From assembly GCF_000720925.1 (NCBI RefSeq), contig NZ_JOEE01000001.1, forward strand, positions 248,001 through 312,000: a DNA stretch of 64,000 bases, given 5' to 3'. The notes below the pieces were generated by a model. It saw only the letters and a program-made list of their open reading frames with translations, was not told the origin of the DNA and made no database searches. Both the position numbers and the translations under genes were made by a program. Shown here piece after piece: positions 1-64,000 of this stretch. Positions within the stretch are counted from its first letter, which is position 1. The number at the start of each line of letters is the position of its first letter. The DNA is from Phycicoccus jejuensis (lineage in GTDB: Bacteria > Actinomycetota > Actinomycetes > Actinomycetales > Dermatophilaceae).

Positions 1-68
1 CCTTCTACGCCTTCGCCATCGGGCTCGGGGTCAACCTGCCCGCCGGCATCCTCCAGGGGATCCTCTGA
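1..68 (+). CDS. tctB: TctB-family small permease, C-terminal end only
   Basis: Only the last 21 codons lie in the window, read from base 3 and ending with [13 protein letters not shown] before TGA at 66-68. The hydrophobic end and the position directly before tctA, whose ATG at 68 shares the last base of this stop, point to the small membrane subunit of a tripartite tricarboxylate transporter. The family identity rests mainly on the neighbour, because so little of the protein is visible. Confidence 0.6.
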
Positions 69-1645
69 TGGACAACGTCAACGCCCTGCTCGGCGGTTTC
101 GCCGCCGTCATCACGCCGATGAACCTGCTCATCGCGCTGCTCGGGGTCACCGTCGGCACCGCCGTCGGCGTCCTGCCCGGCATCGGCCCGGCGATGACCG
201 TCGCGCTCCTGCTGCCGGTCACCTACGGGCTGCCGGTCGAGCAGTCGCTCATCCTCTTCGGCGGCATCTTCTACGGCGGCATGTACGGCGGGTCGACGAC
301 CTCGATCCTCCTCAACACCCCCGGCGAGTCCGCCTCGGTCGTCACCGCCCTCGAGGGCAACAAGATGGCCAAGGCCGGGCGCGCCGCCCAGGCCCTCGCG
401 ACCTCGGCCATCGGCTCGTTCGTCGCCGGCACCATCGCCACCGCGGCCATCGTCTTCGTCATGCCGCAGGTCGTCGACTTCGCGATCACGCTGGGCTCGC
501 CCGAGTTCCTCGCGATCATCCTCGTCGCCTTCGTCGGCACCGCCGCCATCCTCGGCTCCTCGCGGGTGCGTGGGTTCGCGGCGCTGCTCGTCGGGCTCGC
601 GCTCGGGCTCGTCGGCACCGACTTCGTCACCGGCCAGCAGCGGCTGACCTTCGGCAGCCCGTTCCTCGCCGACAACATCGACGTCGTCGTCGTCGCGGTC
701 GGCATCTTCGCCGTCGGCGAGGCCCTCTGGGTCGCGGCGCACCTGCGGCGCAAGGCCGCCACGGTCATCCCCGTCGGCCGCCCGTGGATGTCCAAGGAGG
801 ACTGGGGCCGCTCGTGGAAGCCGTGGCTGCGCGGCACCGCGCTGGGCTTCCCCTTCGGGGCGATCCCCGCCGGCGGCGCCGAGATCCCGACGTTCCTCTC
901 GTACCTCACCGAGCGGAAGCTCACCAAGCACCCCGAGGAGTTCGGCAAGGGCGCCATCGAGGGCGTCGCCGGGCCCGAGGCCGCGAACAACGCGTCGGCC
1001 GCCGGCACGATGGTGCCGCTGCTCGCGCTCGGCCTGCCGACCAACGCGACCGCGGCGATCATCATCGCGGCGTTCATGTCCTACGGCATCGAGCCCGGGC
1101 CGCTGCTGCTCACCAAGGAGCCGGACCTCGTCTGGATGCTCGTCGCGAGCCTCTTCATCGGCAACTTCTTCCTGCTCGTGCTCAACCTGCCGCTGGCACC
1201 GACCTGGGCGAAGCTGCTGCGCATCCCGCGGCCCTACCTCTACGCGGGGATCCTCTTCTTCGCGTCGATGGGCGCCTACGCGGTCAACGCGCAGCCGTTC
1301 GACCTCTTCCTGCTGCTCGCCCTCGGCGGGCTCGGGTTCGCGATGCGGCGCTTCGGCCTGCCGGTGCTGCCGCTCATCGTCGGCACCATCCTCGGCCCGC
1401 TGTTCGAGCGGCACATGCGGCGCTCGCTGCAGACGACCGGTGGCGACATCTCGGGTCTCGTCGGCGGACCGGTCGCGTGGGTCTGCTACGCGTTCGTCCT
1501 CGCGGTCCTCCTCTGGCCGCTCGTCGCCCGGCTGATCGGCCGTGGCCGAGGCGGCTCGGACGACGACACCCCCGGCGACGACTCACCGCCCTCCCCGGGC
1601 GTCGAGTACGACCGGGTCGCCACGTGGGAAGGAGTCGGGTCGTGA
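68..1645 (+). CDS. tctA: Tripartite tricarboxylate transporter, large permease TctA
   Basis: The 525-residue polytopic membrane protein is the large subunit of a TTT-family transporter, which takes up carboxylates such as citrate together with a binding protein (TctC) and TctB. Family motifs are visible: [10 protein letters not shown] near residues 34-43, the Gly-rich segment [19 protein letters not shown] at about 69-87, and [12 protein letters not shown] near 301-312. The length is normal for TctA. The ATG overlaps the tctB stop by one base and the TGA at the end overlaps the GTG of the next gene, so translation is probably coupled through the cluster. The binding protein should lie upstream of the window. 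The substrate cannot be told from sequence. Confidence 0.95.
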
Positions 1646-2037
1646 CCGTCCTCGTGGGCTACGTCCCCAACGCCCTCGGCGAGGCCACCCTGCGCGCCGG
1701 CGTCGAGGAGTCGCGCCGCCGCTCCGAGCCCCTCGTCGTGCTCAACATGTCGCGCGACGACGTCCTCGTCGACGCCCGGCGCGCCCCGGCCGACGACCTC
1801 GAGCGGGTCGACCGCGACGTGCGCGAGCTCGGCGTCGACGTCGAGGTCGTCCAGGTCGAGGAGGGCGGTGACGCCGCCGAGGCCCTCGTCGAGGCGGCGA
1901 CGACGCACCATGCGTCCGTGCTCGTCATCGGGCTGCGGCACCGCAGCGCCGTCGGCAAGCTCATCCTCGGGTCGGTCGCCCAGCGCGTCCTGCTCGGGGC
2001 GCCGTGCCCGGTGCTCGCCGTCAAGGCGCAGTCGTGA
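1642..2037 (+). CDS. Universal stress protein (UspA family)
   Basis: The 131-residue single-domain protein starts with [10 protein letters not shown] and carries the ATP-binding pattern G-x2-hydrophilic-x9-G-S late in the chain ([18 protein letters not shown], about residues 97-114), followed by the usual PCPVLAV strand. The GTG start at 1642 overlaps the tctA stop (GTGA). Usp proteins bind ATP or AMP and modulate stress responses, and some sit next to or fused with transporters. Here the coupling to tctA suggests a regulatory partner of the carboxylate permease, which is an inference. A second Usp is coupled to an unrelated transporter near 58916-59347. Confidence 0.88.
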
Positions 2038-2522
2038 GCGGCGTGCCGGAGGTGGCGGTCTCGACCGCGGACCTCTACGACGAGCACGGCGACGCGCTGC
2101 AGTCCTGCTCCCTGCAGCTGCGGCACGTCGGCGGCCGGCGGCAGTTCACCGGCGTCGTCGCGACGATCCGGTGCCACCGCGACAACGCGCTCGTCAAGGC
2201 CACGCTGGCGACACCCGGCGAGGGCCGGGTGCTCGTCGTCGACGGCGGCGGCTCGCTGGAGTCGGCGCTCGTCGGCGACCTCATCGCCGGCTCGGCGGTC
2301 TCCAACGGCTGGGCGGGTGTCGTCGTCCACGGCGCCGTCCGCGACTCGGTGGCCATCGGCGGCCTGCCGCTCGGCGTGCTCGCCCTCGGCACGAACCCGC
2401 GCAAGTCGGCCAAGGACGGCGTCGGCGAGGTCGACGTGCCGGTCGCGTTCGGCGGGGTCGAGTTCGTCCCCGGCGCGACCCTGTGGGCCGACGAGGACGG
2501 CATCCTCGTCACCCGCCCCTGA
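2034..2522 (+). CDS. RraA-like protein (possible 4-hydroxy-4-methyl-2-oxoglutarate/oxaloacetate aldolase)
   Basis: The 162-residue protein matches the RraA/HMG-aldolase fold in length. It shows the hallmark [14 protein letters not shown] segment (about residues 91-104), where the Arg-Asp pair binds substrate and divalent metal, preceded by GDLIAGSA. The GTG at 2034 overlaps the Usp stop and gives the right N-terminus; a longer reading to 2004 would lie inside the Usp gene. RraA of E. coli inhibits RNase E, while many homologues are class II pyruvate aldolases acting on tricarboxylate-like HMG or oxaloacetate. Linkage to a tricarboxylate permease favours the aldolase role here (inference). A terminator-like palindrome follows. 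Confidence 0.85.
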
Positions 2523-2590
2523 CCTCGACGACCCTTGACCTCGACGCCCCTTGACCCCGACGCAGACCCGGGACCCCCTGCTCCCACCCG

Positions 2591-2650
2591 TCGAGTGAAC
2601 AGAACACGCCGTGTGCAGCCCTCTGCGCGCGGCGTGTCCTGTTCACTCGA
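2591..2650. terminator. Long inverted repeat between convergent genes, likely bidirectional terminator
   Basis: Arms at 2591-2610 and 2631-2650 pair over 19 of 20 bases (starting TCGAGTGAACAG), and the inner bases 2611-2618 and 2623-2630 extend the stem imperfectly. It sits between the end of the tct cluster and the end of the opposite-strand MarR gene. No U-run follows on either side, as is common for actinobacterial terminator hairpins. Confidence 0.6.
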
Positions 2651-2686
2651 TGGGGTCAGGCACCGGGTCAGGGCGGCGTCGGAGGG

Positions 2687-3160
<474 letters not shown>

Positions 3161-3196
3161 GCCGGGAATGGTAGCGCGGGGTCGTGTGTTGGGCTC

Positions 3197-3218
3197 ATTG
3201 TGAGGTAGCCTCAGCAAT
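3197..3218. promoter_or_regulatory. Palindrome in the marR/ABC exporter divergent promoter (candidate operator)
   Basis: TGAGG-TAG-CCTCA (3201-3213) is a perfect 5-3-5 palindrome, and the flanks ATTG and CAAT extend the symmetry with one extra base. It lies between the divergent starts at 3160 and 3245, about 25 bases before the exporter's Shine-Dalgarno. The simplest reading is a MarR operator. The centre also faintly resembles an iron-box (IdeR/DtxR) core, so iron control is an alternative. Confidence 0.5.
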
Positions 3219-3244
3219 AGTCCGACCGAGAAGGAGGGGTGCCC

Positions 3245-5125
3245 GTGACAGCGGCCCCGACCCAGACCCCCGCCCGCCCCGCGGCGCGCCACGACGCGGG
3301 AGGCCGCGGCGGACGCGGCGTCCTCTCCGTCGACCCGCGCGACCGCGCCCGCCTCGAGGAGGCGCCGGTCAGCCTGCGCCGCGTCCTCGCCCTCTTCGCG
3401 CCGCACCGTGGCCGCATCGCCGTCGTCGTCGGCATCATCGTCGTCACGAGCGTCGTCGGGCTCGCCCAGCCGTTCCTCGTCCGCGAGGTCGTCGACGTCG
3501 CCATCCCGCAGCAGGACGTGCGGCTCCTCGTCCTGGCCGTCGCCGCGATGATCACCGTCGCCGCCGTCACGCAGCTGCTCGGCGTCGTGCAGACCTGGCT
3601 CTCGACCCAGGTCGGCCAGCGTGTCATGCACGGCCTGCGCACCACCGTCTTCACCCACCTCCAGCGCCAGTCGCTCGGCTTCTTCACCCGTACCCGCGGC
3701 GGCGAGGTGCAGTCGCGCCTCGTCAACGACGTCGGCGGGATGCAGGGCGTCGTCACCTCGACCGCGACGTCCATCGCCTCGAACGTCACGACCGCCGTCG
3801 CCACCGCGGTCGCGATGGTCGCCCTCTCGTGGCGCCTGTCGCTGCTCTCGCTCCTCGTCGTGCCGCCGGCGATCTGGCTGACCCGCAAGGTCGCGCTGAT
3901 GCGCCGCGAGGTCACCGCCCGCCAGCAGCGCCGGCTCGCCGACCTCAACGCCCAGATCGAGGAGGGGCTGTCGGTCTCGGGCATCCGCCTCGCGAAGACC
4001 CTCGGCACGACCTCGCACTCGGCGCGGCGCTTCGCCGACACCTCCGAGGACCTCGTCGGGCTCGAGCTGCGCTCGCAGCTCGCCGGGCGCTGGCGGATGG
4101 CGACGATGCAGATCGTCTTCGCGGTCATCCCCGCGCTCGTCTACCTCGCGGCCGGGCTGCCGGCGACGTCCGGCGGCATGACCATCGGCACGCTCGTCGC
4201 CTTCACCGCGCTGCAGGGCGGCATCTTCCGACCGCTCATGGGGCTGCTCAACGTCACCGCGCAGTGGGTGGCATCGATGGCTCTGTTCTCGCGCGTCTTC
4301 GAGTACCTCGACCTCGTGCCGGACGTGCCCGCGCCGACGCACCCCGTGCCGATGGACCCCGCGCGGGTCGCCGGCCACGTGCGGGTCGAGGGCGCGACCG
4401 TGCGCTACCCCGGGTCGGCGCGCGACGCCGTGTCGGGCGTGACGCTGGACGTGCCCGCCGGGTCGACCCTCGCCCTCGTCGGGCCCACCGGCTCGGGCAA
4501 GTCGACCGTCGCCGGGCTCCTCGGGCGGCTGCTCGACCCCGACGCGGGCCGGGTGACGGTCGACGGGGTCGACGTGCGCGACCTCGACCCCGACGTGCTC
4601 GCCTCCGTCGTCGGCACGGTCTCGCAGGAGAGCTACCTCGTCCACGCGACCGTCCGCGAGAACCTGCTCCTCGCCCGCCCGGAGGCGACCGAGGCCGAGC
4701 TCTGGCGGGCGCTCGGCGCGGCCCAGGTCGCCGACCTCGTCGCGTCGCTGCCCGAGGGACTCGACACGGTCGTCGGGGCGCGCGGCCACCGGTTCAGCGG
4801 CGGCGAGCAGCAGCGGCTGGCCGTCGCCCGGACCATCCTGCGCGACCCGCCGGTGCTCGTCCTCGACGAGGCGACCTCCGCCCTCGACACCGCCACCGAG
4901 CGCGCGCTGCAGTCGGCGCTCGACGAGCTGGCCCGCGGGCGCACGACGGTGACCATCGCCCACCGGCTCTCGACCGTGCGGCGCGCCCACCGCATCGCCG
5001 TGCTCGACGCCGGCCGGGTCGTCGAGTCCGGGACGCACGAGGAGCTGCTCGCCCTCGGTGGCCGGTACGCCGACCTCGTGGCCGCCGCGGAGGGCACCCC
5101 CGCCACCGTCCCCGTCCCCGCCTGA
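3245..5125 (+). CDS. ABC exporter, fused membrane and ATPase domains
   Basis: The 626-residue half-transporter has an N-terminal six-helix membrane domain (about residues 45-320) and a C-terminal nucleotide-binding domain: Walker A GPTGSGKST near 413, signature FSGGEQQRLAVAR near 516, Walker B VLVLDEATSALD near 537 and the H-loop in TIAHRLS. The GTG at 3245 is preceded by AAGGAGG at a spacing of 7; the in-frame GTG at 3239 is too close to it. The domain order is that of type IV exporters, which act as homo- or heterodimers on lipids, drugs or peptides. The divergent MarR gene suggests induction by a small molecule. The substrate is not predictable. Confidence 0.93.
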   Translation: MTAAPTQTPARPAARHDAGGRGGRGVLSVDPRDRARLEEAPVSLRRVLALFAPHRGRIAVVVGIIVVTSVVGLAQPFLVREVVDVAIPQQDVRLLVLAVAAMITVAAVTQLLGVVQTWLSTQVGQRVMHGLRTTVFTHLQRQSLGFFTRTRGGEVQSRLVNDVGGMQGVVTSTATSIASNVTTAVATAVAMVALSWRLSLLSLLVVPPAIWLTRKVALMRREVTARQQRRLADLNAQIEEGLSVSGIRLAKTLGTTSHSARRFADTSEDLVGLELRSQLAGRWRMATMQIVFAVIPALVYLAAGLPATSGGMTIGTLVAFTALQGGIFRPLMGLLNVTAQWVASMALFSRVFEYLDLVPDVPAPTHPVPMDPARVAGHVRVEGATVRYPGSARDAVSGVTLDVPAGSTLALVGPTGSGKSTVAGLLGRLLDPDAGRVTVDGVDVRDLDPDVLASVVGTVSQESYLVHATVRENLLLARPEATEAELWRALGAAQVADLVASLPEGLDTVVGARGHRFSGGEQQRLAVARTILRDPPVLVLDEATSALDTATERALQSALDELARGRTTVTIAHRLSTVRRAHRIAVLDAGRVVESGTHEELLALGGRYADLVAAAEGTPATVPVPA

Positions 5126-5143
5126 CGTCAGCCACACGGACCC

Positions 5144-5234
5144 CACGCGTATCGGGTGACCCGATACGGCCGCGCTCCACCCGAGTTCCGTTCCCGGGTG
5201 GAGCGCAGGGTTGTCGGGTCACCCGATACGCGTG
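5144..5234. repeat. Composite palindrome with three hairpins (possible cruciform or terminator)
   Basis: Outer arms at about 5144-5167 and 5214-5234 are inverted copies over 21 bases. Each arm is itself a palindrome (TATCGGGT-G-ACCCGATA on the left). The inside holds a third stem, 5172-5183 with 5195-5206, 12 bases perfect. A smaller stem (ACCCGAG/CTCGGGT) follows near 5242-5258. It occupies the gap between the ABC exporter and hutH. It can act as a terminator of the exporter message, but the nested design is unusual. Confidence 0.65.
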
Positions 5235-5321
5235 TGGTGAGACCCGAGCGGTCTCGGGTGCGAGACAGGATGGTGCCCCGCGTGCTGGCCGACGCGGCGC
5301 ACCGGCCCTCCAATGGGAGGC

Positions 5322-6896
5322 ATGACCGAGACCCCCGCCGCCTCCGCCGTGCTGCCCGACCGCGTCGTCGTCGGCGCCGGTCCGCTGACCGTCGAGGAGG
5401 TCGTCGCGGTCGCCCGCCACGGCGCCCGGGTCGTCCTCGACGACGCCGCGCTGGCCGAGGTCCGCCGCACCCGGGGGATCATCCGGGACCTGGCCGACGA
5501 CACCGTGCCGCACTACGGCATCTCCACCGGCTTCGGCGCGCTCGCGACCCGGCACATCCCCGTGGACCTGCGGCACCGGTTGCAGCGCAGCCTGATCCGT
5601 AGCCACGCGGCGGGGTCGGGGCCCGAGGTCGAGCGCGAGGTCGTCCGCGCGCTCATGCTCCTGCGGGTCGCCACCCTGGCCACCGGGCGCACCGGCGTCC
5701 GCGAGGAGACGCTGCGCACCTACGCCGGGATGCTCGACGCCGGCATCACCCCGGTCGTCCACGAGTACGGCTCGCTCGGCTGCTCCGGCGACCTCGCGCC
5801 CCTGTCGCACTGCGCCCTCGCGTTGATGGGGGAGGGCGAGGTCCGCGACGCCGCGGGGGAGCGGATGCCCGCCGAGGACGCGCTGGCGGCCGCAGGCCTC
5901 GCGCCCGTCGAGCTCGAGGAGAAGGAGGGGCTCGCGCTCGTCAACGGCACCGACGGAATGCTCGGGATGCTCTGCCTCGCCCTGCACGACCTGCGCGGGC
6001 TGCTCGTCGTCGCCGACGTCGCCGCGGCCATGTCCGTCGAGGGGCTGCTCGGCACCGACGACGTCTTCGCCGCCGACCTCCACGCGCTGCGCCCCCAGCC
6101 GGGACAGGCGGTGTCGGCCGCGAACATCCGCAAGGTGATGGCGCACAGCCCGATCCGCGAGTCGCACCGCACGGAGGCGTGCACCCGCGTCCAGGACGCC
6201 TACTCGCTGCGCTGCGCCCCGCAGGTCGCCGGCGGCGCCCGCGACACGGTCGACCACGCCGCCCGCGTCGCCGGGTACGAGCTCGCGTCGGCCGTCGACA
6301 ACCCGGTGGTCACGCCCGACGGCCGGGTCGAGTCCAACGGCAACTTCCACGGCGCGCCCGTCGCCTACGTCCTCGACTTCCTCGCGATCGTCGCCGCCGA
6401 CGTCGCCTCGATGTCCGAGCGCCGCACCGACCGGTTCCTCGACGTCGCGCGCAGCCACGGCCTGCCGCCGTTCCTCGCCGACGACCCGGGCGTCGACAGC
6501 GGCCACATGATCGCGCAGTACACGCAGGCGGCCATCGTGTCGGAGATGAAGCGCCTCGCCGCGCCGGCGTCGGTCGACTCCATCCCGTCCTCGGCGATGC
6601 AGGAGGACCACGTCTCGATGGGCTGGTCCGGGGCGCGCAAGCTGCGTCGCTCGGTCGACGGCCTTGCCCGGGTGCTCGCCGTCGAGGTGCTGACGGCGGC
6701 CCGGGGACTGCAGCTGCGGGCGCCGCTCGAGCCGGCGCCGGCCACCGGGGCAGTCGTCGCGGCCCTCACCGCCGCCGGGGCCGGCGAGCCCGGCCCGGAC
6801 CGCTTCCTCGCGCCCGAGATCGAGGTCGCGCACCGGCTCGTCGTCGACGGCACCGTCCGGCGCGTCGTCGAGGAGCACACCGGCCCTCTCGCCTGA
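5322..6896 (+). CDS. hutH: Histidine ammonia-lyase
   Basis: The 524-residue enzyme removes ammonia from L-histidine to give urocanate, the first step of histidine degradation. The prosthetic-group loop reads GSLGCSGDLAPLSH, with the MIO-forming triad as Cys154-Ser155-Gly156 instead of the textbook Ala-Ser-Gly; as I recall, actinomycete HutH proteins share this Cys. Other family segments are GISTGFGALA near 66 and YSLRCAPQV. The ATG at 5322 directly follows GGGAGG, an unusually tight spacing, and the ATG at 5313 is an alternative. The downstream hut genes start about 1 kb later with opposite-strand genes between, so hutH is probably its own unit. Confidence 0.97.
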   Translation: MTETPAASAVLPDRVVVGAGPLTVEEVVAVARHGARVVLDDAALAEVRRTRGIIRDLADDTVPHYGISTGFGALATRHIPVDLRHRLQRSLIRSHAAGSGPEVEREVVRALMLLRVATLATGRTGVREETLRTYAGMLDAGITPVVHEYGSLGCSGDLAPLSHCALALMGEGEVRDAAGERMPAEDALAAAGLAPVELEEKEGLALVNGTDGMLGMLCLALHDLRGLLVVADVAAAMSVEGLLGTDDVFAADLHALRPQPGQAVSAANIRKVMAHSPIRESHRTEACTRVQDAYSLRCAPQVAGGARDTVDHAARVAGYELASAVDNPVVTPDGRVESNGNFHGAPVAYVLDFLAIVAADVASMSERRTDRFLDVARSHGLPPFLADDPGVDSGHMIAQYTQAAIVSEMKRLAAPASVDSIPSSAMQEDHVSMGWSGARKLRRSVDGLARVLAVEVLTAARGLQLRAPLEPAPATGAVVAALTAAGAGEPGPDRFLAPEIEVAHRLVVDGTVRRVVEEHTGPLA

Positions 6897-6938
6897 CCCA
6901 CCCGCACTCTTCCCCTCGTTCCCTCTCCTCTCTCACCA

Positions 6939-6988
6939 CGAACGCGTGTGAAATCGCCGGTGGTCCCCGGCGATTTCACACACGTTCG
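6939..6988. terminator. Palindrome family copy 1 (convergent hutH and methyltransferase)
   Basis: Arms 6939-6960 and 6967-6988 pair over 21 of 22 bases around a 6-base loop; the core is GTGTGAAATCGCCGG. It lies between convergent gene ends. The single mismatch is C-A in plus-strand RNA but G-U in minus-strand RNA. Three more copies are at 22776, 24011 and 44804. Confidence 0.7.
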
Positions 6989-7046
6989 GGGAAGGTAGAG
7001 GGGGGCGAGGTGCGGGGGTCGGAAGCGGGGGGTGGGGGTGGAAAGG

Positions 7047-7739
7047 TCAGGGGCGGCGGGTGGCGCGGACGACGAGGTCGTCGTGGTGGTGGGCTCCGGA
7101 CCCGCCGCTGATGCTCCGCGGCCGGCGCTCCGGCCCGACGACGTCCCAGCCGTCGCCGAGGCCCGCCGCGACGCCGGCCGGCGCGAGCAGGAGGTCGGGG
7201 TCGAAGCCGTGCTCGATGGCGCGCTCGCGGTCGACGTCGGCGTGGTGGACGAACACGAGCGTCCCGCCGGGGGCGACGAGCGCGGCCAGGCGCTCGACCG
7301 GCCCGGTCTCGAGGTCGAGCGCGGGGTAGAACACCGACACGAGGTCGAACCCGCCCGCGGGCAGGTCGGCCTCGGTCAGCCCGGCGTGCACCCAGTCGAC
7401 GAGCACCCCCGACGCCTCGGCGGCCGCCCGAGCACGCGCCAGGGCCACCCCGGACGGGTCGAGCGCGGTCACCGTCCAGCCCCGGGTCGCCAGCCACACG
7501 GCGTCGGCGCCCTCGCCGCAGCCGACGTCGAGCGCCCGCGCCGGGGTCAGCGTGGCGGCCTCGACGGTCAGCGCGTGGTTGGGCTCACCGCTCCACACCC
7601 GGTCGAGCTCGGCGTACCGCGCGTCCCAGACGGACTCGTCGTCGCGCAGCGTCCGGCCGTGCTCCGGGTCGGGCCCGCCGGGGCCGTGGTCCGCGTGGCC
7701 TTGGGTCTCGCCGTGCCGGTGCGCCTCGTGCGTCGTCAT
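7047..7739 (-). CDS. Class I SAM-dependent methyltransferase
   Basis: The 230-residue protein has the Rossmann-type SAM site ALDVGCGEGADAVWLA (about residues 69-84) with acidic motif II following in TALDPSGVALARA. The N-terminal 35 residues are rich in His, Gly and Asp (MTTHEAHRHGETQGHADHG), which may be a metal-binding or simply unstructured tail. ATG at 7739 was chosen because it is the first start after the hutU promoter region; longer readings run antisense to hutU. The order DDESVWDARYAELDRVWSGEPN before motif I resembles tellurite-resistance/thiopurine-like methyltransferases. Its substrate is unknown and it has no evident link to histidine breakdown. Confidence 0.85.
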   Translation of the reverse strand: MTTHEAHRHGETQGHADHGPGGPDPEHGRTLRDDESVWDARYAELDRVWSGEPNHALTVEAATLTPARALDVGCGEGADAVWLATRGWTVTALDPSGVALARARAAAEASGVLVDWVHAGLTEADLPAGGFDLVSVFYPALDLETGPVERLAALVAPGGTLVFVHHADVDRERAIEHGFDPDLLLAPAGVAAGLGDGWDVVGPERRPRSISGGSGAHHHDDLVVRATRRP

Positions 7740-7916
7740 GCCCCGAGTCTGCTCCGGGAGGCGCCGCCGCGTGGGCATCCCGTTGCCGTTCCGGCAAAGG
7801 ACGACGTCCGGGGGAGGGTGGCGCGTCTCGCATCTCAGACGCCACCGGCCGTCGCCCCCTCCCACCGGCGACGGCACGCCGCGACAGTGGGATGACTGCG
7901 ACGAAGGAGACCCGAG

Positions 7917-9572
<1,656 letters not shown>

Positions 9573-9590
9573 CCCCGAGATGTCCACTGA

Positions 9591-9649
9591 TTGCGAGTTC
9601 CGCCGCCGACACGCCGCCGGAACGGCGGGTCGAGCGGCGGAACTCGCAA
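9591..9649. terminator. Nested inverted repeat between hutU and the YbaK-type gene
   Basis: Outer arms 9591-9606 and 9634-9649 are a perfect 16-base match (TTGCGAGTTCCGCCGC). An inner stem CCGCC/GGCGG sits near 9614-9627. It lies between two convergent genes, so it likely ends transcription from both sides. Confidence 0.65.
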
Positions 9650-9672
9650 GAAGTCGGGGGGTGGGGTCGGGG

Positions 9673-10152
9673 TCAGCGGGGGGTGACGGGGTCGGTGACG
9701 TCCGCGACGTCGGCGTCGAGGGCGGCGACCAGGGCGTCGGCCCCGACGGTGGCCGCGACGCCGTGCGCGCCGGCGCCGATGGATACCGTGCGCCCGGTCA
9801 GCGTCGCGTCGGCGACGACCGGCAGGCGGCGCAGCGCCCCGAACGGGGTGATCGTTCCGCGCTCGTACCCGGTGACGTCGCGGGCCACGTCAGCGGGCGG
9901 CATCGAGAGCCGGTTGACGCCGAGGTGCGCCCGCAGCTTGGGCCACGAGATCTCGCGGTCGCCCGGGACGAGGACGAAGAGGTGGTCGCCGTCGCCGCGG
10001 CGCACGACGAGCGTCTTGACGATGCCCGACGGCTCGACCCCGCGCAGCCGGGCCGCCTCCTCGAGCGAGCCGACGCGACCGTGGCTCGTGATGTCGTACG
10101 CGAGCCCCGACTCGGCGAGGGCGGCACGTGCGCGGTCGGCTCCGTCATCCAT
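9673..10152 (-). CDS. YbaK/ProX-type aminoacyl-tRNA deacylase
   Basis: The 159-residue single-domain protein has the YbaK fold pattern: GVEPSGIVKTLVVRRGD with the conserved Lys, LVPGDREISWPKLRAHLG, and GYERGTITPFG around the substrate pocket. Such proteins hydrolyse mischarged tRNAs such as Cys-tRNA-Pro or Ala-tRNA-Pro. The ATG at 10152 has no Shine-Dalgarno, but TACGCT lies 6 bases upstream on the gene strand (10164-10159), as expected for a leaderless message. It sits on the opposite strand inside the hut gene group and probably has nothing to do with it. Which mischarged species it clears is not clear from sequence. Confidence 0.9.
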   Translation of the reverse strand: MDDGADRARAALAESGLAYDITSHGRVGSLEEAARLRGVEPSGIVKTLVVRRGDGDHLFVLVPGDREISWPKLRAHLGVNRLSMPPADVARDVTGYERGTITPFGALRRLPVVADATLTGRTVSIGAGAHGVAATVGADALVAALDADVADVTDPVTPR

Positions 10153-10257
10153 CCGCCCAGCGTAGGACCGGTGCCCGGGCGGGCTCGTCTCGCACCCAAG
10201 ACAATCGGCCTGCACCTCCGCCACCACGCCCCGGGCCGAGTTGGTGCAATGGGGTCC

Positions 10258-11502
10258 ATGTCCAACAGGTCGGCATCTCCGGGGGGAACCCTCGCCTTCC
10301 GCCGGATGTGGGCCGATCTCGAGACCGTGGGGCTGGACGCCGACACCGGGGGGTACCGGCGCTTCGCGTGGACGCGCACCGACCACGACCTGCGCGAGTG
10401 GTTCGCCGGCGAGGCGCAGGCCCGCGGGCTGGCCCTCACGACCGACCGGATGGGCAACCAGTGGGCCTGGTGGGGCGACCCCGACGCCGCCGTGGCGGCC
10501 GGTGACCCCGGGCTCGTCCTCGGCTCGCACCTCGACTCCGTGCCCGACGGCGGCGCCTTCGACGGCCCCCTCGGTGTCGTCAGCGCGCTGGCGGCCATCG
10601 ACGAGGTGCGGGCGAGCGGCCTGACGCCGTCCCGCCCGGTCGGGGTCGTCAACTTCGCCGACGAGGAGGGCGCCCGCTTCGGGGTGGCCTGCGCCGGCTC
10701 CCGCGTCATCACCGGTGTGCTGTCGCCCGACCGCGCCCGGGGCCTCAAGGACGCCGACGGCGTGACGATGGCCGAGGCGCTGCGGGCCTCCGGACGCGAC
10801 CCCCACGAGCTCGGGCCCGATCCCGAGACGCTCGCCCGGGTCGGCACCTTCGTCGAGCTGCACGTCGAGCAGGGCCGTCTCCTCGACGACCTCGGCCACG
10901 CGGTCGGCGTCGGGAGCGACATCTGGCCGCACGGCCGCTGGCGCATCGACGTGCCGGGCGAGGCCAACCACGCCGGCACGACAGCCCTCGACGTGCGCGA
11001 GGACGCGATGCTCGGCCTCGCCGCCGCGATCATCTCGGCCCGCCGCTCGGCCGAGGAGCACTCCTGCCTCGCGACGGTCGGGAAGGTCGACGTCGTGCCC
11101 GGCGGCGTCAACGCCATCGCCAGCTGCGCCACCGCGTGGCTCGACGCCCGCGGCGCCGACCCCGACGCCGTGCGCCGGGTCGTCGCCGACGTCCGCGACG
11201 TCGTGGCGGACTTCGACGCCCTCGTCACCGAGGAGTCGTGGACGCCGGTCACGGACTTCGACCCCGTGCTGACCCGTCGCCTCGCCACGCTCCTCGGCGG
11301 CGTCCCCGTCATCGGGACGGGCGCCGGCCACGACGCGGGGATTTTGGCGAATGCCGGTGTGCCGACGACGATGTTGTTCGTGCGCAACCCGACCGGCGTC
11401 AGTCACAGCCCCGACGAGTGGGCCTCGGCCGACGACTGCCTCAGCGGCGTGGCGGCCCTCGCCACCGTCGTCACCGACCTCGCCGGGCCGCCTGCTGCAT
11501 GA
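10258..11502 (+). CDS. M20-family amidohydrolase (allantoate amidohydrolase-like), candidate N-formylglutamate deformylase
   Basis: The 414-residue zinc hydrolase belongs to the AllC/AmaB branch of peptidase family M20. Metal-site motifs are GSHLDSVPDGGAFDG with the bridging Asp, NFADEEGARFG with the catalytic Glu pair, and FVELHVEQG; GEANHAGTTALDVRED lies in the dimerisation domain and GAGHDAGILA at the C-terminus. The start may also be the ATG at 10249. The stop overlaps the hutF start (ATGA), so it is in one operon with hutF and hutI. The hut route through HutF makes N-formylglutamate, and no classical HutG lies in the window, so this amidase is the likely final step. That function is inferred from context. 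Confidence 0.88.
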   Translation: MSNRSASPGGTLAFRRMWADLETVGLDADTGGYRRFAWTRTDHDLREWFAGEAQARGLALTTDRMGNQWAWWGDPDAAVAAGDPGLVLGSHLDSVPDGGAFDGPLGVVSALAAIDEVRASGLTPSRPVGVVNFADEEGARFGVACAGSRVITGVLSPDRARGLKDADGVTMAEALRASGRDPHELGPDPETLARVGTFVELHVEQGRLLDDLGHAVGVGSDIWPHGRWRIDVPGEANHAGTTALDVREDAMLGLAAAIISARRSAEEHSCLATVGKVDVVPGGVNAIASCATAWLDARGADPDAVRRVVADVRDVVADFDALVTEESWTPVTDFDPVLTRRLATLLGGVPVIGTGAGHDAGILANAGVPTTMLFVRNPTGVSHSPDEWASADDCLSGVAALATVVTDLAGPPAA

Positions 11503-12824
11503 GCACGTTCTGGTGCGAGCACGCGGTGCTCCCCGGTGGTGCACGTCGCCACGTCCGGGTCACGACCGAGCGCGGACGCATCCTCGAGGTGCTCGCCGAG
11601 CAGCCGATGCAGCCCGGCGACACCGTCCTGCGCGGGCTCGTCCTGCCCGGCCTCGCCAACGCCCACAGCCACGCCTTCCACCGGGCGCTGCGCGGGCGCA
11701 CGCACGGCGGCGGCGGCAACTTCTGGACCTGGCGCGAGGGCATGTACGCCCTCGCCGGCCGGCTCGACCCCGACTCCTACCGAGCCCTCGCCACGGCGGT
11801 CTTCGCCGAGATGGTCCTCGCCGGCTACACGGCCGTCGGGGAGTTCCACTACCTCCACCACGGCCCCGGCGGCGCCCCGTACGACGACCCCAACGCGATG
11901 GGCCTCGCGCTCGTCGACGCGGCGCGGGCGGCGGGCATCCGGCTGACCCTCCTCGACACCGTCTACCTCTCCGGCGGCCTGACCGGCTCCGGCCACGTGC
12001 CGCTCGACGAGGTGCAGCAGCGCTTCTCGGACGGCTCCGCCGAGGGATGGCTCGAGCGGGTCAGCGCCCTCGACGCCGACGAGGACTGGCGGGTCGGGGC
12101 GGCCGTGCACTCGGTGCGCGCGGTGCCGCTCGACGACCTGGCCGTCGTCGGTGACGTCGCGGCGCGGGAGCACTGGCCGCTGCACGCCCACGTGTCCGAG
12201 CAGCCCGGCGAGAACCTCGCGTGCGAGTCCTTCTACGGGCGCTCGCCGACCCGCCTCCTCGCCGAGGAGGGCCTGCTGACCGCCGAGACCTCCCTGGTGC
12301 ACGCGACGCACCTGACCGACGACGACATCCGCATCATCGGGGGCGTGGAGGCCACGGCCGTCTTCTGCCCGACGACCGAGCGCGACCTCGCCGACGGCAT
12401 CGGCCCGGCCCGCGCGCTGGCCGACGCGGGGGCGCACCTCGCCGTCGGCTCCGACCAGCACGCCGTCGTCGACCCCTTCGAGGAGGTGCGCGGCGTCGAG
12501 ATGCACGAGCGGCTGACGACCCTCGAGCGCGGCCGCTTCGCACCCCTCGACCTGCTCGCGATGGGCACCCTCGACGGCTACCGCTCGCTCGGCTGGACCG
12601 ACGGCGGGCTCGTCGCCGGCGGCCACGTGGCCGACCTCGTCGCCATCCGCACCGACAGCCCCCGGACGGCCGGCGCGGCGCTCGACCAGGTCCTCTACGC
12701 GGCGACCTCCGCCGACGTCACCGACGTCGTCGTCGGCGGCGAGCACGTCGTCAGCGCAGGCGTGCACCGGCTCGGCGACGTGGGTCGGCTCCTCGCCGAG
12801 GCGATCTCGACGGTCCGCCGATGA
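11499..12824 (+). CDS. hutF: Formimidoylglutamate deiminase
   Basis: The 441-residue amidohydrolase-superfamily enzyme converts N-formimino-L-glutamate to N-formyl-L-glutamate and ammonia. Zinc-site motifs are [11 protein letters not shown] near residue 53, [15 protein letters not shown] and [15 protein letters not shown] with the catalytic Asp. The full family length is present. Start and stop overlap both neighbours by ATGA, which gives a tight M20-hutF-hutI operon. The presence of HutF shows that this organism uses the five-step route in which formylglutamate must be deformylated. Confidence 0.95.
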
Positions 12825-14065
12825 GCACCGCTGCGACACAGGCCGGCCCGCCGAGTTCGCGCCTCGTCACCGGCATCACGCAGCTCGTCACGTGCGCCGG
12901 GCCGGACGGCGACACGCCCGTCGACGACCTCTCCACGCCGGCCGAGCAGCGCCTCGGCATCCTCACCGACGCCGCCCTCGTCGTCGAGGACGGCCGCGTC
13001 GCGTGGCTCGGGCCCGCCGCGCACGCCCCGGCGGCCGACCACGTGACCGACCTCGGCGGCCGCGCCGTCGTCCCCGGCTTCGTCGACAGCCACAACCACC
13101 TCGTCCACGCCGGTGACCGCTCCGCCGAGTTCGCGGCCCGGATGGCCGGCACCCCCTACGACGGCGGCGGCATCGGCGTCTCGGTCGCGGCGACCCGGGC
13201 GGCCTCCGACGACGAGCTGCGGGCGCTGCTCGCCGCCCGCGTGGCCGAGGCCCGCGCGCTCGGTACGACGACCCTCGAGGTCAAGAGCGGCTACGGCCTG
13301 ACCGTCGAGGACGAGGTGCGCGCGCTGCGCCTCGCCGGCGAGGTCACGCCCGAGACGACCTTCCTCGGCGCGCACGTCGTGCCGCCGGAGGCCCGCGCCG
13401 ACCGTGCCGGGTACCTCGACCTCGTCACCGGGCCGATGCTCGCCGCGTGCGCCCCGCTCGCCCGCTGGGTCGACGTCTTCTGCGAGCCGAACAGCCCCCA
13501 CGCGTTCACCGATGAGGAGGCCCGCGCCGTCCTCGTGGCCGGCCGCGAGGCCGGGCTCGGGCTGCGCGTCCACGGCAACCAGCTCGGCCCCGGCCCGGGG
13601 GCGCGCCTGGCCGTCGAGCTCGGCGCCGCGAGCGTCGACCACTGCACCTTCCTCGACGACGCCGACGTCGCCGCCCTCGCCGACGCGGCCGCCACGACCG
13701 TCGCGACCCTCCTGCCGGGCGTCGAGTTCTCGACCCGGATGCCCTACCCGGACGCGCGCCGCCTGCTGGACGCCGGGGTGGACGTGGCGCTGGCCTCGGA
13801 CTGCAACCCGGGCACGTGCAACACCGCCTCGATGCCGTTCGTCGTCGCGCTCGCCGTCCGGGAGCTGAGGATGACCGCGGCCGAGGCGCTCGCCGCCGCG
13901 ACCGTCGGCGGGGCGCGGGCCCTGCGCCGCACCGACGTGGGCCGCATCGCCGTGGGCGGCCCCGCCGACCTCGCGGTCCTCGACGCACCGGGCCACGAGC
14001 ACCTGGCCTACCGGCCGGGGATGCCCGTGGCCCGCGCGCTGGAGCCCGGGGGCGGCGTCAGCTGA
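12821..14065 (+). CDS. hutI: Imidazolonepropionase
   Basis: The 414-residue amidohydrolase opens imidazolone propionate to N-formimino-L-glutamate, the third step of histidine breakdown. It shows [18 protein letters not shown] with the metal-binding His-Asn-His, the substrate segment [17 protein letters not shown] and the metal Asp in LASDCNPGT. The ATG at 12821 overlaps the hutF stop, and the gene ends the operon. Its 3' end overlaps the end of the opposite-strand DUF4235 gene by 8 bases, so no separate terminator fits between them. Confidence 0.96.
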
Positions 14066-14336
14066 TCGGCTGCGTCTTGATCTCGGTGGGCAGGTGGCCG
14101 GCCGAGCGTCGGTAGTACTGCGCGGCCTGGCGCTCGGTGAGCGTGCGGGCGGCGCCGACGGCCAGACCCATCGCGGCGGCGTACGCCAGCGCCTTGACGG
14201 CCGGTGCGTCGGGGTTCTTCGGGTTGATCTCGTCCTGCCCGGCCTTGGCCCAGACGATGTTGACGAGCTTCGTGGCGACGATCCCGGCGAGGATGGGCCC
14301 GCCGGTCCCGAGGATCTTCCAGGCGAGCTTTCCCAT
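14058..14336 (-). CDS. DUF4235 small membrane protein
   Basis: The 92-residue protein begins [23 protein letters not shown] and carries two hydrophobic stretches, with [20 protein letters not shown] at the C-terminus. This matches the actinobacterial DUF4235 family, whose function is unknown. A GAGAGGAC ribosome-binding site lies just upstream of the ATG on the gene strand. Its end overlaps the end of hutI by 8 bases (convergent). It is probably an inner-membrane protein. Confidence 0.8.
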
Positions 14337-14428
14337 GCTGGTCCTCTCGATGGATCCGCAGGTCAGGCGGCTGCCCGACCGGTCCTCGCCACTCTAGTGC
14401 GCGCGGGGATATGCTCGGGGGGTCCAAC

Positions 14429-14514
14429 GACAGGGGAGCGCCCAGGCGCTGAGAGTGCGGTCCGACCGCAGACCCTCGAACCTGATCCGGTTAGCACCGG
14501 TGGAGGAAGTCGGG
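14429..14514 (+). ncRNA. TPP (thiamine pyrophosphate) riboswitch
   Basis: The conserved thi-box is clear: AGGGGAGC at 14432, GCTGAGAG at 14447-14454, then GACCCTCGAACCTGATCCGG (14471-14490) and TTAGCACCGG-TGGAGGAAGT. It precedes a thiamine/HMP transporter. Bases CTCCC at 14575-14579 can pair with the GGGAG ribosome-binding site at 14600-14604, so control of translation start is plausible (inference). Confidence 0.96.
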
Positions 14515-14615
14515 AAATCTCAGGTGTGCTCCGTCGTCGCCGGCCCTCCGGGGCCGCGCGCCGGCGGGTCACCCCTCCCCGAGGTCGCACACCGACCACG
14601 GGAGAAGCACTGCAC

Positions 14616-15311
14616 ATGGCCATCACCACCGACGCGCCCGCGCGTCGATCCGTCACCGCGACCGGGCGCCTGGCGTCCTGGCGCACCGTCGACATCATCA
14701 CCGTCGCGTTCCTCGGTGCCGCGTTCGGCATCGTCTTCTGGGGCTGGGCCTTCGCCTACGAGCCCCTGAGCAAGCTCGTCACCGTCGCGTACGTCCCGCT
14801 GACCGGGCTGTTCGCCGGCACCTGGTTCCTCGCCGGCGTCGTCGGCGGGCTCGTCGTCCGCCGGCCCGGCGCCGCCCTCTTCTGCGAGGTCGTCGCCGCG
14901 CTCGTCTCGATGCTCCCCGGCACCCAGTGGGGCGCGAGCACGCTCGTCAGCGGCGTCCTCCAGGGCCTCGGCGCCGAGCTCGCGTTCGCGCTGCTCGGCT
15001 ACAAGGCGTGGGGTCCCGGCGCGGCGATGCTCGCCGGCGCCCTCTCGGCGCCGCTCGAGTGGGTGTTCGAGGTCGTCAAGTTCCCCGCCTCGTGGGCCGA
15101 CCTGCCGGTCCTCGGCTCCCTCGCCGGCGGCGGCGGCTGGTACGCCGAGCTCGTCCTGCGCGACAAGATCGCCTACCTCGGCGCGCTCGGGGTCTCGGGC
15201 GCGGTCATCGCCGGCGGGGTCGGGTGGCTGCTCACCCGGCAGCTGGCCCGGGCGGGGGCGCTGTCGGCGTTCCCGGCCGGCCAGGAGGTCCGGGAGGCCC
15301 GGGCTGTCTGA
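14616..15311 (+). CDS. ykoE: YkoE-type ECF transporter substrate-binding (S) component for thiamine precursor
   Basis: The 231-residue membrane protein has about five to six hydrophobic segments and the family-type stretches TVDIITVAFLGAAFGIVFWG and LPGTQWGASTLVSG. YkoE proteins bind hydroxymethylpyrimidine or thiamine and dock onto an energy-coupling module. The TPP riboswitch about 100 bases upstream supports the substrate. The ATG at 14616 follows GGGAGAAG at a normal distance. The next gene, four bases downstream, supplies both ATPase domains and the coupling membrane protein. Confidence 0.9.
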   Translation: MAITTDAPARRSVTATGRLASWRTVDIITVAFLGAAFGIVFWGWAFAYEPLSKLVTVAYVPLTGLFAGTWFLAGVVGGLVVRRPGAALFCEVVAALVSMLPGTQWGASTLVSGVLQGLGAELAFALLGYKAWGPGAAMLAGALSAPLEWVFEVVKFPASWADLPVLGSLAGGGGWYAELVLRDKIAYLGALGVSGAVIAGGVGWLLTRQLARAGALSAFPAGQEVREARAV

Positions 15312-15315
15312 CACC

Positions 15316-17556
15316 GTGCGCACCGCGCGCCGCGGCCACGTCGAGGTGGCCGGGCTCACCTGGCGACCCGTCGGCCGGCGCGAGCCCGTGCTGCGCGACG
15401 TGACGCTCACCCTGCGCCCCGGCGAGCGGGTCCTGCTCGCCGGGGCGTCCGGGGCGGGCAAGTCCACCCTGCTGCGCGCCCTCACGGGGATGCTCGGCTC
15501 GCTCGAGCCGGGCGACCTGGAGGGGGACGTCACCCTCGACGGCGTCGCCCCCGGCGACCGCCCCGGCGCCGTCGGGCTCGTCCTCCAGGAGCCCGGCAGC
15601 GGCGTCGTCGCCGCGAGCGTCGGGCGCGACGTCGCGTTCGGCCTCGAGAACGTCGGCGCGGACCCGGCCGGGATGCCCGCCGTCGTCGAGCGCTCGCTGA
15701 CCGCCGTCGGCCTCGGCGACCTGCCCCTCGACACCCCCACGTCGGCGCTGTCGGGCGGGCAGACCCAGCGGCTCGCCCTCGCCGGCACGCTCGCCCTCGA
15801 CCCCTCCCTCGTCCTCCTCGACGAGCCGACCGCGATGCTCGACCCCGCCTGCGCCGCCGAGGTGCGGGCCGCCGTCGCCGCCCTGTCGGCCGACGACCCC
15901 CGCACGCTCGTCGTCGTCGAGCACGTGCTCGGCCCGTGGGTCCCCCTCGTCGACCGCCTCGTCGTGCTCTCCGCCGACGGCCGCGTCGTCGCCGACGGCC
16001 CGGTCGAGGAGGTGCTGGACACGCAGCGCGACGTGCTGCTCGCGATGGGCCTCTGGGTCCCCGACGAGCCCGCGCCCGCCCCCCTCGAGGTCGACCCCGG
16101 GCTGCTCGCCGCCGTCCCCTCGACCGCCGGCGCCGCCCTCACCGCCGACCCGCTCGCCGTGGACCGCACGGTGCGCCTCGTCGACGGCTCGACCCGCACC
16201 CTCCGGGCCGCCACGCTCGACGAGCCGCTGGGGGCGTCCCCCGGCGACCTCACCGTCCTCGTCGGCCCGAGCGGCTCGGGCAAGTCGACGGTCCTCGCCG
16301 CGCTCGCCGGCTTCCTCGACCCCGTGCCCGACGGCGCCGTCCGGCTGGGTGCCGGCGAGCACGCCGCCGACCCCCGGCGCCTCGGCGCCCCGGCCCTCGC
16401 CGCCCGCCTCGCGTGGGTGCCGCAGTGGGCGAGCTCCACGCTCGTCGCCCGCACCGTCCTCGACGAGGTGCTCACGACCTCCCGCGCCCTCGGCCGTCAG
16501 GGGCCCGCCGAGGAGGCCCGCGCCCTCGCCCTCCTCGACGCCCTCGGGCTCGCACCGCTCGCCGCGGCCGACCCGCGCCACCTCTCCGGCGGCGAGCAGC
16601 GCCGCCTCGCCGTCGCCGCCGCGCTCCACCACGGCCCGCCCGTGCTCCTCGCCGACGAGCCGACCGTGGGCCAGGACCGGCACACGTGGGCCGCCGTCGT
16701 CGGCCTCGTCGCCGCCCACCGCGCCGCCGGGGGAGCGGTCGTCGCGGCCACCCACGACGCCGAGGTCGTCGCCCGGGCCGACCGGGTCCACCACCTCGCC
16801 GCGCCGCCGCGCCCGCCGCAGGAGCCGTCGACGCGCGTGCCGCTCGCCGCGCGCTGCGGCCCGCTCGCGCTCCTCGCCGGCGCGATGCTCGGCATCCCGG
16901 CGGGCGTGGTCTCCCCGCACTGGAGCACCTCCCTCGCGGTGCTCGCGGTGCAGGTGCTGCTCGCCGTCGTGGCGCTCGCGGCCCCGGGTCCGGGCCGGGC
17001 ACCGGCCGGCCGGGCCCGCCGGGTCCTCCTGCGCACCGTGCCGGGGGCGCTGGCCGCGCTGTCGACCGGCTGGTCGACGTGGTGGCTGGCCGGGCACGAC
17101 GTCGACACCGCCCTCACCGTCGCCCTGCGGGTGCTCGTCATCGTCGTGCCGTCGGCCGTGCTCCTGCCGTGGGTCGACCCCGACCGCCTCGGCGACCACC
17201 TCGCCCAGCGCCTCCACCTGCCCGACCGCCCGGTCGTCGCCACGGCCGCCGCGCTGCAGCGTGTCCACACCTTCGGGGCCGTCTGGACCGAGATCGGCCG
17301 GGCCCGCCGGGTCCGGGGGCTGGGGGTGCGGCCGACCCGCCCGGGCGAGGTCGCGCGCCACCTCGCGGCCTCGACGACCGGACTCCTCGTGCGCACGCTC
17401 GGTGCCGCCGTCGAGCTCGCCGTGGCGATGGACGCCCGCGGCTTCGCGACGGCCCGCCGCCGGACGTGGTGGGCGCCGGCGCCCTGGCGGCTGCGCGACA
17501 CCGTGCTGCTCGCGGCGGCGGCCCTGCCGGTGGCCGCCGCGGTCCTCGCGCGCTGA
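15316..17556 (+). CDS. ECF energy-coupling module, two ATPase domains fused to the T component (YkoD-YkoC)
   Basis: The 746-residue fusion has two ABC ATPase domains and a C-terminal EcfT/CbiQ-like membrane domain. Domain 1: Walker A GASGAGKST (43-51), signature LSGGQTQRLAL (about 145), Walker B LVLLDEPT. Domain 2: Walker A GPSGSGKST (about 317), signature LSGGEQRRLAV (about 424), Walker B VLLADEPT. The hydrophobic part from about 512 ends with GRARRVRGLG and AVAMDARGFA, the coupling-helix signatures of EcfT proteins. YkoD and YkoC are often separate genes, so the fusion is notable. The GTG start lies 4 bases after ykoE. Together they should import thiamine or HMP under TPP control. Confidence 0.92.
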   Translation: MRTARRGHVEVAGLTWRPVGRREPVLRDVTLTLRPGERVLLAGASGAGKSTLLRALTGMLGSLEPGDLEGDVTLDGVAPGDRPGAVGLVLQEPGSGVVAASVGRDVAFGLENVGADPAGMPAVVERSLTAVGLGDLPLDTPTSALSGGQTQRLALAGTLALDPSLVLLDEPTAMLDPACAAEVRAAVAALSADDPRTLVVVEHVLGPWVPLVDRLVVLSADGRVVADGPVEEVLDTQRDVLLAMGLWVPDEPAPAPLEVDPGLLAAVPSTAGAALTADPLAVDRTVRLVDGSTRTLRAATLDEPLGASPGDLTVLVGPSGSGKSTVLAALAGFLDPVPDGAVRLGAGEHAADPRRLGAPALAARLAWVPQWASSTLVARTVLDEVLTTSRALGRQGPAEEARALALLDALGLAPLAAADPRHLSGGEQRRLAVAAALHHGPPVLLADEPTVGQDRHTWAAVVGLVAAHRAAGGAVVAATHDAEVVARADRVHHLAAPPRPPQEPSTRVPLAARCGPLALLAGAMLGIPAGVVSPHWSTSLAVLAVQVLLAVVALAAPGPGRAPAGRARRVLLRTVPGALAALSTGWSTWWLAGHDVDTALTVALRVLVIVVPSAVLLPWVDPDRLGDHLAQRLHLPDRPVVATAAALQRVHTFGAVWTEIGRARRVRGLGVRPTRPGEVARHLAASTTGLLVRTLGAAVELAVAMDARGFATARRRTWWAPAPWRLRDTVLLAAAALPVAAAVLAR

Positions 17557-17598
17557 CCGGCCGGGCCGCGGTCGTCGCCGCGGCAAGAACCGGTCAAG

Positions 17599-17755
17599 AT
17601 GCCGGGCGGGGTCTGGACGCGCGGCCCGGTGCCCGGGCATGCTCGGGGGCGCGAGGTGCTGTCGAGACCACCTCGCGGGTGCAGGAGCCGCCCGGGTCCA
17701 CGAGGGCCCCGGCGGCCACGACAGACGGGGCCGCGGTCGCAGCGACCGCGGCCCC
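17599..17755 (+). other. Structured non-coding region with three stems upstream of an MFS gene
   Basis: Three successive stems can be drawn: 17599-17607 with 17631-17640 (one bulge), 17650-17658 with 17669-17677 (9 bases perfect, 10-base loop), and 17727-17740 with 17742-17755 (14 bases perfect around a single base). No protein reading looks real. The last stem can act as a terminator of the transporter operon upstream or as a leader element of the MFS gene starting at 17791. No known RNA family was recognised. Confidence 0.5.
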
Positions 17756-17790
17756 GCCACCGTCGGTGGGCGCGGGCATACTGGACCCTC

Positions 17791-19050
17791 GTGTCCGCCG
17801 AGCCCGTGAGCGCCCCCGAGGCGCGTGTCCGCATCCCCCGTGAGATCTGGGTCCTCATCGCGGCGGCCTTCGTCATCGCCCTGGGCTTTGGCCTCATCAC
17901 CCCGGTCCTGCCGGGGTTCGCGCAGAGCTTCGGCGTCGGCGCGACGGCGAGCAGCGTGGTCGTCAGCGCCTTCGCGTTCTTCCGGCTCGTCTTCGCCCCC
18001 GCGGGCGGCCGGCTCATCGGCCGGCTCGGCGAACGCCCCATCTACCTCACCGGACTCCTCGTCGTCGCCGTGTCGACCGGCGCGACGGCGTTCGCCGGCT
18101 CGTACTGGCAGCTGCTGCTGTTCCGGGGTCTCGGCGGCATCGGCTCGGTGATGTTCACCGTCTCCGCCGTGGCGCTCATCGTCCGCCTGGCGCCGCCCTC
18201 GATCCGCGCGCGGGTGTCGTCGGCGTACGCCTCGGCCTTCCTCATCGGTGGGGTCGGCGGCCCGGTCGTCGGCGGCCTGCTCGGCGGTCTCGGGCTGCGG
18301 GTGCCGTTCCTCGTCTACGCGGCGGCCCTGCTGCTCGCGGCGACCATCGTCTTCGTCTTCCTCAAGGACGCCTCGCTCCGCCCGGCGGAGGGGGCGCCGG
18401 TCCTGCCGATGATGACCGTGCGCGACGGCTGGCGCGACAGCGCCTACAAGGCCTCGGTCGTCTCGGCGTTCGCCAACGGCTGGGCGAACTTCGGCGTCCG
18501 CAACGCGATCCTCCCGCTCTTCGCCGCCGCCGTCATCGTCGACCAGTCCCTCGACCCCGCCACGCGCGAGACGCACCAGTCGCTCGTCGCGGGCACGGCC
18601 CTCGCGGTCTTCGCGGCCGGCAACGCCGTCGGGCTGACGGTGGCCGGTCGCACCTCGGACCGCATCGGGCGCAAGCCGTTCATCATCGGCGGCCTGCTCG
18701 TCTCCGGCCTCGCGACCCTCGGCACCGGCCTCGCCACCAACCTGCCGCTCCTCGTCGCGTTCTCGGTCGTCGCCGGGCTCGGGGCGGGGGCGCTCAACCC
18801 GGCGCAGCAGGCCTCGCTCGCCGACGTGGTCGGCCGCGAGCGCAACGGCGGCCCGGCCCTCGCCGCCTTCCAGATGGCCTCGGACACCGGCGCGATCATC
18901 GGCCCGGTGCTCGCCGGCACCCTCGTCGACCACGGCAGCTTCGGTCTGGCCTTCGGCGTCACCGGGGCCATCACGCTGCTCGCGGTCGTGCCGTGGGTCC
19001 GGGCGCGCGAGACCCATCCGGTGCGCCGGCTGGGGTCCTCGACGGCCTGA
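17791..19050 (+). CDS. Major facilitator superfamily transporter
   Basis: The 419-residue protein has about 12 hydrophobic helices in two halves. MFS signatures are visible between helices 2 and 3 (GGRLIGRLGERPIY) and in the matching place of the second half (AGRTSDRIGRKPFIIGG). The profile resembles multidrug or sugar efflux permeases. The GTG at 17791 has no ribosome-binding site; CATACT lies 8 bases before it, suggesting a leaderless message. The perfect 14-base stem at 17727-17755 lies just before this promoter. Nothing nearby indicates the substrate. Confidence 0.9.
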   Translation: MSAEPVSAPEARVRIPREIWVLIAAAFVIALGFGLITPVLPGFAQSFGVGATASSVVVSAFAFFRLVFAPAGGRLIGRLGERPIYLTGLLVVAVSTGATAFAGSYWQLLLFRGLGGIGSVMFTVSAVALIVRLAPPSIRARVSSAYASAFLIGGVGGPVVGGLLGGLGLRVPFLVYAAALLLAATIVFVFLKDASLRPAEGAPVLPMMTVRDGWRDSAYKASVVSAFANGWANFGVRNAILPLFAAAVIVDQSLDPATRETHQSLVAGTALAVFAAGNAVGLTVAGRTSDRIGRKPFIIGGLLVSGLATLGTGLATNLPLLVAFSVVAGLGAGALNPAQQASLADVVGRERNGGPALAAFQMASDTGAIIGPVLAGTLVDHGSFGLAFGVTGAITLLAVVPWVRARETHPVRRLGSSTA

Positions 19051-19087
19051 CCGCAGGGAACCACGCCGCGGCGGGGCGCGTTGGACG

Positions 19088-19777
19088 ATGGCCGCTCACC
19101 GACCCGGGAGGTCCGCCATCGCCGTCCAGACCGCTCCGTCCACCGCGCTCGCCCTCCTCGACCACCAGGTCGAGACCCTGCTCCGCCTCGGCTACCCGGC
19201 GCTCGCCGGTGAGAGCGAGGCCGACTTCACCGCCCGCCTCGAGCCCCTGCGCACGGTCGCCGCAGGGCTCGACCCGCTGCCCGACGCCGCCCCGGGGCAC
19301 GCCCCGCTCGTCCTCGTCGTCACCGCCGCCGTCGTCGACCCCGAGCGCACGGTGCCGCTGCTGCGGCTCGCTCCGCGGGGCACCCGGCCCGGCGTCGTCG
19401 ACCACAACCACGGACCCGAGGGGCTCACGCCCTACCGGCCGATCGAGCCGGTGGTCCTGCCGGCCCCGGACGCCTACCTGCTGCTCGACGTCGACCGGGG
19501 CGAGGAGTTCTGCGGCGTGCGTCCCGAGGAGGCGCTGCCGGTCGTCCTCGGCCGCGGTCGGACGCCGCTGACCGTCGAGGAGGGCGTCGCGGTCGTCACC
19601 CACGCACCCGGGCTGCTCGAGAAGAACCGCTGCTTCATGCTGTCCGGCTCGCGCCGTGGGGACCGGCGGGTGCCGGCGATGTGGATCAGCGAGCGGGCGC
19701 CGAAGCTCGGCTGGTGCTGGGACGGCAACCCCCACTCGTGGCTGGGGGTCGCCTCCGCCGGGAGCCGGCGGGCCTGA
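19088..19777 (+). CDS. DUF5701 family protein
   Basis: The 229-residue soluble protein matches, from memory, the actinobacterial DUF5701 family through its C-terminal block KNRCFMLSGSRRGDRRVPA followed by WISERAPKLGWCWDGNPHSW. The function is unknown. The first residues (MAAHRPGRSAIA) are uncertain; GTG or ATC-region starts a little downstream are possible because no clear ribosome-binding site is seen. It follows the MFS gene by 37 bases on the same strand and may be read through from it. A strong hairpin follows its end. Confidence 0.72.
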   Translation: MAAHRPGRSAIAVQTAPSTALALLDHQVETLLRLGYPALAGESEADFTARLEPLRTVAAGLDPLPDAAPGHAPLVLVVTAAVVDPERTVPLLRLAPRGTRPGVVDHNHGPEGLTPYRPIEPVVLPAPDAYLLLDVDRGEEFCGVRPEEALPVVLGRGRTPLTVEEGVAVVTHAPGLLEKNRCFMLSGSRRGDRRVPAMWISERAPKLGWCWDGNPHSWLGVASAGSRRA

Positions 19778-19782
19778 CCACA

Positions 19783-19836
19783 CAGGGGCCGGGCGCGGAG
19801 CCGGTCCCTACTCCAGCGCCGCGCCCGGTTCCCCTG
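19783..19836. terminator. Hairpin between convergent genes
   Basis: The left arm CAGGGGCCGGGCGCGG (19783-19798) pairs with 19819-19836 apart from a two-base bulge. It sits between the DUF5701 gene and the end of the opposite-strand MFS gene, and likely serves both as terminator. Confidence 0.7.
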
Positions 19837-19908
19837 CACCGCAAACGTACTCCCGCGCGGCTCGTCCGCCGTGGAATGGCCGCGCGCGTCACCGGCGTGG
19901 CGTGCGTC

Positions 19909-21372
19909 TCACCCCTCGGGGCCGGCCTCGTGGACCGTGCGCGGCATGACGAAGGACGCGAGGAGCATCGTCACCGAGACCGCCGCGGCGGCGACGAAGA
20001 CGGCCCCGAGCGCCGGGGCGAGGACGCCCGACGGCAGCGACTCGAGGTCGCTCGGGGTGCTCCCGAGGCGGTCGCGGACGACCGTGTTGGCCACCGCGCC
20101 GAAGGCCGCGACGCCGACCGCGCTGCCGACGGAGCGCGCGAAGATCGACGCGCTCGTGGCGACCCCGCGCTGGTGCCACGGCACGGCCGACTGGGCGGCG
20201 ACGAGGGACGGGCTCGCGACGTAGCCGAAGCCGAGGCCGAGGACGAGGCAGGCGGCGGCCAGCTGCCACACCGAGCTGTCCGGGCCGACGGTCAGCAGCA
20301 GCGCCGACCCGGCGACCGCGAGGACCGAGCCGATGAGCATCGTCGCGCGGAAGCCCAGGCGCAGGTAGAGGCGTCCGGACGTCGACGCGGCAACCGGCCA
20401 GCCGAGCGTCATCGCGGCGAGCGCGAACCCGGCGACGATGGCGCCCGCGCCGAGAACGCCCTGCGCGTAGAGGGGGACGTAGGAGGTGAGGCCGAGCAGC
20501 ATGATGCCGACGACGAGCGAGACGAGCATCGCGCCGCCGACGACCCGGTCGCGGAAGACCCACAGGGGGAGCACCGGCTCGGCCGCGTTGCGCTCGACGA
20601 CGACGAAGGCGGCGAGGACCACGGCGGCGCCGACGAACAGCCCGATGCTCACCGGCGAGCCCCACGACCAGAGGACGCCGCCCTCGAGCAGCCCGACGAG
20701 GAGGGCCACGGTGCCGACGAGGAGCAGCAGGGAGCCCGCCCAGTCGATGCGCGGGCGCGCGGTGACGGGTCGCGGCGACTCGCTGAAGCGGCGCCAGAGC
20801 ATCCAGCCGGAGGCGGCGCCGAGCGGGAGGTTGACGAAGAAGATCCACCGCCACGAGAGCGCCTCGGAGAAGAACCCGCCGAGGGTCGGGCCGACGAGCG
20901 AGCTGACCGCCCACACCGAGGCGACGTACCCCTGGACGGTCGCGCGCTCGGCGACGGAGTAGATGTCGCCGATGATCGTCATCCCGATCGGCTGGATGGC
21001 CCCGGCGCCGAGGCCCTGGACGGCCCGGAAGGCGACGAGCGAGCCCATCGACCAGGCGACGCCGCACAGCAGCGAGCCGACGACGAAGAGCACGACCCCG
21101 ACGAGCATGACGTTCTTGCGCCCGAGGAGGTCGGCGACCTTGCCGTAGACCGGCACCGACACGGCCTGCGCGAGGACGTAGATCGAGAACAGCCACGGGA
21201 ACTGCGAGAGGCCGCCGAGGTCGCCGACGACGGCGGGCACGGCGGTCGCGAGGATCGTCGAGTCGATGGCCACGAGGCCGGTCGAGAGCATGACGCCGAG
21301 GAGGACCGGCCCCCGCTCGGAGCGCAGGCCGACGGCCGAGCGGGGGACGCGGGTGGCGGAGGAGGACGTCAC
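19909..21372 (-). CDS. DHA2-type MFS drug efflux transporter (14 helices)
   Basis: The 487-residue protein shows the DHA2 (EmrB/QacA) pattern: VAIDSTILATAVPAVVGDLG in helix 1, KVADLLGRKNVML after helix 2, and motif C-like VSSLVGPTLGGFFSE in helix 5. It should export drugs or other toxic compounds by proton exchange. The start is GTG at 21372, 92 bases from the divergent M20 peptidase start. No regulator gene is adjacent. A long C-terminal part is present, so the gene is intact. Confidence 0.93.
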   Translation of the reverse strand: MTSSSATRVPRSAVGLRSERGPVLLGVMLSTGLVAIDSTILATAVPAVVGDLGGLSQFPWLFSIYVLAQAVSVPVYGKVADLLGRKNVMLVGVVLFVVGSLLCGVAWSMGSLVAFRAVQGLGAGAIQPIGMTIIGDIYSVAERATVQGYVASVWAVSSLVGPTLGGFFSEALSWRWIFFVNLPLGAASGWMLWRRFSESPRPVTARPRIDWAGSLLLLVGTVALLVGLLEGGVLWSWGSPVSIGLFVGAAVVLAAFVVVERNAAEPVLPLWVFRDRVVGGAMLVSLVVGIMLLGLTSYVPLYAQGVLGAGAIVAGFALAAMTLGWPVAASTSGRLYLRLGFRATMLIGSVLAVAGSALLLTVGPDSSVWQLAAACLVLGLGFGYVASPSLVAAQSAVPWHQRGVATSASIFARSVGSAVGVAAFGAVANTVVRDRLGSTPSDLESLPSGVLAPALGAVFVAAAAVSVTMLLASFVMPRTVHEAGPEG

Positions 21373-21464
21373 CGCAGGGCCAACCCGTCGCCGGGCGGTG
21401 ACATTCCGGGGTCCGGACGTGGTCCCACCTGCGGAGACGGCGCGGGCGGGGCTAGCGTGCCGCC

Positions 21465-22736
21465 GTGAGCACCCCGACCGACGTCGAGCGCCGGGTCCTC
21501 GACGCCCTCGACGAGGACGCCCTCGTCACCTCGCTGGTCGACCTCGTGCGCGTGCCGAGCGTCACCGGGAGCGGGGCCGAGTCCGAGGCGCAGCACCTGC
21601 TCGCCGGATGGTTCGAGCGCGCCGGGCTCGAGGTCGACCTCTGGTCGGAGGACCTGCCCGCGCTGCTCGCCGCCCCCGGCTTCCCCGGCCTCGAGGCGCC
21701 GCGCTCCGAGGCCTGGGGCCTGGTCGGGACGACACCCGGGACCGGCGTGCCGGGGCTCGTGCTCAACGGGCACGTCGACGTCGTGCCGGTCGGCGACCCC
21801 GGCGCCTGGCGCGACGACCCGTTCGGGGCGGTCGTGCGCGACGGTCGGCTGCACGGGCGCGGCGCGTGCGACATGAAGGCCGGGCTCGTCGCGAACCTCG
21901 CGGTGGCGGCGGCGCTGCACCGCTCCGGGGTTCGCCTGGAGCGCCGGCTCGCGGTGCACTCGGTCGTCGGTGAGGAGGACGGCGGGCTCGGCGCCTTCGC
22001 GACGCTGCGGCGCGGGCACACGGGAGATGCGGTCGTCATCACCGAGCCGACCGGCGGCCGGTTGCTCACCGCGAACGCCGGCGCGCTGACCTTCCGGCTC
22101 GAGGTCGGCGGGCTCGCGGCCCACGGCAGCACGCGGCTCGAGGGGGTCTCGGCCCTCGACACCTTCGGGGTCGTCCACGACGCCCTGCGCCGCCTCGAGG
22201 CCGAGCGCAACCGCGACGCCGACGCGCTCTTCGCGGGGTCGCGCCTGCCGTACGCGTTGTCGGTCGGCACGGTGCGGGCGGGCGACTGGGCGAGCAGCGT
22301 GCCCGACCTGCTGGTCGCCGAGGGCCGCTACGGCGTGGCGCTCGGCGAGGACCCGCAGGCCGCCCGCGACACCTTCGAGCGGTGCGTGGCCGAGGCGGCC
22401 GCCGGCGACCCGTGGCTGCGGGAGCATGCGCCCGTCGTCACCTGGCCCGGCGGGGCGTTCGCGTCCGGGCGGCTGCCGGCGGGCCATCCGCTGGCCGACG
22501 AGGTGGCGGACGCCGCCGAGGCCGTCGGGGCGGTGCGACCCGTGGCCGGTGGTGCCCCCTACGGCTCGGACCTGCGCCTCTACGCGGCGGCCGGGGTGCC
22601 GACGCTCCAGTACGGCCCCGGCGACGTCCGGCTCGCGCACTCGCCGCGGGAGTCGGTCGACCTCGGCGAGCTCGTCGAGGTCACCCGCGCGCTCTGCGTC
22701 CTCGCCGTCCGCCGGCTCACCACCCCCGCCCCCTGA
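21465..22736 (+). CDS. M20 family metallopeptidase (ArgE/DapE-like deacylase)
   Basis: The 423-residue zinc hydrolase has LVLNGHVDVVPVGD with the metal His and Asp, GRGACDMKAGLVANL, SVVGEEDGGLG with the catalytic Glu pair, and a dimerisation domain with GLAAHGSTRLEG. These are ArgE/DapE/CPG2 features, for enzymes that cleave N-acyl amino acids or peptides. The exact substrate is open. The GTG at 21465 has no Shine-Dalgarno but TAGCGT at 21453-21458, 6 bases upstream, suggesting a leaderless message. It is divergent from the DHA2 transporter. Confidence 0.92.
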   Translation: MSTPTDVERRVLDALDEDALVTSLVDLVRVPSVTGSGAESEAQHLLAGWFERAGLEVDLWSEDLPALLAAPGFPGLEAPRSEAWGLVGTTPGTGVPGLVLNGHVDVVPVGDPGAWRDDPFGAVVRDGRLHGRGACDMKAGLVANLAVAAALHRSGVRLERRLAVHSVVGEEDGGLGAFATLRRGHTGDAVVITEPTGGRLLTANAGALTFRLEVGGLAAHGSTRLEGVSALDTFGVVHDALRRLEAERNRDADALFAGSRLPYALSVGTVRAGDWASSVPDLLVAEGRYGVALGEDPQAARDTFERCVAEAAAGDPWLREHAPVVTWPGGAFASGRLPAGHPLADEVADAAEAVGAVRPVAGGAPYGSDLRLYAAAGVPTLQYGPGDVRLAHSPRESVDLGELVEVTRALCVLAVRRLTTPAP

Positions 22737-22775
22737 CCCTTTGACCCCCTCCCCCCCCCGGACCCCCCACCTCCC

Positions 22776-22828
22776 CGCGAACGTGTGTGTCACCGCCGGG
22801 GACCCCCGGCGGTTCCACACGCGTTCGC
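22776..22828. terminator. Palindrome family copy 2
   Basis: Arms 22776-22800 and 22804-22828 pair over about 22 of 25 bases. Compared with copies 1 and 3 the arms are swapped: the left arm carries AACGTGTG and the right arm CACACGCGTT, so the U-G wobble falls in plus-strand RNA. It lies downstream of the M20 peptidase, in the direction in which that wobble would help the hairpin. Confidence 0.65.
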
Positions 22829-22918
22829 GACAGGACCGGCCGCGTCCGGGGGTTCCGCCCGGGGCGCGTGCCGCCTAGCGTGGGTCCGGTCAGCAACGTC
22901 GCGACGAGAGGCCCCGCC

Positions 22919-23998
22919 ATGCCCCTGGAGAACCCGTTCTACACGCCCGAGATGCAGGGGCCGTACGAGCTGCGGTCGATCGGCCGCTTCGAGCTCGAGG
23001 AGGGCGGCGTCATCCCCGACCTCCAGCTGGCCGTCGCGACCTTCGGCGAGCTCAACGAGGCGAGGGACAACGCGATCCTCGTGCCGACGTGGTTCTCCGG
23101 GACGCACGCGACGTGGTGGCAGGTGTACATCGGCGAGGGCCGCGCCCTCGACCCGACCAAGTGGTTCATCGCGGTCGTCAATCAGATCGGCAACGGCCTC
23201 TCGACCTCGCCGCACACGACCGACGACCCGTCCATCGCGATGTCGCGCTTCCCGCAGGTCCGCATCGGCGACGACGTCCGCGCGCAGGAGCAGCTGATGC
23301 GCGAGCACTACGGCGTCGAGCGGTTCGCGCTCGTCGTCGGTGGCTCGATGGGCGCCCAGCAGACGTGGGAGTGGGCCGTTCGCTACCCCGACAAGGTGCT
23401 GCGGGCCGCGCCGATCGCCGGAACGGCGCAGAACACGCCGCACGACGCGCTCTTCACCCAGACGCTCATGGACGCCATCACCTCCGACCCCGGCTGGAAC
23501 GGCGGCGAGTACGCCTCGCACGAGGAGGTGCGCGACGGCCTGACCCGGCACGCCGACATCTGGGCGACGATGGGGCTGACGACCGACTTCTGGAAGACGG
23601 AGTTCTGGAAGGGCATCCCGCCGATCGCCGAGGGCCTGGAGTTCTCGACCTACGAGGAGTTCCAGCAGAACTTCACGCGGACCCTCTTCACGATGATGGA
23701 CCCGAACGCGCTGCTGTCGATGGGCTGGAAGTGGCAGCGCGGCGACGTCGCCCGCAACGCCGACGGCGACCTCGCGGCGGCGCTCGCGCGCGTCACGGCC
23801 AAGGTCTTCGTCATGCCGATCGAGCAGGACATGTTCTTCCCGCCGCGCGACTGCGAGCCCGAGGCCGCGATGACGCCGGGCGCGGAGGTGCGGATGCTGC
23901 ACAGCATCGCCGGCCACTTCGGGCTGTTCGGCTTCGAGCAGTCCTATCTGGACGAGGTCGACGCCCACCTGCGCGAGCTCCTCGACACCCCCGTCTGA
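22919..23998 (+). CDS. Alpha/beta hydrolase, homoserine O-acetyltransferase-like
   Basis: The 359-residue protein has the MetX-type arrangement: the nucleophile elbow VVGGSMGAQQTWEWA (Ser in GGSMG), the acid in PIEQDMFFPP and the final His in SIAGHFGLFGFE. It lacks the longer conserved blocks that I would expect in a true MetX, such as the VDSDxL-type segment, so a general hydrolase or acyltransferase is equally possible. ATG at 22919 gives a normal N-terminus (MPLENPFYTPEMQGPYEL). TAGCGT about 44 bases upstream may be its -10 element. It stands alone between two palindromes. Confidence 0.82.
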   Translation: MPLENPFYTPEMQGPYELRSIGRFELEEGGVIPDLQLAVATFGELNEARDNAILVPTWFSGTHATWWQVYIGEGRALDPTKWFIAVVNQIGNGLSTSPHTTDDPSIAMSRFPQVRIGDDVRAQEQLMREHYGVERFALVVGGSMGAQQTWEWAVRYPDKVLRAAPIAGTAQNTPHDALFTQTLMDAITSDPGWNGGEYASHEEVRDGLTRHADIWATMGLTTDFWKTEFWKGIPPIAEGLEFSTYEEFQQNFTRTLFTMMDPNALLSMGWKWQRGDVARNADGDLAAALARVTAKVFVMPIEQDMFFPPRDCEPEAAMTPGAEVRMLHSIAGHFGLFGFEQSYLDEVDAHLRELLDTPV

Positions 23999-24010
23999 CC
24001 CGCCCTCTCT

Positions 24011-24070
24011 CACCGCGAACGCGTGTGAAACCGCCGGTGATCCCCGGCGGTTTCACACACGTTCGCGGTG
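24011..24070. terminator. Palindrome family copy 3
   Basis: Arms 24011-24037 and 24044-24070 pair over 26 of 27 bases, the longest copy of the family (core GTGTGAAACCGCCGG). It sits between convergent genes. The one mismatch is C-A in plus-strand RNA and G-U in minus-strand RNA, as in copy 1. Confidence 0.75.
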
Positions 24071-24079
24071 AGGTGGGGG

Positions 24080-24631
24080 TCAGCGGTCGTCGGTGCCTTC
24101 GCGGTCGTCGGTGTGGTCGTCGTCGCCGTCGGGCGGGGGGTTGCGCGGGGTGTCGCCGAGCCGGGCCGCGAGGAACGGCAGGGTGAACCAGAGGACGACG
24201 AGGACGGCCAGCACCGACCCGCCGCCGACCAGGGCCGGCCGGGTGCCGAGCGTGATGTCGACGACGAGCAGCACGACCCCGCTCACCGTGAGCCCGAGCA
24301 TCGCGAGCCCGGCGATGGCGAACCGGTTGGCCGACTCGACGAGGAGCTCGCGCCGCCGCTGCCGGAAGAGCATCCGGTGGAAGGCGACCGGGGCGACGAC
24401 CAGCCCGGTCGTCAGCACCGACCCCGCGAGGACGGCGAGGTACGTCGTGCGCTGGAAACCCGTCAGCTGGTCGAAGCGCGCCGAGAACGGCACGGTGAGC
24501 AGGAACCCGGTGAGGATCTGGACGCCGGTCTGCGTGACCCGGATCTCCTGGAGCAGCTCGTCCCAGTTGCGCGCCAGGGTGCGCCGCGACGGCGTCGCGT
24601 CGCGTCCGCCACGACCGTGTCCGCTCCCCAT
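24080..24631 (-). CDS. DUF6328 family membrane protein
   Basis: The 183-residue protein carries the segment RNWDELLQEIRVTQTGVQIL typical of the DUF6328 family as I remember it, followed by four predicted membrane helices and a charged C-terminal tail rich in Asp and Arg. The function is unknown. ATG at 24631 is taken as the start; the reading frame stays open upstream but runs into the promoter of the divergent GNAT gene. It ends convergently against the MetX-like gene with palindrome copy 3 between. Confidence 0.75.
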   Translation of the reverse strand: MGSGHGRGGRDATPSRRTLARNWDELLQEIRVTQTGVQILTGFLLTVPFSARFDQLTGFQRTTYLAVLAGSVLTTGLVVAPVAFHRMLFRQRRRELLVESANRFAIAGLAMLGLTVSGVVLLVVDITLGTRPALVGGGSVLAVLVVLWFTLPFLAARLGDTPRNPPPDGDDDHTDDREGTDDR

Positions 24632-24691
24632 CGACCACTCCCTCGCTCGGCGGCCCCTCAGCCTAGGACCGGGGGATGGGAGAGTGGGGGG

Positions 24692-25714
24692 ATGAGCCAC
24701 GCCGAGGTGACGATCGACGGACTGCCCGAGCACTACCTCACCCGACGGCCGGAGGCGGACGACGCGCCCGCCGTCACGGCCCTCCTCGCCGCGCACCAGC
24801 AGGCGGCCAAGGGCTCCGCCGGCGCCGACCCGGAGGCGGTCGTCGTCCAGCTGGCCGGCACCGGCTCGTGGACGCGTCGCCAGGTGCTCGTCGAGGACGG
24901 CGACGGCCGGCTGCTCGCCTGGCTGTCGGTGCACGACCGCGCCGCGGGGCGCACGCTCGTCGAGGTCACCGTCGCGCCCGACCACGACGCGGCCGACGAG
25001 CTGGCCGGCCACCTGTTCGCCGCCGGCGAGCGCTACGCCCGCGACATCGGCCGGATGCGCGGGCTGCGCACGACGCTGCTCGACTCCGGCGCCTACGCCG
25101 ACGACCCCCGCCAGCAGCGCTGGCTCGCCGCGGCCGGCTACCGGCACACGCGGACCTGGCTGCAGATGACCCGCCCCGTGTCCTCCGAGGAGGCGAGCAG
25201 CCTGCCCGGGCCGCGCGAGGGCGTCACCGTGCGTCCGGTCGACCGCCACGACGACGGCCTGCCGCTCGCCCAGGACCTGCAGGCCGTGCACCGGGTGCTC
25301 GAGGAGTCCTTCCAGGACCACTTCAGCTCCTACCGCGAGAGCTTCCCCGAGTTCGTCATGCGGCTGCGCGAGGACCCGGGGCACCGCTGGGACCACTGGT
25401 GGCTCGCCACGGTCGAGGGTCCGGACGGGCCGGTGCCGGCCGGTGCCGTCGTCTCGTCGGTGCTGCGCCCGGACGCCGACGGCATCCCCGGCAGCTACGT
25501 CGACTACATCGGGGTGCACCGCGACGCGCGCGGCCGCGGCGTGGCCAAGGCACTCCTGCACCAGGTCATCGGCGACGCGGCGCGCCGGGGCCGCAACCGG
25601 GTCGGGCTCGAGGTCGACGCCGACAGCCCGACGGGCGCCGACGGCCTCTACTCCTCGATGGGCTGGGTCACCGACTACCGGACGCAGTCCTGGCACCAGG
25701 ACCTCGACCTCTGA
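24692..25714 (+). CDS. Double-domain GNAT acetyltransferase (mycothiol synthase-like)
   Basis: The 340-residue protein holds two GNAT domains. The C-terminal one is clearer, with VDYIGVHRDARGRGVAKALLH containing the acetyl-CoA loop RGRGVA, then NRVGLEVDADSPTGADGLYSSMGW. The N-terminal domain (about 15-180) lacks a clean acetyl-CoA loop and may be degenerate. This layout resembles MshD, the last enzyme of mycothiol synthesis, but the N-terminus and motifs are not close enough to claim it. ATG at 24692 was chosen because GGGAGAGTGGGG precedes it. The acceptor substrate is unknown. Confidence 0.82.
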   Translation: MSHAEVTIDGLPEHYLTRRPEADDAPAVTALLAAHQQAAKGSAGADPEAVVVQLAGTGSWTRRQVLVEDGDGRLLAWLSVHDRAAGRTLVEVTVAPDHDAADELAGHLFAAGERYARDIGRMRGLRTTLLDSGAYADDPRQQRWLAAAGYRHTRTWLQMTRPVSSEEASSLPGPREGVTVRPVDRHDDGLPLAQDLQAVHRVLEESFQDHFSSYRESFPEFVMRLREDPGHRWDHWWLATVEGPDGPVPAGAVVSSVLRPDADGIPGSYVDYIGVHRDARGRGVAKALLHQVIGDAARRGRNRVGLEVDADSPTGADGLYSSMGWVTDYRTQSWHQDLDL

Positions 25715-25722
25715 CGCGTCGG

Positions 25723-25746
25723 GGTGGCGCGCCGCGACGCGCCACC
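25723..25746. terminator. Hairpin between convergent GNAT and lipoprotein genes
   Basis: GGTGGCGCG (25723-25731) pairs perfectly with CGCGCCACC (25738-25746) around a 6-base loop. It lies in the 45-base gap between two convergent stops. Confidence 0.65.
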
Positions 25747-25759
25747 GTGACCCGCCCCC

Positions 25760-26431
25760 TCAGCGGGCGACGTCGACGACGAGCCGCGTCGGGTTCGACA
25801 GCACCGAGACCTTGAACGGTCGCTGGCCGCCGGTCAGGCCGATGAACGACTGCCCGACACCCTCGAAGCCGCCCCAGATGGCCGGTGCGGCCGCGATCCC
25901 GGTGCCCTCCAGCGTCTCCGGCAGGGGGTCGTCGGCGGTCGGGGCCGACTCGCCGGGCATGTCGACCGTCGAGACGAGCACCTCGAGCCAGACGTCCCCG
26001 GCCACGTCCTTGCGCTCGCCGCTGCCGTCCTGGATCGGCTCGTCGACGTAGTGGACGCGGTAGCTCGGCGCCCCGTCGCGGGCGAACTGGTAGACGACGC
26101 GGTCGTAGGAGCCGTGGCCGCCGACGCGCGACTCGATGCCGATGCCGACCCGTCCGCCGAGGGCGGGCCAGTCGGCGGTCGACTGCTCGTCGAGCGAGAA
26201 CCCGGCGGGAAGCGAGGCGGATGCGCTCGGCGAGGAGCTCTCGGACGGCGAGCTGCTCGCCGAGGCGGAGTCCGTGGGGGAGGACGAGGTGCTCGCCGTC
26301 GGGGCGGCCGAGGACGACGCGGGAGACGGGTCGTCCGGGCCGGAGGAGCAGCCCGCGACGGCGGCCAGCGCGAGCACGCTCACCCCCACGCCGAGGGTCC
26401 GGACGGTCGGTGTGCGGCGTCGTGTCGTCAT
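25760..26431 (-). CDS. AMIN-like domain lipoprotein
   Basis: The 223-residue protein has a lipoprotein signal: Arg-rich start, hydrophobic core, and lipobox VAGC with Cys28. A Ser/Ala/Pro-rich linker of about 45 residues follows, then a compact domain ending LTGGQRPFKVSVLSNPTRLVVDVAR, which matches AMIN-like domains that are thought to bind cell-wall or envelope partners. ATG at 26431 has GGGAGG at a good distance. It should be anchored on the outer face of the membrane. The linker is low-complexity and typical of surface lipoproteins. Confidence 0.82.
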   Translation of the reverse strand: MTTRRRTPTVRTLGVGVSVLALAAVAGCSSGPDDPSPASSSAAPTASTSSSPTDSASASSSPSESSSPSASASLPAGFSLDEQSTADWPALGGRVGIGIESRVGGHGSYDRVVYQFARDGAPSYRVHYVDEPIQDGSGERKDVAGDVWLEVLVSTVDMPGESAPTADDPLPETLEGTGIAAAPAIWGGFEGVGQSFIGLTGGQRPFKVSVLSNPTRLVVDVAR

Positions 26432-26512
26432 GGCGCCTCCCTTCACGCTCCCATCGTCCTCGACGGCAGGGTCCCCGCGTGGGACCTTCGCACCTTTGGC
26501 CCGGGTCGGGGC

Positions 26513-27835
26513 TCAGCGCACCGTGATCCGTGCGCCGTGTCGCGGGACGCTCGTGATGTTCCGCACCCACGGACCCTCCGGGGCCACCGACTCGACGTCG
26601 TACGCGACGAGCACCTCGCGCAGCACCGCGACGGCCTCCATCAGCGAGAACGACGCCCCGATGCACCGGCGGGCGCCGCCGCCGAAGGGGATCCACGTGT
26701 GCGGTGCGGGCTGGCCGCCGACGAACCGGTCGGGCCGGAACGCCGCCGGGTCGGGATGGCTCGCCGCGCGCCGGTGCGCGAGGATCACCGACGCGCCGAC
26801 GGTCGCGCCGGCCGGCAGGTCGGCATCACCGATGCGCGCCGGCTCGCGCAGCACGCGCACGACCATCGGGATGACCGGGTGCAGCCGCATCGCCTCCTTG
26901 ACGAAGGCCTCGAGCAGGTCGTCGTCCCCGGTGCGGGCCGCCTCGCGGGCGCGCGCCCGCAGCCCCGGGTGCAGGCCGATCTCGTGGAGGGTCCAGGCCA
27001 GCGCGGTGGCCGTCGTCTCGTGGCCGGCGAGGAGCAGGGTGACGAGCTGGTCGCGCAGCTCGGCGTCGGTCAGGCGCTCGCCGTCGACCTCGACGCGCAG
27101 CAGCGTCGAGAGCACGTCGGTGCGCAGGGCGAGGTCGGGGCTCGCGCGCCGCTCGGCGATCTCCTCGTGGAGCAGGGCGTCGAGGGCGCGGGTGCGCTCG
27201 ACCGCCCTCCGCCACATCCCGACCCGGCGCAACCGGGGGATCGCCCAGCCGAGGAACACGAGCGGGCTGACGTCGACGAGCTCGCGGACCAGCGGCCGCA
27301 GCCGCGCGAGCCGGCTCTCGTCGGTGACCCCGAAGACCACCCGGAGGATGACCTCGAGCGTCACGGCGTTCATCCGGTCGAGGACGGCGAACGGGACGCC
27401 GGGGGCCCACGCGCCGACCTCGGTCTTGGCCAGGCCCGTCACGAGGTCGGCGTACCCGCGCAGCGCCCGCCCGGAGAAGGCCGGCGTGAGGAGGCGGCGG
27501 ACGCGCCGGTGCTCCTCGCCGTCGACGAGCAGGACCGAGTGCTCGCCCATGACCGGCCCGAGGATGGCGTTGGCCTCGCCGGCCCGGAAGGTGGCGGGGT
27601 CGCCGGCGAAGACGTCGCGGACGGCGTCGGGCTCGCTGACGAGGACGATGTTGCGGCCGCGCGGGAAGAGCCGGACGGTCACGACCTCCCCGTACCGGCG
27701 GTGCAGCCAGGGCACCCAGCGGTGGCGGAAGCGCATCATCCCGACGCTCTGGACCAGCCGGGGCAGCCGCGGGCCGGGGGGCAGGAGGGCGGGGTCGGCC
27801 GGTGGGGTGCGTCGGGCCGCGCGGGCGTCGTCCAT
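26513..27835 (-). CDS. Cytochrome P450
   Basis: The 440-residue soluble P450 has all core motifs: the I-helix oxygen-binding LLAGHETTATALAW, the K-helix Glu-x-x-Arg in KEAMRLHPV, and the heme loop FGGGARRCIGA with the iron ligand Cys391. ATG at 27835 is preceded by GGAGGA. No ferredoxin or reductase gene is adjacent, so electrons must come from elsewhere. It is divergent from a patatin-like lipase gene with 74 bases between the starts, which may share regulation. The AGHETT and general layout recall fatty-acid or terpene oxidising P450s, but the substrate is not predictable. Confidence 0.95.
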   Translation of the reverse strand: MDDARAARRTPPADPALLPPGPRLPRLVQSVGMMRFRHRWVPWLHRRYGEVVTVRLFPRGRNIVLVSEPDAVRDVFAGDPATFRAGEANAILGPVMGEHSVLLVDGEEHRRVRRLLTPAFSGRALRGYADLVTGLAKTEVGAWAPGVPFAVLDRMNAVTLEVILRVVFGVTDESRLARLRPLVRELVDVSPLVFLGWAIPRLRRVGMWRRAVERTRALDALLHEEIAERRASPDLALRTDVLSTLLRVEVDGERLTDAELRDQLVTLLLAGHETTATALAWTLHEIGLHPGLRARAREAARTGDDDLLEAFVKEAMRLHPVIPMVVRVLREPARIGDADLPAGATVGASVILAHRRAASHPDPAAFRPDRFVGGQPAPHTWIPFGGGARRCIGASFSLMEAVAVLREVLVAYDVESVAPEGPWVRNITSVPRHGARITVR

Positions 27836-27909
27836 GGGGGTCCTCCTCCCGCTGCCGAGGCTAGCGCCGACGACCGCGGCGCGGGGGGAGGTCGACGTAC
27901 CCTGACGCC

Positions 27910-28893
27910 ATGGGTCGACGGGTCGCCCTGGCGCTCGGCGCCGGCGGAGCACGCGGGTACGCGCACATCGGCGCGCTGCAGGTCATCGAGGAGCGCGGGT
28001 TCGAGGTGGTCGCCGTCGCGGGCACCTCGATGGGCGCGCTCGTCGGGGGCCTCGCCGCGGCCGGGCGCCTGGACGCCTACACGGAGTGGGTCACCGGCCT
28101 CACGCAGTACGACGTGTGGCGGCTGCTCGACATGAACCTCGGTGGGGGAGGGGCGATCCGGGCCGAGCGGATCTTCGCCAAGGTCGGCGAGATCCTCGAC
28201 GGCACGCTCATCGAGGACTGCGCCATCCCCTTCACCGCCGTCGCGACCGACCTCAACCACCGCCGCGAGGTGTGGTTCCAGCGCGGGCCGATGGCCACGG
28301 CGATCCGCGCGTCGGTGGCCATCCCGAGCCTCGTGACGCCGATCGTCGTCGACGGCCGGCTGCTCGTCGACGGCGGCCTGATGAACCCGGTGCCCATCGA
28401 GCCGACCGCCGCCGTGATGTCCGACCTCACCGTCGCGGTCAGCCTGCAGGCCGGGCACAGCACCGGGATGCCGGTCGCGCCGGTGCGCTCGCCGGGCGTC
28501 ACGAGCACGGTGGCCGGGTCGGTCCGGTCGCTGACCCACCGCGTGTCGGCGCTCATCGGGGGCGGGTCGCACGACACGACGACCGACGCCCCGGCCCGTG
28601 AGGCCGTCGCCGAGGACGTCGCGCCGGTCACCGAGGGCGGCTCCCCCGCGATGCCCTCGGCGCCCGGTTACACCTCGGCGCCCAAGGACCTCGCGTCGAT
28701 GGAGATCTTCAACCGCTCGTTCGACACGATGGCGGCGCTCATCACCCGCTACCGGATGGCCAGCAACCCGCCGGACGTGCTCGTCTCGGTGCCCTCGGAC
28801 GCCTGCCGGACGATGGACTTCCACCGGGCGTCCGAGATGATCGCGCTCGGCCGCGAGCTGACCGAGCGGGCCCTCGACGAGGCCGGGTACTGA
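27910..28893 (+). CDS. Patatin-like phospholipase (RssA/NTE type)
   Basis: The 327-residue protein has the patatin dyad: oxyanion loop GAGGARG (10-16), nucleophile GTSMG with Ser40, and DGGL with Asp154. These enzymes hydrolyse lysophospholipids or other lipid esters. Between the catalytic core and the C-terminus is a low-complexity stretch rich in Thr, Ala and Pro (about 215-255). ATG at 27910 has no Shine-Dalgarno; TACCCT at 27898-27903 lies 6 bases upstream, so the message may be leaderless. The divergent P450 makes a lipid-oxidation link possible but unproven. Confidence 0.92.
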   Translation: MGRRVALALGAGGARGYAHIGALQVIEERGFEVVAVAGTSMGALVGGLAAAGRLDAYTEWVTGLTQYDVWRLLDMNLGGGGAIRAERIFAKVGEILDGTLIEDCAIPFTAVATDLNHRREVWFQRGPMATAIRASVAIPSLVTPIVVDGRLLVDGGLMNPVPIEPTAAVMSDLTVAVSLQAGHSTGMPVAPVRSPGVTSTVAGSVRSLTHRVSALIGGGSHDTTTDAPAREAVAEDVAPVTEGGSPAMPSAPGYTSAPKDLASMEIFNRSFDTMAALITRYRMASNPPDVLVSVPSDACRTMDFHRASEMIALGRELTERALDEAGY

Positions 28894-28918
28894 CGGACCC
28901 GGTGCGCACCGCGCGGCG

Positions 28919-30154
28919 TCAGCCGGCGGCGACGATCGCGTCGACCCGCTCGGGGGCGTAGAGGCGGTCGGCCACGGCCGCGGCGAGCCCGTGCAGCCCG
29001 GCGAGGTCGCCCTGGCTCGAGGGCAGGATCGTCAGGCGGCGGGTGGCCAGCGGGAGGGAACGCGCGTAGACGGACTCGCGGATCCCGGCGAAGAGGTGGT
29101 CGGCGGCGGCCGCGAGGTCGCCCCCGATGACGACGACCTCGGGGTTGAGGAGGCTGACAGCGTCGGACAGGGCGATCCCGATGAAGCGGCCCGCCCGCCG
29201 CGACAGCGCGGTGGCGCTCGGGTCCCCGGCCTTGACGAGCGCGACGACCTCGGGCACGGACGAGACGTCGTGGCCGGCCGCGCGCAGGTCGCGGATGAGC
29301 GCCCAGCCGCCGGCGTAGGCCTCGATGCACCCGGTGTTGCCGCAGCGGCAGGCGGGCGCCGGACCCTCGTCCGGCGCGGTGACCTGGATGTGGCCGATGT
29401 CGCCCGCGGCGCCGTCGAAGCCGCGGTACACCGAGCCGCCGATGACCAGGCCCGCGCCGACACCGGTCGCCAGCTTGAGCAGGAGCATCGACGAGCGGTC
29501 GGCATGGGCGGAGCGGTGCTCGCCGACGGCCATCGCGTTGGCGTCGTTCTCGACGACGACCGGGCAGGGCAGGTGCTCGGCGAACCAGTCGCGGATGGGG
29601 AAGCGGTCCCAGCCGGTCATGATCGGCGGGCTGACGACCGTGCCGGCGTCCCCGTCGACCGGCCCGGGCAGGGCCAGGCCCACGCCGTGCACCTCGGCCC
29701 GGGTGACGCCCACGCGGCGCAGGGCGTCGTCGAGGTGGCCGAGGACCTCGGTGAGCCAGGGCTCGGGCCCGATCCCGACGGGGAGGTCGTGCCGCTGCTG
29801 GTCGAGGATGCGCCCGCCGAGGTCGGTGACGGCGACGCGGACCCCGGTGGCCCCCGCGTCGGCGAGCGCGAGGACGCCGCCCTCCTCGCGGAAGCGGAAG
29901 CGGGTCGGGGGGCGTCCCCTGGTCGTCGCGACGGGGGTCACCTCGGCGAGCAGGCCGGCGTCGACGAGGGCGTCGAGGCGCGCGGCGACGGTGGAGCGGG
30001 AGGTGCCGGTCAGCTCGACGAGCTCGGCCCGGGTCAGCTCGCCGTGCGCCCGGACGAGGGCGAGGACCTGGCCGGGGGAGCCGGGGGCGGCCGCGGGGCG
30101 CACCGGGCGACCGAGGAGGGCCACGGGGCCCGCGGGCTCGGTCGTCGTGGACAT
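28919..30154 (-). CDS. ROK-family transcriptional regulator
   Basis: The 411-residue protein has an N-terminal winged helix (GELTRAELVELTGTSRSTVAARLDALVDAGLL) joined to a ROK domain. The ROK part shows the phosphate-binding ADAGATGVRVAVTDLGG and a zinc-type motif CRCGNTGCIEAYAGG, with VGLALPGPVD between. The HTH marks it as a regulator of the NagC/Mlc/XylR group and not as a sugar kinase. It is divergent from a sugar ABC operon and most likely represses that operon until a sugar binds. FrcR of rhizobia, the fructose ABC regulator, is a ROK protein as I recall, so the arrangement fits. Confidence 0.92.
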   Translation of the reverse strand: MSTTTEPAGPVALLGRPVRPAAAPGSPGQVLALVRAHGELTRAELVELTGTSRSTVAARLDALVDAGLLAEVTPVATTRGRPPTRFRFREEGGVLALADAGATGVRVAVTDLGGRILDQQRHDLPVGIGPEPWLTEVLGHLDDALRRVGVTRAEVHGVGLALPGPVDGDAGTVVSPPIMTGWDRFPIRDWFAEHLPCPVVVENDANAMAVGEHRSAHADRSSMLLLKLATGVGAGLVIGGSVYRGFDGAAGDIGHIQVTAPDEGPAPACRCGNTGCIEAYAGGWALIRDLRAAGHDVSSVPEVVALVKAGDPSATALSRRAGRFIGIALSDAVSLLNPEVVVIGGDLAAAADHLFAGIRESVYARSLPLATRRLTILPSSQGDLAGLHGLAAAVADRLYAPERVDAIVAAG

Positions 30155-30242
30155 CGCTGCTCCTGCCGTCGCTCACGGGCCCGGTCCGGGGGGCCGGCGA
30201 CGAGGGGCCTCGTCGCGCCGTGGTCATTTCTACCAGAGTGCA

Positions 30243-30292
30243 GGATCTTTTTGCTTGACACAAGTCATAAATAGGTGATCAACTGTCAAAAG
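30243..30292. promoter_or_regulatory. AT-rich divergent promoter/operator of the ketose operon
   Basis: This segment is far less GC-rich than its surroundings. It has TTGACA at 30255-30260 and its inverted copy TGTCAA at 30284-30289, separated by 23 bases, with TGATCA (30276-30281) inside. The arrangement between the ROK gene and the binding-protein gene suggests -35 elements and ROK operator half-sites; a clear -10 hexamer was not identified. Confidence 0.5.
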
Positions 30293-30340
30293 TCGCCGGA
30301 CGCCCCCACGCCGGCCCGCTCAACGAAGAGAGGCTCCCCC

Positions 30341-31393
30341 ATGGCCCGTGCACGCACCGCCGCCCGCCAGCTCGTCCTCGTCGCCACGGTCGGAGGCCTC
30401 GGTCTCGCGCTCACCGCGTGCGGCGGCTCCTCCACCGCCTCGGGCTCCGGCTCCGACGGCTCGTCCGCCGCCACCACCGGCAAGGTGGCCGCGGTCATCA
30501 AGGGCCTGGACAACCCGTTCTTCCAGACGATGGAGAAGGGCATCCAGGACCAGGCGAGCGCCGACGGCACCGACGTGACGATCCAGGCCGCCGCCGCCAT
30601 CACCGACACCAGCGGCCAGGCCGACAAGCTGACCGGGCTCGCCGGCCAGGACTACAAGTGCTTCGTCGTCAACCCGATCTCCGGCACCAACCTCGTCCAG
30701 GGCATCGCGCAGATCGCGGCCAAGGACGTCCCGATCGTCAACATCGACAGCCCGGTCGAGGCGGACGCCGCCAAGGCCGCGGGCGCGAAGATCGCGACCT
30801 ACATCGGCACCGACAACAACGCCGCCGGGCAGCTCGCCGGGAAGCAGATGGGCACCCTCCTGCCGGACGGCGGCGCGGTCGCCCTCGTCGGCGGGATCTC
30901 CGGTGACGTCACGAGCGGCGCGCGGCTCGACGGCTTCACCGCCGGCAAGCCGGCCAACGTCAGCATCGTCCAGACCGTCGCCGCCGACTGGGACCGCCAG
31001 ACCGCGCTGACCAAGGCGACCGACATCATGCGCGCCAACCCCGACCTCAAGGGCTTCTTCGCCGCCAACGACGACATGGGCCTGGGCATCGCCCGCGCGA
31101 TCGCCAACGCCGGCAAGACCGGGCAGATCAAGGTCATCAGCGTCGACGGCAACAAGGACGCGTTCGAGGCGATCAAGAGCGGCGGCATCGACGCCGTCGT
31201 CGCCCAGTTCCCCTACGTCGTCGGCAAGATGGGCCTCGAGGCCTGCGAGGCCGCGATGAAGGGCAAGACGCTGCCCGAGAAGGTCGACGCGCCGGTCCAG
31301 GTCGTCACCAAGGACACCGTCGACGCCGCGCTCTCGGCCGCCCCCAAGCCGGGCGAGGCGTACGACGACCCGTTCGCGGAGCTCCTCAAGTGA
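30341..31393 (+). CDS. Sugar ABC transporter, substrate-binding lipoprotein
   Basis: The 350-residue protein is a periplasmic-binding-protein type I of the ribose/fructose group. A lipoprotein signal ends at LTAC with Cys27. The mature part begins KVAAVIKGLDNPFFQTMEKG and contains NPISGTNLVQGI, VNIDSPVEADAA and FAANDDMGLGIARAI, as in RbsB/FrcB proteins. GAAGAGAGG precedes the ATG. It is the first gene of a five-gene operon (binding protein, permease, ATPase, epimerase, kinase). The ligand is inferred to be fructose or a rare ketose from the downstream epimerase. Confidence 0.93.
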   Translation: MARARTAARQLVLVATVGGLGLALTACGGSSTASGSGSDGSSAATTGKVAAVIKGLDNPFFQTMEKGIQDQASADGTDVTIQAAAAITDTSGQADKLTGLAGQDYKCFVVNPISGTNLVQGIAQIAAKDVPIVNIDSPVEADAAKAAGAKIATYIGTDNNAAGQLAGKQMGTLLPDGGAVALVGGISGDVTSGARLDGFTAGKPANVSIVQTVAADWDRQTALTKATDIMRANPDLKGFFAANDDMGLGIARAIANAGKTGQIKVISVDGNKDAFEAIKSGGIDAVVAQFPYVVGKMGLEACEAAMKGKTLPEKVDAPVQVVTKDTVDAALSAAPKPGEAYDDPFAELLK

Positions 31394-32406
31394 CGGCCCC
31401 GACCGTGACCCCCGCCCCGTCGTCCACCGCCCCCTCGTCCGCCCCGCCGGCGGACGAGGCGGGCCCCCGCCCCCGCACCGGCTGGCGCGACGTCGCGAAC
31501 TGGGCCGACTGGGCCGCGCTCGTCGGGCTCGTCGTCCTCGTCGTCGTCTTCCAGGCGCTCAACCCGACCTTCCTCAGCGCGGGCAACATCCAGTCGATGC
31601 TCGTCGCGGCCGCGATCCTCGTCGTCCTCGCCGTGGGCCAGACCTTCGTCGTCGCGACGAGCGGCATCGACCTCTCGATCGCGTCGACGATGACCCTCGC
31701 GGCCGTCGTCCTCGGGATCGTCTTCACCTCCGGCGCCGGCCTGCTGCCCGCGGTCGTCGCGGCCGTCGTCGCCGGCGGCCTCGTCGGGCTCGCGAACGGC
31801 CTGCTCGTCGCCCGCGGAAAGATCACCGACTTCATCGTCACCCTCGGGTCGCTCTCCGCGGCCTCCGGGCTGGCCCTGGTCCTCTCCGACGGCAAGCCGG
31901 CGACGATCATCAGCGCGCCGCTGCTGCGCCTGTCGACCGGGTCGGTCGGGATCATCGGCTACTCGGTGGTCGTCGCGGCGGCGATCGCCGTCGGCGCGCA
32001 CGTGGTCCTCTTCCACACGCGGTTCGGCACCCACGTGCTCGCGACCGGGGGCAACGCCGAGGCGGCCAACGCCACCGGCGTGCGCACCGCCCGGGTCAAG
32101 ACGGCGGTCTACGTCATCGCCGGCCTGCTCGCCGGGGTCGGGGCCGTGCTCCTCGTGGCCCGCGTCGGCGCCGCCGAGCCCGCGGCCAACACCGCCTTCC
32201 TGCTCAACAGCGTCGCCGCGGTCGTCCTCGGCGGGGTCAGCCTCTTCGGCGGACGGGCCACGGTGCTCGGGCCGGTCATCGGCGCGCTCCTGCTCACGGC
32301 GCTCGTCAATGGCCTGACCCTGCTCGGGGTCTCGCAGTTCTACCAGCCCCTGTCCGTCGGCGTCGTCGTCGTCGCGGCGGCCTTCCTCACGAGGTTCCAG
32401 AAGTGA
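31390..32406 (+). CDS. Sugar ABC transporter, permease (RbsC/FrcC type)
   Basis: The 338-residue membrane protein has 8-10 hydrophobic helices and the family block ILVVLAVGQTFVVATSGIDL near residue 75, followed by LGGVSLFGGRATVLGPVIGA near the C-terminus. The first 35 residues are Pro/Ala-rich and cytoplasmic. Its GTG start overlaps the stop of the binding-protein gene (GTGA), and its own stop overlaps the ATPase start. It forms the channel of the ketose importer. Confidence 0.93.
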   Translation: MTAPTVTPAPSSTAPSSAPPADEAGPRPRTGWRDVANWADWAALVGLVVLVVVFQALNPTFLSAGNIQSMLVAAAILVVLAVGQTFVVATSGIDLSIASTMTLAAVVLGIVFTSGAGLLPAVVAAVVAGGLVGLANGLLVARGKITDFIVTLGSLSAASGLALVLSDGKPATIISAPLLRLSTGSVGIIGYSVVVAAAIAVGAHVVLFHTRFGTHVLATGGNAEAANATGVRTARVKTAVYVIAGLLAGVGAVLLVARVGAAEPAANTAFLLNSVAAVVLGGVSLFGGRATVLGPVIGALLLTALVNGLTLLGVSQFYQPLSVGVVVVAAAFLTRFQK

Positions 32407-33248
32407 CCAGCACCCAGACCGCGGGGACGCCCCTCGCCCACGACGTCCCCGCCGACGCACTCCTCGACGTCCGCGACGTCAGCCTCTCGTTCGGGCAGGT
32501 CCGCGCGCTGCGCGACGTGACGATGCACGCCCGCCGCGGCGAGGTCACCGCGATCGTCGGCGACAACGGCGCCGGCAAGAGCACGCTCATCCGCTGCATC
32601 AGCGGGATCCACCGGCCCGACGCCGGCACCATCCGGTTCGACGGCGCGGACACCGGCTTCCGCTCGCCCGAGGACGCCCGCGAGGCGGGCATCGAGACCG
32701 TCCACCAGAACCTCGCGCTCGTCGAGGACCTCACGGTGTGGCAGAACCTCTACCTCAACCGCGAGCTGACCCGCGGCGTCGGGCCGTTCCGCGTCCTCGA
32801 CCGGAAGGCGATGCGCGCCGGCGCGGCCGAGAAGGTCTCGGGCCTCGCGGTCAACGTCCCCGCGGTCGGCTCGCGGGTGCGGCGCCTCAGCGGTGGGCAG
32901 CGGCAGGCGGTGGCCATCTGCCGGGCCGCCGGGTTCGCCTCGAAGCTCATCATCATGGACGAGCCGACGGCCGCCCTCGGCGTCCAGGAGACCGCCAAGG
33001 TCGAGCGGCTCGTCGAGGACCTGCGCGGGCAGGGCCACGCGATCGTCCTCATCAGCCACAACTTCGCCCAGGTGCTGCGGCTCAGCGACGCCGTCTGGGT
33101 CATGCGGGCCGGGCGCTGCGTCGCCGGCCGCCGCACAGCGCAGACCGACGGCGACGAGATCGTCGGCCTCATCACCGGCGCCCGCCCGGGCGACCACGAG
33201 GCCGTGCCCGCCGGCGCGGCCTCCCCGACGGAAGGACCCACCCCGTGA
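32403..33248 (+). CDS. Sugar ABC transporter, single-domain ATPase (FrcA type)
   Basis: The 281-residue ATPase has one nucleotide-binding domain: Walker A VGDNGAGKST (52-61), signature RLSGGQRQAV near 161, Walker B LIIMDEPTAAL and H-loop VLISHNF. Ribose and xylose systems use a duplicated RbsA-type ATPase of about 500 residues; the single-domain form is typical of FrcA-type fructose/mannose/ribose importers. Start and stop overlap both neighbours by GTGA. The C-terminal 20 residues are Ala/Pro-rich. Confidence 0.92.
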   Translation: MTSTQTAGTPLAHDVPADALLDVRDVSLSFGQVRALRDVTMHARRGEVTAIVGDNGAGKSTLIRCISGIHRPDAGTIRFDGADTGFRSPEDAREAGIETVHQNLALVEDLTVWQNLYLNRELTRGVGPFRVLDRKAMRAGAAEKVSGLAVNVPAVGSRVRRLSGGQRQAVAICRAAGFASKLIIMDEPTAALGVQETAKVERLVEDLRGQGHAIVLISHNFAQVLRLSDAVWVMRAGRCVAGRRTAQTDGDEIVGLITGARPGDHEAVPAGAASPTEGPTP

Positions 33249-34123
33249 CCGCGAACCCCCTCGGCATCCACGCCCTCGTCTGGGTCGGTGACACCTCCCC
33301 GGAGTCCGTCGCCGCCGCCGTCGAGCGCACCGCCGCGACCGGCTTCGACCTCCTCGAGTTCTCGCTGCACGACTCGGTCAACCTCGACCGCGCCGCCACC
33401 CGGGCGGCCCTCGAGGCCCACGGGCTGCAGGCCGCCTGCTCGCGGGGGCTCGCGCCGGATGCCGACGTCTCGAGCGAGGACCCGGCCGTCGTCTCCCGCG
33501 GCGCCGAGCTGCTCCAGGAGTCGCTCGCGGTGACGGCCGACATCGGCGGCACCGTCCTGACCGGTGCGCTGTACAGCGCCTTCGGCAAGGCGGCCGCGCC
33601 GCTCACCGCGAAGGGCCGGGCCAACGTCGTCGCCGTCCTCAAGGACCTCGCCGTCGACGCGGCCGCCCGGGGCGTCACGCTCGGGCTCGAGGTGTGCAAC
33701 CGCTACGAGACCAACGTCGTCAACACCGCACGCGACGCGGTACGCCTCGCCGACGACATCGGCGCGGACAACGTCGTGGTGCACCTGGACACGTACCACA
33801 TGAACATCGAGGAGGACTCGATGAGCGACCCCGTGCGCGAGGTCGGCGACCGCCTCGGCTACGTCCACGTCGGCGAGAACCACCGCGGCTACCTCGGCTC
33901 CGGCCACCTCGACTTCGAGGGCTTCTTCGGGGCCCTCGCCGACATCGGGTACCGCGGCCCGGTGACCTTCGAGTCGTTCTCGTCGGCCGTGCTCGCCCCG
34001 GGGCTGAGCAACGACCTGGCCATCTGGCGCAACCTCTGGTCCGACGGCACCGACCTCGCGCGGGAGGCGCACGGCTTCCTCACGGCGGGCCTGGACCGGG
34101 CCCACGCCGCCGTCGCGCGATGA
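33245..34123 (+). CDS. Sugar epimerase, D-tagatose/D-psicose 3-epimerase-like
   Basis: The 292-residue TIM-barrel protein carries the ketose 3-epimerase pattern: GTVLTGALYSAFGK near residue 101, catalytic Glu149 in GLEVCNRYETN, metal ligands in VHLDTYHMNIEEDS, HVGENHRGYLGSGHLDF, and the second catalytic Glu243 in TFESFSS. Family members interconvert D-fructose with D-psicose (allulose) or D-tagatose with D-sorbose using Mn2+. The GTG start overlaps the ATPase stop, so it is translated with the importer. It probably turns the imported rare ketose into fructose or a related sugar for the kinase that follows. Confidence 0.9.
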   Translation: MTANPLGIHALVWVGDTSPESVAAAVERTAATGFDLLEFSLHDSVNLDRAATRAALEAHGLQAACSRGLAPDADVSSEDPAVVSRGAELLQESLAVTADIGGTVLTGALYSAFGKAAAPLTAKGRANVVAVLKDLAVDAAARGVTLGLEVCNRYETNVVNTARDAVRLADDIGADNVVVHLDTYHMNIEEDSMSDPVREVGDRLGYVHVGENHRGYLGSGHLDFEGFFGALADIGYRGPVTFESFSSAVLAPGLSNDLAIWRNLWSDGTDLAREAHGFLTAGLDRAHAAVAR

Positions 34124-34130
34124 TGGGCCG

Positions 34131-34826
34131 ATGAGCGCCGGCCCCCGACCGTCCGACACCGCCCCCGAGGGTCTCGGCGAGCTCGCCGACCTCGCCGAGA
34201 CCCTGGTCGGGTCGGCCGGTGACGGACGCGCGCTGCTCGGCGTCGCCGGCGTGCCGGGGGCGGGCAAGTCGACGCTCGCGGAGGCGCTCGTCGCCGAGCT
34301 CGCCCGACGGCACGGGGACGGCTGGGTGGCCCAGGTGCCGATGGACGGCTACCACCTCGCGGACGTGCAGCTCGAGCGGCTCGGCCTGCGCGACCGCAAG
34401 GGCGCCCCGGCCACGTTCGACGCGCTCGGGTACGCGGCGCTGCTGCGCCGCCTGCGGGAGGACCCCGAGCGCGACGTCTACGCGCCGGGGTTCGAGCGGG
34501 TGCTGGAGCAGCCGATCGCCGGCGCCGTGGTCGTGCGCGGCGGGACGCGGCTCGTCGTCACCGAGGGCAACTACCTGCTGCTGGAGGGGGACTGGCGCGA
34601 GGCGCGCGAGGCCCTCGACGCCGTCTGGCTCGTCGACGGGGACGACGCCGTCCGGCGCCGCCGGCTGCTGGCCCGGCACGTCGAGTTCGGCAAGACGCCG
34701 GAGGAGGCCGCGGCCTGGGTGGCGGCGGTGGACGACCGCAACGCCGAGCTCGTGCGCGAGCGGGCCGGGGCGGCCGACCGTGTCGTGCTCGTCACCGACG
34801 GCGGCTGGGAGCTCGCGCGCGGCTGA
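34131..34826 (+). CDS. P-loop sugar/nucleoside kinase, FrcK-like
   Basis: The 231-residue kinase of the uridine kinase/phosphoribulokinase group has Walker A GVPGAGKST (40-48), the substrate-side acid in VPMDGYHL, and the lid-like RRRRLLARHVEFGKTPEEA. VTEGNYLLLEGDW is characteristic of the YggC/FrcK-type subgroup. In rhizobia, FrcK follows the frcBCA fructose importer genes; here it ends the ketose operon, 7 bases after the epimerase. It is therefore a candidate ketose kinase. The exact sugar is not known. Confidence 0.85.
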   Translation: MSAGPRPSDTAPEGLGELADLAETLVGSAGDGRALLGVAGVPGAGKSTLAEALVAELARRHGDGWVAQVPMDGYHLADVQLERLGLRDRKGAPATFDALGYAALLRRLREDPERDVYAPGFERVLEQPIAGAVVVRGGTRLVVTEGNYLLLEGDWREAREALDAVWLVDGDDAVRRRRLLARHVEFGKTPEEAAAWVAAVDDRNAELVRERAGAADRVVLVTDGGWELARG

Positions 34827-34875
34827 CCCTCGCTCGCGTCGCCCCATCTGTTGCCAGCAAAAACTCTGACCGACA

Positions 34876-34889
34876 GGCGAATTCGCCTT
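34876..34889. promoter_or_regulatory. Perfect 14-base palindrome next to the LexA box
   Basis: AGGCGAATTCGCCT is perfectly self-complementary and ends two bases before the LexA box. It may be a second operator or a promoter-associated site for the HNH gene; nothing else supports a specific protein. Confidence 0.4.
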
Positions 34890-34891
34890 CT

Positions 34892-34907
34892 CGAACCCTT
34901 GTTCGAA
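34892..34907. promoter_or_regulatory. LexA (SOS) box
   Basis: TCGAAC-CCTT-GTTCGA is a perfect match to the Gram-positive/actinobacterial LexA consensus TCGAAC-N4-GTTCGA. It lies 45 bases upstream of the ATG of the HNH gene, with TAGGCT (34922-34927) downstream as a possible -10 element. Confidence 0.9.
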
Positions 34908-34952
34908 CGGCCCCGCGGCGGTAGGCTGGGACCACGAGGGGAGGGGGAGCCG

Positions 34953-36563
34953 ATGCAGTCCCAGACCACGGCGCGACCGGGTCCGCGCGAGGTCGCCGAG
35001 GCGGCCCGCAGGGCGCGGCAGGTGGTGGGCGCGGTCCTCTCCCCGGCCGGTGCCCGCGGCTCGAGCGAGGAGTGGGCCGCCGCCCTCGGGGAGCTCCGGG
35101 CCCTGGCCGACGTCGTCGAGGCGGCCGAGGCCGAAGCGGCCGTGCGCCTGGCGGCCATCGAGCCGCTCGTCCTCGAGACCGGCGAGCTCGTCGAGACCCA
35201 CCGTGCGCCCGGCCACGTCTCGCTCGACGCGCCGTCGATCGTCTCCGGGGTGCTGGGGATGACGGCCGTCCACGCCGAGCGCTGGGTGCGCGACGCCGTC
35301 CGCCGCGCCGCCGACGGCCCTGACGGGACCGACACGGCGACCGGCCTCGGCGCGCTCCACCTCGCCATGGCGCAGGGGCGCCTGGACGGGTACCGCGCGG
35401 GCGTCGTCGCCCGCGAGCTCGAGGAGGTCCCGGCGCAGGTCGCCGCCACCGTGCTCGAGGCCGTCGACGCGTACCTCGGCGTCGAGGACGCGCCCCGCCT
35501 GCGCCGCCGGGTGCGGCGGGTTCTGGCCCGCATCTCGCCGGACCTGTTGCGGCAGAGGGCGGTCCGGGCCCGGGCGGCGTCGTCGCTGCGCCGCTGGGTC
35601 GACGAGCCGGGCACCGACACCTGGCTCGGCACCTTCCCCTCCGAGGAGGCCTGTCGGGCGTGGGCCGCCATCGACGCGCTCGCGCAGCGCCTCGTCGCCG
35701 ACGGCACCTGCGAGGGCATCGACCGGGCACGGGCCCGGGCGCTCACCGACCTCGTGACGGGTAGCGCGACCATCGACCTCCGGGTCCACGTCGTGACCGT
35801 CGTCCCGGACGGCGACCCCGACGGCGAGGTCCGGCCGGCGGGGTCGGCGGTTGCCACGCGGCCGACCGACCTCGTGACCGTGCACGGCGCTGCGCCCGGC
35901 GAGCCCGTCCTCGTCGCCCGTGACTGGCTGGAGCGTGCCGTGGCCGCCACCTCCTCCCGCACCGACCACCTCGGGCGGGTCGTCGTCGACCCCTCGAGCG
36001 GTGCCCTCGTGCCGGTCGACGACACCGGGACCGACGGCTACCGGCCGGCGGCCGGGCTCGCACGGCTCGTGCGGGCGCGGGACGGGCGCTGCCGCTTCCC
36101 GGGGTGCCACGTCGCCGCCCGGTTCTGCGACCTCGACCACGTCGTGCCCTGGCCCGTCGGGCCCACGACGGCACGCAACCTCGTGTGCCTGTGTCGGCGG
36201 CACCACCGCACCAAGCAGCGGCCGGGATGGTCGGTCGTCCTCCACCCGGACGCCACTACGACCTGGGTGGACCCGACCGGTCGGCGCCGGACCACGCATC
36301 CGCTGGACCACCGGCCGGTCGTCCTGCCCGACACCGGGTCCGACGCCGACCAGCCGGCGCGCCCGGCCGGTGCGGCGCCGAGCCACGCACCCCACTCCGT
36401 CCTCGAGCACCTGCTCGAGCACGGCGGGCCGCCGCAGCCCTCGCGGGGCTGCCGGGTCGAGGTCCACCGCCCCCGCGGTCGGCCGCCGGGCCGGCTCGTC
36501 GTCGAGCTCACGCCGCACCCCCGGCGGCGCCGCTCGACGCCGCCCGCGTCACCCCCGTTCTGA
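34953..36563 (+). CDS. 13E12/DUF222 family HNH endonuclease-like protein
   Basis: The 536-residue protein has a long helical DUF222 region (about 1-300), and then an HNH nuclease domain at about 378-425. That domain has paired Cys in RCRFPGCH and VCLCRRHH, and the catalytic His in CDLDHVVPW. The C-terminus is Pro/Arg-rich. Members of this family (13E12 repeat proteins) are abundant in actinobacteria, and several of those in Mycobacterium tuberculosis are in the LexA regulon. A perfect LexA box upstream agrees with DNA-damage induction. The ATG at 34953 has a GAGGGGAGGGGGAG ribosome-binding stretch. The target is unknown; the family may be mobile or act on damaged DNA. Confidence 0.9.
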   Translation: MQSQTTARPGPREVAEAARRARQVVGAVLSPAGARGSSEEWAAALGELRALADVVEAAEAEAAVRLAAIEPLVLETGELVETHRAPGHVSLDAPSIVSGVLGMTAVHAERWVRDAVRRAADGPDGTDTATGLGALHLAMAQGRLDGYRAGVVARELEEVPAQVAATVLEAVDAYLGVEDAPRLRRRVRRVLARISPDLLRQRAVRARAASSLRRWVDEPGTDTWLGTFPSEEACRAWAAIDALAQRLVADGTCEGIDRARARALTDLVTGSATIDLRVHVVTVVPDGDPDGEVRPAGSAVATRPTDLVTVHGAAPGEPVLVARDWLERAVAATSSRTDHLGRVVVDPSSGALVPVDDTGTDGYRPAAGLARLVRARDGRCRFPGCHVAARFCDLDHVVPWPVGPTTARNLVCLCRRHHRTKQRPGWSVVLHPDATTTWVDPTGRRRTTHPLDHRPVVLPDTGSDADQPARPAGAAPSHAPHSVLEHLLEHGGPPQPSRGCRVEVHRPRGRPPGRLVVELTPHPRRRRSTPPASPPF

Positions 36564-36601
36564 GCCGCCCGGTGAGCCTCGACGGGCGTAGCGTCCCGAG
36601 G

Positions 36602-37591
36602 ATGAGCATCCGCCTCGGCTACCAGATCCCGAACTTCAGCTACCCCGGGGGCGACCCCGCGCGCATCGTGCCGACCGTGGTCCAGCAGGCGCAGGAGGCG
36701 GACGCCGCGGGCGTGGACGCCGTCCTCGTGATGGACCACTTCTACCAGCTGCCCGGCATCGGCGAGCCGGACCAGCCCATGCTCGAGGCCTACACGCTGC
36801 TCGGCGCGCTCGCGACGGCCACCGAGCGGGTGCAGCTCTCGACGCTCGTCACCGGCAACACCTACCGCAACCCGACGCTGCTCGCGAAGGAGGTGACGAC
36901 CCTCGACCTCGTGAGCGGCGGACGCGCGGTGCTGGGCCTCGGCGCCGGCTGGTTCGAGCTCGAGCACCGGCAGCTGGGCTTCGAGTTCGGCACCTTCACC
37001 GACCGCTTCCAGCGGCTCGAGGAGGCGCTGTCCATCATCGAGCCGATGCTGCGCGGTGAGCGGCCGACGGTCTCCGGCGAGTGGTACCGCACGGAGTCGG
37101 CGATGAACGAGCCGCGGCTGCGCGACGACCTGCCGATCCTCCTCGGCGGTGGGGGAGAGCGGAAGACGTTCAAGTACGCGGCTCGCCACGCGGCGCACCT
37201 CAACCTCATCTGCAACGCGACCGAGATCCCCCGCAAGCTCGAGGCCCTCGCCGCCCGGTGCGAGGAGGAGGGGCGCGAGCGCTCGACGCTCGAGACCAGC
37301 TACCTGGCCTTCGTGATGATGGACGAGGACGGCGACGCGGCGCGCCGCCTGCACCGGGACTTCCTCGCCGCCCGTGGCGTCGACCTCGACGCGATGGACG
37401 AGGACCAGCGGCGCGCCTCGACCGACCGGCAGTTCGCCGGCACGCCCGAGGAGGTGGCCGGGCAGCTGCAGGAGCGGGTGCTCGACCACGGGGTCGACGG
37501 GCTCATCGTCAACATGGTCGCCAACGGCCACGAGCCGGGGGTCGTCTCGATGATGGCCGAGGCGCTGGCGCCCCTCGTGCGGTCGCGCTGA
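36602..37591 (+). CDS. LLM-class F420-dependent oxidoreductase
   Basis: The 329-residue TIM barrel belongs to the luciferase-like monooxygenase superfamily. It opens with RLGYQIPNFSYPGG and has DAVLVMDHFYQLP, LSTLVTGNTYRNPTLLAKEV and VLGLGAGWFELEH, which form the flavin/F420 site. These features fit F420-dependent reductases better than FMN monooxygenases. ATG at 36602 is preceded by TAGCGT at a gap of 7 bases, suggesting a leaderless message, although GAGG is also close. The substrate is unknown. Its presence implies that the organism makes F420. Confidence 0.9.
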   Translation: MSIRLGYQIPNFSYPGGDPARIVPTVVQQAQEADAAGVDAVLVMDHFYQLPGIGEPDQPMLEAYTLLGALATATERVQLSTLVTGNTYRNPTLLAKEVTTLDLVSGGRAVLGLGAGWFELEHRQLGFEFGTFTDRFQRLEEALSIIEPMLRGERPTVSGEWYRTESAMNEPRLRDDLPILLGGGGERKTFKYAARHAAHLNLICNATEIPRKLEALAARCEEEGRERSTLETSYLAFVMMDEDGDAARRLHRDFLAARGVDLDAMDEDQRRASTDRQFAGTPEEVAGQLQERVLDHGVDGLIVNMVANGHEPGVVSMMAEALAPLVRSR

Positions 37592-37615
37592 CCCGCCCGC
37601 GGGGCGCCGCAGGCG

Positions 37616-37858
37616 TCAGGCCTCGGGCTCGACCCGGGGGGAGGCGCCCTGCAGCTCGTCGATGAGCTCGGAGGCGTGCGCCTTGGTCAGGTTCTCCGGC
37701 ACCTCGCGCCCGGCCTCGCGGGCGAGGGTCGAGAGGTAGCTCAGCTGGGGGCCGGTGGCGGGCTCGTCACCGGTCGCCCACTGCTCCGGCGGCTTCGTGG
37801 CGTCCTGGGGGTCCTGGATCGGGTCGGTCTGGGCGGGGTTCTGGTCCTGGGTGCTCAT
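37616..37858 (-). CDS. DUF3072 small protein
   Basis: The 80-residue acidic protein has a disordered, Gln/Pro/Asp-rich N-terminus and the DUF3072 core GPQLSYLSTLAREAGREVPE followed by LTKAHASELIDEL. The core resembles SAP-like or plasmid partition-type helix-extended-loop-helix motifs, but the function is unknown. TAGCGT at 37870-37865 on the gene strand lies 6 bases before the ATG, suggesting leaderless transcription. Confidence 0.78.
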   Translation of the reverse strand: MSTQDQNPAQTDPIQDPQDATKPPEQWATGDEPATGPQLSYLSTLAREAGREVPENLTKAHASELIDELQGASPRVEPEA

Positions 37859-37981
37859 CCCTGCACGCTACGGACCGGGTCCGACAGGTCGCCCCGCCGT
37901 GACCGACCCACGGGGTCCGTGTATCACCCGGGTGCGGCGTCGTCTCCTGCCGCGTGACCACCCACGCACCCGGGAGACGCC

Positions 37982-39133
37982 ATGGCCACCATCCCCGTCC
38001 GCCTCCGCCTGGAGAAGCTCTTCTGCTACCACGGCGCCGACGAGAGCGACAGCGAGCCGTACCTGTGGACCGTCGTCGTGACCCTCGACGGCCGCACCAT
38101 CACGCACCGGCCGGACGCGCCCTCGCTCGACGGGGCTCCCGGCATCTGGTCCTCGCCGGGCAGCCACGGCAGCCTGGGCGGGCCGGTGGGCATCGGCGAG
38201 AACCGGACCGTGCCGGCCGCGGTCGGCCACCACGACACCACGCTCGAGCCCATCGTCATCACCGCGGCCGGGCACCGGGTCGAGGTGCCGGGACGGCTCG
38301 TGCTCGTCGCGATCCTCCTCGAGGACGACATGACCTCCGACGAGGGGGCCGAGGCCGCGCACGCCAAGGTCGTCGACCTCCTGCGCACCGAGCTGACCGA
38401 GGCCGTCGCCGACCTCGACCTCGACGGCGTCGGGGCGAAGATCCTCCGCGGCCTCGCCGAGGGCCGCACGGCGCAGGACGTCGCCACCGAGTACCTGCAG
38501 CAGCGGATGAAGCGCGTCGTCGACCGGCTGAACCGCTACGCGCAGGACGTGGCGATCGCGGCCATCGTGCGCGAGCTGAGCTTCCCCGCCGCGGTGGTCG
38601 AGGCCTCCGACCCGGACGACTTCCAGGGCATCGTCGTCCGTTCGTGGAGCCAGGACGAGATCGCGGCGAGCGACACCCACCGCCGCCTCGCCGTCGACGA
38701 GCTGATCTACGACCACGGGGCGGGCCACCGGGAGGCCTCCGCCTACAACTACGCCCTCCACGGGCACGTCTGGCAGCCGATCGAGGAGTTCTGGGTCCCG
38801 GTGGCGGACACCCTGCCGCCGGGGCGGTGGCAGGTGACCGGCATCCAGCGGACCGGGCGCAAGCCCTTTATCAGCACCCTCGGCGGGGTGCTGCCCGACG
38901 GCAGCCCATGGGCGATGTCGAAGAGCCGGGTGATGGACCTGCTGCGCGCCGGCACGCACACGTTCTTCGTGCGCGGCGAGACCGGTGCCGAGGCCGACGT
39001 CGTGACGACCGAGAACGAGGACAACCCCTACTTCCCCTACCTGGCGACGGTCGCGGACGCCGACCCGACGAACAACCTCTCGACGCTCCCGCCGTGCACG
39101 GTGGCCATCCGGCACACCCGCCCGGCGCCCTGA
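37982..39133 (+). CDS. DUF3892-like domain protein of unknown function
   Basis: The 383-residue protein has three parts. An N-terminal beta-rich part (about 1-120) begins TIPVRLRLEKLFCYHGADES. A helical middle follows (about 120-200; VDRLNRYAQDVAIAAIVREL). The C-terminal domain (about 285-380) contains LPDGSPWAMSKSRVMDLLRA, NEDNPYFPYLATVADADPTN and NLSTLPPC, which looks like DUF3892. Some of the N-terminal wording resembles proteins annotated as calcium- or phage-related, but no function can be given. It has no signal peptide. ATG at 37982 follows GGGAGACGCC. Six terminator-like repeats follow the stop, so it is probably monocistronic and strongly isolated from dnaK. Confidence 0.7.
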   Translation: MATIPVRLRLEKLFCYHGADESDSEPYLWTVVVTLDGRTITHRPDAPSLDGAPGIWSSPGSHGSLGGPVGIGENRTVPAAVGHHDTTLEPIVITAAGHRVEVPGRLVLVAILLEDDMTSDEGAEAAHAKVVDLLRTELTEAVADLDLDGVGAKILRGLAEGRTAQDVATEYLQQRMKRVVDRLNRYAQDVAIAAIVRELSFPAAVVEASDPDDFQGIVVRSWSQDEIAASDTHRRLAVDELIYDHGAGHREASAYNYALHGHVWQPIEEFWVPVADTLPPGRWQVTGIQRTGRKPFISTLGGVLPDGSPWAMSKSRVMDLLRAGTHTFFVRGETGAEADVVTTENEDNPYFPYLATVADADPTNNLSTLPPCTVAIRHTRPAP

Positions 39134-39145
39134 CGTCTGGCTGAC

Positions 39146-39451
39146 TGGTCGGGACGGCCCCGGGACAGCGACAACCCCGCACGTGCGGGCTTTTCGTGGT
39201 CGGGACGGCCCCGGGCCAGCGGTAACCCCGCAGGTGCGGGCTTTCCGTGGTCGGGACGGCGAGGCAACAGCGATAACCCCGCAGGTGCGGGCTTTCCGTG
39301 GTCGGGACGGCGAGGCAACAGCGATAACCCCGCAGGTGCGGGCTTTTCGTGGTCGGGACGGCGAGGCGACAGCGATAACCCCGCACGTGCGGGCTTTTCG
39401 TGGTCGGGACGGCCCCGGGACAGCGGTAACCCCGCACGTGCGGGCTTTTCG
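39146..39451 (+). repeat. Six tandem 51-base repeats, each with a terminator-like hairpin
   Basis: Units start at 39146, 39197, 39248, 39299, 39350 and 39401, all exactly 51 bases. Each has TGGTCGGGACGG, a variable linker (CCCCGGGACAG in units 1 and 6, GAGGCAACAG in units 3 and 4), then AACCCCGCACGTGCGGGC and a T-rich end (TTTTCG or TTTCCG). The stem CCCGC/GCGGG is invariant; the only change in the hairpin is C/G in its loop. On the plus strand each unit looks like an intrinsic terminator. The array fills most of the 496-base gap between the DUF3892-like gene and dnaK. Confidence 0.92.
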
Positions 39452-39470
39452 GCTGGGGTCCTGGTCGGGG

Positions 39471-39497
39471 GGAACATCCGTGCCCACCCGAGGGTTG
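39471..39497 (+). promoter_or_regulatory. Candidate SigH/SigR-type promoter of the dnaK operon
   Basis: GGGAAC (39470-39475) and GGTTG (39493-39497) are spaced by 17 bases, matching the SGGAAC-N17-22-SGTTS pattern of the SigH/SigR oxidative and heat stress sigma factors. It lies upstream of the HAIR operator. Confidence 0.5.
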
Positions 39498-39555
39498 AGC
39501 CTGGTGGACGCAAGTTTCGGCCCAACGATTTGTGCAGGATGGTCGGCGGGGCTAA

Positions 39556-39576
39556 CTTGAGTGATAACGACTCAAC
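39556..39576. promoter_or_regulatory. HAIR element (HspR operator) before dnaK
   Basis: CTTGAGT (39556-39562), a 7-base spacer GATAACG and ACTCAAC (39570-39576) match the HAIR consensus CTTGAGT-N7-ACTCAAG with one difference in the last base. It lies 54 bases before the dnaK ATG, and hspR is the last gene of the operon it should control. Confidence 0.92.
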
Positions 39577-39629
39577 CCAGTCCGTGGGCGCACCGCCCCG
39601 GCCCAGCACCACACCAAGGAGCACCACAC

Positions 39630-41515
<1,886 letters not shown>

Positions 41516-41519
<4 letters not shown>

Positions 41520-42133
41520 CCGACTCCTCGATGGACGACTCGGTGAACACCGAGGCGGTCAACGACGAGCCGCAGCGCGGTGAGGAGGCGGCCCCGGCAC
41601 AGTCCGGGGCCGCCGCCCCCGGCGGGGTGCCCGCGGGCGAGCCCGCGGAGGCCCCGGCCGAGGGCGCCGCGCCCGCCGGCGAGGGCCACCCCGACACGGT
41701 CCTCGCGGCCGAGCGCCTCGCCGACCTCCAGCGTCTCCAGGCCGAGTACGTCAACTACAAGCGCCGCGTCGACCGGGACCGCGCCGTCGTCCAGGAGCGT
41801 GCGGTCCACGACGTCCTGGAGTCGATGCTCGCCGTCCTCGACGACATCCACGCCGCGCGCGAGCACGGCGACCTCGTCGGGCCGTTCGCGGCGATCGCCG
41901 ACAAGCTCGAGGGCACCCTCGGGCGCTACGGCCTCGAGCGTTTCGGGGCCAAGGGCGAGGAGTTCGACCCGCAGCTGCACGAGGCGCTCATGCACGCCCC
42001 GTGGCCGGCCGGCGACGACGAGCTCCCGAGCGGCGCGAGCGCGACGACCGTCGTCACCGTCCTCCAGCCCGGCTACCGTGCCGGTGAGCAGGTCCTGCGT
42101 CCTGCCCGCGTCGCGGTCGCCGACCCCGACTGA
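41516..42133 (+). CDS. grpE: Nucleotide exchange factor GrpE
   Basis: The 205-residue cochaperone releases ADP from DnaK. The N-terminal 60 residues are acidic and Ala/Pro/Gly-rich and look disordered. The coiled coil begins at about residue 65 ([23 protein letters not shown]) and the beta domain carries [20 protein letters not shown] and [21 protein letters not shown]. The GTG at 41516 overlaps the dnaK stop, so synthesis is coupled to DnaK. Confidence 0.97.
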
Positions 42134-42155
42134 CAGCGACCGGAAGGAGGCGCCG

Positions 42156-43193
42156 ATGGCCAGCCAGGACTGGTTCGAGAAGGACTTCTACGCCATCCTC
42201 GGCGTCCCGAAGGACGCCGACGCGGCGGCGATCAAGAAGGCCTACCGCAAGCTCGCGAAGCAGCACCACCCCGACCGCAACGCGGGGGACGCCGCGGCCG
42301 AGCAGCGCTTCAAGGACGTCGGGGAGGCGCACGCCGTCCTCTCCGACCCCAAGCAGCGCCAGGAGTACGACGCCGTCCGGTCGATGGCCGGCGGCGGCGC
42401 CCGTTTCCGCGCCGGGGCCGGCGGTCCCGGCGGGGCGACCGGGTTCGAGGACATCTTCAGCGCCTTCGGGAGCGGCGGGGCCGGCGGCAGCCGGGTCCGC
42501 TTCTCCTCCGGGGGGCCCGGTCAGGGCCAGCCCGGCGGCGAGGACATCAACGACCTGCTTTCGCAGATGTTCGGCGGCGGGGCCGGTGGTGCCCGTGGCG
42601 GCGACCCGTTCGCGAGCGGCTTCCGCGGCGCGCGCGGTCCCCGGCCGGGTGCGGACGTCAACGCCCGCACGACGCTCGGGTTCCGCGACGCCGTCGAGGG
42701 CTCGACGGTGACGCTGACGACCGCCGACGGCGCGCGGGTCACGACGAAGATCCCCGCCGGCGTGCGCGACGGCCAGAAGATCCGCCTGCGCGGCAAGGGC
42801 GGCGAGGGCGACCCCGGCGCCCCCAAGGGCGATCTCATCCTCACGGTGAGCGTCGAGAAGCACCCGGTGTTCGGGCGCGACGGCGACCACCTGACCGTCG
42901 ACCTGCCGGTCACCTTCGCCGAGGCCGCCCTCGGGGCCACCGTCGCCGTGCCGACGCTCGACGGCACCCCGGTGCGCGTCAAGGTCGCGCCGGGCACCCC
43001 GAGCGGCCGCGTGCTGCGGGTCAAGGGCCGCGGCGTCGCCGGGCGCCACGGCACCGGCGACCTCCTGGCCCGCGTCCAGGTCGTCGTCCCGCAGCGGCTC
43101 ACCGACGAGGCCCGCGCCGCCGTCGAGACGCTGCGCGACGCCGAGGCCGGCGCCGACCCCCGCGCCACCCTGTTCCAGCAGGCCGCGACCTGA
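42156..43193 (+). CDS. dnaJ: Chaperone DnaJ, zinc-finger-free (type II) form
   Basis: The 345-residue cochaperone has a J domain (about 7-72) with HPD at 38-40, a long Gly/Phe-rich segment (about 77-165) and a C-terminal substrate domain from about 168 (DVNARTTLGFRDAVEGSTV, then IRLRGKGGEGDPGAPKGDL). The four CxxCxGxG zinc motifs of classical DnaJ are absent, and I find no cysteine in the protein, so it is a CbpA/type II form. It still sits in the dnaK-grpE-dnaJ-hspR operon with a strong GGAAGGAGG site. Confidence 0.95.
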   Translation: MASQDWFEKDFYAILGVPKDADAAAIKKAYRKLAKQHHPDRNAGDAAAEQRFKDVGEAHAVLSDPKQRQEYDAVRSMAGGGARFRAGAGGPGGATGFEDIFSAFGSGGAGGSRVRFSSGGPGQGQPGGEDINDLLSQMFGGGAGGARGGDPFASGFRGARGPRPGADVNARTTLGFRDAVEGSTVTLTTADGARVTTKIPAGVRDGQKIRLRGKGGEGDPGAPKGDLILTVSVEKHPVFGRDGDHLTVDLPVTFAEAALGATVAVPTLDGTPVRVKVAPGTPSGRVLRVKGRGVAGRHGTGDLLARVQVVVPQRLTDEARAAVETLRDAEAGADPRATLFQQAAT

Positions 43194-43207
43194 CCGGAGG
43201 TGCACCG

Positions 43208-43669
43208 ATGGCCCGTCTCGACGTCACCGCGTTCGGCCCCGACGACGACACTCCCGTGTTCGTCATCTCGGTCGCGGCCGAGCTCGCCGGGATGCACGCG
43301 CAGACCCTGCGGCAGTACGACCGGATGGGTCTCGTCACGCCCTCGCGCACCAAGGGCGGCGGGCGGCGCTACAGCCAGCGCGACGTCGCCCTGCTGCGCG
43401 AGGTGCAGCGGCTCTCGCAGGACGAGGGCGTCTCGCTCGCCGGCATCGCCCGCATCCTCGAGCTCGAGAACCAGGTCGATGCCCTGCGCGCCCGGGTCGC
43501 CGAGCTGAGCGCGCAGGTCGAGGCGCTCGAGGCCGGCAGCGGGCGCACGACCCGGGTCTTCTCCGTCAGCCCGGCGGGCGACGTCTACGCGGCGCGGCTC
43601 GGCGAGCGCCCCCGCTCCGCCGCGCGCAGCCAGGCGCTGGTCGTCTGGCGCGGCCCGCAGCGCCACTGA
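43208..43669 (+). CDS. hspR: Heat shock repressor HspR (MerR family)
   Basis: The 153-residue MerR-type regulator has the winged helix with VFVISVAAELAGMHAQTLRQYDRMGL (about 17-42), then RTKGGGRRYSQRDVALLREV, and a coiled coil near 95-112 (LENQVDALRARVAELSAQVEAL). HspR binds HAIR sites with DnaK as corepressor. Two such sites occur in the window, before dnaK and before clpB, so the operon is autoregulated. GGAGG lies 8 bases before the ATG. The C-terminal tail (SPAGDVYAARLGERPR) is longer than in minimal HspR proteins. Confidence 0.97.
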   Translation: MARLDVTAFGPDDDTPVFVISVAAELAGMHAQTLRQYDRMGLVTPSRTKGGGRRYSQRDVALLREVQRLSQDEGVSLAGIARILELENQVDALRARVAELSAQVEALEAGSGRTTRVFSVSPAGDVYAARLGERPRSAARSQALVVWRGPQRH

Positions 43670-43698
43670 TCCTCACAAAGTCGGGTGGGGGACCGGCG

Positions 43699-44712
43699 TC
43701 AGCGGCGGGCCGGCAGGCGCGTGATCCAGTAGGAGGCGGTCGCCGGTGACGCGACCCCGAAGCGCGCGTTGACCGCCCAGAGCGCGCCGCCCGCGAGCGT
43801 GGCGGTCGACGGGACGTCGAGCGTCTCGTCGGTCAGGGCGCCGCGCCAGCGCGCGACCCATCCGCGGCGGTCACGACCGAGCCGGAGCACCGACACCTCG
43901 GCCTGGCCCGAGCCGCGCACGACGTAGAGCGTCGAGCCGGAGCGCTCGATGCCGTCGCCGCCGGTGATGCCCGGACCGCCCTGCACGTCGACCTCGCGGA
44001 CGCGGCCGGTGCGGGTGTCGACGACCCAGAGACCGCCGGCCGTGCTGTGGTCGAGCACGGCGCTGCACCCGTCGAGGGCGCGGATGCCGTTGGCCGCGAG
44101 GTTCGTCCCGTCGTAGCCCGGCCAGTCACCGCCGAGCGGCACGAAGCGCGGGGACGCGCCACGGACGGGCCGGCCGTCGCGCCCGAGCCGGATCACGGTG
44201 AGCCGGTCGACGCGGGAGTCGGTGACCCACACCGCGTCCCGGGTGACGTCGAGGTCGTTGAGGAACCCGCCGCCCGGGACGACGACGTCGGTGACGACGG
44301 TGCCGCGTCGGCCGTCGACCGCCCAGACGTGCGCCTCGGTGCCGACGTTGCCGACCGCCCAGACGAGCCCGGAGCGCGCGTCCCACCGCAGGCCGCGCAG
44401 CTGCCGGCCCGTGGCGCCCGGCAGGAGGACGCGGCTCGTCCCGCGGCGCAGGTCGCCCGTGACGATGCGGCCGTCGTTGAGCGAGCCGACGTAGTAGGTC
44501 GTGCCGGGGCCGGAGGTGATGCCCTCGGGCTGGATGCCGTCCGGCAGCCGGACGGTCTCAGGGAGGCGGCCGCCGTGGTGGCGTCCGTCGGCCGCCGCGG
44601 ACGGCGCGAGGGAGAGGCCGGTGGCGCCGAGGACGCCGACCGCGCCCGCGGTCAGCGCCGAGCGGCGGGTGAGGGAGGTCGTCGGGCGGGCTGGCTGCGT
44701 CAGGGTGTCCAT
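43699..44712 (-). CDS. Secreted beta-propeller protein (SMP-30/gluconolactonase-like), Tat signal
   Basis: The 337-residue protein begins with a twin-arginine signal: Arg16-Arg17 in SLTRRSALTAGAVGV, then a hydrophobic stretch and LAPSAAADG as likely cleavage region. The mature part contains repeated strands such as QPEGITSGPGTTYYVGSLNDG, LRGLRWDARSGLVWAVGN and NDLDVTRDAVWVTDS, typical of six-bladed SMP-30/NHL-like propellers. ATG at 44712 gives the complete signal. It is exported folded, perhaps with a metal ion. The enzyme activity, if any, cannot be told; related proteins are sometimes mislabelled as superoxide dismutase. Confidence 0.82.
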   Translation of the reverse strand: MDTLTQPARPTTSLTRRSALTAGAVGVLGATGLSLAPSAAADGRHHGGRLPETVRLPDGIQPEGITSGPGTTYYVGSLNDGRIVTGDLRRGTSRVLLPGATGRQLRGLRWDARSGLVWAVGNVGTEAHVWAVDGRRGTVVTDVVVPGGGFLNDLDVTRDAVWVTDSRVDRLTVIRLGRDGRPVRGASPRFVPLGGDWPGYDGTNLAANGIRALDGCSAVLDHSTAGGLWVVDTRTGRVREVDVQGGPGITGGDGIERSGSTLYVVRGSGQAEVSVLRLGRDRRGWVARWRGALTDETLDVPSTATLAGGALWAVNARFGVASPATASYWITRLPARR

Positions 44713-44803
44713 GGTCCACGGTGGCCCGGTCGTGCCGGGGAGGGCGCGGGGGAGTCCGGCGGGACGCGGAGCCGTCGAACCTCGTCCGGCGGCCGGTCCT
44801 CGT

Positions 44804-44857
44804 CGCGAACGCGTGTGAAACCGCCGGAGGAGACCGGCGGGTTCACACGCGTTCGCG
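44804..44857. terminator. Palindrome family copy 4
   Basis: Arms 44804-44827 and 44834-44857 pair over 23 of 24 bases, and here the GCGTGTG/CACACGC step is fully matched on both strands. It follows the stop of the TspO-like gene and precedes the propeller gene, both on the minus strand. Confidence 0.7.
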
Positions 44858-44863
44858 GGAGGG

Positions 44864-45673
44864 TCAGGGGGTGGTGAGGGCGGGGCGGCGGACACGCGCC
44901 GCCGCGGAGAGGACGACGAGCGCGGCGACGACCGCGGCGAGCCCGACGATCGCCGAGCGCGGCTCGTCGGTCAGGCGGCCCCACGCGATCCAGCCCAGCC
45001 CCCACGCCATCGCGACCGCGACGGCCCAGCGGCCACCGAGGCGGCGGGCGAAGAGGACCCCGAGACCCGCGGCCACGGCGAGGACGACGACGGCGAGGAC
45101 CTCCGCGACGAGACCGGAGGGGTCGATACCGCTCTCGATGAGCGTCGTCGTGACGTTGGCGACCGTGGCGACGGTGACCCAGCCGAGGTAGAGGCCGAAG
45201 GTGCCGTCGACGAGCACCGTCTCGGCGTGCCCGTAGGACGGGTTCTCCTGGAGCCGGCGCACGAGCAGGCCGAGCGTCAGCGCGAGCGCGACGATGACGA
45301 CGACGCTGGCCCAGAGCCATCCCTGCTGGGTCACGAGCAGCCACGCGGCGTTGAGGACCATCGAGACGGCGGCGAGCCAGCCGATGGCGCGGTGGCGGCG
45401 GTCGCTCGCCTGCTGCGGCAGCCACTGCCAGACCGTGTAGCCGAGGAGACCGATGTAGATCGGCGTCCAGATCGAGAACGCCGGCCCGGCCGGGGCGACG
45501 AGCGTGGCGTCGGCGGCCAGCGCCCCGCCCGAGGACTCCTCGACACGGGTGCCGATGACGCCTACCCCGACGAGGGTGCCGACGACGCAGAACACCTCCG
45601 CGAGGGTGACGCCCACCTGCCGGAGGCGGTCGGCCGAGGTGGGGGCGGTCGAGGTGACGGTCGCGGCGCTCAT
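44864..45673 (-). CDS. TspO/MBR-like membrane protein
   Basis: The 269-residue polytopic protein has about six hydrophobic helices. LVAPAGPAFSIWTPIYIGLLG near residue 57 matches the FxPAGxxFSIWxxIY stretch of TspO/peripheral benzodiazepine receptor-like proteins, and Trp is frequent (WQWLPQQ, WLLVTQQGWLWAS). The protein is longer than classical TspO (about 160 residues), so it belongs to the extended group often labelled tryptophan-rich sensory protein. TACGCT-type -10 (TAGCGT at 45685-45680 on the gene strand) lies 6 bases before the ATG, which suggests a leaderless message. Ligand unknown. Confidence 0.75.
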   Translation of the reverse strand: MSAATVTSTAPTSADRLRQVGVTLAEVFCVVGTLVGVGVIGTRVEESSGGALAADATLVAPAGPAFSIWTPIYIGLLGYTVWQWLPQQASDRRHRAIGWLAAVSMVLNAAWLLVTQQGWLWASVVVIVALALTLGLLVRRLQENPSYGHAETVLVDGTFGLYLGWVTVATVANVTTTLIESGIDPSGLVAEVLAVVVLAVAAGLGVLFARRLGGRWAVAVAMAWGLGWIAWGRLTDEPRSAIVGLAAVVAALVVLSAAARVRRPALTTP

Positions 45674-45751
45674 GCACCGACGCTAGCGGGGCGCTCGGAC
45701 GCCCGGCCGCGACAGCGGCGCGACGGGCGTCGGAGCGTCCATACTCGGCGG

Positions 45752-46018
45752 ATGACCGAGCACCTCATCGTCTTCCCGGACCGCGAGACCGCCGAGGACG
45801 TGGCGGAGGGGTTGCGCGAGGACGGGTTCGACGACGTCCGTGTCGTCCGGGAGGCGCTGGCCGGCGAGGACGACGCCGAGGACCACGAGTGGGGCGTGCT
45901 CGTGCAGGAGGAGACGGTGATCGACGAGAGCCGGCCGGTCGCCCAGGGGCTGCGCGACCGCTTCGCCGCCCTCGCCGAGGAGCGCGGCGGCTGGTACGAC
46001 CCCGACCCGGCGGGGTGA
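45752..46018 (+). CDS. RraB-like small acidic protein
   Basis: The 88-residue acidic protein reads MTEHLIVFPDRETAEDVAEGL, then DDVRVVREALAGEDDAEDHEWGVLV and ends FAALAEERGGWYDPDPAG. The order resembles RraB (regulator of RNase E) domains, in particular the FPD-ETAE start, the WGV strand and the GGxYDxxP end. No direct evidence of RNase E control exists here. CATACT at 45740-45745 lies 6 bases before the ATG, so the message may be leaderless. It precedes clpB by 120 bases but is separated from it by a strong heat-shock promoter. Confidence 0.65.
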   Translation: MTEHLIVFPDRETAEDVAEGLREDGFDDVRVVREALAGEDDAEDHEWGVLVQEETVIDESRPVAQGLRDRFAALAEERGGWYDPDPAG

Positions 46019-46054
46019 GAGGAGCGGGAGGGCGCGAACGGCTGGCGGGAGCAC

Positions 46055-46075
46055 ATTGAGCGGAATACACTCAAC
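46055..46075. promoter_or_regulatory. HAIR element (HspR operator) before clpB
   Basis: ATTGAGC (46055-46061), spacer GGAATAC and ACTCAAC (46069-46075) match the HAIR pattern CTTGAGT-N7-ACTCAAG at 11 of 14 positions, with both inner TTGAG/CTCAA blocks intact. It is 64 bases before the clpB ATG. Confidence 0.88.
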
Positions 46076-46089
46076 TTTGGTGAGCGTTG
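46061..46089 (+). promoter_or_regulatory. Candidate SigH/SigR-type promoter of clpB
   Basis: CGGAAT (46061-46066), an 18-base spacer and CGTTG (46085-46089) fit SGGAAT-N18-SGTTS. The -35 part lies inside the HAIR element, so HspR binding would block this promoter directly. Confidence 0.6.
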
Positions 46090-46138
46090 CTCCGGATGAC
46101 GTCACCACCCCACCGCACGACCAGGAGACACGACCCGG

Positions 46139-48742
46139 ATGGAGCTCAAGCCGACGACGAAGGTCGCGGAGGCCCTCGCGCTCGCCCAGCGCGCCGCGCA
46201 GACCGCCGGCCACGCCGAGATCACGCCCGACCACCTGACGAGCGCCGCCGTGCGCCTCGACACGCCCCTCGCCGACGCGCTGCTCACCGCCGCCGGCACC
46301 GGCGCCCAGCACGTCCTCGGCCAGGCCGACGCCCGGCTGCGCGCCCTCCCGACGACGAGCGGCGCCACCGCGCAGCCGCCGACCTTCGGCCGCGAGGCCG
46401 TCGCCGTGCTCCAGCAGGCCGACACCCTCATGCGGGCCAAGGGCGACTCCTTCCTCGCCCTCGACCTCGTCCTCCTCGCGCTCGCCGAGACCGGCCACCT
46501 CGCGGCGGTCGAGAAGCGCGGCGCGGCCGACATCGAGCGCACCATCGACGAGCTGCGCGGCGGGCGCACCGTCACCTCCGAGACGCAGAGCGAGACGGGC
46601 GAGGCGCTCGCGCAGTACGGCACCGACCTCACGCAGGCCGCGCGCGACGGCAAGCTCGACCCGGTCATCGGTCGTGACGAGGAGATCCGCCGCGTCGTGC
46701 AGGTGCTCTCGCGGCGCACGAAGAACAACCCCGTCCTCATCGGCGAGCCCGGTGTCGGCAAGACCGCCGTCGTCGAGGGCCTCGCCCAGCGCATCGTCGA
46801 CGGCGACGTCCCCGAGTCGCTGCGCGACAAGCGGCTCGTCAGCCTCGACCTCGCGGCGATGGTCGCCGGCGCGAAGTACCGCGGCGAGTTCGAGGAGCGA
46901 CTCAAGGCCGTCCTCGAGGAGATCAAGGGCAGCGACGGCCAGGTCGTCACGTTCATCGACGAGCTGCACACCGTCGTCGGCGCCGGGGCGAGCGGGGAGT
47001 CGGCGATGGACGCCGGCAACATGCTCAAGCCGATGCTCGCGCGCGGCGAGCTGCGCCTCGTCGGCGCGACGACGCTCGACGAGTTCCGCGAGCACATCGA
47101 GAAGGACCCCGCCCTCGAGCGCCGCTTCCAGCAGGTGTTCGTCGGCGAGCCGTCCGTCGAGGACACCGTCGCCATCCTCCGCGGCCTCAAGGAGCGCTAC
47201 GAGGCGCACCACAAGGTCGAGATCGAGGACAGCGCGCTCGTCGCCGCCGCGGCGCTCTCGGACCGGTACATCACCGGCCGCAAGCTGCCGGACAAGGCGA
47301 TCGACCTCGTCGACGAGGCCGCGTCGCGGCTGCGGATGGAGATCGACTCCAGCCCCGTCGAGATCGACGTCCTGCGTCGCCAGGTCGCCCGGCTGAAGAT
47401 GGAGGAGCTCCACCTCGGGCGCGAGACCGACGAGGCCTCGCAGGAGCGGCTCGGTCGGCTGCGGGCCGACCTCGCCGACGCCACCGAGCAGCTCGACGCG
47501 CTCAACGCCCGCTGGGCCGCCGAGAAGGAGGGCCTCAACCGGGTCGGCGACCTCAAGGCCCACCTCGACCAATTGCGGACTGAAGGCACGCGCCTGCAAA
47601 GAGAGGCCAATGAAGAGGTCGATCCTGTCTCGCGAGAAGCAAAGTACGCAATGGCTGGTGCCATCCTTCTCGAGCAGATCCCCGCGCTCGAGAAGGAGCT
47701 CGACGCCGCGCAGGCCGCCGAGACCGCGCTCGAGGGCGCGGACCTCATGGTCAAGGAGCGCGTCGGCGCCGACGACATCGCCGAGGTCATCGCGGCGTGG
47801 ACCGGCATCCCCGCCGGGCGGCTGCTCCAGGGCGAGACCGAGAAGCTGCTCTCGATGGAGTCGATCATCGGCGCGCGGCTCATCGGCCAGTCCTCCGCCG
47901 TGCGTGCGGTGTCGGATGCCGTGCGCCGCAGCCGGGCCGGCATCGCCGACCCCGACCGGCCGACCGGCTCGTTCCTCTTCCTCGGGCCGACCGGTGTCGG
48001 CAAGACCGAGCTCGCGAAGTCGCTGGCGGACTTCCTCTTCGACGACGAGCGGGCGATGGTCCGCCTCGACATGTCCGAGTACTCGGAGCGCCACTCCGTC
48101 GCCCGGCTCGTCGGCGCGCCCCCCGGCTACGTCGGGTACGAGGAGGGCGGCCAGCTGACCGAGGCCGTGCGCCGGCGCCCGTACTCCGTCGTGCTGCTCG
48201 ACGAGGTCGAGAAGGCCCACCCGGAGACGTTCGACATCCTCCTGCAGGTGCTCGACGACGGCCGGCTCACCGACGGGCAGGGCCGGACGGTCGACTTCCG
48301 CAACGTCATCCTCGTCATGACGAGCAATCTCGGATCGCAGTACCTCATCGACCCGACGCTCGACCCCGAGGCGCGGCGCAACGCCGTGATGGCGGCGGTG
48401 CGGGGCGCGTTCAAGCCCGAGTTCCTCAACCGGCTCGACGAGGTCGTCGTCTTCGACCCGCTCTCCCGCGACGAGCTCGCGCACATCGTCGACCTTCAGG
48501 TGCGGGCGCTCTCGACCCGGCTGCACGACCGCCGGATCACCCTCGAGGTGTCGGCGGACGCCAAGGAGTGGCTCGCCGCGACCGGGTACGACCCGGCGTT
48601 CGGGGCCCGGCCGCTGCGCCGGCTCGTCCAGAAGGAGGTCGGCGACCGCCTGGCCACCGCCCTCCTCGCCGGCCGCGTCCGGGACGGCGACACCGTGCGG
48701 GTCGACCTCGACGCCGCCGGCGACGCCCTCACCCTCGCCTGA
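46139..48742 (+). CDS. clpB: Chaperone disaggregase ClpB
   Basis: The 867-residue Hsp100 disaggregase has the N-terminal Clp domain, AAA+ module 1 (Walker A GEPGVGKT at about 202-209), a coiled-coil middle domain (about 410-520) and AAA+ module 2 (Walker A GPTGVGKT at 616-623; Walker [14 protein letters not shown]). The pore loop [15 protein letters not shown] is present. It pulls proteins out of aggregates with DnaK. Expression should be controlled by HspR and a SigH-type promoter. An odd patch of about 100 bases at 47571-47670 inside the middle domain is only 55 percent GC and uses codons rare elsewhere here. Confidence 0.99.
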
Positions 48743-48760
48743 CCCCACCCGCCTCGCCTT

Positions 48761-48816
48761 TTCGGGGTGACCCCGAAATGTCCACGAGACCCCGGTTCCG
48801 AACCGGGGCTTCGTGG
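48761..48816. terminator. Two hairpins after clpB
   Basis: Stem 1 is TTCGGGGT-G-ACCCCGAA (48761-48777). Stem 2 pairs 48782-48797 with 48801-48816 over 14 of 16 bases. They lie 19 bases after the clpB stop and 70 bases before the next gene, and are good terminator candidates. Confidence 0.7.
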
Positions 48817-48885
48817 GCGAACCCCCGTGTCGCGGACCGGTCGGACCTGACGTGGCCCGCCCGCGCGCCGGTTACCCTGACCGCC

Positions 48886-49578
48886 ATGCGCCGCCGCCTG
48901 CTCCCCGCCCTCCTCCTGGCCGCGGCCGTCGCGCTCCCCGCCGGGTGCTCCGACGAGGAGGAGGCGCCCGCGAAGACCCCGACCCAGCGCCTCGAGGCCG
49001 CCCGGGCCGCGCTCGAGCAGGCCGGCAGCCTCACGCTCGACCTCAAGAGCACGGACGTCCCCGCGCGCACGAACGGCGTGACCGCCGCGACCGGGCAGGG
49101 CGTCGTCAGCCCCACCGAGCCGAAGTTCAAGGGCACGATCACCGGCACCGTCAAGGGCGTCGGCGCCACCGTCGAGGTCATCGCGATCGGCGACGAGACG
49201 TGGCTCAAGCTCTTCACCCCCGACTTCGAGCCGTTCGACCTCTCGACGCTGAACGCCCCCAACCCGGCGACCTTCTTCGACCCGTCCAAGGGCATCGCCG
49301 GCCTGCTCCCCGAGACGACGTCGCCGACCGCCGGCGGCCAGGTGCGGGCCGGCCGCGACATCCTCACCCAGGTCACGGGCACCCTTCCGGCGCAACGGGT
49401 CGAGGGCCTCTTCCACCTCGGCGAGGGCGACGGCACGTACGAGGTCACCTACGGCCTGACCGACGCCGACCAGCTGCGCACCGCGACCCTCGTCGGCCCC
49501 TTCTTCGGCGGGTCGGACTCGACGTACACGCTGACGCTCACCGGGTACGGCGCCCCCGTTGCCATCGACCGCCCCTAG
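48886..49578 (+). CDS. LprG-like lipoprotein (LppX_LprAFG family)
   Basis: The 230-residue lipoprotein has its signal lipobox at PAGC with Cys21 and a mature domain of the LppX/LprG type: KTPTQRLEAARAALEQAGSL, TGTVKGVGATVEVIAIGDET with WLKLFTPDFEP, and ITQ-type strands to the end. LprG of mycobacteria carries triacylated lipids to the cell surface with the MFS protein P55. The same gene order is seen here: the MFS gene starts inside this gene's last 20 bases. No ribosome-binding site is seen; TACCCT (48873-48878) lies 7 bases before the ATG, suggesting a leaderless message. Confidence 0.88.
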   Translation: MRRRLLPALLLAAAVALPAGCSDEEEAPAKTPTQRLEAARAALEQAGSLTLDLKSTDVPARTNGVTAATGQGVVSPTEPKFKGTITGTVKGVGATVEVIAIGDETWLKLFTPDFEPFDLSTLNAPNPATFFDPSKGIAGLLPETTSPTAGGQVRAGRDILTQVTGTLPAQRVEGLFHLGEGDGTYEVTYGLTDADQLRTATLVGPFFGGSDSTYTLTLTGYGAPVAIDRP

Positions 49579-51232
49579 GGCGCTGCTCGGCGCCGCGTCC
49601 GTCGCCGTCGCGCTCGCCGCCGCCGACACCTACGTCGTCGTCCTCGCCCTCACCGACATGATGCGCGGGGTCGGCGTCGGCATCGACTCGCTGCAGCGCG
49701 CGACGCCCATCGTCTCCGGGTTCCTCCTCGGCTACGTCGCCGTGCTGCCGCTCGTCGGGCGGGTCGCCGACGTCGTCGACCGCCGGCGGGTCCTCCTCGC
49801 CTGCCTCGGCGTCTTCGTCGTCGGGTCGGTCGTCACGGCGCTGGCCACCGAGCTGCCGGTGCTCGTCACCGGGCGGGTCGTCCAGGGCGCCGGGGGCGGG
49901 GGGCTCGTCCCCGCGACCCTCGCGCTCGTCGCCGACCTCTGGCCGCCCGGCCGTCGCGGCGTCCCGCTCGGGGTCGTCGGGGCCGTGCAGGAGCTCGGCT
50001 CCGTCCTCGGGCCGGTGCTCGGTGCCGCGGTGCTCGCGGTCGCCGACTGGCGGGCCATCTTCTGGTTCGGCGCGGTGGCGGGGGTGGTGCTGGCCGGCGC
50101 GGTCGTCGTCACGGGGGGCGGTGTGCCGCAACGTCCCCGCCTTCTCCCCACCGTCCTCGGGGTGCTCGCCGGCGGTGTCGGCTGGTTGGCCCTCGCGGCG
50201 CCGGACGCGCTCGTGACGAGCGTGTCGCTGGGCGTCCCGTTCGTCCCCTTCGGCGACGCGACCTCGCGCCTCGCGACCCCGATCGGCGTGCTCGCTCTCG
50301 TGCTCCTCGTCGCCGCGCTGGGCGCTTGGCTGCGGGGGCGCTGGGCCGCGGTCCGGCGCGTCGACCTGCTCGGCGCCGCCCTCGTCGGCGGAGCGCTCGG
50401 CTGCGTGGTCCTCACCTTCGCCGCCGCGCAGCCCGAGCGCGAGGTCGTCGGCCCGCTCGGCTACGCGCTGCTGCCCGTCGCCGCCCTCCTCGCGCTCGCC
50501 TACCTCGTCCACCACCGCCGGGCGGTCGCGCCGCTCGTCCCGCGCGGGCTGGTGCGCGGGCGCCTGGTCCGCGCGCTCGTCGTCTCGCTGCTCGTCGGGG
50601 TCGCCCTCGTCGCCGTCGTCGTCGACGTGCCGCTCATGGCGCGGGTCGTCCTGAGCGGCGACGAGACCGAGGCGGCCTTCGTCCTCGTCCGCTTCCTCCT
50701 CGCCGTCCCCGTCGGTGCGCTCGCCGGCGGGTGGGCGCTGCGCCGCGCCGGCGCGGGACCCGTCGCCGGAACCGGGCTGGGGCTGACCGCGCTCGGGCTC
50801 GGGGTGATGTCCACGTGGGGGGCGACCTCGCTCTCGGGATGGTCCGCCACCCCGGTGCTGGCGGTGACCGGGCTCGGCATCGGCCTGGCGCTGGCCCCCG
50901 TCAACGACGCCGCGCTCGCCGAGTCGTCCGAGGACACGCACGGAGCCGCCTCCTCGCTCGTCGTCGTCGCCCGGATGGTCGGGATGGTCGTCGGGCTCGC
51001 GCTCCTCACGGCGATCGGGCTGCACCGCTACTACGGAGCGGTGGCCGCGCTCCCGGACCCGACCGACGCCGACGCGCTGCGCTCAGCGGCCGTCGTCCAG
51101 GTCACCTCGGTGTTCCGGGGCGCCGCCCTCGCCGCGCTCGCGGGGGCCGCCGTCGCGCTGACGCTGGGCCGCCGCGCGGGCCGTCCGGACACCGCGGACC
51201 GCGCAGCCTCCGGGACCCCGCACCGGGCGTAG
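49559..51232 (+). CDS. MFS transporter, P55-like partner of the LprG-like lipoprotein
   Basis: The 557-residue, 14-helix MFS protein has VALAAADTYVVVLALTDM in helix 1 (the Asp of motif D1), GRVADVVDRRRVLLACLG after helix 2, and QELGSVLGPVLGAAVLA (motif C type) in helix 5. It starts with TTG at 49559 inside the 3' end of the lipoprotein gene (20-base overlap), which implies coupled translation. In Mycobacterium the lprG-Rv1410c pair moves lipids and affects drug resistance. Finding it in a lineage without mycolic acids would point to a role in membrane glycolipids or triacylglycerides (inference). Confidence 0.9.
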   Translation: MPSTAPRALLGAASVAVALAAADTYVVVLALTDMMRGVGVGIDSLQRATPIVSGFLLGYVAVLPLVGRVADVVDRRRVLLACLGVFVVGSVVTALATELPVLVTGRVVQGAGGGGLVPATLALVADLWPPGRRGVPLGVVGAVQELGSVLGPVLGAAVLAVADWRAIFWFGAVAGVVLAGAVVVTGGGVPQRPRLLPTVLGVLAGGVGWLALAAPDALVTSVSLGVPFVPFGDATSRLATPIGVLALVLLVAALGAWLRGRWAAVRRVDLLGAALVGGALGCVVLTFAAAQPEREVVGPLGYALLPVAALLALAYLVHHRRAVAPLVPRGLVRGRLVRALVVSLLVGVALVAVVVDVPLMARVVLSGDETEAAFVLVRFLLAVPVGALAGGWALRRAGAGPVAGTGLGLTALGLGVMSTWGATSLSGWSATPVLAVTGLGIGLALAPVNDAALAESSEDTHGAASSLVVVARMVGMVVGLALLTAIGLHRYYGAVAALPDPTDADALRSAAVVQVTSVFRGAALAALAGAAVALTLGRRAGRPDTADRAASGTPHRA

Positions 51233-51242
51233 CGTCGGGGGC

Positions 51243-51752
51243 ATGGCCTCCGTCAACGACCTGCTCACCGACGCCCTCGACCGGGTGCGCGACACCGTCC
51301 ACGGCCTGCTCGACGACGTTCCCGAGGACAGGCTCGCCCAGCCGCCCGCCGACGGTGCGAACACCGTCGCGTGGCTCGTGTGGCACCTGACCCGCGTCCT
51401 CGACACCCACGTCGCCGACGCCTTCGACCGCGACGTCGTGTGGACCTCCGGCGGATGGTTCGAGCGTTTCGGGCTGCCCTTCCCCGCCAGCGCGCACGGT
51501 TACGGGATGTCCTTCGACGACGTCCGTGCGGTGCGCGCCTCCGCCGATGACCTGCGCGGCTACTTCGACGCGACGCACGCGATGGTCACCGACGCCCTCG
51601 CCGAGGTGACCCCCGAGTCGCTCGACCGCGTCGTCGACGAGGACTGGGACCCGCCCGTGACGCTGGCCGTCCGGCTCGTCAGCGCGCTCAACGACGCGAC
51701 GCAGCACGTCGGCCAGGCCTCCTACGCCGCGGGGATGCTCGACCGCGCCTGA
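51243..51752 (+). CDS. DinB/MDMPI-like four-helix protein
   Basis: The 169-residue protein has the DinB fold pattern: VNDLLTDALDRVRDTVHGLLD at the start, TVAWLVWHLTRVLDTHVADAF with the first metal-type His, and NDATQHVGQASYAAGML with the last His. In actinobacteria this fold includes mycothiol-dependent S-transferases and many proteins of unknown activity. TAGCGT at 51230-51235 lies 7 bases before the ATG, so the message may be leaderless. It stands between the P55-like gene and a DNA glycosylase gene. Confidence 0.85.
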   Translation: MASVNDLLTDALDRVRDTVHGLLDDVPEDRLAQPPADGANTVAWLVWHLTRVLDTHVADAFDRDVVWTSGGWFERFGLPFPASAHGYGMSFDDVRAVRASADDLRGYFDATHAMVTDALAEVTPESLDRVVDEDWDPPVTLAVRLVSALNDATQHVGQASYAAGMLDRA

Positions 51753-51818
51753 CACACGTCCGCGGGAGATCGGGCGCTGGGAACCGGTCGGGCGCTCCCG
51801 AGCGGCGAGGATCGGCAG

Positions 51819-52622
51819 ATGCCCGAGCTGCCCGAGGTCGAGTCCGCCCGCGCCGTCATCGAGCGGGGAGGGCTGCACCGCACCATCGTCGACGTCGACG
51901 ACTCCGACACGTGGGAGTGCCGGCCGCACCGCCCCGGCGAGATCCGGGACGCGCTGGTCGGGCACCGGCTGACCGCCGCCCACCGTCGCGGCAAGTCCAT
52001 GTGGTGCGAGCTCGGCGGAGACGCGCCGACGCTCGGCATCCACCTCGGGATGAGCGGGCGCATCGTGGTCACCGGGCCGGACGGCGACGACGTCGGCGGC
52101 GACTACGTGCCGCCGCGGCGCTCGGCCCGCACCCCGAAGGAGGAGTGGTACCGCTTCTCGCTGACGTTCGAGGGCGGCGGCCGGCTGCGGCTGCTCGACC
52201 CTCGGCGCCTCGGCCGGGTCCGGCTCGACCCCGACGTCGACGCCCTCGGCCCGGACGCCGCCGAGATCGGGCGCGGGGAGTTCCGCGAGCGCGTCGGCCG
52301 GGGGCGGGCGCCCGTCAAGGCCCGCCTGCTCGACCAGTCGGTGATCGCCGGGGTCGGCAACCTCCTCGCCGACGAGGTGCTCTGGCAGGCCGGGGTCGAC
52401 CCGCGCCGCACCGTCGACACGCTCGGGACCGACGACCTCGACGCCCTGCGACGCAGCCTGCGCGCAGCCGTCCGGACCGCCGTGCGGCAGGGCGGCGTCC
52501 ACACCCTCGAGGTCGTCGCGCACCGCGGGTCGTCGGGGCACTGCCCGCGCTGCGGCAGCGAGATGGCCCGGGCGACCGTCGGCGGGCGCACGACGTGGTT
52601 CTGCCCCCGCGAGCAGCACTGA
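51819..52622 (+). CDS. Fpg/Nei-family DNA glycosylase
   Basis: The 267-residue base-excision repair enzyme starts with PELPEVE after Met, so Pro2 and Glu3 are the catalytic residues. It has RRGKSMWCEL (lysine loop), GIHLGMSGR and the helix-two-turn-helix QSVIAGVGNLLADEVLWQAG. The C-terminal zinc finger has Cys242, Cys245 and Cys262, but the fourth ligand is missing: CPREQH ends the protein where CPxCQ is usual. His267 could take over. The enzyme removes oxidised bases such as 8-oxoguanine or oxidised pyrimidines. It is followed by a palindrome. Confidence 0.93.
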   Translation: MPELPEVESARAVIERGGLHRTIVDVDDSDTWECRPHRPGEIRDALVGHRLTAAHRRGKSMWCELGGDAPTLGIHLGMSGRIVVTGPDGDDVGGDYVPPRRSARTPKEEWYRFSLTFEGGGRLRLLDPRRLGRVRLDPDVDALGPDAAEIGRGEFRERVGRGRAPVKARLLDQSVIAGVGNLLADEVLWQAGVDPRRTVDTLGTDDLDALRRSLRAAVRTAVRQGGVHTLEVVAHRGSSGHCPRCGSEMARATVGGRTTWFCPREQH

Positions 52623-52640
52623 CCTCCCTCGTCGGTCCCG

Positions 52641-52688
52641 GCTACACCGCAGTAAGTGACGCCCCAGCGACACGTACTGCGGTGTAGC
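52641..52688. terminator. Inverted repeat after the glycosylase gene
   Basis: GCTACACCGCAGTA (52641-52654) pairs perfectly with TACTGCGGTGTAGC (52675-52688) around a 20-base loop. It lies between convergent genes. Confidence 0.65.
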
Positions 52689-52738
52689 GCGCGACGCGGC
52701 GGGATGCGGGGTGCGGCGCGCGGCGAGGCACGCACCGG

Positions 52739-53155
52739 TCAGGCGCGGCGGCGGGTGCCCGGGCTCGTGCCGGCGCCGTCAACGCCGACGGGCACGGGCA
52801 GCGGCGCCACGCCGGTCAGCCACTTGCGGTACCGGACCCGGTCGCCCCAGCGCGCGAGCTCGTCCCAGAGCGCGGCGTGCGCGGCCCACGGCAGCGGGTC
52901 GGCGCCGGAGCGCCACGACGCCCCGAAGGACACCCACACCGGCACCCAGCCCTCGGCGTCGTCCCAGGCGCCGCGGCGCGCCATGAGGACCCGGCGCCGG
53001 TACTGGAACGCCCGCCGGGGGCCGTCGCCCGGCACGGGCGCGGTCGCCATCGGCCAGACGCGCAGGTCGAGGTGCATCAGGGCGACCTCGAGCGCGCCGA
53101 GGACCGCCGGGTCGACGAGGACCGTCGCGACGTTCTCGTGGGGCGGGCGGGTCAT
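52739..53155 (-). CDS. Hypothetical protein
   Basis: The 138-residue protein is not recognised. It reads MTRPPHENVATVLVDPAVLG, contains ALEVALMHLDLRVWPMATAP and the Trp-rich EGWVPVWVSFGASW, and ends with a basic tail (SPGTRRRA). No membrane segment or signal is evident. ACCGTA on the plus strand (53162-53167, TACGGT on the gene strand) lies 6 bases before the ATG, as for other leaderless genes here. It follows the exonuclease gene on the same strand by 58 bases and may share its message. Confidence 0.6.
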   Translation of the reverse strand: MTRPPHENVATVLVDPAVLGALEVALMHLDLRVWPMATAPVPGDGPRRAFQYRRRVLMARRGAWDDAEGWVPVWVSFGASWRSGADPLPWAAHAALWDELARWGDRVRYRKWLTGVAPLPVPVGVDGAGTSPGTRRRA

Positions 53156-53213
53156 CACCGCACCGTAACCCCGGGCACCGACGCCCGTCACGCCCCTCCC
53201 GCGGGACGGGCGC

Positions 53214-53993
53214 TCAGGCGTCGAGCTGCACGACGACCGGCGCGTGGTCGCTGGCACCGGTGCCCTTGCGCTCCTCGCGGTCGATGGCGGCCCCCGCGAC
53301 GCGCGAGGCGAACGACGGCGAGCCGAGGACGAAGTCGATGCGCATCCCGCGCTTCTTGGGGAAGGCGAGACGCTGGTAGTCCCAGTACGTGTACGCCCCC
53401 GGGGTGTGCGGGCGGACGACGTCGACGAAGCCGGCGTCGAGGAAGGCCGCGAACGCGGCGCGCTCCGGCGGGCTGACGTGCGACTTGTCGAGGTAGTACT
53501 CCATCGACCAGACGTCCTCGTCCTGCGGCGCGATGTTCCAGTCGCCGCACAGGGCGACGGGCGTGCCGTCGGCGGCCCACTCGACCGCGCGGTCGCGCAG
53601 CCCGCGCAGCCAGGTCAGCTTGTAGTCCATGTGCGGGTCGTCGAGGGCGCGGCCGTTGGGGACGTAGACCGACCAGACGCGCACGCCGCCGCACGTCGCG
53701 CCGATGGCCCGGGCCTCCGGCGCGAGCGGCTCGCCCCACCCGGGGTCGCCGTCGAAGCCGACCTGCACGTCGTCGAGCCCGACCCGCGAGAGCAGCGCGA
53801 CCCCGTTCCACTGGTTGAGGCCGTGGTGCGCGACCTCGTAGCCGAGGGCGCGCAGCCGCTCGTACGGGAACTGCTCGTCCTTGGCCTTGGTCTCCTGCAT
53901 CGCGAGGACGTCGACGTCGGCCCGCTGCAGCCAGGCCTCGACACGGTCGATGCGGGAGCGGATGGAGTTGACGTTCCAGGTGGCGATGCGCAC
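53214..53993 (-). CDS. xth: Exodeoxyribonuclease III
   Basis: The 259-residue EEP-superfamily nuclease acts as an AP endonuclease and 3' exonuclease in base-excision repair. It has RIATWNVNSIRSR, metal-binding Glu34 in LAMQETKAKD, GDWNIAPQDEDVW with the catalytic Asp/Asn, and the C-terminal GASDHAPVVV with the catalytic Asp-His. The start is GTG at 53993. TAGGGT (54005-54000 on the gene strand) lies 6 bases upstream and no ribosome-binding site is present, so the message is probably leaderless. A glycosylase of the same pathway is 0.6 kb away. Confidence 0.96.
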   Translation of the reverse strand: MRIATWNVNSIRSRIDRVEAWLQRADVDVLAMQETKAKDEQFPYERLRALGYEVAHHGLNQWNGVALLSRVGLDDVQVGFDGDPGWGEPLAPEARAIGATCGGVRVWSVYVPNGRALDDPHMDYKLTWLRGLRDRAVEWAADGTPVALCGDWNIAPQDEDVWSMEYYLDKSHVSPPERAAFAAFLDAGFVDVVRPHTPGAYTYWDYQRLAFPKKRGMRIDFVLGSPSFASRVAGAAIDREERKGTGASDHAPVVVQLDA

Positions 53994-54058
53994 GCGGCCA
54001 CCCTAACGAGGCGCACCGACGGCGCTCGTGGGCCGTCCCGGCGGTGCAGGCTGGGGCG

Positions 54059-54928
54059 ATGGACGCCGCCGAGCCCACGCTGCACGTCACCCGCCGCGGG
54101 GAGGGGCCGCCCGTCGTCCTCCTCCACGGCTACCCGCAGACCCACCGGATGTGGGATCGCGTCGTGCCGGGGCTCGTCGCCGCCGGCCACGAGGTGGTCG
54201 CCCCCGACCTGCGCGGCTACGGCGACAGCGACAAGCCGGCGGGCGACCCCGGGCACCGCCGGTACGCCAAGCGGACGATGGCCGCCGACGTCGTGCGGGT
54301 GATGGACGAGCTCGGCCACGACCGGTTCGCGGTCGTCGGCCACGACCGCGGCGCGCGCGTCGGCCACCGGCTCGCGCTCGACCACCCGGAGCGCGTCGCG
54401 CGGCTCGCCGTCCTCGACATCGCCCCGACGCTGCACATGGTCGAGCACGCGGACGCCGCCTTCGCGACCGGCTACTACCACTGGTTCCTCCTCGCCCAGC
54501 CGGACGGTCTTCCCGAGCGGCTCGTCGGTGCCGACCCGGAGCTCTACCTCCGCGAGAAGCTGCGCCGCTGGTCGGCGCCGGACTTCGTCTTCGACGAGGA
54601 CGCCGTGCGCGACTACGTCCGCTGCTTCGCCACCCCGGAGGCGGTCCACGCGAGCTGCGAGGACTACCGCGCCGCGCTCGGACCGGACCTCGACGACGAC
54701 CGCGCGAGCCGCGGGCAGCGCCTCGCCTGCCCGCTGCTCGTCCTCTGGGGCGCAGCGGGTTTCGTGGCGCGCACCTACGACGTCCTCGACGTCTGGCGGG
54801 GGTACGCCGACGACGTGCAGGGGCACGCCGTCCCGGGCGGCCACTTCTGCGCCGAGGAGTCGCCCACCGAGGTGCTCGACGCGCTCGTCGCCTTCCTCGG
54901 CGAGGCCGGCGAGGGGACGGCGGCATGA
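54059..54928 (+). CDS. Alpha/beta hydrolase, fluoroacetate/haloacetate dehalogenase-like
   Basis: The 289-residue hydrolase matches fluoroacetate dehalogenase at the known catalytic positions. The nucleophile elbow GHDRGARVGHR gives Asp96, Arg97 and Arg100 (D110, R111, R114 in the Rhodopseudomonas enzyme). DIAP gives Asp120 (D134). YYHWF gives His141 and Trp142 (H155, W156). Trp171 matches W185, Tyr203 in CEDYRA matches Y219, and the catalytic His lies in PGGHF near residue 262. Such enzymes split the carbon-halogen bond of haloacetates, including fluoroacetate. The stop overlaps the SDR start (ATGA). The residue map comes from memory of the literature. Confidence 0.88.
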   Translation: MDAAEPTLHVTRRGEGPPVVLLHGYPQTHRMWDRVVPGLVAAGHEVVAPDLRGYGDSDKPAGDPGHRRYAKRTMAADVVRVMDELGHDRFAVVGHDRGARVGHRLALDHPERVARLAVLDIAPTLHMVEHADAAFATGYYHWFLLAQPDGLPERLVGADPELYLREKLRRWSAPDFVFDEDAVRDYVRCFATPEAVHASCEDYRAALGPDLDDDRASRGQRLACPLLVLWGAAGFVARTYDVLDVWRGYADDVQGHAVPGGHFCAEESPTEVLDALVAFLGEAGEGTAA

Positions 54929-55701
54929 GCACCGCCCTCGTCACCGGTGCCTCGGCCGGCATCGGCCGCGCCTTCGCCGAGCGGCTCGCCCACGACGGCC
55001 TCGACGTCGTCCTCGTTGCCCGCGACCGCGCCCGCCTCGAGCGCCTGGCCGCCGAGCTGCGCGAGCGGTACGGCGTCGCCACCGAGGTGCTCGTCGCCGA
55101 CCTCGCCGACCGGGCGCAGACGCAGGAGGTCTGCCACCGCCTCGCCGACGAGGACCGCCCGGTCGAGGTGCTGGTCAACAACGCCGGCCTGGGGCAGCAG
55201 CACCCGTTCCTGGACAACGAGATCCGCCGCGAGGAGGCCGCGCTCGACGTGATGGTCCGGGCCGTCCTGCTGACCTGCCACGCCGCCGGACGGGCGATGC
55301 GGGCGCGGGGGAGCGGGCGCATCGTCAACGTCAGCTCGGTCGCGTCCTTCACGACGAGCGGCCCGTACTCGGCCGCGAAGTCGTACGTCACGGTGCTGTC
55401 CGAGGCGCTCGCCGGCCAGCTCGCGGGGACGGGGGTGACGGTCACCGTGGTCTGCCCGGGGCTGACCCGCAGCGAGTTCCACGAGCGCGCCCGCATGTCG
55501 CTGCCCGGGGTGCCGCGCGGGCTGTGGCTCGACGCCGACGAGGTCGCCCGCCAGGGGTTGGCCGACGCCGCGGCCGGTCGGGTCGTCTCGGTGCCGGGCC
55601 CGCAGTGGAAGGCGCTGTCGCTCGCCGTGCGGATGGCGCCGCGCCCGCTCGTGCGCGGCGCCGGCACGCGGCTCGTCGAGCGGCTGCGCGGGCGTCGCTG
55701 A
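54925..55701 (+). CDS. Short-chain dehydrogenase/reductase
   Basis: The 258-residue classical SDR has the NAD(P) motif TGASAGIG (7-14), VNNAG, the catalytic Ser in VNVSS and Tyr148-x3-Lys152 in PYSAAK. The ARD segment after strand 2 suggests NADP use. The C-terminal part (DEVARQGLADAAAGRVVSVP) resembles SDRs of the DltE/YqjQ group. Its ATG overlaps the stop of the dehalogenase-like gene, so the two form an operon; whether they share a pathway is unknown. Confidence 0.93.
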   Translation: MSTALVTGASAGIGRAFAERLAHDGLDVVLVARDRARLERLAAELRERYGVATEVLVADLADRAQTQEVCHRLADEDRPVEVLVNNAGLGQQHPFLDNEIRREEAALDVMVRAVLLTCHAAGRAMRARGSGRIVNVSSVASFTTSGPYSAAKSYVTVLSEALAGQLAGTGVTVTVVCPGLTRSEFHERARMSLPGVPRGLWLDADEVARQGLADAAAGRVVSVPGPQWKALSLAVRMAPRPLVRGAGTRLVERLRGRR

Positions 55702-55787
55702 GCCACCCGCGCCGACCCGGTATCAGGGTCGGCACCTCGTGCCTCCTCCCCGGTGACCCGCACCGGCGGGAACGGAAGGAGGCCACC

Positions 55788-56225
55788 ATGGCCGTCAGCT
55801 GGAAGGCCCTCGCGCACGTCGTGCGCATCCCCCCGCAGGCCTGGGACGCCATCGTCCCGCACGGTCCCGCGTGGAGCGTCGTGGGTCGGTTCGACGAGGT
55901 CGAGCTCAACCCGCAGCCGCTCCCGCCGCGCGAGGCGGCCATCGGGGCGCGGATGCTCGAGTCGCTGCTCTGGACCTCGATCATCATCGTCGGCGGGCGC
56001 GACGGCGGGGGCCGGGCGCTGCTCGACGAGATCGACGACTGGTGCGGCACCGGCTGGCCGAAGAAGTGGCCGAAGCCGAAGCCGCGCCACGACTGGGACG
56101 AGGGGCAGCTCTTCACCGGCGCCGCGCTCGCGGCCGCCGCCCTCGCCGAGCAGTACGACCACGACCCCGAGATGCAGGACGTCCTCGGCGCGGCGGCGGA
56201 GCGGCTGCTCGAGCGCGCCGGATGA
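55788..56225 (+). CDS. Hypothetical protein with an NPQPLPP motif
   Basis: The 145-residue protein is not assigned to a function. It contains VELNPQPLPPREA (39-51), a motif that I recall from small uncharacterised bacterial proteins, followed by a hydrophobic stretch ESLLWTSIIIVGG, a Lys/Pro/Trp-rich stretch (GWPKKWPKPKPRHDWDEGQ) and a helical C-terminus. A very strong GGAAGGAGG lies 6 bases before the ATG, suggesting high translation. It is monocistronic by position. No membrane topology or enzyme motif can be supported. Confidence 0.72.
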   Translation: MAVSWKALAHVVRIPPQAWDAIVPHGPAWSVVGRFDEVELNPQPLPPREAAIGARMLESLLWTSIIIVGGRDGGGRALLDEIDDWCGTGWPKKWPKPKPRHDWDEGQLFTGAALAAAALAEQYDHDPEMQDVLGAAAERLLERAG

Positions 56226-56333
56226 GCTCCGCACGGGCCGGCCCACCCCCTCCGCGACCGGCCCGTGCGGTACCGGGGGCGGCCGCGGCGCCGGGGTCTT
56301 CCCGACGCCGCGGCCGCGACGTAGCATCGCGAG

Positions 56334-56816
56334 GTGCGCCCGGCCGTCGAGCCCGCGGTGCTCCGCGAGTACCGCCACCTCCTCCGCACCGCCCCGGCCG
56401 ACTGGCAGGAGACGGCGCACCGTCACGCGCTGACCCGGCTCGGCGCGGCCGCCCGGCAGGCCCTGCTCCTCGAGGTGCAGCGCCTCTGCCTCACCGGGAC
56501 CCGCGTCCGCCCGGACGACGTCCCGACCCTGGCCCGCCTCCTCGTCCACGGCGAGCGGCACCGGCCCCGGGTCCTGCTCGACGGGATGCGCCCCGACCTG
56601 CTCCGTCTGCTGGCCCGCGCGGTCGTCACGAGCCCGACCGGGCGGACGCTCCGCGTCGGCGAGGAGATCTGGGACGGCGCCGACCCGGCCGGCCCCGCCG
56701 ACGAGCCGCTCGTCCGCGGCGGCGTCGGGTGGTCCGGCGAGTGGGGCAGCGCCGTGACGCCGGTCGACCTCGGCTCGACCTGGCTGCCGACCCCGCTGCC
56801 GCGCCGGCGACGCTGA
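56334..56816 (+). CDS. Hypothetical protein
   Basis: The 160-residue protein is not recognised. It is rich in Leu, Arg and Ala and appears mostly helical in the first 100 residues (EYRHLLRTAPADWQETAHRH, ARLLVHGERHRPRVLLDGMR). The C-terminus is more polar and ends PLPRRRR. The GTG at 56334 is supported by TAGCAT at 56322-56327, 6 bases upstream, a leaderless-type promoter. It precedes pyrE by about 30 bases but the latter has its own -10-like element. Confidence 0.6.
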   Translation: MRPAVEPAVLREYRHLLRTAPADWQETAHRHALTRLGAAARQALLLEVQRLCLTGTRVRPDDVPTLARLLVHGERHRPRVLLDGMRPDLLRLLARAVVTSPTGRTLRVGEEIWDGADPAGPADEPLVRGGVGWSGEWGSAVTPVDLGSTWLPTPLPRRRR

Positions 56817-56846
56817 GCCCTCGACCGACCCCCTACCGTGGTGCCC

Positions 56847-57401
56847 GTGACCGACATCGCCGCCGACCGGGCCCGCCTCCTCGAGATCATCCGCGACCGC
56901 GCCATCGTGCACGGGCGGGTCACCCTCTCCTCCGGCAAGGAGGCCGACTACTACGTCGACCTGCGCCGGGTCACCCTCGACGGCGAGGCGAGCCCGCTCG
57001 TCGGGCGGGTGATGCTCGACCTCGTCGCCGACCTCGACTTCGACGCCGTGGGCGGCCTGACCCTCGGCGCCGACCCGGTCGCCACCTCGATGCTCCACGC
57101 GAGCGCCGCGGCCGGCGGCCGGCTCGACGCCTTCGTCGTCCGCAAGGCCGGCAAGGCCCACGGCCTCCAGCAGCGCATCGAGGGACCGTCGGTCGAGGGC
57201 CGGCGCGTCGTCGTCGTCGAGGACACCTCGACGACCGGCGCGTCCCCGCTCGATGCCGCCCAGGCCGTCCAGGAGGCCGGCGGGACGGTCGTCGCCGTCG
57301 CGACGATCGCCGACCGCGCCACCGGCGCCGCCGAGAAGTTCGCCGCCGCGGGGCTGGAGTACCGCCACGTCTACGGCCTCGAGGACCTCGGCCTCGCCTG
57401 A
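56847..57401 (+). CDS. pyrE: Orotate phosphoribosyltransferase
   Basis: The 184-residue enzyme transfers orotate to PRPP to give OMP in pyrimidine synthesis. Motifs: GRVTLSSGKEADYYVDLRR near the N-terminus, FVVRKAGKAHGL (catalytic lysine loop) and the PRPP-binding VVVVEDTSTTGASPLDA near 121-137. GTG at 56847 is preferred over the in-frame GTGs at 56838 and 56841 because TACCGT (56834-56839) lies 7 bases before it, giving a leaderless message and the usual MTDIAADR start. No other pyr gene is adjacent. Confidence 0.95.
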   Translation: MTDIAADRARLLEIIRDRAIVHGRVTLSSGKEADYYVDLRRVTLDGEASPLVGRVMLDLVADLDFDAVGGLTLGADPVATSMLHASAAAGGRLDAFVVRKAGKAHGLQQRIEGPSVEGRRVVVVEDTSTTGASPLDAAQAVQEAGGTVVAVATIADRATGAAEKFAAAGLEYRHVYGLEDLGLA

Positions 57402-57406
57402 CCGCC

Positions 57407-57479
57407 AGCCGACCCGGCGCCCGCCCTGCGAGCAGGGTGGGCGGCGGGCCCGGAGGCCCGTGGCTCAGCGGGTCGGCTG
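57407..57479. terminator. Stem-loops between convergent pyrE and AGCS genes
   Basis: CAGCCGACCC (57407-57416) pairs with GGGTCGGCTG (57470-57479), and an inner stem near 57419-57441 (CGCCC-G-CCCTG with its partner) lies between. The right outer arm overlaps the 3' end of the transporter gene. Confidence 0.6.
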
Positions 57480-58916
57480 CGGAACCTGCGTCACCTCGCC
57501 CTTCTGGACCCGGTCGAAGTAGCTCCGGATGACGCCGCGGATCTCCGGTGCCATGAGGTAGAGCCCGACGAGGTTCGGCAGGGACATGAGGAAGATCGCC
57601 GAGTCGGAGAAGTTGATGACCGGCCCGAGGGCGGCCGCCGACCCGACGACGGTGAAGACGAGGAAGACGACCTTGAAGGTGTTCTCGGCGACGACGTTGT
57701 CGCCGAAGAGGTAGCCCGTGGCCTTCATCCCGTAGTACGACCAGCTGATCATCGTCGAGAACGCGAAGAGCACGACCGCGAGCGCGAGCACGTTGGGGAA
57801 CCACGGCAGCACGGTCGCGAAGGCGTCCGAGGTGAGCGCGACACCGCCGAGCTCGGAGGCGTCCGGGTTGGTGTAGGCCCCGGTGATGACGATCGTCAGC
57901 GCGGTCATCGTGCAGATGACGACCGTGTCGATGAACGGCTCGAGCATCGCGACGAAGCCCTCGGTGGCGGGCTCCTTGGTCTTGACCGCCGAGTGCGCCA
58001 CCGACGCCGAGCCGAGCCCGGCCTCGTTGGAGAAGGCCGCCCGCTGGAACCCGACGATGAGCGCGCCGACGGCGCCGCCGGCGACCCCCTCGGGAGAGAA
58101 GGCACCGGTGAGGATCGAGCCGAACGCCTCGGGGACGGCGCCGACGTTCCAGACGAGGACGACGAGGCAGGCCACGATGTAGAGGCCGGCCATGAAGGGG
58201 ACGATCTTCTCGGTCACCCGGGCGATGCTCTTGATGCCGCCGATGATGACGGCGCCGGCGAGGCCCGCGAAGACCAGGCCGACGACCCACGGCACGTCGG
58301 CGATGTAGGAGTCCTCGCCGCCGGTGACGGCGATGATCTGCGCGGTCGCCTGGTTGGACTGGAACATGTTGCCGCCGCCGACGGCGCCGCCGATCATGAA
58401 CAGCGCGAACAGGACCGCGAGGACCTTGCCGAGGCCGCCCATCCCGCGCGCGGCGAGGCCGTCGCGCAGGTAGTACATCGGGCCCCCGGAGACGGAGCCG
58501 TCGGCGTGCTCTCGGCGGTACCGCACGCCCATCATGCACTCGGCCATCTTCGTCGCCATCCCGAGCAGGCCGGCGAGGATCATCCAGAACGTCGCGCCGG
58601 GTCCGCCGAGGGAGATGGCGATGGCGACACCGGCGATGTTGCCGAGCCCGACGGTGCCGGAGACGGCGGTGGCGAGGGCCTGGAAGTGCGTCACCTCGCC
58701 GGCGTCGTCGGGGTCGGAGTAGCGACCCCGGACGAGGTCGATGGAGAGCTTCGGGCCACGGACCTGCATGAAGCCGAGCCAGACGGTGAAGAACGCGCCG
58801 GCGACGACGAGCCAGACGACGATGAGCGGCAGCGTCGCGCCGCCGACGTCGACGGAGTAGAAGACGAGGCCGGTCAGCCAGTCGGAGAAGCGGGTGAAGA
58901 GGTCGACGGGATTCAT
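57465..58916 (-). CDS. Alanine/glycine:cation symporter (AGCS family)
   Basis: The 483-residue membrane protein has about 11 helices and AGCS signatures: HFQALATAVSGTVGLGNIAG near residue 78, GGPGATFWMILAGLLGMATK and GFQRAAFSNEAGLGSASVAH. These proteins import small amino acids such as alanine or glycine with Na+ or H+. Its ATG at 58916 shares one base with the stop of the upstream universal stress protein gene (TGATG), so translation is coupled. The gene ends convergently against pyrE. Confidence 0.95.
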   Translation of the reverse strand: MNPVDLFTRFSDWLTGLVFYSVDVGGATLPLIVVWLVVAGAFFTVWLGFMQVRGPKLSIDLVRGRYSDPDDAGEVTHFQALATAVSGTVGLGNIAGVAIAISLGGPGATFWMILAGLLGMATKMAECMMGVRYRREHADGSVSGGPMYYLRDGLAARGMGGLGKVLAVLFALFMIGGAVGGGNMFQSNQATAQIIAVTGGEDSYIADVPWVVGLVFAGLAGAVIIGGIKSIARVTEKIVPFMAGLYIVACLVVLVWNVGAVPEAFGSILTGAFSPEGVAGGAVGALIVGFQRAAFSNEAGLGSASVAHSAVKTKEPATEGFVAMLEPFIDTVVICTMTALTIVITGAYTNPDASELGGVALTSDAFATVLPWFPNVLALAVVLFAFSTMISWSYYGMKATGYLFGDNVVAENTFKVVFLVFTVVGSAAALGPVINFSDSAIFLMSLPNLVGLYLMAPEIRGVIRSYFDRVQKGEVTQVPQPTR

Positions 58917-59347
58917 CAGGGCACCACCGTGACGGGGAGATGGGCGTGCTGGACGAGCCGGCTCGCGACCGAGCCGAAGACGGCCTCGCGCAGGCCGCCG
59001 TCGCCGGTGCGACCGACGATGACGTGGACGGCGCCGGTCTCGCGGGCGACGTCGGTGATGGTGTCGGACGGCTTGCCGTGGCGGACGACCTCGGTGTGCG
59101 GGACGCCGCCGTCCTCGGCGATGCGGGCCATCGGGACGAGCACCTGCTCGGTCGCGGCCGCGAGCTCGCGCTCCTTCTCGCGGTGCCGGTGCTCGTTCTC
59201 GCTCGCGGTCTGGAAGGAGTAGGGGCTCCACGGCACGACGTGGACGAGCACGACCTTCCAGTCGTTGTGGCGGGCTCTCTCGACGGCGAACTCCACCGCT
59301 CGGGTGGACGCGTCGCTGTTGTCGACACCGACGACGACGGTTTCCAT
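58916..59347 (-). CDS. Universal stress protein (UspA family), coupled to the AGCS transporter
   Basis: The 143-residue protein starts METVVVGVDNSDASTRAVEF and has the ATP-binding pattern GRTGDGGLREAVFGSVASRL near residues 112-131 (G-x2-G-x9-G-S), followed by HAHLPVTVVP. GGGAGG lies before the ATG at 59347. The stop overlaps the AGCS start. This is the second Usp coupled to a transporter in the window, with a different partner family, which supports a role for Usp domains in transporter control (inference). Confidence 0.9.
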   Translation of the reverse strand: METVVVGVDNSDASTRAVEFAVERARHNDWKVVLVHVVPWSPYSFQTASENEHRHREKERELAAATEQVLVPMARIAEDGGVPHTEVVRHGKPSDTITDVARETGAVHVIVGRTGDGGLREAVFGSVASRLVQHAHLPVTVVP

Positions 59348-59468
59348 GGGGCCTCCCGGTCTCAGGGCGATCGGTACGGTCCCGTTCGACCCTAGCGGCT
59401 CGGGTGTGACCCGCGCCACACCCGGCGGCCCGTAGGATCGGCCCGACCCCGTCCCCGGAGGAACCCTC

Positions 59469-60074
59469 GTGATCGCCACCATCGTCGTCGTCGTCATCGT
59501 GCTGGCCCTCGTCCTCTGGGCGGTCGCGGCCTACAACGGGCTCATCAAGCTGCGCAACCTCGTCCAGGAGGCCTGGCGGCAGATTGACGTCGAGCTGACC
59601 CGCCGGCACGACCTCATCGGCAACCTCGTGGAGACCGTCAAGGGGTACGCGGCGCACGAGCGGGGCACGCTCGAGGACGTCATGTCGGCTCGGGCACAGG
59701 CGATGTCGCCCGGCCAGTCGCCGGCGCAGCAGGCCGAGAGCGAGGACCTCCTCGGGCGCGCGCTCGGCCGGCTCATCGCCGTCGCCGAGGCCTACCCCGA
59801 CCTCAAGGCGAACCAGAACTTCCTCGCGCTGCAGGCCGAGCTGAGCTCGACCGAGGACCGCATCGCGTCGGCCCGCCGGTACTACAACGCGACCGTCCGC
59901 GACCTCAACACCAAGGTCGAGACGGTGCCGACGAACATCGTCGCGAACCTGTTCCACATCGAGCGGGCCGAGTACTTCGAGGCGGTGGGCGAGCAGCGCG
60001 AGGCGCCGAAGGTCGACTTCGGCCAGCGCGACACCCCCATCCCGCCGCCGTCTGCCGGCTCCCCCACGCCCTGA
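59469..60074 (+). CDS. LemA family protein
   Basis: The 201-residue protein has one N-terminal membrane helix (about 2-22, VVVVIVLALVLWAVAAYNGL) and the LemA helical domain with NLVQEAWRQIDVELTRRHDL and YNATVRDLNTKVETVPTNIV. The C-terminal tail is disordered and Pro-rich. LemA proteins are anchored with the bulk either outside or inside the cell; their role is unclear. GTG at 59469 follows GGAGGAA. It ends 4 bases from the opposite-strand ArsR-type gene. Confidence 0.9.
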   Translation: MIATIVVVVIVLALVLWAVAAYNGLIKLRNLVQEAWRQIDVELTRRHDLIGNLVETVKGYAAHERGTLEDVMSARAQAMSPGQSPAQQAESEDLLGRALGRLIAVAEAYPDLKANQNFLALQAELSSTEDRIASARRYYNATVRDLNTKVETVPTNIVANLFHIERAEYFEAVGEQREAPKVDFGQRDTPIPPPSAGSPTP

Positions 60075-60078
60075 CGGG

Positions 60079-60651
60079 TCACGTGCCGGGGCCGGGCTCC
60101 TCGGCGGGCAGGACGAGCGCGTAGACGTTCCACGGACGCGCGCCCTCGGGGTGGTCGCGGCGGGTCCGGCCCCGGTACTCGCGCACGACGTCGATGATGC
60201 GCTCGCGCATCTCGCGCTCCTCGGCGTCGGTCAGCCAGACCCGGCCCCGTGACGTCATCCCGTGCTCCTCGCCGTCGCCGACGGCGTCGGCGAGCCGCTC
60301 GAGGTCGCCCTCGAGGTCGCTGAACCACGTGTGGATGGACAGCCGGCTCGTCGCCGCGCCCGCTCCGCGATGGGCCTCCGGGGTGATCGAGATCCCGTCC
60401 GCGGTCGCGCGCCACGGGCGTTCGCGGCCGTCCCCGCTCTCGCCCCGCTCGACGATGCCCCACTTCTGCAGCGCGCGGAGGTGGTAGCTCATCGCCGAGG
60501 GCGTGAGGCCGCACAGCCGGCCCGCCTCGGTCGCGGTGAGGACCTCGCCGGAGAAGAGCTCGGTGATGACGCGCTGCCGGGCCGGGTGGGCGAGCGCCCG
60601 CAGCGCGCGGGGGTCGGTGATCCGCAGCTCGGAGCGATCGGGCGCGGGCAT
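60079..60651 (-). CDS. ArsR-type winged-helix transcriptional regulator
   Basis: The 190-residue regulator has an N-terminal winged helix: DPRALRALAHPARQRVITEL, then VLTATEAGRLCGLTPSAMSYHLRALQKWGIVERGE. This is the ArsR/HTH_20 type. The C-terminal half (DLEGDLERLADAVGDGEEHG onwards) may bind a ligand or form the dimer; no ArsR metal-site cysteines are seen. It is divergent from an MFS gene with a perfect operator-like palindrome between the starts, so it probably represses that MFS gene and itself. Confidence 0.9.
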   Translation of the reverse strand: MPAPDRSELRITDPRALRALAHPARQRVITELFSGEVLTATEAGRLCGLTPSAMSYHLRALQKWGIVERGESGDGRERPWRATADGISITPEAHRGAGAATSRLSIHTWFSDLEGDLERLADAVGDGEEHGMTSRGRVWLTDAEEREMRERIIDVVREYRGRTRRDHPEGARPWNVYALVLPAEEPGPGT

Positions 60652-60674
60652 GGGTCGATGGTAGTTGACCTCGA

Positions 60675-60702
60675 CAGTTGTGAAGGACTACCTTCACAAC
60701 TG
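60675..60702. promoter_or_regulatory. Perfect 12-4-12 palindrome, probable ArsR-type operator covering the MFS start
   Basis: CAGTTGTGAAGG-ACTA-CCTTCACAACTG (60675-60702) is fully symmetric. Its last base is the G of the MFS GTG start codon. TACCTT at 60689-60694 inside it lies 7 bases before that start, so the operator covers both the -10 element and the transcription start of a leaderless message. Confidence 0.85.
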
Positions 60703-61979
60703 TGAAAGAGATGCTTCGGAACTACCGCGACGTGATGTCGGTGCGGGCCGTCCGCACCACGGTGCTCGCGGCCGCGGTCGGTGTCGCCGGGGACTCGGCG
60801 GCGATGGTCGCCCTGCTCCTGCGGGTCCATGCCTCGGGGGAGGGGCCGTGGGCCGTCGCGCTGCTCCTCGGGACCTTCGCCGTCCCGGTCGTCCTGCTCA
60901 TGGGACCGGCCGGCGCGCTCGCCGACCGTGCCGACCCCCGTCGCGTGCTCGCCGTGACGGCGCTCGTCCAGGCCGGGGCGGCCGCCGCCCTCGCGACCGT
61001 CGACGGGCTCGTGGCCACCCTCGCCCTGGTCGCCGTCCTCCAGACCGGCTTCGCGCTCGGCAACCCCTCCTGGACCGCCGTCGTGCCGCGCCTCGTCCCC
61101 GGTGGGGCGGCGGGCCGCGTCGTCGCCCTCCAGCAGGCGGTGCGAGGGGTGGCCGGGCCGGCGGGTGCCGGTCTCGGCGGCGTGCTCGTCCAGTGGCGAG
61201 GGCCGTCCGCGGCGCTCCTTCTCGACGCCGCGACCTTCCTCGTGCTGGCGGGTGCCGCGGTGGCGCTCCCTCGGGTCGCCCGTGAGCGTCGTGCCGCCCA
61301 GGCGTCCGCCGGTCCTCGCCGGTGGACCTCGAGCCTGCTCCCGCGGGACGGGGTGGTCGCGCTGCGCGCCGACCCCGTCCTGGGTGTCCTCGTCCTGGCG
61401 CTGCTCCCGCTCGTGGTCACCCTCGAGTCCGTCAACGCCGTCGAGGTGTTCCTGCTCCGGGACGTCCTCGGCGCGTCGGCTGCCCAGTTCGGGCTCGCCG
61501 AGGCCGTCCACGGTGGGGCGGCGGTGGTCGGCGCCGTGCTCTCCGGCGCGGCGACCTCGCGCACCTCCCGGGTCCGGGCCGTCCTCGCGTCGATGGCCCT
61601 CATCGGGCTCGGCCAGGCGGGGCAGTCGGTGTCACCCGGCTACCTCACCTACCTCGCGCTCGGGCTGGGGCTCGGCCTCCTGCTCGGCGTGGTCAACGCC
61701 CTCGTCTTCGGCCTCCTCCTCGACGAGCTGGACGCCGACCACCGAGGCGCCGTCGTCGCCCTGGTCAGCGGCCTCTCGCGTGCCGCCGGTGCGCTCGCGC
61801 TGGTCCTCGGCGGCACGGTCGGGACGCTCGCCGGCCCGCGCGCGGCCTACCTCGTCGCCGGTGCCGGCACCCTGCTCGTGGCGGGGGTCGCCGCCTGGGT
61901 CGTCCACCGGTCGGTGGACGGCGCGTCCACCGCCCGGGCGTCCCGGAGCACGCCCGGTCCGAGCACGCTGGAGGCATGA
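60702..61979 (+). CDS. MFS transporter, efflux type
   Basis: The 425-residue protein has about 12 helices, with GPAGALADRADPRRVLAVTA between helices 2 and 3. It resembles MFS exporters of the enterobactin/macrolide (MefA) type. The GTG at 60702 fits a leaderless message; ATG at 60711 is an alternative. The divergent ArsR-type regulator and palindrome show that it is regulated. Its stop overlaps the start of an ABC ATPase gene (ATGA), so MFS and ABC exporters are in one operon. Confidence 0.9.
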   Translation: MKEMLRNYRDVMSVRAVRTTVLAAAVGVAGDSAAMVALLLRVHASGEGPWAVALLLGTFAVPVVLLMGPAGALADRADPRRVLAVTALVQAGAAAALATVDGLVATLALVAVLQTGFALGNPSWTAVVPRLVPGGAAGRVVALQQAVRGVAGPAGAGLGGVLVQWRGPSAALLLDAATFLVLAGAAVALPRVARERRAAQASAGPRRWTSSLLPRDGVVALRADPVLGVLVLALLPLVVTLESVNAVEVFLLRDVLGASAAQFGLAEAVHGGAAVVGAVLSGAATSRTSRVRAVLASMALIGLGQAGQSVSPGYLTYLALGLGLGLLLGVVNALVFGLLLDELDADHRGAVVALVSGLSRAAGALALVLGGTVGTLAGPRAAYLVAGAGTLLVAGVAAWVVHRSVDGASTARASRSTPGPSTLEA

Positions 61980-62848
61980 GCGAGACAGCCATCCGCATCC
62001 GCGAGCTGACCAAGACGTACGGGAGCCACCGGGCCGTCGCCGGCCTCGACCTCGACGTCCACACCGGCGAGGTCTTCGCCCTCCTCGGCCCCAACGGCGC
62101 CGGCAAGACGACGACCGTCGAGATCCTCGAGGGCTTCCGCGACCGCGACGGCGGCGAGGTCTCCGTCCTCGGCACCGACCCGCACGGCGCCGGCCGGGCC
62201 TGGCGCGACCGCATCGGGATCGTCCTGCAGACCTCGGGCGGCCTCGACCTGCTCACCCCGCGCGAGGCGCTGCGCAGCACCGCGCGGTGCTACGCGACGC
62301 CGCGCGACGTCGACGAGGTCATCGAGGCGACCGGTCTCGGCGCCAAGGCCGACGACCGCATCACCGGCCTCTCCGGGGGCCAGCGCCGCCGGCTCGACGT
62401 CGCGCTCGGGATCGTCGGGCGGCCGGAGCTGCTCTTCCTCGACGAGCCGACGACCGGGTTCGACCCGCAGGCCCGCCGCGACTTCTGGGAGCTGATCCGT
62501 GGCCTCGCGCAGGGCGGCACGACCATCCTCCTGACGACGCACTACCTCGACGAGGCCGAGCACCTCGCCGACCGGGTCGGCGTCATCGCCGGTGGGCGGC
62601 TGCTCGCGCTCGACACCCCGGCCGCCCTCGGCGGCCGTCAGTCCCAGGAGGCGACGGTCTCGTGGGAGGAGGACGGCACCCGGCGCTCCGTCCGTACGGG
62701 CACGCCCACCACCGAGGTCGCCTCCCTCGCAGCCCGGTTCGGCGGCGAGGTCCCCGAGCTGACCGTCACCCGTCCCTCGCTCGAGGACACCTACCTCGGG
62801 CTCATCGCCCCCCACGTCACGACCGAGCGCCAGGAGGTGCCCGCATGA
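61976..62848 (+). CDS. ABC-2 type drug exporter, ATPase
   Basis: The 290-residue ATPase has Walker A GPNGAGKTT (38-46), signature LSGGQRRRLDVALG near 133, Walker B LLFLDEPTTGFD and the H-loop TTHYLDEAE. The layout is that of DrrA/CcmA-type ATPases for ABC-2 exporters. The C-terminal 60 residues (VSWEEDGTRRSVRTGTPTTE) form the usual regulatory extension. The gene overlaps its neighbours by ATGA at both ends, so it is translated with the MFS transporter and the permease. Confidence 0.94.
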   Translation: MSETAIRIRELTKTYGSHRAVAGLDLDVHTGEVFALLGPNGAGKTTTVEILEGFRDRDGGEVSVLGTDPHGAGRAWRDRIGIVLQTSGGLDLLTPREALRSTARCYATPRDVDEVIEATGLGAKADDRITGLSGGQRRRLDVALGIVGRPELLFLDEPTTGFDPQARRDFWELIRGLAQGGTTILLTTHYLDEAEHLADRVGVIAGGRLLALDTPAALGGRQSQEATVSWEEDGTRRSVRTGTPTTEVASLAARFGGEVPELTVTRPSLEDTYLGLIAPHVTTERQEVPA

Positions 62849-63645
62849 ACACCCTCGCCCTCGGTGTCGACCGCACGACCGTCGAGCTGAAGATGTACTC
62901 GCGCGAGAAGGAGGCCGTCTTCTTCTCCTTCCTCTTCCCGATCCTCCTGCTGCTCCTGTTCTCGGTGATCTTCTCGAGCCAGTTCGAGGACTCGGCCCGC
63001 ACCGGGATGACCGCGGCCCGCTACTTCCTCCCGGGGATGGTCGCCGCCGGCGTCATCCTCACGAGCTTCCAGACGATGGCGATGTCGGTCGCCGCCGAGC
63101 GCGACGACGGCACGCTCAAGCGGCTGCGCGCCACGCCGATGCCGCCGGCGGCGTACTTCCTCGGCAAGGTCGGTCTCGTCGTGTGCACCTCGCTCGTCCA
63201 GGTCGTGCTGCTCCTGCTCGTGGCCCGGCTCGCCTTCGACGTGCCGCTCCCCGACACCGGTGGTCGGTGGCTGCTCTTCGCGGGCGTGTTCTCGCTCGGC
63301 GTCTTCGGGGGCACGGTGCTCGGCATCGCGTACTCGTCGCTCGCGTCGTCGCGCTCCATCGGAGCCGTGGTCATCGGCCCGCAGCTGGTCCTCCAGTTCA
63401 TCAGCGGTGTGTACATCGCCTTCACCGACGTGCCGCAGTGGCTGCAGCAGGTGGCGTCGGTCTTCCCGCTCAAGTGGATCGCCCAGGGGATGCGGGCGGT
63501 GTTCCTGCCGGACGGCCTCGCCTCGGCCGAGATGGCCGGCTCGTGGGAGCCCGGTCGGGTGCTGCTCGTGCTCGCCGGGTGGGCGGTCGCCGGTCTGGTC
63601 CTCTGCCTGACGACGTTCACGTGGTTCAAGCGCGGCACGGTGTGA
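62845..63645 (+). CDS. ABC-2 type drug exporter, permease
   Basis: The 266-residue membrane protein has six helices and the ABC-2 segments FFSFLFPILLLLLFSVIF near residue 27, AAERDDGTLKRLRATPMPP near 88 (the cytoplasmic loop that meets the ATPase) and YIAFTDVPQWLQQVASVFPL. It should export hydrophobic compounds with the ATPase above. Downstream, 34 bases after its stop, begins a membrane protein that is likely a sensor kinase, a frequent arrangement for regulated drug exporters. Confidence 0.93.
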   Translation: MNTLALGVDRTTVELKMYSREKEAVFFSFLFPILLLLLFSVIFSSQFEDSARTGMTAARYFLPGMVAAGVILTSFQTMAMSVAAERDDGTLKRLRATPMPPAAYFLGKVGLVVCTSLVQVVLLLLVARLAFDVPLPDTGGRWLLFAGVFSLGVFGGTVLGIAYSSLASSRSIGAVVIGPQLVLQFISGVYIAFTDVPQWLQQVASVFPLKWIAQGMRAVFLPDGLASAEMAGSWEPGRVLLVLAGWAVAGLVLCLTTFTWFKRGTV

Positions 63646-63679
63646 GGCGCTCGCGCCGCCCGACGGGCAGGATGAGGGC

Positions 63680-64000
63680 ATGAGCCAGGCCAGCGCCGAC
63701 GTCCCCGAGCAGGGGGTGTCGACCGCCGAGTTCCGGGCGATGTGGCGGCGGCAGGAGCCCTTCTGGCACGGGGCCTTCGCCATCGTGTGGGCCTCGGCGG
63801 TCGTCGTCACGGTCCTCGACGAGCGCGGCCCGCACGGCCTGTGGCCCTCGGTGCTCCTGCTCGTCGCGATGGCCGTGGCGTACGCGACGCTCGGGGTCCG
63901 GGGCATCCGGCAGCAGCAGCGGGCCGGCGTCGCCTACCAGGTCGTCGCGTGGTCCCTCCTCCTGCTGATCCAGCTCGTCGACCCGGGCACCGAGTCGTGG
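63680..64000 (+). CDS. Membrane protein, 5' part only (possible sensor histidine kinase)
   Basis: Only the first 107 residues are visible, and the frame is open at the window end. It has two or three hydrophobic segments (HGAFAIVWASAVVVTVL; VLLLVAMAVAYATLGV; VVAWSLLLLIQLV) after a short soluble start containing STAEFRAMWRRQEPFWHGAF. The spacing fits the N-terminal membrane part of an actinobacterial NarL-type sensor kinase, and kinases of that type commonly follow DrrAB-like exporters. The kinase domain itself is outside the window, so this is an inference. Confidence 0.55.
   Translation, partial: MSQASADVPEQGVSTAEFRAMWRRQEPFWHGAFAIVWASAVVVTVLDERGPHGLWPSVLLLVAMAVAYATLGVRGIRQQQRAGVAYQVVAWSLLLLIQLVDPGTESW

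Follow-up and report, generated by a model that had tools for sequence, protein, structure and literature searches.

A 51-bp repeat array beside dnaK belongs to a dispersed, lineage-restricted family of extragenic palindrome arrays

The array beside dnaK

The window, as the whole 64,000-nt stretch of DNA analysed here is called, contains six copies of a 51-bp unit between dnaK and the gene preceding it. The first-pass annotation took them for a row of terminators, or a binding array, that shields dnaK from transcription of the upstream gene. The question raised by this locus is whether the array is a device of dnaK or one copy of something more general.

As shown in Table 1, the units are arranged head-to-tail. 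Tandem Repeats Finder placed the array proper at 39146-39451, with a period of 51, 6.0 copies, 92% matches, 0% indels and a score of 451, the highest among 28 rows for the window (next best, 79); the span first annotated, 39134-39629, was wider. When the six 51-mers were compared, 10 of 51 columns were variable; eight of these belong to the linker, one to the T-run and one to the loop (ACGT or AGGT), and no variable column fell in the CCCGC/GCGGG arms. The repeat search and the column count bear out the six 51-bp units and the stem described as invariant in the window. The core is followed by CTTTTC in four of the six units and by CTTTCC in two; the T-run is not a family-wide feature.

Table 1. 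Coordinates of features in the window and of a second dispersed repeat.
Feature	Position	Strand	Remarks
Upstream gene	37982..39133	+	383 aa; stop 43 bp before first core
Repeat unit 1	39146..39196	+	core 39176-39189, CCCGCACGTGCGGG
Repeat unit 2	39197..39247	+	core 39227-39240, CCCGCAGGTGCGGG
Repeat unit 3	39248..39298	+	core 39278-39291, CCCGCAGGTGCGGG
Repeat unit 4	39299..39349	+	core 39329-39342, CCCGCAGGTGCGGG
Repeat unit 5	39350..39400	+	core 39380-39393, CCCGCACGTGCGGG
Repeat unit 6	39401..39451	+	core 39431-39444, CCCGCACGTGCGGG
Inverted repeat CTTGAGT-N7-ACTCAAC	39556..39576	+	between array and dnaK, outside array
dnaK	39630..41519	+	629 aa, NCBIfam equivalog NF001413; start 186 bp past last core
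TPP riboswitch	14422..14525	+	RF00059, 61.9 bits
GTGTTCAGGAATCGTCGAATGTGTCGGTTCGTGCACG repeat copies	L001 about 2245-2331; G000 C10:96386-96479, C3:416035-416177, C1:553564

The upstream gene, first called DUF3892-like, matched no Pfam or NCBIfam family at 1e-3. The inverted repeat in front of dnaK presumably resembles the HspR (HAIR) operator, and similar sites are present upstream of dnaK in array-less members of the genus. A terminator scan of 37000-42000 gave four sites, three of them array units, compared with a mean of 1.5 (sd 1.2) in shuffles of the stretch. The sole Rfam match above the gathering score in the window was the TPP riboswitch, which lies outside the array; two sub-threshold matches to miRNA models fell in the array.

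A dispersed family in three genera

In what follows, G000 is the genome of the window, G160, G157, G154 and G158 are of the same genus, and G100, G041 and G042 are of the same family. BLAST of G000 with the window array as query returned 59 matches, both strands counted, which fall at the window and in 24 other places. The whole-genome search for the 51-base unit that the first-pass annotation had suggested thus yielded 25 arrays with 104 cores, two to six per array; since scoring covered 40 of 55 first-look candidates, the counts are minima. The exact 14-mer CCCGCACGTGCGGG occurred 76 times in G000, compared with once for the reversed control pattern, and because 75 of the 76 already lie inside the 25 arrays, few G000 arrays can be missing.

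Core pairs exactly 51 bp apart (≤3 mismatches) were detected in eight of the family's 186 genomes, with a control count of 0: 77 pairs in G000, 67 in G160, six in G157, three each in G154 and G158, 55 in G100, two in G041 and one in G042. At ≤2 mismatches, four of 396 genomes in an order-wide sample matched, all from the same family, and none of the 361 sampled genomes from other families of the order had such pairs. The exact core pair was found in 43 stretches among 84,980 species genomes, 25 in this family and 18 outside it. Eleven of the outside stretches were read; nine had a core pitch of 57-62 bp and mostly looked like CRISPR, and two were from Cognataquiflexum. The remaining seven had listed match lengths of 74-75 bp, that is a pitch of 60-61 bp. 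The Cognataquiflexum pairs (L059 4839, L060 102), tRNA-like sequences with two 14-mers 51 bp apart, were judged by inspection to be coincidence. No match was detected in phages and plasmids (blastn, 1e-5), nor was an exact core pair with a separation of 36-38 bp in viral contigs.

The G157 array sequence is common to Phycicoccus sonneratiae, and the positions and sequences of the G100 arrays are common to Intrasporangiaceae MAG Centralia_MAG_384. The family occurs in few genomes of three genera in one actinobacterial family (Intrasporangiaceae; the genus includes Phycicoccus sonneratiae). No paper with the core sequence was found in the literature, and none on such arrays in this family, judged by titles and the opening parts of abstracts.

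Orthologous loci and gain or loss of arrays

At the dnaK locus of G160 an array occupies the same place, with five cores and a different linker. A 170-aa minus-strand ORF (L089 2537-3049), absent in G000, intervenes between the upstream gene and this array, so that in G160 the array stands between divergent genes. Among the 12 genus members, the other 10 had no tandem cores in the dnaK loci retrieved, and a clear homologue of the upstream gene was found in G160 alone; the array is therefore neither a general feature of dnaK loci nor linked to the gene before it. Repeat number does differ between related genomes, in keeping with the alternative of an expandable minisatellite that the first-pass annotation had offered: six cores here, five in G160 and no tandem cores at the ten other loci. 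The stem, said never to vary, is constant in the window; units of the G160 ortholog carry CCTGC and CCGGC, and stem changes occur across the family.

The G160 loci collected first comprised 15 loci with 17 arrays, part of that genome's total, and 12 of the 15 map to G000 arrays by flanking DNA. For seven further G000 arrays, the orthologous G160 stretch contained tandem cores in three cases (L015, L010, L004) and none in four (L019, L018, L021, L001); no G160 ortholog was found for L020. Twelve flank-mapped loci and three further ones therefore make 15 loci common to the two genomes. Core numbers in G000 and G160 were 6/5 at dnaK, 5/9 at L002/L137 and 3/2 at L013/L091. The two-core locus L023 is common to G160 and G157, and to G158 adjoining on one side, so part of the family is old. 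Differences the size of a gene border the array in some ortholog pairs (window/L089, the L023 orthologs, L016/L122), amounting to about 0.6 kb at dnaK and about 1.4 kb at L023.

Arrays at some orthologous loci and not at others (3/7 vs 4/7) could reflect a REP/BIME-like palindrome that is or once was mobile, has no host function, was spread by an enzyme acting in trans and grew in tandem by core-to-core slippage. The four-core G160 array L099 is likewise missing in G000 (L173), where a few other bases stand behind the stop codon. Mobility would also suit the extragenic position, the 3'-end bias, the tandem arrays, the higher-order unit duplications in L002 (ABAB) and L092 and a G157 element of 65 bp that forms a perfect inverted repeat, each arm 26 bp long. 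We nevertheless consider it unlikely. The REP-associated Y1 transposase PF01797 was found in none of 17 genomes, all carriers included, by a search that covered that transposase class alone and was positive in 5 of 14 controls, E. coli among them. Visual inspection of the cleanest empty site (L099/L173) showed no target duplication, and with 75 of 76 exact cores inside arrays nothing in G000 points to a longer element ending in exact cores. Moreover, L023 is old, yet cores and pitch persist while linkers are replaced.

Constant core and pitch, changing linker

Of the 80 distances of up to 200 bp between successive cores in G000, 77 were exactly 51 bp, counted from cores with ≤2 mismatches at loci found by BLAST with no spacing imposed. 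The 51-bp pitch was also found in 53 of 59 distances in G160, 44 of 60 in G100, 15 of 19 in five low-copy genomes and 189 of 218 over all loci; outside G000 the loci were partly found by patterns limiting or fixing the spacing, and L062 of G100 was left out. Linkers were 37 bp long in 187 of 203 cases (48-54 bp chain rule), and 72 of 87 arrays had only 37-bp linkers. The palindrome centre was ACGT in 275 of 290 cores. Conservation of the core is partly ascertainment, the cores having served to find the arrays.

Identity of the linker centre (the middle 12 bases) between arrays was 0.40 in G000, 0.42 in G160 and 0.35 in G100, compared with 0.33-0.35 expected from composition; that of the arms was 0.78 in G000 and 0.63-0.71 in G100. 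Linker centres at the 15 orthologous loci of G000 and G160 were 0.49 identical, those of 417 non-orthologous pairs 0.41, and the best unit pairs of orthologous arrays reached 0.59. The flanks of the same 15 arrays, 12-150 bp away, were 0.885 identical in local alignments that include coding ends, with the weakest sides at 0.74-0.81. With the linker centre at 0.49 against flanks at 0.885, and only 0.59 for the best pairs, the linker is therefore replaced faster than its surroundings, while its length, the core and the locus stay.

Within arrays of G000 the linker centres were 0.77 identical over 89 pairs, above the between-array level. This likeness, and the different core numbers of orthologs, would be expected of a neutral minisatellite, produced by slippage and with no role for the palindrome. 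Slippage alone, however, gives no single core and pitch in 25 arrays with unrelated linker centres, and would not keep core and pitch in three genera; nor do the cores evolve as fast as the linkers between G000 and G160. We hold a minisatellite and nothing more to be highly improbable.

Inversion of linkers between cores was rejected, orthologous linkers matching in the same orientation (mean best 0.59; flipped, 0.35). As to exchange between loci, the best centre match between different G000 arrays was 0.875 (2834 pairs). L013 and L095, different loci in G000 and G160, have centres 0.94 identical, a hint of occasional exchange between arrays. Some G100 linkers (L042, L049, L046) contain a GTTACC/TGAGTAA-like central motif, possibly another site. 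A coding repeat was also rejected: among the 72 arrays whose linkers are all 37 bp long, the best of six frames was open in 65, and no single frame was open through all arrays. What these data establish is a family of extragenic palindrome arrays, confined to one lineage, in which the pitch is rigid and the linker changes fast.

Gene context and the terminator reading

The arrays sit between called genes, many of them close behind stop codons. A core lay within 40 bp of a gene's 3' end in 34 of the 65 arrays with a measurable distance. Divergent gaps held 12 of 77 classified arrays, compared with 62 of 165 background gaps (Fisher p 0.0005), and 4 of 24 in G000 alone (p 0.065). These context counts come from a simple codon-usage gene caller, leave 10 of 87 arrays unclassified and take G000 and G160 orthologs separately. 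Between same-direction genes, 24 arrays ran along the genes and 22 against them in all genomes together; in G000 the terminator direction was taken by 11 of 15, with four against (p 0.12).

The genes ending beside G000 arrays are unrelated and include those for DnaA, an IMS-type DNA polymerase, an AlkA-type glycosylase, histidinol dehydrogenase, MarR and transporters. Nor did 40 flanking proteins searched against Pfam offer a shared neighbour as candidate binder; they are unrelated (photolyase, ClpX and GreA among them) and some had no match. One array (L004 2985-3202) immediately follows dnaA and is itself followed by a gap of 712 bp that may be the origin region; the orthologous site in G160 (L163) has two cores.

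The proposal that the array shields dnaK as terminators or as a binding array has fared unevenly, the binding-array option gaining support and a device specific to dnaK or its upstream gene losing it, with 25 arrays beside unrelated genes. In the wider form of the terminator proposal, each unit would stop transcripts of the upstream gene by a hairpin and T-run, serially or in both directions, and the family would be a dispersed terminator cassette. The hairpins followed by CTTTTC in four window units, the three sites of the terminator scan, the closeness to gene 3' ends, the 11 of 15 G000 orientations and the good folding of single units as RNA all speak for it. Against it, orientation is without overall bias (24 vs 22), 12 of 77 arrays stand between divergent genes, and terminators need no fixed 51-bp pitch. 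The T-run itself is a minority feature, rare or absent outside two genomes: the 8 nt behind the core contained at least five T, on one strand or the other, for 32 of 104 cores from G000, 14 of 66 from G160, 2 of 85 from G100 and none of the 35 from the five low-copy genomes. A row of terminators insulating dnaK is not the best reading, and a terminator cassette appears rather doubtful on this evidence and that of the stem given below. Insulation by termination is possible as an effect in this genome and not as the conserved property of the family.

RNA hairpin or double-stranded DNA site

The five stem pairs were compared over 290 cores: 1355 cells were unchanged, 86 broken and eight changed to G-U, and in one both sides were changed with pairing kept. 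These 95 changed cells stand against a conserved RNA stem, as does the conserved loop. Counted once per array, the changes were 58 broken, eight G-U and one compensated, and L018 has one identical uncompensated change in all five cores. Stem changes without compensation, which the first-pass annotation had named as evidence against terminators, are thus present in G160 and in the family.

In the arms of 37 G000 and G160 arrays, pairing was not above that of shuffled columns, and no covariation was detected. Positions ±8 from the dyad were mismatched in 34 of the 37 arrays and ±11 in 27, while ±9, 10, 13, 14 and 19 were mostly complementary. The arms change jointly between genera, from GAC..CGA.AA in this genus to CCTGAACAA in G100 and CCACTTT in G041 L132 and G042 L151, the latter two being without a T-run on either strand; G041 L131 has a different left arm (GACAAA) and TTTGT on one strand. 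For this joint change a hairpin is at least as good an explanation as an altered protein site.

Single 38-nt units folded as RNA at -16.8 kcal/mol (z -2.4) here and at -31.1 (z -7.1) in G041. Seven pieces were folded; five beat most shuffles and the two-core stretch of the window did not (z 0.82), and the G100 piece (z 0.93) was cut out of register. The whole 306-nt array folded only slightly better than shuffles (z -1.55, 5/100), which speaks against serial terminators. A 65-nt hairpin across two cores was rejected as the unit; it is perfect in the one G157 element. Because the outer arms are, by eye, often present too, the 38-bp palindrome centred on the core was taken as the unit. We infer that the palindrome is recognised as DNA, and that a hairpin, though possible, would not be the conserved feature.

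Comparison with known repeat systems

REPs and BIMEs are described as sites to which several proteins bind (IHF, gyrase, Pol I), with links to termination and to the organisation of the chromosome (PMC2817692). The 51-bp arrays resemble them in being short imperfect palindromes that are extragenic, present in many copies and regularly spaced in clusters (PMC2817692). Unlike the alternating BIMEs, they run head-to-tail; judged by the arm score, units of both orientations occurred together in 1 of 25 G000 arrays and in 0 of 17 from G160. They further differ from REP/BIME in their rigid pitch and in numbering about 100 cores in 25 arrays, and from REPs with RAYT transposases in that the carriers are without the Y1 transposase. 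Inspection of the unit lists by eye showed no consistent GT(A/G)G head at the base of the palindrome. On the features so described, REP/BIME is the nearest kind, here without the transposase and with head-to-tail order.

MIRU-type minisatellites of mycobacteria are dispersed intergenic tandem arrays whose copy number differs between strains. They share these features and a unit of about this size with the present arrays, which differ from them in a conserved palindrome with a fast-changing linker.

CRISPR arrays likewise have a palindromic repeat at constant pitch, and the same 14-mer occurs in CRISPR-like arrays at 60-61 bp pitch, for example in Streptomyces, Nocardia and Gluconacetobacter (putative CRISPR). 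The present arrays are unlike CRISPR in their 51-bp pitch and in being many and small. A CRISPR array was rejected on the linkers, which are similar within an array and not unique as spacers would be (centres 0.77, 89 G000 pairs), and no listed Pfam match of the 40 flanking proteins was a Cas family. With intrinsic and tandem terminators the arrays have in common a GC hairpin, a T-run in part of the G000 units and a place after stop codons; they are set apart by a stem sequence fixed genome-wide, an unconserved T-run, no overall strand bias and the fixed pitch.

A probable phased array for protein binding

We favour, with about even confidence, the reading that the dnaK array is one copy of a dispersed REP/BIME-like palindrome family, a phased array for predicted protein binding, and not terminators made for dnaK. 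The arrays are probably phased protein-binding arrays. Their constant parts are the 14-bp palindrome with its dyad-related arms and the 51-bp core-to-core pitch, by arithmetic about five helical turns. The core may be recognised as double-stranded DNA by a putative dimeric protein; adjacent sites would then share roughly one helix face, which could bring bound dimers into contact. A bound array might mark or close gene 3' ends as a roadblock or as a supercoil or nucleoid anchor.

The 25 G000 arrays, the near-fixed pitch, the near-random linker centre, the lack of arm covariation, the deficit in divergent gaps and the 24/22 orientation argue for such a protein-binding array. The T-runs at 32 of 104 G000 cores, the 11 to 4 orientation in the terminator direction and the folding of single units as RNA weigh against protein binding, and a position near 3' ends would be expected as well if the arrays terminated transcripts in both directions or if insertions were simply tolerated there. 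More tentatively, and below even confidence, about 25 phased arrays of operator-like sites at five-turn pitch would be bound by a putative protein and serve as boundaries at gene ends, among them the arrays behind dnaA and before dnaK, with pitch and palindrome strongly selected and the intervening DNA replaced several times faster than its surroundings.

A local curiosity is in this way extended to a family spread over the genome and following a rule that can be measured: palindrome and pitch are invariant, and the linker changes fast at fixed length. This pattern points to recognition of double-stranded DNA on one helix face. The family may be an actinobacterial counterpart to the enterobacterial BIMEs, without the transposase class tied to them. 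The two genomes with 15 shared loci offer a natural system in which tandem arrays keep their site while the intervening DNA is replaced.

Two other repeats were noted near the arrays or elsewhere in these genomes. A second dispersed repeat around GTGTTCAGGAATCGTCGAATGTGTCGGTTCGTGCACG is present in G000 and G160, with some copies close together (Table 1). A CGTCACCGTGACGGCGCGGA-like palindromic stretch, possibly a separate repeat family, lies just upstream of arrays L018 (about 2630-2770), L008 and L098.
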